Shown here: positions 1-33,772 of the stretch, in pieces
Position numbering within the stretch: position 1 is the first letter of the stretch
How the letters are laid out: each line of letters opens with the position of its first letter
Source of the DNA: Saprospiraceae bacterium
GTDB lineage: Bacteria > Bacteroidota > Bacteroidia > Chitinophagales > Saprospiraceae
Reading direction: 5' to 3'
Length of the DNA stretch: 33,772 bases
Assembly: GCA_027486765.1 (NCBI GenBank)
Contig: JAIXOO010000391.1
Coordinates: 1-33,772 of the forward strand
Position numbers and translations under genes: made by a program
The notes under the pieces: model-generated
Database searches by the model: none
Seen by the model: only the letters and a program-made list of their open reading frames with translations
Told to the model about the DNA's origin: nothing

Positions 1-1205
1 TCAACTGTATCTAATACTTCTTGCGCTTCTTCGTAAGAAAAGCGACGGTTGGAGTGAATCACCGTTTTACCAAACCAGCGCTCCACAATTTTTTCATCCT
101 TGTCAAAGGTGAATACAGCGGAGAAGGTCAACTTATCCTCGTGCGGGCGCAGGGAGCAAAGCTCGTTGGACAATTTTTCGGGCAACATCGGGCAAACGCG
201 GTCGACCAGGTACACCGAAGTAGAACGAGCCAGCGCCTCTTTGTCCAGCGCCGTATTTTCATGCACATAATGCGTCACATCGGCAATGTGTACCCCCACT
301 TCCAGGTTGCCGTTGGGCAAATACAGGAAAGAGAGTGCATCGTCAAAGTCGCGGGCATTTTCCGGGTCGATGGTGAAAGTAGGCGTTTTACGCATGTCGC
401 GGCGAATGGCGATTTCCACTTCTGGGATCTCCGTACCCAGATCCTCTGACTCTTTAATGACTTCGGGTGGAAACTCCAGGTTGAAGCCATTGTTGATCAG
501 GATGCCTTTCATCTCGATGTCGTGCGATCCCGCTTTGCCCAGTACGTAGGTCAATACCCCCATGGGTTGGCGATATTGCCCGCCAGTCCAACTTTCAATT
601 TTGACCACTACGCGGTCTTCATCTACAGCTGTCATGATTTTGGCGGGATCAACAAGAATCTCCAACGAAGAAGGTGGATCGGTAACAACTACCGCATAGC
701 GTGGATGAATCCAGATGGTACCCACAAAATGCTCGCGGGCGCGTTCCAAAACTTCCAAAACCTCCCCTTCTGGGCGGTTGCGCCCCCGGGGCACCCAGGC
801 TTTGATTTTGACTTTGTCGCCATGTAGGGCGGTATTCATGTTTTTTGCGGCCACAAAAATATCGTCTTGTTGGCCTTCTACCGTCACATAACCAGCACCA
901 GAGCGGGTCATGTCCATGGTACCATTCAGCACTTTGCGATCCTGACCCAACAGTGCACCGCTGGTGCCGCGTAGTTTGTATTTGAAGTCTTCTAACTCAA
1001 CGATGTAGCCGAGTTTGACCAGTTCCTGACAAGCGTGCAGGACGGAATCCCTATTGTTGTCGATGTTGAGTTTTTTGGCAATTTGCTTGGGGTTCAAGCG
1101 TCTTTTGGGATCTTTTTGAAAGAGGAGCAATACGTTTTTTTGCAAGTCTTTAGCAGTCAATCTACGAATGTCTTCTTTCCCTTTTTTAGGGTTTCTTTTT
1201 CTCAT
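1..1205 (-). CDS. rnr: Ribonuclease R, N-terminal ~401 residues (gene runs off the left edge)
   Basis: Processive 3'-5' exoribonuclease that degrades structured RNA. Translating the minus strand from ATG at 1205 gives an open frame of 401 codons to the window edge with no stop. Visible order: basic N-terminus and winged-helix domain (about residues 10-80), cold-shock/OB domain starting near GTMDMTRSGAGYV (residues 95-140), a second OB region to about 225, then the RNB catalytic domain. The catalytic motif TIDPENARDFDDA at 278-290 carries the metal-binding aspartates D280, D286, D288 and D289. The family is usually over 700 residues, so the rest of RNB and the S1 domain lie outside. The start is only four bases after the stop of the upstream gene at 1210-1704, so the two are probably co-transcribed and translationally coupled. 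RNase II lacks the winged-helix domain, which favours RNase R. Confidence 0.95.
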   Translation of the reverse strand, partial: MRKRNPKKGKEDIRRLTAKDLQKNVLLLFQKDPKRRLNPKQIAKKLNIDNNRDSVLHACQELVKLGYIVELEDFKYKLRGTSGALLGQDRKVLNGTMDMTRSGAGYVTVEGQQDDIFVAAKNMNTALHGDKVKIKAWVPRGRNRPEGEVLEVLERAREHFVGTIWIHPRYAVVVTDPPSSLEILVDPAKIMTAVDEDRVVVKIESWTGGQYRQPMGVLTYVLGKAGSHDIEMKGILINNGFNLEFPPEVIKESEDLGTEIPEVEIAIRRDMRKTPTFTIDPENARDFDDALSFLYLPNGNLEVGVHIADVTHYVHENTALDKEALARSTSVYLVDRVCPMLPEKLSNELCSLRPHEDKLTFSAVFTFDKDEKIVERWFGKTVIHSNRRFSYEEAQEVLDTV

Positions 1206-1209
1206 TTGG

Positions 1210-1704
1210 TTAAAGGGTTATAATCTGCCCTTCCGGCAGCAATTCTAGTTTTTGAGTGCGGGTACCGGAAGCGTCGTATGTGGTGTCGGATGAAGATTGT
1301 CCAGACACCATTAAAATCGTCCAGTCCTCATCGATTGTAGCTACGGTAGTTGTCAACGTATTGCCGTCGTAGAAAGTTCCCGCGATGACTTGTTTGTCGA
1401 TGAGCTGGCCTTCCTTACCAACGGTCACCATCACGAACTGATAGTTCATCAAGTGAGCTACCCAATACACTACAGCATGAAAATCATAGGTTTCCGGAAT
1501 GCGAAAACATGGGACAAATTCAGTGAACTCATCTACCTCCTCTTCTTCCAAAGGGATCAGGTATTGATCGATCATGCGTTGAGGAAAAGGCTCATTGCTT
1601 TGACTAAAAATGCGGCTGCTTTCATCCGTCAAAGTGATGGGCAATTTTACTTCTGGAAACTGTCCCAGAAAACCTGCAAGCGATATGTTTATTTCTTCTG
1701 CCAT
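1210..1704 (-). CDS. Hypothetical protein (164 aa) co-operonic with rnr
   Basis: Unrecognised soluble acidic protein beginning MAEEINISLAGF. The ATG at 1704 was chosen. An in-frame TTG at 1731 would add nine residues but has no supporting signal. There is no signal peptide and no membrane helix. The C-terminal half looks beta-rich (QLIDKQVIAGTFYDGN, DWTILMVSG), and there is a run of acidic residues in the middle (PLEEEEVDEF). It is the only gene between its candidate promoter (about 1787-1794) and rnr, four bases upstream of the rnr start, so it is probably made with RNase R. A role in RNA metabolism is a guess from context only. Reality of the gene is supported by length, tight spacing and promoter position. 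Confidence 0.7.
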   Translation of the reverse strand: MAEEINISLAGFLGQFPEVKLPITLTDESSRIFSQSNEPFPQRMIDQYLIPLEEEEVDEFTEFVPCFRIPETYDFHAVVYWVAHLMNYQFVMVTVGKEGQLIDKQVIAGTFYDGNTLTTTVATIDEDWTILMVSGQSSSDTTYDASGTRTQKLELLPEGQIITL

Positions 1705-1786
1705 GTTGAAAAACGCGAATTGGGGCCACAAAAGCCCAAAAAATCAATTAAACATTTTGAATGCGCCTCTTTTATTTAGACTCGTT

Positions 1787-1794
1787 CAAAATTA
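1787..1794 (-). promoter_or_regulatory. Candidate -7 element for the hypothetical-rnr transcript
   Basis: On the minus strand this reads TAATTTTG, matching the Bacteroidota -7 consensus TAnnTTTG. It lies about 80 bases upstream of the ATG at 1704. No exact TTG is found at the -33 position (GTG is present at a 22-base spacing), so the call is tentative. It is back to back with the sdh promoter. Confidence 0.35.
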
Positions 1795-1825
1795 AAGTCA
1801 ATGGGGTAACTTGCGTCACACACTT

Positions 1826-1856
1826 TTGTGCATCTAGCCTCAAATATATAGCTTTG
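1826..1856 (+). promoter_or_regulatory. sdhCAB promoter (Bacteroidota primary sigma type)
   Basis: TTG at 1826-1828, exactly 20 bases, then TAGCTTTG at 1849-1856. This is a full match to the Bacteroidota vegetative promoter (TTG at -33, TAnnTTTG at -7). Predicted start of transcription is near 1862, giving a roughly 75-base leader that is A/C-rich, up to the sdhC ATG at 1938. Confidence 0.7.
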
Positions 1857-1937
1857 TGTGTGGTTTAGGCACAACACTTGAAAAACTTCATTGGTTGTTG
1901 CCGCCACAAAAATACACAAAACACAAAACGAAAACAC

Positions 1938-2675
1938 ATGAGTTGGCTGACAAACACGCTTTCGCCAGTAGGACTGGGCTGGTTTGGCGGGTTCCTGACT
2001 TCCTCCATCGGTAAAAAAGTACTGATGGCGTTGACAGGGCTTTTCCTGATCTCTTTTTTACCGATTCACTTATTGGGTAACTTGTACCTTTTAAAGGATG
2101 ATAAAGGGGAGAGTTTCAACCTCTACGCGGAATTTATGACCCACAATAAAATCATCAAAGCGGTCTCTTATACGCTTTACCTGTCTATTGTATTGCATGC
2201 GATCCAAGGCCTGCTTTTGTGGAGACAAAATGCCAGTGCAAGAGGACAAAACTATGCGGTTAAGGTCACCCGGGCGGTGGGCACCAATCCTCGTGCTGCT
2301 ACCCGGATGGGTTGGCTGGGTACAATTCTGCTGATTTTCATTCTGTTGCACATGTACCAGTTTTGGTTACAGATGAAGTTGGGCAATGTTCCAAGAGCAG
2401 CTTATGGAAACGGAGAAATCGTGAAGGATTTGTACAATCCAGTTATGGATGCCTTTGCCAATCCAACTTTTGTAATCATCTATGTGGTTTCTATGATTGC
2501 CATAGCATTCCACCTTTGGCATGGTTTCCAAAGTGCCTTCCAAACATTGGGGCTTAATCACGGTAAATATACCCCCTTCATCAAGGCATTGGGTAAGGTG
2601 TATTCGGTGTTGATTCCTGCAGGTTTTGCGATCATCCCGATCTACGTTTACGGTGACAGCATGGGATGGTGGTAG
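1938..2675 (+). CDS. sdhC: Succinate dehydrogenase cytochrome b subunit (SdhC, b558-type)
   Basis: Membrane anchor of succinate:quinone oxidoreductase (complex II). It carries electrons from the SdhB iron-sulfur clusters through haem to the quinone. The ATG at 1938 (MSWLTNTL) was chosen; an upstream in-frame TTG at 1878 lies inside the leader. The 245-residue product shows five hydrophobic spans (about 25-50, 73-97, 125-147, 175-197, 218-240). Conserved histidines inside or at the ends of helices (H44, H87, H138, H192, H195) fit a di-haem cytochrome b. A single long anchor subunit with no SdhD is the pattern of the Bacteroidota/epsilon-type enzyme. The TAG stop overlaps the start of an inverted-repeat element that separates it from sdhA. 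Confidence 0.93.
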   Translation: MSWLTNTLSPVGLGWFGGFLTSSIGKKVLMALTGLFLISFLPIHLLGNLYLLKDDKGESFNLYAEFMTHNKIIKAVSYTLYLSIVLHAIQGLLLWRQNASARGQNYAVKVTRAVGTNPRAATRMGWLGTILLIFILLHMYQFWLQMKLGNVPRAAYGNGEIVKDLYNPVMDAFANPTFVIIYVVSMIAIAFHLWHGFQSAFQTLGLNHGKYTPFIKALGKVYSVLIPAGFAIIPIYVYGDSMGWW

Positions 2676-2760
2676 GGACAATCCTGTGTGATTCTCCTCG
2701 TAGGGCAACGATGTATGGTTGCCACATAAAAAGGGCAACCACAAAGGATTGCCCCCACAG
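2671..2760. repeat. Imperfect inverted-repeat element between sdhC and sdhA
   Basis: The outer arms are GGGACAATCCTGTGTG (from 2675) and CACAAAGGATTGCCC (2743-2757), near-complements. Between them is a second nested pair of GGGCAAC / GGTTGCC type. Its GGGCAACC...GGATTGCCC wording resembles dispersed intergenic hairpin repeats; copy number in the genome was not tested. It fills most of the 134-base spacer and starts on the sdhC stop codon. It could also act as an mRNA processing or stability hairpin between the two cistrons. Confidence 0.55.
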
Positions 2761-2809
2761 TGCCCGGATTTCAGAAAATTGAATTTTTTCAATATAAACA
2801 TTACACATC

Positions 2810-4813
2810 ATGGCTCTTAATGGTAAAGTTCCAGCAGGAAATTTAACGGAAAAGTGGACAAAGTACCGCGCTTCCATGCCACTGGTAGCTCCCAACAATA
2901 AAAGACGCCTTGACATCATCGTAGTTGGTTCAGGTTTGGCGGGTGCTGCAGCTGCAGCTTCGTTGGGCGAACTGGGCTACAACGTCAAGTGCTTCACTTT
3001 TCACGATAGTCCACGCCGGGCGCACTCGATTGCGGCGCAAGGGGGGATCAACGCGGCAAAAAACTACCGCAACGACGGCGATAGTACCTACCGCCTCTTT
3101 TACGACACCATCAAAGGAGGTGATTACCGCGCACGTGAAGCCAACGTCTACCGTTTGGCTGAAGTGAGCGCGAGCATCATCGACCAGGCTGTGGCCCAAG
3201 GGGTTCCTTTTGCACGCGAATACGGTGGCTTGTTAGACAACCGTTCTTTCGGTGGCGTTCAGGTAAGCCGTACTTTTTACGCACGGGGCCAAACCGGACA
3301 GCAGTTGTTGATTGGTGCTTACCAGTCTTTGTCGCGCCAAATTTCGCTGGGCTCGGTGGAGATGTACAACCGCCACGAAATGCTTGATGTGGTATTGGTG
3401 GATGGCAAAGCCCGCGGGATCATTGCCCGCAACCTGCTCACTGGCGAGTTGGAGCGCCACGCTGCCCATGCAGTAGTATTGGCAACGGGTGGTTATGGCA
3501 ACGTATTTTACTTGTCTACCAACGCGATGATGTGCAACGTAACTGCGGCCTGGCGTTCGGTACGTCGGGGTGCGCTGATGGCCAACCCTTGTTTTACCCA
3601 AATTCACCCTACTTGCATTCCCGTGAGTGGTGACTATCAATCCAAGTTGACCCTAATGTCGGAGTCGCTGCGGAACGACGGTCGGGTTTGGGTGCCCAAA
3701 AAACAGGAAGACGCAGCTGCAATCCGCTCCGGCCATAAAAACGCCCTGGACATCCCTGAAGAAGATCGCGACTACTTCCTCGAACGCCGTTACCCAGCTT
3801 TTGGTAACCTGGTGCCTCGCGATGTAGCTTCACGGGCTGCTAAAATTGCCTGCGACGAAGGTTTGGGTGTTGCGCCTACCGGCCTTGCTGTATACCTGGA
3901 TTTTTCTGCTGCCATTGAACGTTACGGTCGCTCCAAGGCTGGCGTGATGGGCCTCCACAATCCCGAGCACAAAAAGGTGATCGAATTGGGCCAAAATGTG
4001 GTAGAAGAAAAATACGGCAACCTTTTCGCTATGTACGAAAAAATCACTGGCGAGAACCCATATGTAATGCCGATGAAAATTTACCCAGCCGTACACTATA
4101 CCATGGGTGGCTTGTGGGTAGATTACAATCTGGAAACCAATATCCCGGGCTTGTTTGCAGCGGGTGAGTGCAATTTCTCTGATCACGGTGCCAACCGCCT
4201 CGGTGCCTCGGCTTTGATGCAAGGCTTGGCTGACGGCTACTTCGTATTGCCTTACACCATTGGCAACTTCTTGTCCAATGACATCCGTACGCCGAAGTTT
4301 GATCCAAATTCAGCGGAGTTTTTGCAAGCTGAGGCAGATGTAAAAGGTCGCATCGATCAGCTGATGGGTGTTCAAGGCAAACAATCGGTAGAAAGTTTCC
4401 ACCGCCGCTTGGGTAAAATCATGTGGGAAAAATGTGGCATGGCCCGCAACGCCGAAGGCCTGACCGCTGCTCGCCGCCAAATCCAGGAATTGCGTGAAGA
4501 GTTCTACAAAGACGTTTTTGTGCCCGGTAGCGCCACAGGGGACTACAATCCAGAACTGGAGAAAGCCCTACGGGTAGCCGACTTCTTTGAAATGGGTGAA
4601 TTGATGGTCGTTGATGCACTCAACCGCGAGGAATCCTGCGGTGGTCACTTCCGTGAAGAACACCAAACCGAGGAAGGTGAAGCCCTGCGCGACGATGCCA
4701 ATTTTGCCTACGTGGCAGCTTGGGCCTACAACGGATGGGATACCGATCCCGTGCTGAACAAGGAAGAACTGGTCTTCGAAAACGTAGAGCTCAAGAGCAG
4801 AAGCTACAAGTAA
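2810..4813 (+). CDS. sdhA: Succinate dehydrogenase flavoprotein subunit
   Basis: Catalytic subunit oxidising succinate to fumarate (or the reverse) with covalently bound FAD; cytoplasmic face of complex II. 667 residues, ATG at 2810. Visible features: Rossmann FAD motif [13 protein letters not shown] (38-50); covalent-FAD histidine H72 in [14 protein letters not shown]; substrate-site HPTCIP region; RDVASRAAK (arginine-bearing catalytic loop); [21 protein letters not shown] and [13 protein letters not shown] near the C-terminal part of the FAD domain; and a helical C-terminal domain ending in a [10 protein letters not shown] region. The length and the order C-A-B match Bacteroidota SdhA rather than the shorter proteobacterial form. 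The stop codon merges directly into a tandem 8-base repeat. Succinate dehydrogenase versus fumarate reductase cannot be settled by sequence alone. Confidence 0.96.
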
Positions 4814-4852
4814 AGTTGAGAAGTTGAGAAGTTGAGGAGTTGAGAAGTTTAG
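4813..4852 (+). repeat. Tandem octamer array, single arm, after sdhA
   Basis: Five contiguous 8-base units: AAGTTGAG three times, then GAGTTGAG, then AAGTTTAG. The first unit shares its first base with the sdhA stop codon. The AAGTTGAG unit recurs at 17489-17496 after nqrD, and the RRGTTnnn format recurs at 13117 and 18212. Here no inverted right arm follows; instead a pair of REP-like hairpins occupies the rest of the spacer. Confidence 0.85.
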
Positions 4853-4897
4853 AACGAGATAGCTCAATTTCCTCCTTTTGTCTTTAACCTAAGCCAA

Positions 4898-4956
4898 CCC
4901 ACGGATTCATCCGTGGGAGGCACCATAAAGAACCAGCCCATGACTTTAGTCGTGGG
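4898..4956. repeat. Pair of 20-base REP/IS200-like hairpins between sdhA and sdhB
   Basis: Hairpin 1 at 4898-4917 has arms CCCACGGAT / ATCCGTGGG. Hairpin 2 at 4937-4956 has arms CCCATGACT / AGTCGTGGG with one mismatched pair. They are separated by 19 bases. The same CCCRYGA...CGYGGG format occurs twice at 33567-33613. Such short, GC-ended hairpins are typical of REP elements mobilised by IS200/TnpA-REP transposases. No transposase is present here. Confidence 0.75.
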
Positions 4957-4971
4957 AGAAAAGGTAAGCCA

Positions 4972-5760
4972 ATGGAAAACATGCATTTGAAACTCAAAAT
5001 ATGGCGCCAGGGCGGCAAATTCTCCAAAAAAGGGGAATTCGTCACTTATGAACTGGACAACGTCAGCGAGCACATGTCCTTTTTGGAAATGTTGGACGTG
5101 CTCAACGAAAAACTCATCACCCAGCGCGAGGAACCCGTAGCCTTCGAACACGACTGCCGCGAAGGCATTTGTGGTACGTGCTCGATGGTCATCAATGGCC
5201 ACCCCCATGGGCCCAATGCAGGAACAACCACCTGCCAATTGCACATGCGTTTCTTCCGCGACGGGGATACCATCACGGTGGAGCCTTTCCGCGCTAAGTC
5301 TTTCCCTGTAGTCAAAGACTTGGTGGTAGAGCGTGCAGCATTCGACCGGATCATCCAAGCGGGTGGTTTCGTGTCGATCAATACTGGGCAGGCGCAAGAT
5401 GCCAATGCCATTCCGGTTTCTAAAGAATCCGCAACGGTTGCCTTTGATGCTGCGGCATGTATTGGTTGTGGCGCTTGTGTAGCCGCTTGTCCGAATGCTT
5501 CAGCCATGTTGTTTGTGAGTGCGAAGGTTTCTCACCTGGCTATGTTGCCACAAGGTAAGGTAGAAGCCAAACGCCGCGCACTGGCGATGGTCAAACAAAT
5601 GGACCTGGAAGGCTTCGGCAACTGCTCTAATGTAACGGCTTGTGAAGCAGAATGTCCGAAAGAAATTTCGGTAGAAAACATCGCTCGCCTCAACCGCGAA
5701 TACATCTCAGCAGCCTTTGTTTATGATGAAAAAGAGGAAAAAGGCGGCGGCGCGGGATAA
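4972..5760 (+). CDS. sdhB: Succinate dehydrogenase iron-sulfur subunit
   Basis: Electron-transfer subunit linking the SdhA flavin to SdhC haem and quinone. 262 residues, ATG at 4972 (MENMHLK; a second ATG at codon 4 is possible). The [2Fe-2S] ferredoxin domain has C62, C67 and C70 in [11 protein letters not shown], and C88 in TTTCQLH. The C-terminal domain has [13 protein letters not shown] (C163, C166, C169, C173) and, further on, [14 protein letters not shown] (C218, C224, C228), supplying the [4Fe-4S] and [3Fe-4S] clusters. It sits third in the sdhCAB operon, 158 bases after sdhA. That spacer is full of repeats (octamer array and two hairpins), yet no terminator with a T-run is seen, so co-transcription remains likely. 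Confidence 0.95.
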
Positions 5761-5849
5761 TGAAAGCTGAGCTCAGGTAGTTTTTGACCGTAGATTGACA
5801 AAATTGCACCGTTTACCAAAAAAAAACTACCGTTCCTTTTGAAAAGGGG

Positions 5850-5880
5850 TTGCTTTTAAAAAAATAAGGGTGTACATTTG
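5850..5880 (+). promoter_or_regulatory. Bacteroidota-type promoter upstream of candidate small RNA
   Basis: TTG at 5850-5852, exactly 20 bases, then TACATTTG at 5873-5880, a complete match to the TTG/TAnnTTTG consensus. Predicted transcription start is near 5886. Only 65 bases separate that point from an intrinsic terminator, and the next gene starts at 6119, so the promoter appears to serve a short transcript. Confidence 0.6.
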
Positions 5881-5885
5881 TACTT

Positions 5886-5950
5886 TACAGTTGCCCTTCA
5901 GATATACGAATATCTGGTGATGCCCGGAGTTATCCCCTCCGGGTATTTTT
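5886..5950 (+). ncRNA. Candidate small non-coding RNA (or attenuated leader)
   Basis: The segment lies between a consensus promoter and a terminator. It contains a perfect 7-base-pair hairpin (CAGATAT, loop ACGA, ATATCTG; 5899-5916), a short linker GTGATG, and a terminator hairpin. Predicted length is about 65 nucleotides. No start codon with a meaningful reading frame is seen. I do not recognise it as a named RNA family. The alternative is a leader attenuator for the beta-barrel gene at 6119, or simply an sdh operon 3' region with a fortuitous promoter. This occupies the middle of the 358-base gap 5761-6118; the remainder of the gap holds one palindrome (5969-5988) and AT-rich sequence. Confidence 0.4.
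5923..5950 (+). terminator. Intrinsic terminator
   Basis: CCCGGA (5923-5928), loop GTTATCCCC, TCCGGG (5938-5943), then TATTTTTATTT. GC-rich stem with a T-rich tail on the plus strand. It would end both the candidate small RNA and any sdhB read-through. Confidence 0.6.
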
Positions 5951-5968
5951 ATTTCAGGCAACCCGTAG

Positions 5969-5988
5969 AGACGCACGGCCGTGCGTCT
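5969..5988. repeat. Perfect 20-base palindrome
   Basis: AGACGCACGG followed by its exact complement CCGTGCGTCT, preceded by GTAG. The GTAGAGACGCACGG wording resembles dispersed intergenic palindromes found in other bacterial genomes. It has no T-tail, so a terminator role is unlikely. Confidence 0.55.
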
Positions 5989-6118
5989 TCGTCTATTTAA
6001 ATTCCTTCCAATTTATTGTTAATCAATGATTTTTTAACGAGTGTTAAATGTTTTAATACTACGTACTGCATTTGAAATTCGACGTTATTAGTACAAACCT
6101 TCACAAAAAAAACTCAAT

Positions 6119-6793
6119 ATGTCGAATCGAACTGCATTGACAGGCTTGTGCCTGTTTATTGGCCTGACTGTGTTTGCTCAAAATGGCTCCAAGTGGAGAA
6201 TTGGGGTAAAGGCGGGAGTGAATTATACAGATCAATTAGCCAGTAATTTTCCCTCCTCAAGTTCTGTCAATTTGAACAAATTGTACAACCAGGGTACTGA
6301 ATGGCTGTTAGGGTTGAATGCAGGGCTGCATGGCAAACTACAGTTATCCGAAAAAGTAGGCTTGAACGCTGATCTCGTGTACAATCAAAGAGGCTTCAAA
6401 GGAATCACCAAAGATTCCAGTTTTCAGGATGTGAATTATTCTAGCCGGTTTCATTACCTCAGTTTACCCCTCTACGGGAGTTTACGGCTCATGCCTCGCT
6501 TGGCATTTGAACTCGGCGCAGAAACCAGCTATTTTTTAAATCTGAGTGGTAAATCCGGTGGTGCCAGGATAGATGGTGAAAGCAACAATTCCGTCACCAA
6601 GCTAGATTTCGGGCTGATTGCTGGCCTTTCTTTCAAGCTTACGGATCGGCTTAGTTTTCAAGGTCGATATTATCGAGGATTAAAGGATGTATTTGATGTC
6701 ACTTTTACAGACGTGAATGGGGCCGAGCTTGACATCAATCCAAGGTTCACCAACCACGGTGTCCAACTATCACTTACGGTTTTTCCTTTTTAA
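6119..6793 (+). CDS. Outer-membrane beta-barrel protein (PorT-like family)
   Basis: 224 residues with a signal peptide (MSNRTALTGLCLFIGLTVFAQ, cut after AQ about residue 21). After this comes alternating hydrophobic/polar sequence typical of an eight-stranded barrel: WRIGVKAGVNY, LLGLNAGLHGKL, VGLNADLVYNQRG, FHYLSLPLYGSL, LAFELGAETSYFL, LDFGLIAGLSFKL, LSFQGRYYRGL. It ends in a strand with terminal phenylalanine (VQLSLTVFPF), the usual barrel-assembly signal. This matches the Bacteroidota outer membrane beta-barrel (PorT) family; the substrate or function is unknown. A weak -7-like TGCATTTG lies at 6067-6074. It is monocistronic and convergent with the next barrel gene. Confidence 0.8.
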   Translation: MSNRTALTGLCLFIGLTVFAQNGSKWRIGVKAGVNYTDQLASNFPSSSSVNLNKLYNQGTEWLLGLNAGLHGKLQLSEKVGLNADLVYNQRGFKGITKDSSFQDVNYSSRFHYLSLPLYGSLRLMPRLAFELGAETSYFLNLSGKSGGARIDGESNNSVTKLDFGLIAGLSFKLTDRLSFQGRYYRGLKDVFDVTFTDVNGAELDINPRFTNHGVQLSLTVFPF

Positions 6794-6825
6794 TAAACCC
6801 TTTGGGGAACGCTCTCTGTTTTTTG

Positions 6826-6855
6826 AATCAGGGGGGAATTTTTCTCCCCTGAATT
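6826..6855. terminator. Stem-loop between convergent genes
   Basis: AATCAGGGGGGA (6826-6837) and TCCCCTGAATT (6845-6855) pair around a short T-rich loop, with one mismatch. A T-run lies just before the stem on the plus strand, giving no clean T-tail after it. The location just past the stop at 6793, in the 221-base space facing the gene that ends at 7015, suggests a transcription-end structure. Confidence 0.4.
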
Positions 6856-7014
6856 AAACCCTACAACGAACGGCCATGACAATCAAACCGAAGTCTGACC
6901 GCCTGGCCGTAAGTTGTGTGCATGGAATTAGGATAGAAAATCTTCCTGGGTTGCCTCTGCACCATATATAGCAAGCAGGATATGTTGTCGTATGGGTTTT
7001 GCTTTAGACAAGTA

Positions 7015-7758
7015 CTAACGGTACAAGTTGCCACTATTCAGCGGCGCCGCTGGCTGGGCTGCTGTAGGCCGAACTCCACCAAAATAGTAGCGAATCCCTA
7101 CCGAAAAATCCAGCGCATTGGTCCAGGTAACGGAAGTCCTGCTGATGTCCCCCACATTAATCTGGCTGTCACTTTTGGCAAAATTGTATTTTACCAAAGC
7201 TTCGAGGGCGATCCCATCGTTAGCAAAAATGGTGAAACCAGGCCCGACCCCGATGGATAACAAACTATTGTCGATGATTTGTGTCTCGTTGTTTTCAATA
7301 AATTGATTTCTCGAATTGCCAAAACCAACCGTGGCATCTAAGAAGTACGCCTTGTTTTCACCAGAAGGAATGTAATAGCGCATAAACGGGCCAAAAAGCA
7401 GATTATCGTTTTCAGAACGCTGAGTGGGGGCAGTTACATCTCCTAGGTTCACGCCGGCGGTGCTGGTGGTTCTGAGCCAATCCATGCCAATACCCATCAC
7501 AAAATTTTGCCCCAGAAAATAACCAATGCTGGGGGAGAGGTTGAATTGGGAAGCTCTGCCACCATCTCCCTGAACGGAACCAGTGTTGGATTGAACATCA
7601 ATGGATGATTTGGAGATGGAGAACCCCATGCTTGAACCAATCATAAAATTGCCCCGTTGGGTAGGGTAAAAGTTTGATTGTTGTGCCGATAAGCCTCCAG
7701 ATGTGATCAAGATTGTAAAGAGGATGGCTGAGATGGTTTTCATTGTAGAATTTTTCAT
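7015..7758 (-). CDS. Outer-membrane beta-barrel protein
   Basis: ATG at 7758 (MKNSTMKTISAIL) gives 247 residues; ATG at 7743 is equally possible. An upstream TTG frame to 7857 would overlap the 39-residue gene and is rejected. Signal peptide to about SGGLSAQQ, then amphipathic strands: FMIGSSMGFSISKSS, LSPSIGYFLGQNFVMGIGMDWL, LLFGPFMRYYI, YFLDATVGFGNS, LLSIGVGPGFTIF, IALEALVKYNFA, LDFSVGIRYYFGG. Unusually, about 19 residues rich in A/P/Q follow the last strand (from VRPTAAQPAAP), so the barrel end signal is not at the very C-terminus. The small membrane-protein genes and yihY lie upstream on the same strand. Function unknown. Confidence 0.75.
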   Translation of the reverse strand: MKNSTMKTISAILFTILITSGGLSAQQSNFYPTQRGNFMIGSSMGFSISKSSIDVQSNTGSVQGDGGRASQFNLSPSIGYFLGQNFVMGIGMDWLRTTSTAGVNLGDVTAPTQRSENDNLLFGPFMRYYIPSGENKAYFLDATVGFGNSRNQFIENNETQIIDNSLLSIGVGPGFTIFANDGIALEALVKYNFAKSDSQINVGDISRTSVTWTNALDFSVGIRYYFGGVRPTAAQPAAPLNSGNLYR

Positions 7759-7840
7759 GGTATGAAATAGGAAGTTTGATTGCCCTTTAGGCTGGCTCCA
7801 GGTGGGGTTATCCTGGATGTAAATAACACAGATACAAGTT

Positions 7841-7960
7841 TTAGTTACATTGTCCAAGTGCCACCCAGATGATGATGAATACGATTATTGTCCCCAGGCA
7901 ACCTCCGCCTAGTTTCATGGCACCATAGCCTGCAATAAGACCTTTGAAAAGATTATTCAT
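7841..7960 (-). CDS. 39-residue single-helix glycine-rich protein
   Basis: Short gene starting MNNLFKGLIAGYGAMKLGGG, with ATG at 7960 and TAA at 7841-7843. After a glycine-rich N-terminal half comes one strongly hydrophobic span (about residues 22-35, CLGTIIVFIIIWVALGQ), ending in QCN. It has two cysteines, one at each end of the helix. It resembles small unannotated Bacteroidota membrane proteins of the same pattern (recollection, not searched). It lies 82 bases before the beta-barrel gene and 47 bases after the gene at 8008-8235, all on the minus strand, so they may form one transcript. Confidence 0.6.
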   Translation of the reverse strand: MNNLFKGLIAGYGAMKLGGGCLGTIIVFIIIWVALGQCN

Positions 7961-8007
7961 GGTTCGTGTTTTTGGAATGGGAAACAAGCACTCGGGTGAA
8001 GTAAGTT

Positions 8008-8235
8008 TTAAATGCTCTTGGCAGTGCCTTTACTGCTTACCAGCACCACAACTCCGCTGAGTAATAGCACCAAACCTACTACGGGTGACCAGCGCACGGG
8101 ATTGTTTTGCTTCTTTTCGATCTGCAGCGGGCCGATGTCCACTACTTTTTCGCGTGTCACAAAGTTGAATCCGGTGTAAGCCATCATTACTATGCCGAGG
8201 ATGATCAGGATGACAGCAATTGGTCTTGTTCTCAT
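8008..8235 (-). CDS. Two-helix small membrane protein (DUF3185-like)
   Basis: 75 residues from ATG at 8235 (MRTRPIAVILIILGIV). Two transmembrane spans (about 6-24 and 50-66) flank a soluble loop with TREKVVDIGPLQIEKKQ. The layout, with the phrase KVVDIGPLQ between two helices, is like the small DUF3185-type proteins often found with envelope stress genes in Bacteroidota; this is a resemblance only. An upstream in-frame start at 8355 would add a charged, helix-poor leader and run through a hairpin, so it is not used. It lies downstream of yihY on the same strand. Confidence 0.65.
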   Translation of the reverse strand: MRTRPIAVILIILGIVMMAYTGFNFVTREKVVDIGPLQIEKKQNNPVRWSPVVGLVLLLSGVVVLVSSKGTAKSI

Positions 8236-8301
8236 TTGGTTTTTTGATTTTCGTTTGTGGATGAAAAGTTGGTTTTTGGGATTATCTTTCATCCATAGGA
8301 T

Positions 8302-8354
8302 TAAAAAAATCTTGCCACAGGGTTTCTGGGGAAAAGCGGGGTCTCTTTTCCCCA
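8302..8354 (-). terminator. Stem-loop with delayed T-run after yihY
   Basis: On the minus strand, TGGGGAAAAG (8354-8345) pairs perfectly with CTTTTCCCCA (8336-8327). A run of seven T appears about 18 bases later (8308-8302). The gap between stem and T-run makes this an untypical terminator; partial termination is possible. Confidence 0.35.
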
Positions 8355-8373
8355 ACTGAGGGTCTCTTTGCCC

Positions 8374-9402
8374 TTATTCGAGGTTTGAGTCGTGGGGCTT
8401 ATGGGCTTTTTCTTTTTCAATCTCATCGCGATTCTTTTCAGCAAGGCTAACCGCCTGATCCTGGGTTTGAATTTCTTTTTTCTCAACAAAAACAGCATAC
8501 TGATTGGGGCGAATCCGGCTTCCATATTTGTTGGCATATACTTTGGTGAATTCTGCCCCGAAATAAAGAATGGCAGCAGAGTAATACACCCACAAAATGA
8601 TCAGGACCATGGCTCCGGCCGCACCGTAAACCGATAGGGTAGAAGAGCGACTCAGGTAATAGTTGATCACCCATTTGCCCAACAAAAACAGCAGTGCAGT
8701 CAATACCGCTCCCACCATCACATCACGCCAATGAATTGTAGCATCGGGAAGTACTTTAAAGATGATGGTGAAAAGCAATACGACTGCCGCCATGTTGATG
8801 GCGTTGGATATCGCCCAGCTCAACCACGCAACTTCGCCAAAGTGCTGATTGACAAAATTATACACCACTGAGAGCATCGCGCTAAGCACCAAGGATACCA
8901 ACAACAAAAAACCAATGCCAATGATCAGTGAAAAGGAAAGCAAACGATTTTGGATGAATTTTAACCAGCTCCGTTTGGGTTTGGCTCTAATGCTCCAAAT
9001 GGTGTTGATGGAATCCTGAATTTCCAAAAAAACACCCGTAGCCCCCAGCACCAGTGTGGCAATACCGATAATGGTAGCCAGCGGAGTGTTGCCTGAGAAA
9101 TGGGCATTGCTGATCATTTCCTGGAGTTGGATGGCACCTGTAGTACCCAAAAGGTCCTCAAATTGCGTATACAAGTACCCCTCAGCGGCCTCCTTGCCAA
9201 ACCAAATACTGCTGATGGCGATGACAATAATCAGCATGGGAGCCAATGAGAACAAAGTGTAATACGCCAAGGAAGCACTTAATTTCAGCGCATTGTCATT
9301 GCTGAACTCATAAGCAGATTGGTAAAGCAAATGAAAAAAATTCCGCAGGTTAAACCAGATTCGCCGGAGGACGTTTTGGAGGTATGAAACGGTGCTGTTC
9401 AT
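8374..9402 (-). CDS. YihY/virulence factor BrkB family membrane protein
   Basis: 342-residue inner-membrane protein, ATG at 9402. The conserved N-terminal part LSASLAYYTLFSLAPMLIIVIAI (about residues 41-63) is the family signature. Further hydrophobic spans lie around 103-125, 155-180, 197-220 and 232-265, with LVLGATGVFLEIQDSINTIW and YGAAGAMVLIILWVYYSAAILYFGAEF (family C-terminal motif). The last 45 residues are charged and hydrophilic (KNRDEIEKEKAHKP), a cytoplasmic tail. The family was once wrongly called RNase BN; its molecular role remains poorly defined. Downstream on the same strand are small membrane proteins. An intrinsic terminator separates it from the DUF2383 gene upstream, so it probably has its own promoter, though none matching the consensus was found. 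Confidence 0.9.
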   Translation of the reverse strand: MNSTVSYLQNVLRRIWFNLRNFFHLLYQSAYEFSNDNALKLSASLAYYTLFSLAPMLIIVIAISSIWFGKEAAEGYLYTQFEDLLGTTGAIQLQEMISNAHFSGNTPLATIIGIATLVLGATGVFLEIQDSINTIWSIRAKPKRSWLKFIQNRLLSFSLIIGIGFLLLVSLVLSAMLSVVYNFVNQHFGEVAWLSWAISNAINMAAVVLLFTIIFKVLPDATIHWRDVMVGAVLTALLFLLGKWVINYYLSRSSTLSVYGAAGAMVLIILWVYYSAAILYFGAEFTKVYANKYGSRIRPNQYAVFVEKKEIQTQDQAVSLAEKNRDEIEKEKAHKPHDSNLE

Positions 9403-9417
9403 GATGGTTTGTTAACT

Positions 9418-9474
9418 AAAAAATGCCTGAACGAGGGCATACACCGTGCACGGTTCGTGTCCTCATTCAGGCAT
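9418..9474 (-). terminator. Intrinsic terminator after the DUF2383 gene
   Basis: On the minus strand, ATGCCTGAATGAGG (9474-9461) pairs with CCTCGTTCAGGCAT (9436-9423) with a single G-U pair, followed by TTTTTT (9423-9418). The loop contains further self-complementary sequence (ACAC...GTGT, CGTGCACG). It lies 23 bases after the DUF2383 stop and just before yihY. Confidence 0.75.
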
Positions 9475-9496
9475 ATGGTGTTGGGGCTTGAGTGGT

Positions 9497-9967
9497 TTAT
9501 TTGTCCAATACCTCCTGCACACGAGCCGCTTCCACAATGGCATGGTGTGCCGATTTCAGCGTTTGTTTGTGCTCGGCGATGCTTATCCGAATGTTATCGG
9601 GCAAGTGGGCCTCTGTCTGTAATGCTTCATCATAGGCTTTCAGCGCGGCTTCCTCACCGTACGCGCAGGAGTCCAGAACAGATTTGCGGTCTTTGCCCAT
9701 TAACGTGGCTTTAAAGTCCATCCACACGCGAAACAACTTACCGCGGGTGGTAGAATCCGTTACAGGTTCGCCGCCCAGACCACGGATGGTTTGCTGGAGT
9801 TCGCTGACGTATTTGCGGCTTTGGTTGGCACCCCGGTTAAATAGGGCGCGTAAATCCACGTCACTTGCATCCACTTCTTCTATCGCTTTTTCATAACCAA
9901 AAACGCGGTCGTAGTTGATACTTACCAGTTCGTTAAGGGCCGAAACCAATTTTTCATTGTTTTGCAT
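9497..9967 (-). CDS. PA2169-type four-helix-bundle protein (DUF2383)
   Basis: 156 residues, all helical, from ATG at 9967 (MQNNEKLVSALNELV); the TTG at 9991 is not needed. Recognisable family features: N-terminal helix LVSALNELVSINYDRVFGYEKAIEEV, GANQSRKYVSELQQTIRGLGGEP, DFKATLMGKDRKSVLDSCAYGEEAALKAYDEAL, and a C-terminal helix ending in AHHAIVEAARVQEVLDK. Members form a ferritin-like bundle of unknown function, often stress-induced. Its own terminator follows, suggesting a single-gene transcript. Its position next to YihY and small membrane proteins fits a stress-response neighbourhood (inference). Confidence 0.85.
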   Translation of the reverse strand: MQNNEKLVSALNELVSINYDRVFGYEKAIEEVDASDVDLRALFNRGANQSRKYVSELQQTIRGLGGEPVTDSTTRGKLFRVWMDFKATLMGKDRKSVLDSCAYGEEAALKAYDEALQTEAHLPDNIRISIAEHKQTLKSAHHAIVEAARVQEVLDK

Positions 9968-10117
9968 GATGGTTGATTTTACATTGATCAATAGTTAAAT
10001 ACAATCACTCTTTCAACCATCTGGGCACAAAAAACGAGCCAGGACTCAGTGCGTAGTTTGTGGGCAAAAAATTGGTGCTTTTTCTACGTTATGGGTAAAA
10101 GTGGGGATTCTGTATTT

Positions 10118-10163
10118 AAAAAAAGAGAGGCTGTCTCCATCCTTTCGTTTGGAGACAGCCTCT
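10118..10163 (-). terminator. Strong intrinsic terminator after the SPFH gene
   Basis: AGAGGCTGTCTCCA (10126-10139) is perfectly complementary to TGGAGACAGCCTCT (10150-10163) around a 10-base loop. On the minus strand the stem is followed by CTTTTTTT (10125-10118). It begins 22 bases after the SPFH stop at 10185. Confidence 0.85.
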
Positions 10164-10184
10164 ACCGTCAATAAAAAATCCTGA

Positions 10185-12116
10185 TTAAGCCTGTTCTTCT
10201 TTAGGTTCGGTTTTGTGTTCGGTCTTGAGCATGTCCAGCAATCTCAAGCCCAGCATGCCACCGATGGCACCATTGGCACCACCACCACCTTCGCCGGTGA
10301 TGAGCACGTCCGGGATGATTTTGACTTTTTCCTGCCCAATCGTTTCCATTACTTTCATCTTGGTAAAGTTGTCGCCACCCATCGCTTCTACCGCTAGGCG
10401 GTAAGCTTCAGCGCTAGACTGACCCACGGCCAAGGTCTTTTCAGCCTCTGCTTTACCCGTGAGTTCAATTTTTTCGGCTTCCGCCTGTGCCATCAGTCTC
10501 ACCTTTTCAGATTCGGCGGCGGCACTCATTTTGGTGCGCTCGGCATCGGCCGAGGCAATCATCTTGGTGCGTTCCGCTTCAGCCGAGGCGGCAATTTTCA
10601 CCCCATTCGCTTCACCCGTCGATTTTTTCACGGCGGCGTCGGCGATGCGTTCGGCGATCAATACACCCTGATCAGCTTGCACGATCTGCTTTTGGATGTC
10701 GGCGATGGCGGTTTCTTTTTCGAGTGCCTGGCGCGTTTCCTGGGCCATTTTCTGGGTATCGTAGGTCACCTTTTGTTCTTCGGCCAACTTACGGTCAGTC
10801 AGCGTTTTCATCAGCGAATCGGGCGGTACAATGTCACCAATCAGGGTGTCCACCCCGTGTACGTTGTATTCCGAAAGCACCTGGCCGATGTGCCTTTTGG
10901 CCGAATCCTGCCGCTCTTTACGTGAGGTCAGGAACGAAATCACATCAGCATCTTGCGCCGAGTTACGGAAGTAGTTGCCAATGGTAGGCTCCAAAACCTG
11001 GCTGACCAGGTTGTGCATGCTACCAAAGCGGGCGATTACCTTGGGTGCCTCGGTGGCCGGGATGTGGATGATCTGCGACACGTCGAGGTTGAAAGGGAAA
11101 CCGTCCTTCGAACGTACAGTGATGGTAGACAGATGCTTGTCCAACATGTGTGACTCAGTGCGGGCGCTGGCCCAGTTGAGTACCAGGTTGGTGGTGGGCA
11201 CCAATTCCACTTTGTACAAATACTTATTAATGGGGTATTTACCAGGGCCAAGGGGTTCTGCCCAAACGCCTTTCTGGCCTCTGGACACAATGTTACCGTG
11301 ACGGAATTCGTCGCCACTGAGGTCGACACCTTCTTTACCGTAGAAAGAGATGACTACCCCCACGTTGCCGATCGGAATTTGCGTCATTTCATGTTCTTCA
11401 ATTTGTGCAAACCAGGGGTTGAGGTTGTACGAACCGGCCAGGAGCACCTGCGGCTGTAACCCCTTGTTGCCACCGCCGCGCAAAAAGGCATCGGCATCCT
11501 GGAAGTTGTTGTGTTCGGCGACTTCACGCCCGGCAATTTGTCCCATTTCGATCGGTGCACCATCCAGCGTAGTGATGATGCCCAACATGTTTTCCTTGAT
11601 TTGGGTCATCGGCGCGAGGACGATGTCAAACAGGAACGTGTTGATCCGGTACACCCCGGTGGTGATGTAGGCAGTTTGACGGCCTTTTTGACCCCCGTTG
11701 CGGATGAAGGCGGCAGCGTCCTGGTAGGCGTCGCAGGCAACGCGTTTACCCAAAATCGAGTTGGTCGGCAACTCATCACCGTCCTTGGCGATCAGCAAAC
11801 CGATCTGGCCAGGAGGAATAATCGTCAAAGGCTGCAAGTCGATGTTGTATTGCCAAATCCAGTACCAGAAGTGGATACCCGGGGCCAGGGTTTGGGCCTG
11901 GAAACCCGCTTCGCCATCCACCGCGATGATCCGGTTAGGCGGTAGTTCTTTCTTTTCGCCAAAAAGCGAAAACTTCAGGGTTACGAGTCCGATTTTGTCT
12001 TCTGGCACCAGAATAATCCCCAGCAGCCTGAACCAAAAACGGTAAGTGAGCAAAAAAATCAGAATGGCGAGGAAGATACCACCCCACCATAAGGCAATGA
12101 TACCAATAGGGTTCAT
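10185..12116 (-). CDS. Flotillin-like SPFH-domain protein with N-terminal beta repeats
   Basis: 643 residues from ATG at 12116 (MNPIGIIALWWGGIF); the upstream start at 12170 adds a polar tail before the membrane helix and is less likely. Order: one membrane helix (about 5-30); three to four related beta units spaced about 70-80 residues apart, each ending in a GxYxINxxxxxIxLxPxT-like phrase (GVYRINTFLFDIVLAPMTQI, GSYNLNPWFAQIEEHEMTQI, GKYPINKYLYKVELVPT); an SPFH/band 7 domain (TITVRSKDGFPFNLDVSQIIHI onwards); a long Ala/Glu/Lys helix with repeats of AEAERTKM type (about 480-590); and a Gly-rich stretch with a polar tail. Flotillins organise membrane microdomains; this role is inferred. A MoxR ATPase gene lies 155 bases upstream on the same strand and a terminator follows. 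Confidence 0.85.
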   Translation of the reverse strand: MNPIGIIALWWGGIFLAILIFLLTYRFWFRLLGIILVPEDKIGLVTLKFSLFGEKKELPPNRIIAVDGEAGFQAQTLAPGIHFWYWIWQYNIDLQPLTIIPPGQIGLLIAKDGDELPTNSILGKRVACDAYQDAAAFIRNGGQKGRQTAYITTGVYRINTFLFDIVLAPMTQIKENMLGIITTLDGAPIEMGQIAGREVAEHNNFQDADAFLRGGGNKGLQPQVLLAGSYNLNPWFAQIEEHEMTQIPIGNVGVVISFYGKEGVDLSGDEFRHGNIVSRGQKGVWAEPLGPGKYPINKYLYKVELVPTTNLVLNWASARTESHMLDKHLSTITVRSKDGFPFNLDVSQIIHIPATEAPKVIARFGSMHNLVSQVLEPTIGNYFRNSAQDADVISFLTSRKERQDSAKRHIGQVLSEYNVHGVDTLIGDIVPPDSLMKTLTDRKLAEEQKVTYDTQKMAQETRQALEKETAIADIQKQIVQADQGVLIAERIADAAVKKSTGEANGVKIAASAEAERTKMIASADAERTKMSAAAESEKVRLMAQAEAEKIELTGKAEAEKTLAVGQSSAEAYRLAVEAMGGDNFTKMKVMETIGQEKVKIIPDVLITGEGGGGANGAIGGMLGLRLLDMLKTEHKTEPKEEQA

Positions 12117-12271
12117 GTTGTAATAATTGAGTTTGTTATTTTTTGGTTTTGATGTCGTTGTGTTGTGCAACGATCACAGGGCAAGTATGGGGGTGGAAAG
12201 GGTAGATTTGCTATTTTATTCGATGACGCGGGATTGGAAAGCGATGAAGGTGGGGGAAAAGGGGCATTTTC

Positions 12272-13105
12272 TTACTTCCTCCTCCTCCGCCACTCCTCCA
12301 AAATATTCAAATCCTGCTCATTCTTAATCAAAGTATGCAAATGAGGTGGAAGCTGCTCCTTAAGATCAGTTTCTGCCAGCGCGCTGGCGGGCAATTGTTC
12401 AAACAACAACAAGCTGATCCAATCCAGTAGCTCACTGGTGGAAGGTCGTTTTTTTAAACCCGTCACTTCGCGCAGCGCATAAAAAAGTTGCAGTGCATTG
12501 TTGAGTAACTCCTCACGGATATTGGGAAAATGCACGTGGACAATGTCCAACATGGTGGCTTTGTCGGGAAAGCGGATGTAGTGAAAAAGGCAGCGCCGCA
12601 GAAAGGCGTCGGGTAGCTCCTTTTCATTGTTGGAAGTGATGATGACGATGGGGCGGTTCACTGCTTTGATGGTTTTTTGCAGTTCGTACACATAAAACTC
12701 CATGCGGTCCAGCTCCAGCAATAAGTCGTTGGGGAACTCGATGTCGGCTTTGTCAATCTCGTCGATGAGGAGCACCACGGATTCGTCGGCGCTGAATGCC
12801 TCCCAGAGTTTGCCCTTTTTGATGTAGTGGCTGATGTCGTCTACCCCTTCTTTGCCCAATTGGGAGTCGCGCAGGCGCGAAACGGCATCGTATTCATACA
12901 AACCTTGTTGGGCGAGGGTAGTCGACTTGATGTGCCAGGTGAGCAGCTTTTTACCCAGCGCATTGGCAATTTCATGGGCCAGTAGCGTTTTGCCCGTGCC
13001 CGGCTCCCCTTTGACCAATAAGGGTCGCTGAAGGTAAATGGCTGCATTTACAGCTATTTGTAATTCTGAGGTGGCGACGTAAGAGGATGTTCCTTGAAAA
13101 GACAT
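12272..13105 (-). CDS. MoxR-family AAA+ ATPase
   Basis: 277 residues, ATG at 13105. Walker A GEPGTGKT (33-40), Walker B VVLLIDEIDKAD (110-121), sensor-1 region IITSNNEKELPDAFLRRC (155-172) with the arginine pair, and a helical lid with a KKRPSTSELLDW motif. This is the MoxR chaperone-like group, which usually activates metal-dependent or von Willebrand A-domain partners. No VWA-domain gene is present next to it; its same-strand neighbour is the SPFH protein. The 276-base divergent region towards nqrA is occupied by a large octamer repeat starting 11 bases from its start codon, so its leader RNA would contain that repeat. Confidence 0.9.
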   Translation of the reverse strand: MSFQGTSSYVATSELQIAVNAAIYLQRPLLVKGEPGTGKTLLAHEIANALGKKLLTWHIKSTTLAQQGLYEYDAVSRLRDSQLGKEGVDDISHYIKKGKLWEAFSADESVVLLIDEIDKADIEFPNDLLLELDRMEFYVYELQKTIKAVNRPIVIITSNNEKELPDAFLRRCLFHYIRFPDKATMLDIVHVHFPNIREELLNNALQLFYALREVTGLKKRPSTSELLDWISLLLFEQLPASALAETDLKEQLPPHLHTLIKNEQDLNILEEWRRRRK

Positions 13106-13116
13106 GGTTATCGTTT

Positions 13117-13236
13117 GAGGTTCCAGGGTTCCAAAGTTCCAGGGTTCCAGGGTTTCTAGGGTTTCTAGGTTCCAAGGTTTCTAGGTTCCAGGGTTTCGGA
13201 CAACCTTGGAGCTTGGAACCCTGGAACTTGGAACCC
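13117..13236. repeat. Inverted octamer array between the MoxR gene and nqrA
   Basis: The left arm (13117-13197) has about ten units of 8-9 bases, such as AGGGTTCC, AAAGTTCC, AAGGTTTC and TAGGTTCC. A short core GGACAACCT follows. The right arm (13207-13236) has four units of 7-8 bases in the opposite sense (TGGAGCT, TGGAACCC, TGGAACT, TGGAACCC). Arms are unequal in length but complementary in register. The unit is the same as that at 18212-18302. Confidence 0.85.
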
Positions 13237-13304
13237 TAAAAATAACTGCTGTCGTGGATTTGCTCGAAAATATTTTTATGCATACTAGGAAAGAATATTT
13301 TTTT

Positions 13305-13312
13305 TACATTTG
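13305..13312 (+). promoter_or_regulatory. Candidate nqr operon -7 element
   Basis: TACATTTG matches the TAnnTTTG consensus and lies 70 bases before the nqrA ATG. It follows a T-run. No TTG at the right distance for -33; only a TATG about 24 bases upstream. Predicted start of transcription is near 13318. Confidence 0.45.
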
Positions 13313-13381
13313 GAATGAATTGAATTGTTCATTTTGTTTTGTTGCGCTGCGCAAAATGCTAACCGAAAGACCAAGTATCGC

Positions 13382-14794
13382 ATGGAAAGTAGAATAGCAG
13401 AAGCTCCAACTGCAGTCAGTCCTGAAGGAGAGCAAGTTATTGTGAAGCTGCGACGCGGCTTCGATGTCCACTTACACGGGGAAGCTCCCAAAAAAGTCCA
13501 TTCCGAGGTATCCGTAAATCGATTTGCACTACAAGCACCCAACTATCTGGGTTTGGCACCCATGCCAAAGTTGATGGTAGAGGTGGGGCAGCATGTTTTG
13601 GCGGGTGAGGCTTTGTTTTTTGACAAAAATCGACCGGATGTCCTTTTTGTCGCGCCAGTGAGTGGCGAATTGATTGCCATCAACAGGGGGGAGCGCCGTG
13701 CGATTCAGGAGCTGGTGATCCTGGCGGATAAAACCATCCAATACCGCACTTACGACAAGATTCCCAGTCTGGATAGCTCACGAGAGGAGCTCTTTGCCTT
13801 TTTGAAGGAAAGTGGGGCTTGGCCGCTGTTTCGTCAACGACCGTATAACTTGCTGGCTGATCCAGATGTGGTGCCAAGGGATATTTTTATCTCCACTTTT
13901 GATACTGCCCCTTTGGCCCCCGACCTCAATCTGGTGGTCAGTGGCCGCGAAGCTGCTTTTCAAAAAGGCTTGGACGTGTTGAGCAAATTGACCACTGGTA
14001 AAGTATACCTGGGCCTTGACGCCCGTGGCACTGCGGTATCCAGTGCATTTAGCCAGGCACGAGGGGTACAAAAAGTGGGTTTCAAAGGCAAACACCCGGC
14101 TGGAAATGTAGGGGTTCAAATTCACCACATTCGCCCCATTCGGCCCAAAGAAAAGGTATGGACACTGGGGGTACAGGAAGTGATTACCTTGGGTTCCTTG
14201 TTTTTGGAAGGAAAATACGACGCCACGCGGATCGTTGCTTTGACAGGTTCTGCGCTTGCTACACCTGCTTATGTGCGTACCCATGCGGGAGCGAACCTGG
14301 GGGAATTGCTCAAAAATCAAGGTGTTGCTGAGAATTCCCGCATCATATCCGGGGATGTACTCTCTGGCAAAAACAAAACTACCGAGCAGTTTTTGAATGT
14401 TTACGACGATCAAGTCAGTGTCATTCCAGAAGGCAATGATTACGAGATGTTTGGTTGGTTGGCACCAATGAGTGCGAGACCCTCCACTTCCCGTACGTTT
14501 TTCAGCGGCATTTTCCCCTTTGGCTGGATTTACAATGCCACGACCAATACTAGAGGCGAAAAGCGCGCCTTTGTTGTGACGGGGCAATATGAAGAGGTAT
14601 TGCCGATGGATATTTTTCCTCAACACTTGTTGAAAGCGATTATTACCAACGATATTGAAAAGATCGAGGGTTTGGGCATTCACGAAGTGGTAGAAGAAGA
14701 TTTGGCACTCTGCGAGTTTGCCTGTACCTCCAAACAACCCTTGCAAAAAATCTTGCGCGAGGGCATTGACATGATGATTAAAGAAGGGCTATAG
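13382..14794 (+). CDS. nqrA: Na+-translocating NADH:quinone reductase subunit A
   Basis: Peripheral subunit of Na+-NQR, which couples NADH oxidation by quinone to sodium export. 470 residues from ATG at 13382 (MESRIAEAPTAV); the TTG frame from 13325 extends into the promoter region and is rejected. The conserved start of the family (VIVKLRRGFDVHLHGEAPK) begins only at about residue 20, so there is a short N-terminal extension. Also seen: YLGLAPMPKLMVEVGQHVLAGEALFFDK, the lipoyl-like VAPVSGEL (102-109), HPAGNVGVQIHHI, and the C-terminal EFACTSKQPLQKILREGIDMM. It is the first gene of nqrABCDEF, ending two bases before nqrB. Confidence 0.95.
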   Translation: MESRIAEAPTAVSPEGEQVIVKLRRGFDVHLHGEAPKKVHSEVSVNRFALQAPNYLGLAPMPKLMVEVGQHVLAGEALFFDKNRPDVLFVAPVSGELIAINRGERRAIQELVILADKTIQYRTYDKIPSLDSSREELFAFLKESGAWPLFRQRPYNLLADPDVVPRDIFISTFDTAPLAPDLNLVVSGREAAFQKGLDVLSKLTTGKVYLGLDARGTAVSSAFSQARGVQKVGFKGKHPAGNVGVQIHHIRPIRPKEKVWTLGVQEVITLGSLFLEGKYDATRIVALTGSALATPAYVRTHAGANLGELLKNQGVAENSRIISGDVLSGKNKTTEQFLNVYDDQVSVIPEGNDYEMFGWLAPMSARPSTSRTFFSGIFPFGWIYNATTNTRGEKRAFVVTGQYEEVLPMDIFPQHLLKAIITNDIEKIEGLGIHEVVEEDLALCEFACTSKQPLQKILREGIDMMIKEGL

Positions 14795-14796
14795 TC

Positions 14797-16059
14797 ATGA
14801 AAGAAAAAATAATCAGTCTTTTCAAACGTATGGAGCCGGACAAGGAGAAATCTCCGCTGTTGCACACGGCCTACGATGCATTTTTTACTTTTGCATTTAC
14901 CCCGAATACCGTCACTAAAGATGGCGTACACATCCGCGATGGGATGGACCTCAAGCGCACGATGGTTATTGTGGTGATTGCCATGCAGCTCTGCTACTTA
15001 TGGGGCACCCTCAACATTGGGCACCAGCATTTTGCTGCACTGGGCTTGTACCAAAACCTGATTCTGGAAGGTTTTCACCTGAAATTGTTCTACGGTTTGG
15101 TGCAACTGTTGCCGATCTGGATAGTGGCGCATGTAGTAGGTTTGGGGGTAGAATTTTATTTTGCGGCACGCAAAAAACATGCGGTGGAAGAGGGTTTCCT
15201 GGTTACGGGTGCCCTGATTCCCTTGATCATGCCTCCCGATGTGCCGCTCTGGATTCTGGCTTTTTCCATCGTATTTGCGGTCATCATCGGCAAAGAAGCC
15301 TTTGGTGGAACCGGAATGAACGTGGTCAATATCGCCTTGCTGGCGCGGGTATTTGTGTTTTTTGCTTACCCTGCCACGATTTCTGGCGACGAAGTATGGG
15401 TCGCTGGCCTGACCAAGGCCGGCCCTGGCGGCATGGCCGATTATGGCTGGATTCATCTTCAGGTGCTCAATCCCATTTTTGAATCCTTTGGTTGGGATAC
15501 CTTTAGTCAAGGTGCTGCCGTTATAGATGGTTACTCAGGAGCAACTCCGATGGCTTTGGCTGCCAAAGGCGGCTGGGCTGCGGTGATGGAGCATTATACG
15601 CCTGGGCAAATGTTCTGGGGCTTGATCCCCGGGTCGATTGGTGAAACCAGCAAACCCTTCATCATCATCGGTGCTTTGATGTTGATTGGCACCGGCATTG
15701 CCAGTTGGCGCATCATGGTATCTATGTGTTTGGGCATGGTGTTTATGGCCTTGATTTTCAACATGTGGGGCTACAATGCCTATATGGAGATTCCCTGGTA
15801 TTACCATTTCTCGATGGGTAGCTTTTTGTTCGCCATGGCTTTTATGGCTACCGACCCGGTCACTGCGGCTTCGACCAATCGAGGCAAGTGGATTTACGGT
15901 TTTTTGATCGGCGTCATTGGCTTGATCGTGAGGGTGATGAACCCGGCGTATCCCGAGGGCTGGATGTTGGCCATCCTATTGCTCAACGTATTTGCACCGC
16001 TGATTGATCACTTTGTATTGCAGTCCAACATCAATAAACGAATGAAGCATGTACAGTAA
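14797..16059 (+). CDS. nqrB: Na+-NQR subunit B
   Basis: Integral membrane subunit that carries covalent FMN and riboflavin and forms most of the sodium path. 420 residues, ATG at 14797, two bases after nqrA. About ten hydrophobic spans (for example 56-72, 97-121, 133-165, 265-300, 330-400). The flavinylation motif DGYSGATP holds the FMN threonine T250. The conserved GKEAFGGTGMNVVN stretch is present at about 165-178. The C-terminus overlaps nqrC by 11 bases, indicating translational coupling. The FMN would be attached by an ApbE-type flavin transferase, which is not in this window. Confidence 0.95.
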   Translation: MKEKIISLFKRMEPDKEKSPLLHTAYDAFFTFAFTPNTVTKDGVHIRDGMDLKRTMVIVVIAMQLCYLWGTLNIGHQHFAALGLYQNLILEGFHLKLFYGLVQLLPIWIVAHVVGLGVEFYFAARKKHAVEEGFLVTGALIPLIMPPDVPLWILAFSIVFAVIIGKEAFGGTGMNVVNIALLARVFVFFAYPATISGDEVWVAGLTKAGPGGMADYGWIHLQVLNPIFESFGWDTFSQGAAVIDGYSGATPMALAAKGGWAAVMEHYTPGQMFWGLIPGSIGETSKPFIIIGALMLIGTGIASWRIMVSMCLGMVFMALIFNMWGYNAYMEIPWYYHFSMGSFLFAMAFMATDPVTAASTNRGKWIYGFLIGVIGLIVRVMNPAYPEGWMLAILLLNVFAPLIDHFVLQSNINKRMKHVQ

Positions 16060-16762
16060 CCGTTACGTCACCATCTACACCCTGATCATGACTCTGGTCG
16101 TGTCGGTGGTACTCGCTTTTGCCGTTACGGGGTTAAAACCTTTTCACGATAAGGCTGAGGCAATCTATAAAAAACGCGATATCCTGGGTGCAATTGAAGG
16201 GCAACTGCCTAAAAAACTCGTGGACATGAACGATGATGAGGTATTGAGCTTGTTTGATTCAAAAGTGGAACAAGTGGTGATCAATGCCAAAGGAGAAGCC
16301 TTACAAGGAGTTACTGCGGAGTCGGTGGATATGGCTGCCGAAGAAAAAAAGCCGGAAGCTGAGCGTCAATACCCTTTGTTCATATTTAATGGCGACAAGG
16401 GGAAAATCTACCTGACTTCGGTACGTGGGAATGGACTTTGGGACAAAATCTGGGCTTACGTAGCCATCAAAGACGATTTGAACACCATCGTTGGTACCTC
16501 GTTCGGACACGTGGGCGAGACACCGGGTTTGGGTGCAGAAATCAAGGACAATCCCAATTTCCCGAAACAGTTTGAAGGAAAACAGCTACTGAATGATCAA
16601 GGAGATTACGTTTCGGTCAAAGTGGTAAAAGGTGGTGTCAAAGATCCCTTACACGAAGTGGATGGTATTTCGGGTGCAACCATTACCTCTACAGGCGTAT
16701 CCGAAATGATGGTACGCGGGCTGGAAGTATATCTCCCTTATTTGCAAGCGCAAAAAAAATAA
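16049..16762 (+). CDS. nqrC: Na+-NQR subunit C
   Basis: Subunit with one N-terminal membrane helix (about 9-28) and a periplasmic FMN domain. 237 residues, ATG at 16049 overlapping the end of nqrB by 11 bases. The flavinylation motif DGISGATITSTG places the FMN threonine at T211. The upstream conserved segment GHVGETPGLGAEI (153-165) is the usual NqrC/RnfG-type motif. A charged stretch AAEEKKPEAERQ (about 96-107) is a linker. It receives electrons from the NqrD/E iron site and passes them to NqrB. It ends six bases before nqrD. Confidence 0.95.
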   Translation: MYSNRYVTIYTLIMTLVVSVVLAFAVTGLKPFHDKAEAIYKKRDILGAIEGQLPKKLVDMNDDEVLSLFDSKVEQVVINAKGEALQGVTAESVDMAAEEKKPEAERQYPLFIFNGDKGKIYLTSVRGNGLWDKIWAYVAIKDDLNTIVGTSFGHVGETPGLGAEIKDNPNFPKQFEGKQLLNDQGDYVSVKVVKGGVKDPLHEVDGISGATITSTGVSEMMVRGLEVYLPYLQAQKK

Positions 16763-16768
16763 AGACCT

Positions 16769-17473
16769 ATGGCTGAGACAATGACCAAAGAGGTCAAAGA
16801 AAAAGAAGAGCTGGAATGGTTTGGGCCCAAGGAGCGCAAGCTAATTACCGACCCGCTCAACGATGACAACCCGGTAACCGTACAAATCCTGGGCGTTTGT
16901 TCGGCATTGGCGGTCACCACCATGGTCAAACCTGCATTGATCATGGCCGTATCTGTAACTTTGGTAACGGGCTTTTCCAACCTCGTTATTTCACTGATGC
17001 GCAATGGCATTCCCAAACAAATTCGCATGATCGTCCAATTGGTGGTCATCGCGTTTTTGGTAACGGTGGTGGAGCAAGTGCTCAAAGCTTACAGCTACCC
17101 AGTATGGAAGCAACTGTCGGTTTTCATCGGCCTGATCATCACCAACTGCATCGTGATGGGGCGTTTGGAAGCCTATGCCATGGCAAATCCACCTTGGCGT
17201 TCCTTCCTGGACGGCCTGGGCAATGGTGCGGGTTATGGCATCATCTTGATTGTCATTTCCGTGATCCGGGAGTTTTTTGGCCGTGGTGCCATTCTGGGCT
17301 ATAAAATCCTGGGCGCAACGGACGAATTTTTACTCAATACCACGAAACACTGGTGGCTGAGCTGGTACCAGCCGAATGGCTTGATGGTGCTGCCCGCCTC
17401 AGCGATCTTTTTGGTGGGCATCATTATCTGGATTCAGCGTGCGCGCAATCCAAAACTGGTTGATGTATCCTGA
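16769..17473 (+). CDS. nqrD: Na+-NQR subunit D
   Basis: Membrane subunit, 234 residues, ATG at 16769. After a charged N-terminal extension of about 25 residues (KEVKEKEELEWFGPKERK) come six hydrophobic spans. Two conserved cysteines, C44 in LGVCSALA and C127 in TNCIVMGR, correspond to those that with NqrE hold the intramembrane iron or iron-sulfur centre. It is paralogous to NqrE (shared CSALA/CSFLA and NCIVMG/NCAILG phrases). The following spacer to nqrE is unusually long for this operon (122 bases) and contains an inverted octamer array. Confidence 0.95.
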   Translation: MAETMTKEVKEKEELEWFGPKERKLITDPLNDDNPVTVQILGVCSALAVTTMVKPALIMAVSVTLVTGFSNLVISLMRNGIPKQIRMIVQLVVIAFLVTVVEQVLKAYSYPVWKQLSVFIGLIITNCIVMGRLEAYAMANPPWRSFLDGLGNGAGYGIILIVISVIREFFGRGAILGYKILGATDEFLLNTTKHWWLSWYQPNGLMVLPASAIFLVGIIIWIQRARNPKLVDVS

Positions 17474-17480
17474 TTTTTAA

Positions 17481-17589
17481 ATGTTGAGAAGTTGAGGAGG
17501 TTGAGAAGGTTTAGGCTGCCGCGAGCGATATTGACAATGTCGCTCGCGGCAGCCTAAACCTTCCTAAACCTCCTAAACCTCCTAAACCT
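17481..17589. repeat. Inverted octamer array filling the nqrD-nqrE spacer
   Basis: Left arm: ATGTTGAG, AAGTTGAG, GAGGTTGAG, AAGGTTTAG (17481-17514). Core: a 14-base arm GCTGCCGCGAGCGA (17515-17528) and its exact complement (17540-17553). Right arm: CTAAACCTT then CCTAAACCT three times (17554-17589). The perfect inverted repeat covers 17506-17528 and 17540-17562 (23 pairs), with an 11-base loop that is itself partly self-complementary. The element starts eight bases after the nqrD stop and ends six bases before the nqrE ATG. Confidence 0.9.
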
Positions 17590-17595
17590 TTTAAA

Positions 17596-18204
17596 ATGGA
17601 CAATTTATTGAATGTCTTTATCAAGTCCGCCTTTATTGAAAATATGGTTTTGGCCTATTTCATTGGGATGTGTTCCTTTTTGGCGGTTTCCAAGTCGGTA
17701 AAAACTGCCATTGGTTTGGGTATTGCGGTGATCTTTGTACTGGCGCTGACCGTGCCCATCAACTGGGTCATCAGTGAATTGATCCTGGGGCCCAACGGGA
17801 TTTTTAAAACCGACCTGACCTTTTTGCGCTTTATTCTGTTCATTGCCAGCATTGCAGCCTCGGTGCAATTGGTGGAAATGGCGGTGGAGAAATATTCACC
17901 TTCCTTGTACAATGCCTTGGGGATCTTTTTACCACTCATCACGGTGAACTGTGCCATTTTAGGCGCAGCGCTGTTTATGGTGGCGCGTTCTTACAATTTC
18001 GCTGAGTCGACAGTTTATGGTATTGGCTCAGGTGTTGGTTGGGCACTGGCGATTGTAGCCATGGCAGCCATTCGGGAAAAAATCCGTTATTCCAACGTTC
18101 CTGCACCGCTGCGGGGCCTGGGGATTGCGTTCATCCTGACTGGTTTAATGGGGATGGCTTTTATGGCGCTGATGGGGATTAACCCGGCAACCTACATGCA
18201 ATAA
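17596..18204 (+). CDS. nqrE: Na+-NQR subunit E
   Basis: Membrane subunit, 202 residues, ATG at 17596. Six hydrophobic spans with the two conserved cysteines, C26 in GMCSFLAV and C118 in VNCAILGA, that share the intramembrane iron centre with NqrD. C-terminal [31 protein letters not shown] is the family end. The start codon lies six bases after the octamer array, so the region normally holding a ribosome-binding site is the end of the array plus TTTAAA. The next gene, nqrF, is separated by a second array. Confidence 0.95.
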
Positions 18205-18211
18205 CAAAGTA

Positions 18212-18302
18212 AAGTTCCAAAGTTCCAGGGTTCCAAGGTTCCAGGGTTCGGCAGCCGAGCCCTGGAACCTTGGAACTCAGGAACCTTGGAACCCTTAAAC
18301 TT
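18212..18302. repeat. Inverted octamer array filling the nqrE-nqrF spacer
   Basis: Five octamers on the left (AAGTTCCA, AAGTTCCA, GGGTTCCA, AGGTTCCA, GGGTTCGG; 18212-18251), loop CAG, then octamers in the opposite sense on the right (CCGAGCCC, TGGAACCT, TGGAACTC, AGGAACCT, TGGAACCC, TTAAACTT). Each left unit pairs in register with a right unit, giving a long imperfect hairpin 18212-18294 with 8-base periodicity. It starts seven bases after the nqrE stop and ends seven bases before the nqrF ATG. Confidence 0.9.
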
Positions 18303-18309
18303 TTAAGAT

Positions 18310-19602
18310 ATGATCCTACTTTTCAACATACTACCGATCGTTTACGGCGCCATTGCGTTTACTGCCGTGATCATGTTGCTGACTTTTGGGCTGATTTATG
18401 CTCAAATGAAGTTGGTGCCGCAAGGGAATGTGAAAATCATTATCAATGGCGATGACGAAAACCCGGTTTTGGTTTCACCGGGCTCCTCCTTGTTGTCTAC
18501 TTTGTCGAACCAAAACCTCTTTTTGCCTTCGGCATGTGGCGGTGGGGGGACTTGTGCCATGTGCAAATGTTGGGTAGATGATGGCGGCGGCGACGTTTTG
18601 TCAACTGAACTCAACCACCTTTCGCGGCGGGATGTAGCGGAACACAAACGTTTGGCCTGCCAGGTGAAAGTGCGCCAGGACATGAAAATCCGGGTACCTG
18701 AGGAGGTTTTTGGCATCAAAAAATGGGAATGTGAAGTGGTTTCCAACTACAATGTGGCCACTTTTATCAAGGAGTTTGTGGTAAAATTGCCCGAGGGGGA
18801 ACACCTGGAGTTCGAATCGGGTGGTTACATCCAAATCGACGTGCCTCAGATAGAGTGTGACTTCAAGGACATGGAAATCACGGCGCACCCACGCCTGACC
18901 GACCGTGCCCCGGATTGTTATCAGCCGGATTGGGACAAGTTCAAATTGTGGGACTTAAAAATGAAGAACCCCGAGGAGCAATTCCGGGCGTATTCGATGG
19001 CCAATCACCCGGCAGAGGGCAATATCATTATGCTGAACATCCGCATCGCTACGCCCCCCTGGGATCGAGCAGCCAACAATTGGATGAAGGTGAATCCAGG
19101 GGTTTGTTCATCCTACATCTTCACCCGTAAACCAGGGGATAAAGTGATGGTGTCGGGCCCTTACGGTGAATTCCACATCAAACCGACCAAAAAAGAAATG
19201 GTGTACATCGGTGGTGGCGCGGGTATGGCACCGCTGCGTTCGCACATTTTCCATATGTTCCACACCGAAAAAATGCGGGATCGGAAAGTGTCGTTCTGGT
19301 ATGGTGGCCGTTCAGGGAAGGAGTTGTTTTACCAGGATGATTTTGAGGCAATTGAGAAGGAGTTTGACAATTTCAAGTTCAATATCGCCTTGTCAGAGCC
19401 ACTTCCTGATGAGAACTGGACGGGGTACAAGGGCTTCATTCACCAGGTATTGTTCGAAAACTACCTGAAGAATCACCCCGAACCCGAAGAGATTGAATAC
19501 TACATCTGCGGCCCACCCATGATGCTTTCGGCAGTGGAAAAGATGCTGGGGGACTTGGGCGTTCCGACTGAGAATATTGCATATGATGATTTTGGGGGAT
19601 AG
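18310..19602 (+). CDS. nqrF: Na+-NQR subunit F (NADH dehydrogenase, FAD and [2Fe-2S])
   Basis: Electron-input subunit: oxidises NADH with FAD and passes electrons to a [2Fe-2S] cluster. 430 residues, ATG at 18310. N-terminal membrane helix (about 4-30); plant-type ferredoxin domain with [15 protein letters not shown] (C76, C82, C85; C87 also present) and the last ligand C117 in [11 protein letters not shown]-binding RAYSM (226-230); NAD-binding [11 protein letters not shown] (301-311) and the YYICGPPMM motif; ends with AYDDFGG. It is the last gene of the operon and is followed by a terminator-like structure. The ferredoxin-plus-reductase fusion with an N-terminal anchor separates it from soluble oxygenase reductases. 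Confidence 0.96.
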
Positions 19603-19639
19603 GAGTTGCTAAAGCGACCTATTTTCACAGAGTACACAG

Positions 19640-19709
19640 AGGCAGCACAAAGGGCACAAAGTTGGACGTTGACGGCGTTTTGTTGGGTGTTTTTGGTGCT
19701 GCCTTTTTA
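19640..19709 (+). terminator. Probable nqr operon terminator
   Basis: AGGCAGCAC (19640-19648) pairs with GTGCTGCCT (19696-19704), followed by TTTTTATTT. The loop is long (47 bases) and has secondary pairing potential. The 130-base gap 19603-19732 also contains a loose short repeat just upstream and within the left arm (CACAGAG, CACAGAGG, CACAAAGG, CACAAAG; about 19625-19660). Confidence 0.5.
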
Positions 19710-19732
19710 TTTGAAGAACAATTAAATAGCTA

Positions 19733-20596
19733 GTGAATTACACCCAAAACATCCTAAAAGAGATTGGTATCCTTATTGTGGTTTCCATCAGCTTGCTTGC
19801 TTGTCAGCAAAGAGATGCAGTACTTGATTTTCCATCAGATGACAGGGCCTTGTTTTTTGACTATTCTGCGCTCAGTCATTTGAATCCCAGTATAGTGCAA
19901 GTTTATTCAAAACAAACAATGACGGCGAATAAATTTGTAAAACCAGGCCTGATCTTTACCAAGGCTCAGCAAGATACCATTAAAAAAATCATCCGACTTA
20001 CCCGTCAAAAACTTCCTGATGCTTACATTGATACAGTGGCGCATACTTTTGGTTTTCCAGTATGGGACAAAGGCTGTTTATTGTCTTCTGGTGAATCGGG
20101 TTCCTGGCTATACTATGTACCCTTGATTAGAAAGAATGGACGCCGGATGAACGGTTTTTTGGGTCTTCGTTTTGAAAACTACCGGCTTTTATTCTCCAGA
20201 GTATGCGATAGGGACCTGTTAGAGCAGTTCAAATTTTCTGATACCGATGAAGAGGAAGCTGGATTTAGCGTGCTGTTGCATGTTTTGACCAATGCTCTAA
20301 ATTTTAAAGCCTTTGAAACCACAGTATTTCGATGGGAAGAGCATTATTCCGAGCAAGAGCTACCGGGAATGAAAAATATGCTAGCCAGAGATGGACTTGA
20401 CCTGAGTAGACCTATGTTTGTATTTATTCATGTTACAAATGCCTGCTATGCCATGCACTTTTTTCAAGGCAAACTCAATGGGGGCTTAAGCCTGAGTTGT
20501 GTGAGTTATGCAAATTGGCAGCAGATTGTTTCGGCAGATGGATCAGATGCTCCGTTTCTGGTCTTACCACTTTCTGACTATGAAATGTTACAATGA
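19733..20596 (+). CDS. Hypothetical lipoprotein
   Basis: 287 residues starting with GTG at 19733 (MNYTQNILKEIG); no ATG alternative keeps the signal peptide. A hydrophobic segment (11-23) and lipobox SLLAC put the lipidated cysteine at C24, so the product is probably anchored in the outer or inner membrane. The mature part is mixed alpha/beta with no recognised domain; it has a DRDLLEQF phrase, an acidic DTDEEEAG stretch and several cysteines (in KGCLLS, SRVCDRD, NACYAMH, LSCVSY). The neighbours are nqrF behind a terminator and a SusC/SusD pair 275 bases downstream; no shared promoter was identified. Function unknown. Confidence 0.7.
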   Translation: MNYTQNILKEIGILIVVSISLLACQQRDAVLDFPSDDRALFFDYSALSHLNPSIVQVYSKQTMTANKFVKPGLIFTKAQQDTIKKIIRLTRQKLPDAYIDTVAHTFGFPVWDKGCLLSSGESGSWLYYVPLIRKNGRRMNGFLGLRFENYRLLFSRVCDRDLLEQFKFSDTDEEEAGFSVLLHVLTNALNFKAFETTVFRWEEHYSEQELPGMKNMLARDGLDLSRPMFVFIHVTNACYAMHFFQGKLNGGLSLSCVSYANWQQIVSADGSDAPFLVLPLSDYEMLQ

Positions 20597-20871
20597 ATTA
20601 ATACTACTATTTCCACTTTTGTAATGTCGCAAATCAGGTAAACCGTGAAAAAAAGATAGCAAAACTATGATATACAGTACTTACATTGCATATTTGTGAC
20701 GCATTTTTAAAGCCGACTAAAATCAAGTCCAACCTACTCTGCCATCAGACCGCCCCAAGTCATAAAAACGGTAAAAAATCTGTACGCCTGTATTGTCCCA
20801 AAACCTAAAATGGTCTGTTGTAGCACGGACTTCATCTGCGACTGTTATTTTATCAACCAAATAAATCATTT

Positions 20872-23800
20872 ATGAAGCTTTTGCATTTTACACTCACAGG
20901 AATGCTGTTGCTCGTAGGGCTTTGCCTAGGGGCGCAGACCACAGTTCGAGGGGTAATTACCTCGACTAAAGGTGGTGAGCCACTCATTGGGGCCACCGTC
21001 GTAATCAAAGGGACCACCGTAGGTACCACTACTGATGTCGATGGAAAGTTTGAATTGCAAGCCGATCCATCCAAAGATGTCCTTTCGCTGAGTTACACGG
21101 GCTTCACTTCGCAAGAGGTTGCGCTGAATGGTCGTACAACGGTTGACCTTCAAATGGAAGAATCCATCGCGCTGTTGGGCGAAGTCATCGTAACTGCTTT
21201 TGGTGAATCTACCCGTGAAAAATTTACGGGTTCAGCGGCTACGGTAGGTGCTGAACAAATTGCCAAACGCCCAATTACGAACATTGGTCAGGCTATCGCT
21301 GGTGCTGGTTCGGGGATACAAGCTACCGTTGGTGGTGGTCAGCCCGGTTCTACGCCTGCTATTCGCATTAGAGGTTTTGGATCAATTTCTGCATCCAACG
21401 CACCTTTATACGTAGTAGATGGTATCCCTTATGATGGTGCAGTTGCCAACATCAACCCAGATGACATCGAAAACATTTCCATCCTGAAGGATGCAGCCTC
21501 TACGTCTTTGTACGGCTCCAGAGCTGCCAACGGGGTGGTGATGATTACAACTAAAAAGGGTACTCCTGGAAAAAGCCAAATCAATGTGAAGTATACTCGT
21601 GGTACTTCAGAGCGTGGTTTGCCAGAATACGACCGATTGAATGCTGCACAGTACTACCCCTACATGTGGGAGTCTTACCGCAACAGTTTGATGTCACGCA
21701 CTGCAAGTCCACTTACCATGGAAGCCGCCAGTGCCGATGCCTCAGCAAAAATCGTTGGATTGTTGGGTTACAATGCCTACAATGTAGCTGCCGCTGATCT
21801 GGTGAGCACTGCCGGGGTATTGAACCCTAGCGCACAACTGATCTTCAAAGAAGAAGACCTGAACTGGGAAACCCCAATCATCCGGGAAGGTTCGCGTAAT
21901 GAATTGAACGTCAACCTCAGTGGTGGGGATGCAACTTCTAATTATTACGCTTCTTTTGGCTACTTGGACGACAAAGGCTTTTTGATTCGTTCGGATTATA
22001 AGCGCTACAATGCACGTTTGCAATACAACAACCGTTTGAAGTCCTGGTTTTCATTTGGGGTGAATATAGCCTATAACAATACCACTTCCAATCAGGATGA
22101 TGCGGGCGGGAATACCTCGTTCGTGAACCCCTTCTTCTTTTCCAGAGGGATGGGACCGATTTATCCGGTGTATGCTTACGACCCGAAAAATCCAGGGCAG
22201 TACCTGCTGAATGCCAATGGCGAGCGCCAGTACGATTTTGGGAACTTGACCGCATTGGGTTTGCCCAGCCGCCCTCAATATGGTGGCCGCCATGCTCCTG
22301 CTGAAACGGAGTTGAATGAGAACTTCTTCCGCCGCAATTTTTTCAGTGGACGTACCAATGCTGAAATTTCTTTCTTGAAGGATTTCAAATTCAAGGTTAA
22401 TTTTGGTGCCGATTACACCAACACCAACAGCAATACCTACGGTAACCCAATCATTGGCGACGGTGCTCCAGCTGGGCGCGCAACCATTGGATTTACCAAC
22501 CAATTGACCCTCAACTTGAATGAGCAGCTGACTTACAAAAAAACGATTGGAGTACACAGCATCGATGTTTTGGTGGGTCATGAAAATTATGACTACAGCA
22601 CCAACTTCTTAACGGGGTCCAGATCACAGCAAATTCTGGATGGAAACATTGAATTGGTTAACTTTACAACCACGACCGACCTCTCATCAGAAGCTGATCT
22701 CAACCGCCAGGAAGGATACTTTGCCCGCATTAACTACGACTTTAAGAACAAATACTTCTTCACCCTTTCTGGGCGTAGAGATGCGAGTAGTAAATTTGAA
22801 AAAGAGGTACGCTGGGGAACCTTCTTTGGTGCCAGTGCGGCTTGGCAGATTCACAATGAGGACTTCATGAAGGGCGTAAACTTCATCAGTCAACTCAAGC
22901 TGCGTGGTTCTTATGGTCAAACTGGTAACAATGGTGGCATTAGCTTCTACGCCTGGCAGCCCTTGTACAACCTGGGCTGGAACAATGCCACTGAGGCAGG
23001 TATCCTGCAGGGTAGCTTAGGCAACCGTGTATTGTCTTGGGAATCGAACAACCAAACGGATGTTGCACTGGAGTTTGGTTTTTTCAAAAACCGTATTTCA
23101 GGTACAGTAGAGTATTTCAACCGCGAATCGGATGATTTGTTGTTCGCCGTTCCGCTACCTCTTTCTAGCGGTACTGGTTCTCAGACCCGCAACATCGGTG
23201 CCATGTACAACCGTGGGTACGAATTGGAACTCAACCTTATTCCAGTTCAGACAAGAGACTTTAGCTGGGAGATTCGTTTCAACTCTACCACTTACAAGAA
23301 CCAAATTACCCGGATGCCTGAAAGCACCAAAGAAATCATTTCAGGTACCAAAAAATTGAAAGAAGGCACATCCATTTATGATTTCTGGTTGCGCGAATGG
23401 GCGGGTGTAAACCCTGCCAATGGTAATGCTGAGTACCGGGCCATTAACTTTGTCGCCACCAACTCACGCATCACCGAAACTGGAGATACCCTTACGACTA
23501 GCATCAACAATGCTCGTTTCCGTTACAATGGTTCGGCGATTCCTGATTTCACCGGAGGTTTGACCAACACCATCGAGTACAAAGGCTTTTCTTTGTCGGT
23601 ATTGTTCATCTACCAGATTGGTGGTTTGATTTATGACGCTTCTTATGCGGGTTTGATGTCTTCATCAGGGTATGGTGCTTCCAAGCACGTAGACGTGTTG
23701 AACCGCTGGCAGAAGCCTGGTGACATCACCGATGTACCACGTGCGGATTTGGGGCGTTCGGTTGATTTTGACGGCGGATCAGATCGTTGGTTGACCGATG

Positions 23801-24024
23801 CTACTTCTCTGAACTTGCGGAACATTTCCCTGACCTACTCAATTCCTTCCAGCCTTGCCAAAAAGGTGAAAATTCAGGGCGCGCAAATTTTTGCAAGCGC
23901 AGAAAACCTGGCCTTGTGGAACAAGCGCAAAGGTATGAATGGTTTGGATAGCTTTGATGGGGTTACGGGCAACACCTATTCTTTCTACCGCAACTTTGTA
24001 GGCGGTATTAACTTAACTTTCTAA
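20872..24024 (+). CDS. SusC/RagA family TonB-dependent outer-membrane transporter
   Basis: 1050 residues, ATG at 20872. Signal peptide (LLLVGLCLGAQ); carboxypeptidase-regulatory-like beta domain (about 24-98, TTVRGVITSTKGGEPLIGATVVIKGT); plug domain with SusC signature phrases (IRIRGFGSISASNAPLYVVDGIPYDG, NPDDIENISILKDAASTSLYGSRAANGVVMITTKKG; about 110-230); then a 22-stranded barrel ending in GGINLTF. It imports a substrate captured by the SusD lipoprotein, powered by TonB. The substrate is unknown: no glycosidase, peptidase, sigma/anti-sigma or sensor gene lies next to the pair. The 275-base upstream region has only a one-mismatch -7-like CATATTTG at 20689-20696. Confidence 0.93.
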   Translation: MKLLHFTLTGMLLLVGLCLGAQTTVRGVITSTKGGEPLIGATVVIKGTTVGTTTDVDGKFELQADPSKDVLSLSYTGFTSQEVALNGRTTVDLQMEESIALLGEVIVTAFGESTREKFTGSAATVGAEQIAKRPITNIGQAIAGAGSGIQATVGGGQPGSTPAIRIRGFGSISASNAPLYVVDGIPYDGAVANINPDDIENISILKDAASTSLYGSRAANGVVMITTKKGTPGKSQINVKYTRGTSERGLPEYDRLNAAQYYPYMWESYRNSLMSRTASPLTMEAASADASAKIVGLLGYNAYNVAAADLVSTAGVLNPSAQLIFKEEDLNWETPIIREGSRNELNVNLSGGDATSNYYASFGYLDDKGFLIRSDYKRYNARLQYNNRLKSWFSFGVNIAYNNTTSNQDDAGGNTSFVNPFFFSRGMGPIYPVYAYDPKNPGQYLLNANGERQYDFGNLTALGLPSRPQYGGRHAPAETELNENFFRRNFFSGRTNAEISFLKDFKFKVNFGADYTNTNSNTYGNPIIGDGAPAGRATIGFTNQLTLNLNEQLTYKKTIGVHSIDVLVGHENYDYSTNFLTGSRSQQILDGNIELVNFTTTTDLSSEADLNRQEGYFARINYDFKNKYFFTLSGRRDASSKFEKEVRWGTFFGASAAWQIHNEDFMKGVNFISQLKLRGSYGQTGNNGGISFYAWQPLYNLGWNNATEAGILQGSLGNRVLSWESNNQTDVALEFGFFKNRISGTVEYFNRESDDLLFAVPLPLSSGTGSQTRNIGAMYNRGYELELNLIPVQTRDFSWEIRFNSTTYKNQITRMPESTKEIISGTKKLKEGTSIYDFWLREWAGVNPANGNAEYRAINFVATNSRITETGDTLTTSINNARFRYNGSAIPDFTGGLTNTIEYKGFSLSVLFIYQIGGLIYDASYAGLMSSSGYGASKHVDVLNRWQKPGDITDVPRADLGRSVDFDGGSDRWLTDATSLNLRNISLTYSIPSSLAKKVKIQGAQIFASAENLALWNKRKGMNGLDSFDGVTGNTYSFYRNFVGGINLTF

Positions 24025-24035
24025 AACAAGTACAT

Positions 24036-25520
24036 ATGAAAAACTATAAATTTCTCTTCATATTTGCATTGTTCCTGAGCATCGCTTTGAATTCCTGCAA
24101 GGAGGATTATTTGGACACAAAACCTACGGGTAGTGTTGACGCGGGCTCAGCTTATGCTACGACTAAAAACGCTAAGGCTGCCATCAATGGCATCTACCGC
24201 GCCATGATGGTGCGTTACCAGGGCTCTCAGGGGCATTCCGGTTACCCTGCGCTCATGATCATCAATGACGTAATGGGCGAAGATTTGGTATTCCCTAATG
24301 CTTCAAACAACTGGCACTTTGCAGAGCAACGTTGGTTGTCACACCGCAGTGAGACCGGAACCATGGCGATTTTTCCTTACGAAATGTACTACCGCCTGAT
24401 CGGCAACGCCAACGTAGCACTTGCCAATATCGACGCTGCCGTGGGGACACCTGCTGAACGTGATCAGATCAAAGGCGAGGCGCTCGCGATTCGTGGGTTT
24501 TCTTATTTCCATTTGATTCAATACTATGGCAAACGTTACGATGCGACTGCCAAACCAAATAGCACATTGGGCGTTCCATTGGTATTGGAGCCAACCCAGG
24601 AAGGGCTTCCTCGTTCAACCGTAGAAGAAGTATACACCCAAATCAACAAGGACTTGGCGGATGCTTATGCACTGTTGACCACCGCTCGTGCGGCCAAATC
24701 ACACTTCAACAAAAACGTTGTACGTGGTGTACAGGCCCGCGTAGCCTTGGCACAGCAGAGCTGGGCCACTGCCGCTACTTATGCTGCTGAAGCACGCCAG
24801 GGCTTTGCCTTGATGTCTGTCGCACAATACCAGGAGGGTTTTGCGGATGTTTCCAACCCAGAATGGATGTGGGGTTTTGACCACCTGGAAGACCAATCCG
24901 AGTTTTTTGGTGGTTACCACTCTTACATCTCTTCAAACTACAACTCTACCAACATTCGTGCGACGCCAAAGACGATCAACAAGTTAATTTATGATCTGAT
25001 TCCGGCTACGGACGTACGCTCTAAAATGTGGGTAAAAGCTCCTACCACTACCAACTCTATCGTACCTCCTGGGGGCATTAGAGTTCCATACATGACGCAA
25101 AAATTCCGTCTGCCCGGTACGCCAAGTACCAGTGTGATGGGTGATGTACCCTTCATGCGTTCAGGTGAGATGTTCCTCATCGAGGCGGAAGCCAAAGCAC
25201 GTAGCGGAGATGATGCGGGCGCGGCAAAAGCATTGTTTGATATGGTGAGCAAGCGCGATCCATCCTATGTGCTTTCTACCAAAACTGGTGCTGAGCTGAT
25301 CGACGAAATCATGTTCAACCGTCGCATTGAACTATGGGGCGAAGGCCACCGCTGGTTGGATTTGAAGCGTCTGAACCTGCCATTGAACAGAAATGGTATT
25401 GGTCACCTCGCCGCAGTTGCGATTCTGTATGAAGTGCCTGCTGGCGATGTACAGTGGCAGTTCCTGCTTCCACGTCGGGAATTGGATTCCAATAAAGCAG
25501 CGGTACAGAATCCGTTGTAA
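24036..25520 (+). CDS. SusD/RagB family outer-membrane lipoprotein
   Basis: 494 residues, ATG at 24036, 11 bases after susC. Lipoprotein signal (FIFALFLSIALNSC, lipidated C21) followed by KEDYLDTKPTGS, the typical SusD N-terminus. TPR-like helical body (GEALAIRGFSYFHLIQYYGKRYD is a family hallmark) and a C-terminal RagB/SusD segment (IMFNRRIELWGEGHRWLDLKRLNLPLNRNG, ending FLLPRRELDSNKAAVQNP). It forms the lid over its SusC partner. Followed by a hairpin and a strong bidirectional terminator. Confidence 0.94.
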   Translation: MKNYKFLFIFALFLSIALNSCKEDYLDTKPTGSVDAGSAYATTKNAKAAINGIYRAMMVRYQGSQGHSGYPALMIINDVMGEDLVFPNASNNWHFAEQRWLSHRSETGTMAIFPYEMYYRLIGNANVALANIDAAVGTPAERDQIKGEALAIRGFSYFHLIQYYGKRYDATAKPNSTLGVPLVLEPTQEGLPRSTVEEVYTQINKDLADAYALLTTARAAKSHFNKNVVRGVQARVALAQQSWATAATYAAEARQGFALMSVAQYQEGFADVSNPEWMWGFDHLEDQSEFFGGYHSYISSNYNSTNIRATPKTINKLIYDLIPATDVRSKMWVKAPTTTNSIVPPGGIRVPYMTQKFRLPGTPSTSVMGDVPFMRSGEMFLIEAEAKARSGDDAGAAKALFDMVSKRDPSYVLSTKTGAELIDEIMFNRRIELWGEGHRWLDLKRLNLPLNRNGIGHLAAVAILYEVPAGDVQWQFLLPRRELDSNKAAVQNPL

Positions 25521-25539
25521 GCAATTTAACTATTCTCCT

Positions 25540-25581
25540 GGTATTCCTGGATTGACCAATCATCGTTGATCCGGGAATACC
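25540..25581. other. Hairpin just before the susD terminator
   Basis: GGTATTCCTGGAT (25540-25552) pairs with ATCCGGGAATACC (25569-25581) with one G-T pair. It is directly adjacent to the terminator palindrome at 25583, making a double-hairpin 3' end. It may protect the susCD mRNA from 3' exonucleases. Confidence 0.6.
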
Positions 25582-25582
25582 A

Positions 25583-25628
25583 CAACGAAAAAAGCCAGGC
25601 TGAACGTTCAGCCTGGCTTTTTTCGTTG
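25583..25628. terminator. Bidirectional intrinsic terminator, 46-base perfect palindrome
   Basis: The arms 25583-25605 and 25606-25628 are exact complements, centred on TGAAC/GTTCA, with the GC core GCCAGGCTGAAC flanked by six A on the left and six T on the right. It therefore works on both strands, ending susD (plus) and the bifunctional nuclease gene (minus). Confidence 0.9.
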
Positions 25629-25666
25629 ATAACTTATAGGTCAATTGCAATGGATTCCCATCAAAA

Positions 25667-26263
25667 TCAACTCGACTTCCGCCGCTCAATCTCATCCCTA
25701 ATCTGCGCGGCCTTTTCATAATTTTCCTCATCCAATACCTCGTCCAACATGCGGGTCAGGGCCTCGGTAGAGTAGGAGGCAAGTGGGTTATCAGACATCC
25801 CCGTGGAAGGTGCCGCAGCAAATAGCTCTTCATCTTCATCCGCTCCTTCGGTATCTTCTAGTACGACACCTGCCGCATCCAAAATGAACTCGTAGGTGTA
25901 AATCGGGCAGTTGAAACGTACGGCCATCGCCAGTGCATCGGAGGTACGAGAGTCGACCTCGGTTACATCACCGTCGCGCTCACACACCAGGCGGGCGTAA
26001 AAGATGCCATCGAGCAGGTTGTTGATGATGATCTCCTTGAGGTTGATGTTGAAAGTCTCCAGTGCATTTTTGAACAGGTCGTGGGTGAGCGGACGGTTGG
26101 GCGTCATTCTTTCCATGGCCACCGCGATGGCTTGCGCCTCGAAACTGCCAATGACAATTGGTAAACGACGGGCACCTTTCTTCTCTCCCAGTACTACCGC
26201 ATAGTTGTGTGACTGCGTAACACTATGGGAAAGGGCAACTATATCCAACTCAATTTTTCTCAT
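25667..26263 (-). CDS. Bifunctional nuclease family protein with UVR motif
   Basis: 198 residues, ATG at 26263. The BFN/DUF151 domain spans about 1-130 (VVLGEKKGARRLPIVIGSFEAQAIA, RPLTHDLFKNALE, VDSRTSDALAMAVRFNCPIY). After an acidic linker (DTEGADEDEELF) comes a UvrB/UvrC-type UVR helix pair (LTRMLDEVLDEENYEKAAQIRDEIERRK; about 168-196). This fusion is usual in Bacteroidota. The family has reported DNase/RNase activity in plants; the bacterial role is not settled. A full-consensus promoter lies 74 bases upstream and the shared palindromic terminator lies downstream. Confidence 0.9.
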   Translation of the reverse strand: MRKIELDIVALSHSVTQSHNYAVVLGEKKGARRLPIVIGSFEAQAIAVAMERMTPNRPLTHDLFKNALETFNINLKEIIINNLLDGIFYARLVCERDGDVTEVDSRTSDALAMAVRFNCPIYTYEFILDAAGVVLEDTEGADEDEELFAAAPSTGMSDNPLASYSTEALTRMLDEVLDEENYEKAAQIRDEIERRKSS

Positions 26264-26336
26264 CGTTTGGGCTTAAACGGTATACCTGTTCAACAATGTA
26301 GCTTGTCCTAAGGTTGATTTTAGGGCGAAAGCGGCG

Positions 26337-26367
26337 CAAAGGTAGGAAATTGGTAGGAGAAATCCAA
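26337..26367 (-). promoter_or_regulatory. Promoter of the bifunctional nuclease gene
   Basis: On the minus strand: TTG (26367-26365), exactly 20 bases, TACCTTTG (26344-26337), a perfect match to the Bacteroidota consensus. Predicted start near 26331, giving a leader of about 68 bases to the ATG at 26263. Confidence 0.7.
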
Positions 26368-26403
26368 ATGAGTTTTTGGAGCGCAAAAGCGTACACGAAT
26401 AAA

Positions 26404-26463
26404 AAAGGGATCCATCTGTAGCGGCAACAAAATCAATAAAAACCGCTACATCTGGATCCCTTT
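26404..26463 (-). terminator. Long hairpin with T-tail on the minus strand
   Basis: Arms 26404-26424 and 26443-26463 (AAAGGGATCCA... and ...TGGATCCCTTT; GTAGCGG / CCGCTAC inside) pair except for a symmetrical three-base internal loop, because CATCTG is in direct rather than inverted orientation in both arms. On the minus strand the stem is followed by TTTTTTATTC. It could end a transcript arriving from the large T9SS gene 400 bases upstream or from an unrecognised short RNA. Confidence 0.55.
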
Positions 26464-26859
26464 GTGAATAATACAACACTATCGTCACAGTGCCATATTG
26501 TGAACAAAATCAGATAAAATAAGGCGTACTATCATCGTGCATGTTAAATAAGCTTGGTGAAAAGTGCAGCCCGGAGGCTACACTTCGGATTATGGCTACA
26601 AGTAATTAAGTAGGAACTTACATGGAAGGATCGTCTTCCTTTTCTGTTTGTTCTTAGGACAAAGTAAGGGCGAAAAGGGCAGGGGGAAGGTGTCATTTTG
26701 CGAGGAGAAAGGAGGGGGGAGATTCGGGGGTTTTAGCTAAATTTTACTAATAAAATATTGATTTTTAAAATTTTGTGATCAATTATCTTTTCAATAAAAT
26801 TACATTGTATGTTTTTTTGACAAGACAAGACAAGATAAATTTTCAACCTGACCCGCACA

Positions 26860-29800
26860 TTAACGCACCACAAACACCCGCTTCACCACCATCCCCCCTT
26901 CAAATCCAATTTTCACAAAATAAATTCCAGCCCCTACTCCTTGGAGCGCTGTTTGGATGTTACCCTTCAACATTTGCTGAGCTGGCAATTTTTGAATAAC
27001 TGCTCCATACGCATTAAGGATTTCAGGGAATACCTCCATCCTTTCCGGCAAATCAAAACCAATATTTATCAGCCCATCCGTCGGGTTTGGAGAAACGCTA
27101 ATCCGCGCCGCCCATGGGTGTTCCTTACTTGAGCTCAATACAACCCTCGGAACAGTAATGATCGGACTGAGCCGCACACATTGGTTTTGATCCCTCACCT
27201 CCAATTGGTAATTGCCCGCACTGGCCTTGACCAGATTTTGGGTGCTGCTGAACGATTGCCCCTCTCGCATCCATTTGTAACCGTAAGGCGGAGTGCCCCC
27301 ATTTACCAGAACCTCAATGCCGCCACTGTTTTTTGAACTGGTATCCGCTTTGATGCTTTTTATGGCAATTTTAATCGAATCGGGTTCGGTGAGTGTAGCG
27401 GAAAATTCCTGCGCGCAGCCTGATTCTGAATTCAGGGTAACCTTGTAAGACCCCGCCTTCAGGTCGGTTCTGCGGCTGCCCGTTCCATTGTCTGACCAGC
27501 GATAAGTAAGGTTGTTGTACCCCACTTCCTTGATGCGGATGTTTAAAATGCCATCACTTCCGCCCTTGCAAGAAACATTTTTTTCTACCGGATCAGCGGC
27601 CAGGGTAAATGCCGGATAGACGCTCAGGGTAATGGGCGTACGACTTTCGCTGACACAACCCGCGCTGCTTTGCGCCTCCACATAGTAGGTATATACCCCC
27701 GGCTGACTCACTCTGGGCAGAAATCGGATGGCATCCACCGCAGGCAATAGTTCATTGGCGCTGTTGTACCAATTGGTGCTTACCCCTGCCTGAGGGGCCA
27801 CCGATAGGAGTGGGGCCAATTGACCAGTACAAACGCCCACTTCTGATTTGACCGCAACAGGTGCATTGGGCCGCGCCAATACCGTGATCGTTTGGGTCAA
27901 TGGTTTTACTTCGCAGAGGTTTTCATTTTTTGGGGTAATGCTAAGCACATACTCGCTTGACCCCGTTTTTAAATCTTTCAACTCAATGGAAGCCGCCGTT
28001 GACCCATTGCTCCAGGAATAAATGTAGTCGGATAAACTCCCGTTGTTGACGCTGGCACTCAGCGTAACGGAGCTACCGGGGCACAGCGTGGTAGATTCAC
28101 TGGCCACAATGCTCGCTACAAATGGAATACATTGTTTCTCTTGGAGGAGCACTTCGGCACGGTATACTGGACTGTCAGCGGAGCTGAAAATCAATTTCAC
28201 CGCTTCGCGGGGCTTTCCTCTGCTGTTTTTGGCGATGGATAGATTGAGCTCAGTTGCTTCGGCTGGGTAGATGCTCTGGTAGTCAATAATTTTGATGTAA
28301 TCTACCGCAGGTTCCACTCTGACCCTGAATCGAACATTGGTTTTCAATGTGATCGATTGGGTGACATTTTCATTGGGATTGACGATGAGCTGAGTGGTGC
28401 TGAGGGCAAAATGCCGGGGCCGAACAAAGCGAAAGGCCTGGATCAAACTGACCCCTCCGGGTTTGTATAAGCCTTTGGCCGTTATCGCGTTGCTGGATAA
28501 AGGCGCGGCATATTCCGGGAGCATTTCCTGGACGTATTGTTGGTCTTTGTCATTGGTTTCAAGGAGGATATAGAGGGAATCGCGGTCTCTAAAGCCACAT
28601 TTTTGGGCATCGCCCAGGGAGTCCATTCTGAGCTCTTCCATTTTGATGGTTTCCCCACTGGCATTGGGATCCCAATACTTCTCAACGGCTCTAGCTTGGG
28701 GACTCAATTGTTCGGGAAAAATGTACAACTTGTCACTTGCAGTCAATTGATTGGCGGCGGCTTTTTTATTGATTTCCAAACTATGCCCTTTCCTTTTGCT
28801 TTGCACACAATTGGAGTTGAGCGGATCGTAAGCCAGGAAAAAGGGCGGAGCGATGGCCGGACGGGTATTGATGCGGATGCTGAATTCCCCATTTTCGGCA
28901 GTAAGGTCGTTTTTGTCCACAATCAAATAATACGTTCCAGGGCTGAGCGGGAAATCTTTAATTTCTCCATTTCCTCCATCTAGTGAGGTTTGGGTGTAAT
29001 CGAGGCAGCCTTTGCCACAAGTATAACCATAGAGGAATAGCCCCATCGCCGCATTGGAACTCAGGGATATGTTGGCTAAAACATTGGAAGATACCGTGAA
29101 TTGGAATGTTACATCCTCGCCCTGGTAGGTACGTGCACCATTGTAACAGTTGTACCCATTGAAACCACTACTGCCGATGCTGAAATCGTTGTTCTTTCCA
29201 CTGACGGTACGAGTAATGCTCGTATTCAGGGGAATGGACTCGGGGTTGGACTCGCAAATGCCCTTGGGCGTGATGCTAAAGGTATAAGGGGTGTTTTGGG
29301 TATCCAGAATGACGACGTAATAAAAACCTGCGGCACTTGGGCCTAAATCCAGGCTGCCATTTTGGGTGTAGCCCAAGCAACTTGTTTTGGCCGTAGAGTC
29401 ACAGCGCAGGATAAACCCACGAATGGTTTGAGTGCCATTGCTCGCGTTCAGTGTCAATACAATGGGGCTTTGTGCTGCTTCGTTGTTGAACAAAAAAACA
29501 TCGGCATACAATCTTTTTCCTCCCGCTGAAAAATTGCCAAACGCGTCTTTCACACATTGATCCTCATACAGCAAAATGGGCGCAACTTCTGAACGCGATA
29601 GTTCATTGGAAAAAGTAGTGCCTCTGGAGATAAAAGCTCCACCGTAATCACAAATATTGGTACAAGCCTGGGTAAATTGAATGTCCAGCGAAAATTTATA
29701 GGCATCGACACCTAAAAACTGATCCACCACAGCATAATAAGTGCCGGGATTGAGAAAAACGGTGAGCGTTTCGGTGCCACTGCCTCGGGTTGCGCTTGCG

Positions 29801-30930
29801 CCAACGGCATCTAGTTTATCACAACTTTTAAGCACAAAAAGGCTCAGGTCTTTTGGCCTGAGTTCATCCGGCTGACTCACTTTTAACGTGACATTTTGGG
29901 GTTCAAACACTTCAAATGAATAGATTTTCTCCGGCCCCGCGTGTCCGGGGTAAAATTTTTCCGGGGCATTTTCTTGCCTAACCCGGTACAGACTCACTTT
30001 GCTGCGATCTTTGGCCGCAATGCTGGTGGTTCCAACCTGCGGCGCCTGGCAATTCAATGCAGACAAGCCATTACAGGGCAAGTCCCCGCAGGAAACATCA
30101 ATGGAAAACTCTCCAGAAGTATAAAAATCTTGAGAGTCAACAATCAGGTAATAGGTGCCGCCTCCAAGCTGGTTGCTGAATAAATATTTACTGCCCTTGA
30201 TCGCCGAAGCAGTGGCTTGCGCCAGGCAAGTCACCTCATAACAGGTTTCATCCACCTGCACCAGAAACAAGTCAAATTCTTTTTTACTGCTGGTGTCTAC
30301 ATGCAGACCCACCTGGATGCTGGAATTGGAGGGATCAATTTGATAAATCTTTTCTCGCCCCGAATAGACTTTATTCAGGCAGCCGGGGTATTCGTCGATC
30401 AGGTTGAGGGTGTTGTCCAGGTTTTCTCTGGTTCTGAATTCGCCGCAGATGATGGAGGAGATGGAGCGTTGACAGATGTTGTCTGTACAAGTCAATTTGA
30501 GTCGATAGCTCCCGATAGCCTCGGCCATTTTTGCATCCACTACGATGTAATAAGTGCCGGCTTCCAGGGATTGCACAAGCTGTTCTTTTCGGGTATTTGA
30601 GGTACTGTACGCCAAACAGGCATCTGCACTCAAAACGCAGGAACCCAGCAAAAACAAGTCCAGATCGACTCCAGCCTCAGCAATTTGAAGGGAAATGAAG
30701 ATGGTTCGTGGCTGAAGCAAAGTGAATTTGTAGACCCGCTCTCTGCCCAAAAAAGAACCACCTTCACTACACTGATAATTGCTGCTGAGGCTGGTTTCAA
30801 AATCGGTACTGTCCCGGTAAGTGATGTCACAGGCAATGGTTCTGGCTTTGGTACAAACGGAGATTTGTTGACCACGGAGGGAGTAAACAGCAACAAAACA
30901 GCAAATGATAGCCAGTATGTGTAGTCTCAT
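26860..30930 (-). CDS. Large secreted multidomain protein with T9SS sorting signal
   Basis: 1356 residues, ATG at 30930. Signal peptide (MRLHILAIICCFVAVYSLRG). About four to five consecutive PPC-like beta modules (roughly 45-700), each with CxG...R..Y.F, a DLDLFLL-type strand and a LxxGTYYLIVD motif (EAGTYYIVVD, GGGTYYLIVD, NPGTYYAVVD, SPGTYYLIVD). A less clear segment (700-850); a BACON-like domain (about 850-945, FALSTTQLIVNPNENVTQSITL); Ig/PKD-like repeats (TTLCPGSSVTLSASV; 950-1115); SprB-like repeats (VSCKGGSDGILNIRI...YRWSDNGTGS...LKAGSYKVTL; about 1115-1265); and a C-terminal T9SS type A domain (ISVSPNPTDGLINIGFDLP ... GIYFVKIGFEGGMVVKRVFV). No peptidase or glycosidase catalytic domain is seen, so an adhesin or surface role is likely (inference). 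Confidence 0.88.
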   Translation of the reverse strand: MRLHILAIICCFVAVYSLRGQQISVCTKARTIACDITYRDSTDFETSLSSNYQCSEGGSFLGRERVYKFTLLQPRTIFISLQIAEAGVDLDLFLLGSCVLSADACLAYSTSNTRKEQLVQSLEAGTYYIVVDAKMAEAIGSYRLKLTCTDNICQRSISSIICGEFRTRENLDNTLNLIDEYPGCLNKVYSGREKIYQIDPSNSSIQVGLHVDTSSKKEFDLFLVQVDETCYEVTCLAQATASAIKGSKYLFSNQLGGGTYYLIVDSQDFYTSGEFSIDVSCGDLPCNGLSALNCQAPQVGTTSIAAKDRSKVSLYRVRQENAPEKFYPGHAGPEKIYSFEVFEPQNVTLKVSQPDELRPKDLSLFVLKSCDKLDAVGASATRGSGTETLTVFLNPGTYYAVVDQFLGVDAYKFSLDIQFTQACTNICDYGGAFISRGTTFSNELSRSEVAPILLYEDQCVKDAFGNFSAGGKRLYADVFLFNNEAAQSPIVLTLNASNGTQTIRGFILRCDSTAKTSCLGYTQNGSLDLGPSAAGFYYVVILDTQNTPYTFSITPKGICESNPESIPLNTSITRTVSGKNNDFSIGSSGFNGYNCYNGARTYQGEDVTFQFTVSSNVLANISLSSNAAMGLFLYGYTCGKGCLDYTQTSLDGGNGEIKDFPLSPGTYYLIVDKNDLTAENGEFSIRINTRPAIAPPFFLAYDPLNSNCVQSKRKGHSLEINKKAAANQLTASDKLYIFPEQLSPQARAVEKYWDPNASGETIKMEELRMDSLGDAQKCGFRDRDSLYILLETNDKDQQYVQEMLPEYAAPLSSNAITAKGLYKPGGVSLIQAFRFVRPRHFALSTTQLIVNPNENVTQSITLKTNVRFRVRVEPAVDYIKIIDYQSIYPAEATELNLSIAKNSRGKPREAVKLIFSSADSPVYRAEVLLQEKQCIPFVASIVASESTTLCPGSSVTLSASVNNGSLSDYIYSWSNGSTAASIELKDLKTGSSEYVLSITPKNENLCEVKPLTQTITVLARPNAPVAVKSEVGVCTGQLAPLLSVAPQAGVSTNWYNSANELLPAVDAIRFLPRVSQPGVYTYYVEAQSSAGCVSESRTPITLSVYPAFTLAADPVEKNVSCKGGSDGILNIRIKEVGYNNLTYRWSDNGTGSRRTDLKAGSYKVTLNSESGCAQEFSATLTEPDSIKIAIKSIKADTSSKNSGGIEVLVNGGTPPYGYKWMREGQSFSSTQNLVKASAGNYQLEVRDQNQCVRLSPIITVPRVVLSSSKEHPWAARISVSPNPTDGLINIGFDLPERMEVFPEILNAYGAVIQKLPAQQMLKGNIQTALQGVGAGIYFVKIGFEGGMVVKRVFVVR

Positions 30931-31025
30931 AGTAGGATGGCGTTTTGTTAGTAGGCTTGATTAAAAAACGCGCTTAGGAGGGATTTGTGTTGGATAGGAG
31001 GGAGGATTTTTTGTTTTTAAAACTA

Positions 31026-31063
31026 AAATCGGCTCCGCTTCACAACTGAAACAGAGCCGATTT
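31026..31063 (-). terminator. Probable terminator of the TonB receptor gene
   Basis: AAATCGGCTC (31026-31035) pairs with GAGCCGATTT (31054-31063). On the minus strand the stem is followed by TAGTTTTAAAAAC, a weak T-tail. It lies 45 bases after the receptor stop and before the large secreted protein gene, separating the two transcripts. Confidence 0.5.
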
Positions 31064-31107
31064 CAATTTAAACCTATTTTAAGACATGATTTTAGGACGA
31101 AACTATG

Positions 31108-33525
31108 CTAAAACCTCAACTTCCCCCCAATCATCACATTCCTTCCCGCCATCGGATACAAGCCCTGATCCACGGCCCCTTGCCCGGCATAAATGTACCG
31201 ATACGACCAGGCATTAGAGGAGTACATGGCGTCGAACAAATTATTCACCCACAAACTCAGTTCCAACTGCCGCAACAATTGCCCCTTGTGCTGGTACACC
31301 ACCCTTAAGTCGCTAAATGAATAAGCCTTTAGCGTATTGCTGGCGTCGCCAGAGTTGTCAACAAACTGCTGTCCAACGTAGCGGGTGAGCAAAGACAGGG
31401 TCAAATTTTGTTTTTCGGCCCAAGTCCCCCTTTGAAACGGCGAAAAAGCCAACTCCGCCCCCGCAATTACATTTGGTGAAAGTGCCAAATCTGCCTGCTC
31501 CCGTACAAACTGCTGCTGGCCCAGCCAGTTGAAATCGGCATCGTAGTCGTCGAGGAATTCGGTGAAGCTGACAATTTTGTTGCGGCTGAAGGCTACATTA
31601 CCCTGGACGCGCAGCATTGGATTCAATTGATAGCCGCCACTCAGTTCAAGCCCCAGGCGGTAACTTTTGGGGATGTTGATTTTGATGGGTGCCCCCACGT
31701 CGTTGATCTGCCCGGTTACGGCCAGTTGATCACGGTAGTACATGTGGAAGAAGGCCAGTTCCAGTGCGCCTTTTTTGCCCGCATATTTGTAGCCCAATTC
31801 AGTATCATACAAACGCTCTGGCTTAGGGGCATTGGGCAAGGCACTGAGGTAATCATCCCGATTGGGCTCGCGATTGGCTACCGCAAAGGAGCCATACCAG
31901 GTACTACGGCTGTTGGGCAGGTAGCTCAAACCAAATTTGGGGTTGAAAAAGCCCAGCTGATCCTCCAGGCTGATGTCCCGTTTTTGGCGGTCGTTGCCCT
32001 CCAGCGAGTAGCTGATCGAACGCACTTGCAAGTCAGCGTAGGCATACAGGCTGCGGGCCAGCTGGTAATTGAGTTTGGCATATACGTTGAAGTCTTTTTT
32101 CAAAGAAGTACTTTGGTAGTACTTGTCCCCCGGCACATAATCGCCAGAGTATTGCAACCAAGGCAGTTTGCCATAATGCCGCCCATCGTAAATGCTGTAG
32201 CCGCCGCCGAGGCTGAAGTCAACTTTGCCCTTATTGTAGCTTAGCGCGTACACGCCGCCATAAAAGTCGTTGTCGAGCCAAAGCTGGCGCACCAAATCAG
32301 TGGATCCGATGGAGTCATTGGGCGCTTGAATGTTGTAGTCGGCGAAGGATTCCCCGGCCTTGTACTGCTCATAAAAACCCAGCCCACGGGTGTAGTGTAA
32401 GGCCAAATTCAGGTTCCAGGCCGGAGCAATGGCCCGGTTAAAAATCAGTTGGTAATGGGTTTGACGGTAATTGTCCACCTCATTGTCGTAAGGCTCGCCG
32501 GGTTTTTCGGTACCTGCCGAGTTGAAGGTGCGGGTTTTTCGGTCATTGATTAAATTGGCTGGCACTCCATTCCAGGCCTGGTAGGTGATTTCGTGACCCG
32601 AAAATACATTCAGGCGCAAGAGTTGCTTTTGGCCTGTCCAGGCTGCTGATACAAAATAGGAATTGAGATCAGAACGCGCTCTGTCGATGTAGCCATCAGA
32701 ACTGATTTTGGACAAACGCCCATCAATGCTGAAACCACTTTTGAGCAAGCCCGTTCCAAACTGCACATTGCTGCGCAAGGTGTTGAAGGAACCCACGGTG
32801 CCATTCAGTTCCGCATAAGCTTCCTGGTTTACTTTAGCGGTATTGAGGTTGATACTGGCCCCAAAAGCTGCTGCCCCATTGGTCGAAGTACCTACTCCAC
32901 GCTGGATTTGCACGTCATTGGTGGAACTGGCAAAATCGGGCATGTTGACCCAAAATACCCCCTGCGATTCCGAATCATTCAGTGGAATACCATTGATTGT
33001 CACGTTGATCCGGGTCGCGTCGGTGCCCCGGATGCGGATGCCGGTGTAGCCAATACCCGTACCCGCATCGGAAGTGACCACCGCGGAGGGCGTCCATTGC
33101 AGGATAAAGGGCACGTCTTGCCCCTGGTTGTTTTTGCCAATTTGTTCGGCATTCAAGTTGCTGTAAGTCATCGGTGTTTTGCGGTCAGAGCGGGTACTTT
33201 TGACCACCAGCGCATCCATAGAATAGGTTTTTTCGCTCAGCACAAAAGTCATTTCCTGAGTGCTGTTCAAGTCCACGGTTTCCACCAGATCCTGATAGCC
33301 TACATAACTGATCACCAGTTGATAGCTCCCGGCAGTAAGATTGGGTAAACTAAACCCGCCAAAACGATCAGTGGTGGTGCCTCTTTTGAGGCCTTCCAAC
33401 CAAACATTGGCCCCGGCCAAACCCTGGCCAGTAGCATCAGTAATTTTTCCGCGCAAACTTACTTGCGCCCAGGCACTGCTGCTCAACAGGCAGAGCAATG
33501 CCAGCATCAAAACATTGGATTTCAT
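31108..33525 (-). CDS. TonB-dependent receptor under TPP riboswitch (probable thiamin uptake)
   Basis: Outer-membrane active transporter. ATG at 33525 gives 805 residues with a clean signal peptide (MKSNVLMLALLCLLSSSAWAQ); ATG at 33543 would add six residues. Domains: carboxypeptidase-regulatory-like (about 22-100, VSLRGKITDATGQGLAGANVWLEGLKRGTTTD), plug (MTYSNLNAEQIGKNNQGQDVPFILQWTPSAVVTSDAGTG then IRIRGTDATRINVTINGIPLND), and a barrel ending with GRNVMIGGKLRF. It lacks SusC-specific features and a SusD partner. Because a TPP riboswitch precedes it, thiamin or a thiamin precursor is the likely substrate; such riboswitch-linked receptors are established in Bacteroidota. No PnuT-like inner-membrane transporter gene follows; the next gene is unrelated and behind a terminator. 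Confidence 0.9.
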   Translation of the reverse strand: MKSNVLMLALLCLLSSSAWAQVSLRGKITDATGQGLAGANVWLEGLKRGTTTDRFGGFSLPNLTAGSYQLVISYVGYQDLVETVDLNSTQEMTFVLSEKTYSMDALVVKSTRSDRKTPMTYSNLNAEQIGKNNQGQDVPFILQWTPSAVVTSDAGTGIGYTGIRIRGTDATRINVTINGIPLNDSESQGVFWVNMPDFASSTNDVQIQRGVGTSTNGAAAFGASINLNTAKVNQEAYAELNGTVGSFNTLRSNVQFGTGLLKSGFSIDGRLSKISSDGYIDRARSDLNSYFVSAAWTGQKQLLRLNVFSGHEITYQAWNGVPANLINDRKTRTFNSAGTEKPGEPYDNEVDNYRQTHYQLIFNRAIAPAWNLNLALHYTRGLGFYEQYKAGESFADYNIQAPNDSIGSTDLVRQLWLDNDFYGGVYALSYNKGKVDFSLGGGYSIYDGRHYGKLPWLQYSGDYVPGDKYYQSTSLKKDFNVYAKLNYQLARSLYAYADLQVRSISYSLEGNDRQKRDISLEDQLGFFNPKFGLSYLPNSRSTWYGSFAVANREPNRDDYLSALPNAPKPERLYDTELGYKYAGKKGALELAFFHMYYRDQLAVTGQINDVGAPIKINIPKSYRLGLELSGGYQLNPMLRVQGNVAFSRNKIVSFTEFLDDYDADFNWLGQQQFVREQADLALSPNVIAGAELAFSPFQRGTWAEKQNLTLSLLTRYVGQQFVDNSGDASNTLKAYSFSDLRVVYQHKGQLLRQLELSLWVNNLFDAMYSSNAWSYRYIYAGQGAVDQGLYPMAGRNVMIGGKLRF

Positions 33526-33566
33526 GAAAAAAAGTTGGCCCATAATAGTTGATTATGGGAAGTTAG

Positions 33567-33613
33567 CCCATGAATTCATTCGCGGGGAATTAGCCCGTGA
33601 ATTTATTCGCGGG
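33567..33613. repeat. Pair of REP-like hairpins in the receptor leader
   Basis: Hairpin 1 at 33567-33586 (CCCATGAAT / ATTCGCGGG) and hairpin 2 at 33594-33613 (CCCGTGAA / TTCGCGGG), seven bases apart, both preceded by TAG. Same format and length as the pair at 4898-4956. They lie between the TPP aptamer and the receptor start codon, so they are part of the mRNA leader. Confidence 0.7.
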
Positions 33614-33692
33614 AAATCACCAGTCGAGGGGTTCGACGGTGTAATACCTTCGTGCACCTGGGGCTTGCCGCAAAGCAAGTTTGTCGAAGGTG

Positions 33693-33770
33693 CTCATTTT
33701 CCTCTCCAGAATTACCTGGCAGGTTCAATGGGTATGATCTCAGCCCGTTCGGTTGGGCACCCCAAATGAG
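33693..33770 (-). promoter_or_regulatory. TPP (thiamin pyrophosphate) riboswitch aptamer
   Basis: The minus strand carries the THI-box core in order: P1 strand CTCATTT, GGGGTGCCC, the invariant GGGCTGAGATCATACCC, TTGAACCTG, CAGGTAATTCTGG, GAGGAAAATGAG closing P1. CTCATTT (33770-33764) pairs with AAATGAG (33699-33693). Downstream on the same strand, CACCTTCG and CGAAGGT, and CTTGC/GCAAG, can form further hairpins (about 33640-33692), a possible expression platform. No T-run terminator is visible there, so translational control or RNA-stability control is more likely. It sits about 170 bases before the TonB receptor ATG. Confidence 0.93.
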
Positions 33771-33772
33771 AA

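Follow-up and report, generated by a model that had tools for sequence, protein, structure and literature searches.

A palindromic repeat of the MITE/ERIC-like kind nearly fills the nqrD-nqrE spacer of a Saprospiraceae bacterium and has counterparts at gene 3′ ends

Among the described repeats closest to the palindromic family reported here, which we have named KAG for its GTTKAG units, the ERIC sequences are about 127 bp in length and the STRR sequences of cyanobacteria are comparable short tandem heptamers. To our knowledge, the arms of ERIC, unlike those of KAG, are not made of 8- to 10-bp tandem units, and we know of no report of ERIC units being replaced at the same site. When compared with the STRR/heptamer class, for which direct tandem 7-mers alone would be expected, KAG was found to differ, as its units are 8 to 10 bp and its arms are inverted about a core. 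In the portion of PMC2229807 available to us, the ERIC (or IRU) elements of enterobacteria are described as imperfect palindromes that resemble KAG in size and intergenic location, are co-transcribed with their neighbors, and have no known transposase. The BrickBuilt MITE of Porphyromonas gingivalis, as presented in sections of PMC4596501, resembles KAG in that it is (i) found in Bacteroidota; (ii) composed of tandem repeats within a miniature element bearing inverted repeats; and (iii) always intergenic. It differs in its 23-nt units, its single direct array with small inverted ends, its 19 copies, and its distance of 49 to 591 nt from the nearest genes, whereas KAG abuts stop codons (PMC4596501, same sections). 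The TAACTGA heptamers of Beggiatoaceae, Cyanobacteria, and five Bacteroidetes likewise form intergenic 7- to 8-mer arrays that are absent at the same site in some close relatives; however, according to the excerpted text of PMC4679880, these are almost all direct and rarely indirect, are mostly near start codons, and are not described there as having a palindromic core. REP/REPIN sequences are, like KAG, dispersed palindromes that are common between unidirectional or convergent genes and near the 3′ end of the upstream gene, but they measure 20 to 40 bp, have one end tagged with GTAG or CGTC, and flank RAYT genes, with no repeated-unit arms described in the extract used (PMC3733652; PMC3116915 is a further reference on this system). 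Template switching, in the part of PMC8794818 at hand, is described as maintaining hairpins and could explain how the two arms of a hairpin come to change in concert; that account concerns RNA genes, whereas KAG elements are dispersed and intergenic. No description of the KAG element was found among the open PubMed Central papers listed; most subscription papers were beyond this scope, so the result is not proof of absence.

The window, by which we mean the whole 33,772-nt stretch of DNA that was analyzed, includes an operon of nqrA to nqrF, each gene of which matched its NCBIfam model above the curated cut-off (Table 1). An earlier note on this DNA had claimed that an inverted octamer-type element fills the gap between nqrD and nqrE. 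This was confirmed, as the TGA stop codon of nqrD (17471 to 17473) and the ATG of nqrE (17596) were separated by 122 nt, and the element was located at 17481 to 17592, with units of 8 to 10 bp arranged around a 28-pair stem. The distances that had been given from the element to the stop and start codons were right within one base. The inverted units described for the right arm were present, though as four rather than three copies of CCTAAACCT (starting at 17553, 17563, 17572, and 17581), and the perfect stem, reported as 23 bp, was found to be slightly longer, with 24 perfect Watson-Crick pairs (17505 to 17528 with 17540 to 17563), or 28 consecutive pairs in the predicted fold when one G-T/U pair is included, closed by a loop of 3 nt. 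Folding of positions 17471 to 17600 yielded −74.4 kcal/mol as RNA (z −13.2) and −47.4 as DNA (z −14.1), and none of 200 shuffled versions of this region reached the native stability. The CRISPR reading was rejected, as the units are contiguous with no unique spacers, and the microsatellite reading was rejected on anatomy, both in agreement with the earlier note. An intrinsic terminator, which had also been discounted there, was rejected with no terminator-like site detected in 17481 to 17592 by a scan that restricts loops and stems, and no Rfam match at the gathering score was returned for the window. The 7-mer TTTTAAA shared by both flanks may represent a target duplication.

Table 1. Positions in the window of the nqrD-nqrE element, its neighboring genes, and related arrays
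Feature	Position	Strand	Remarks
nqrD	16769..17473	+	TIGR01939 above cut-off
nqrD-nqrE spacer	17474..17595		122 nt, nearly all taken up by the element
Left flank TTTTTAAA	17474..17481		7-mer TTTTAAA common to both flanks
Left (5′) arm	17483..17515	+	Four GTT(G/T)AG units, spacing 8-9 (GTTGAG/GTTTAG)
Inner stem-loop	17505..17563		Innermost units and core GGCTGCCGCGAGCGA / TCGCTCGCGGCAGCC; 28 pairs, 3-nt loop
Right (3′) arm	17553..17589	-	CCTAAACCT units, four copies
Right flank TTTTAAA	17590..17596		Runs into nqrE start codon
nqrE	17596..18204	+	TIGR01940 above cut-off
GTTCCA-unit sister-family element, nqrE-nqrF spacer	18214..18292
Sister-family element upstream of nqrA	13118..13237		GTTCCA/GTTTCTAG units
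Single-arm array	4813..4854	+	AAGTTGAG x5, no core

The element had also been said to occupy the place of the nqrE ribosome-binding site. Its position is as described; however, this is no anomaly, since just 3 of 79 relatives have an SD-like motif ahead of nqrE. Elsewhere in the window, a gene for a succinate dehydrogenase/fumarate reductase flavoprotein was followed, directly after its stop codon, by the array of five AAGTTGAG units. Short CCCACGGATTCATCCGTGGG-type palindromes were observed behind this array (4890 to 4960), a type also present at C20:27495, and a 27-bp tandem repeat of 2.2 copies was located upstream of a minus-strand gene (33557 to 33617).

The genome from which the window derives (G000; 7.72 Mb in 514 contigs) was examined for further copies. 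BLAST returned at least 79 element matches when both strands were counted, with scores computed for 40 of the 220 candidates, and a pattern for the right arm, allowing at most two mismatches, was detected 147 + 129 times, compared with 5 + 6 for a reversed control. Because other copies recur in the genome, the nqrD-nqrE element is not due to chance, and the outcome of a solitary element, which the earlier note had held out as a refutation, did not occur. The copies were found to share a common plan of about four units (AGTTGAG-AAGGTTGAG-GGAGGTTGAG-AAGGTTTAGG) leading into GGCTRCCGC(GA)GCGA..., a loop that is often GACAATGTCCTTGTC, and then the reverse, such that a conserved core hairpin (GGCTRCCGC...GCGGYAGCC) is bordered on each side by about four inverted 8- to 10-bp GTTKAG units. 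The median length was 119 bp across the 57 copies with both core ends, and the copies varied in unit number and spacing. With ends that form terminal inverted repeats, and being short, dispersed, non-coding, and of many copies as in MITEs, the element is a dispersed palindromic repeat that is MITE/ERIC-like, the likeness to ERIC being one of description. When comparing the two arms within these 57 copies, the innermost unit (GTTGAG or GTTTAG) was found to be equal on the left and right in 52, compared with 29.1 ± 3.6 after shuffling, and the first two unit spacings matched beyond chance. The states of units 2 to 4 did not match between the arms, and the unit number was equal in both arms in 31 of the 57 copies compared with 30.3 by chance. 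In some cores at L049, L051, and the orthologous G002 and G003 spacers, a different palindrome like CACTGAGCGNAGYCGAAGTG, which we take to be widespread in environmental bacteria, was observed in place of the usual sequence.

Matches to the element were detected in 8 of the 60 genomes searched, including its own. Full elements were present in three congeners (G001, G002, and G003), while only arm-like matches were found for G004, G009, G019, and G033 among the matches listed and in the loci read. One of the congeners, G002, is presumably Haliscomenobacter hydrossis DSM 1100, and our use of the genus name Haliscomenobacter rests on that identification. Spread by plasmids was rejected, with no element match in 72,556 plasmid records (a set that may not include records close to this genome), as was spread by phages, for which 41 viral contigs matched a core 15-mer and none had the array or core context.

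The genomic location of the repeats was determined in a survey of 424,373 bp, composed of the window and five long contigs already known to carry hits (390,601 bases), with home-made gene calls. This survey held 20 KAG elements and 8 elements of the GTTCCA sister family, of which 27 were intergenic relative to the called genes (22 co-directional, 2 convergent, and 3 divergent). Further arm units were identified in the same survey, including GAAAAGT/GAAAAAT, AGCGAA, TTAGGT, CACAAAG, CGCAGAG, and GATGA, and a core like GGCTACCGC...GCGGTAGCC was found combined with different arms (KAG, GAAAAAT, GATGAAA, and others). Inverted repeats of any unit were detected in 76 of 230 spacers of at least 40 bp, compared, at the same score, with none of these 230 after dinucleotide shuffling and with a single one among 230 coding stretches. 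When seven cases of an unrelated 125-bp repeat were left out, the spacers with an inverted repeat accounted for 22 of 39 convergent, 43 of 143 co-directional, and 4 of 48 divergent spacers; thus, inverted repeats favor gene 3′ ends. Of the 18 co-directional KAG/GTTCCA inverted repeats, 17 started within 12 nt after the upstream stop codon, compared with 9.0 ± 1.7 (maximum 14) in 2000 trials of random placement. The other co-directional repeats followed this trend, with 11 of 23 within the same distance compared with 5.5 ± 1.5 (maximum 12) at random. For 4 of the 15 KAG copies in co-directional spacers, the upstream gene ended inside the element, at the TGA of a GTTGAG unit. This preference for 3′ ends could be a mere avoidance of promoters. 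A purine-rich 5′ arm was observed in 20 of 23 KAG/CCA repeats, 30 of 46 others (P = 0.054), and 5 of 7 copies of the unrelated repeat, and was not used as evidence.

Orthologous spacers were compared to determine the fate of individual elements, using conserved flanks to pair 60 G000 spacers with those of G001, G002, and G003 (two also with G004) and excluding from the counts any spacer assigned to the unrelated 125-bp repeat. Among 116 spacer pairs, a repeat was present in both members of 38, in G000 only in 16, in the other genome only in 10, and in neither in 52 (pooled Fisher P = 2e-9, although the pairs share G000). Tested genome by genome, with no N in any spacer used, the counts for both, G000 only, other only, and neither were (i) 13, 5, 1, and 18 with G001 (P = 3e-5); (ii) 11, 5, 4, and 14 with G002 (P = 0.014); and (iii) 14, 4, 5, and 20 with G003 (P = 2e-4). 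At C214:27508, what looked like an empty site in G001 was a run of N and was dropped. The unit labels of the 38 shared pairs were the same in 19, different in 16 (4 of these with one side unlabelled), and lacking on both sides in 3. Even between two genomes with flanks of 88 to 97% identity, 5 of 14 shared sites were differently labelled, with one more unlabelled in both. The hairpin is kept at these orthologous sites with its units changed, as seen at C214:11045 (KAG in G000 and G001, GTTCCA in G003, and GTTCG in G002), C20:32923 (GTTCCA in G000 and G003, KAG in G001, and GTTCG in G002), and C302:8293 (TTAGGT in G000 and KAG in G001 and G003). Other sites differed in occupancy, with KAG at C241:98360 in G000 and G003 and absent in G001 and G002, and KAG at C302:9275 in G000 only among the genomes compared. 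In G003, the spacer L292 (G003:C142), orthologous to L080 1944-2008, held a very long GAAAAGTG array to the left of one hairpin, where G000 had a short unrelated palindrome.

These comparisons bear on the alternative that KAG is an ordinary old MITE family, inserted once by a now-lost transposase and inherited vertically, with divergence by slippage and ectopic gene conversion between copies, and with the other unit families as later, functionless, independent insertions into a tolerated spot. The size, palindromic form, and intergenic placement of the elements, one clean insertion, and a lack of RNA-strand bias fit this account, as does the somewhat greater identity of orthologous than paralogous copies (means of 0.69, n = 10, and 0.60, n = 23; P = 0.04), although two of the ten orthologous values were spoiled by over-long extraction and the comparison was not relied on. 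However, independent insertions should rarely hit a spacer that is occupied in a sister genome, contrary to the counts for G000 and G003, and the unit type was always changed in both arms of an element together. We therefore regard a purely old MITE family as doubtful, while keeping it as a serious candidate.

Evidence for insertion was found at L080:6798-6916 in G000, where a 119-bp element was positioned between two CTTT tetramers that form a 4-bp direct repeat. The empty site reads CATGCTTTTAGG in G003 and CATGCTTTTATAG in G001, and G002 was also without the element. In G001 and G003 the two genes at this junction overlap as ATGA; the G000 element splits the overlap, with the upstream frame ending in ..VLKES and a TGA stop inside the element, compared with ..VLKA where no element is present. 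Therefore, a copy can insert where two genes meet and provide a stop codon from its own sequence, with the downstream start left unaltered. Together with the other copies and their variable unit number and spacing, this empty site shows that the earlier suggestion of a mobile or self-expanding element was largely right. A general target duplication was not detected over the 57 KAG copies, with shared flank 4-mers at 8 copies compared with 5.9 after shuffling (P = 0.21), shared 5-mers not significant (P = 0.06), and shared 6-mers at 2 copies compared with 0.33 (P = 0.04), a weak signal. Movement as a REP/REPIN family by a RAYT (Y1) transposase was considered, as Y1 genes were present in all five genus genomes searched (38 matches) and GTAG was found in the 3′ strand of the core (GCGGTAGCC). 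However, GTAG was not constant, with GCAG in many copies including that of the window, and the full element was found at none of the 30 RAYT loci examined from the 38 matches; only L143 of G004 had an array nearby, at a distance of about 0.4 kb, which consisted of three units and no core. Moreover, the GTAG or GCAG of KAG is inside the core of an element with the median length given above, and not at the end of a 20- to 40-bp palindrome. A RAYT-driven origin is thus considered very improbable.

The nqrD-nqrE site itself was compared among 16 of 18 loci, less some entries (G019 and G007) in which the nqrD end was not covered. KAG was present at this site in G000, G001, and G002 with different inner sequences, such that the base-for-base conservation that the earlier note had named as a refutation was not seen, while the G004 spacer was 36 nt without the element and the outgroup G006 also had none. 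In a wider set of 80 named NqrE loci, 79 were parsed for this spacer, and its median length over these other genomes was 22 nt. The earlier note had suggested a structure that sets the ratio of NqrD to NqrE/F, and an attenuator or processing structure dedicated to this ratio would be consistent with the very stable hairpin inside the operon and with its retention in G001 and G002. Nevertheless, the same element was found in many unrelated spacers, neither G004 nor the vast majority of the 79 other genomes carries it between nqrD and nqrE, and no T-tail terminator was predicted inside it. A switch dedicated to the nqr subunits is therefore unlikely, and we give this purpose very little credence; the element may still have an incidental effect on nqrE/F expression.

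Four of the 79 spacers were found to contain inverted 7- to 8-mer arrays of their own units: GTTATGA (L169), GGGATGA (L173), ATGGTGA (L180), and ACGTGTTC (L218). A stricter scan for periodic inverted repeats identified 9 in 5 of the 80 loci and 17 in the G000 survey, compared with none in the shuffled survey and none in 50 kb of E. coli K-12. Since such repeats occur in 5 of 80 NqrE loci, the habit is not confined to the genus, though most loci are without it. The presence of other units in the same spacer of four other genomes, and the combination of one core type with different arm units, would be expected if the arrays were made afresh at gene ends by slippage and template switching, with each lineage writing its own units and KAG being the commonest product in this genome; template switching is described as creating and mending hairpins elsewhere in the part of PMC8794818 consulted. 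Counter to this, the KAG core and unit order are common genome-wide, which needs dispersal from a founder, and the clean insertion was of a whole element. Such local origin of each array is accordingly judged unlikely.

Overall, the nqrD-nqrE element is probably, though by no means certainly, a copy of a non-autonomous palindromic repeat of the MITE/ERIC-like kind, itself one of a wider set of 3′-end hairpins that can be exchanged for one another. KAG copies would insert at or just behind gene 3′ ends, where the outermost unit can supply the stop codon, and families of the same plan (GTTCCA, GTTCGA, GTTGAA, GAAAAGT, TTAGGT, CACAAAG, and GATGA) would occupy and replace one another at one site. 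Movement may be by some enzyme or by recombination, units may grow and be lost by slippage, and one arm may be copied to the other by template switching. Counted against this explanation were the failure to find a responsible transposase in a search that covered RAYT loci, the lack of a general target duplication, and the mismatch between arms in unit number and in the states of units 2 to 4. At the RNA level, where we can only infer a function, a long hairpin at the transcript 3′ end may block 3′ exonucleases or weaken read-through into the next gene. No sign of selected RNA pairing on the transcribed strand was found in the co-directional repeats, since G-U mismatches (58) did not outnumber A-C mismatches (52; P = 0.63), a balance that fits DNA-level arm copying by template switching or neutral decay as well as function.

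These repeats are unusual in that their position and hairpin form persist longer than the sequence of their units. As a broader and more tentative proposal, gene 3′ ends of Haliscomenobacter and some other Saprospirales might carry hairpin sockets, in which position and inverted-array form are inherited while the units of each individual element are rewritten, both arms changing simultaneously. The 7- to 10-mer palindromic arrays might then be built and replaced by one shared process, be it insertion at a target, template switching from arm to arm, or selection that favors a hairpin regardless of its sequence, with each lineage having its own unit set. Few cases have been documented in which position and form are conserved while the sequence is replaced, and searches for functional non-coding DNA that depend on alignment would miss them. 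These repeats provide a tractable natural system for asking whether selection or DNA copying maintains gene-end hairpins, and by what route short-unit palindromes spread when no transposase is visible.

Other dispersed repeats were also observed in these genomes. The unrelated inverted repeat of about 125 bp, as at L061 5562-5690 (G000:C241), had dozens of listed copies of 81 to 98% identity in G001 to G004, and has moved recently, given that no copy is present at the orthologous sites of G003 and G001. A repeat of about 168 bp at L067 862-1029 (G000:C214) was up to 96% identical in G003, and another at about 19306-19602 of L073 (G000:C20) had many listed matches, chiefly in G002 and also in G001.
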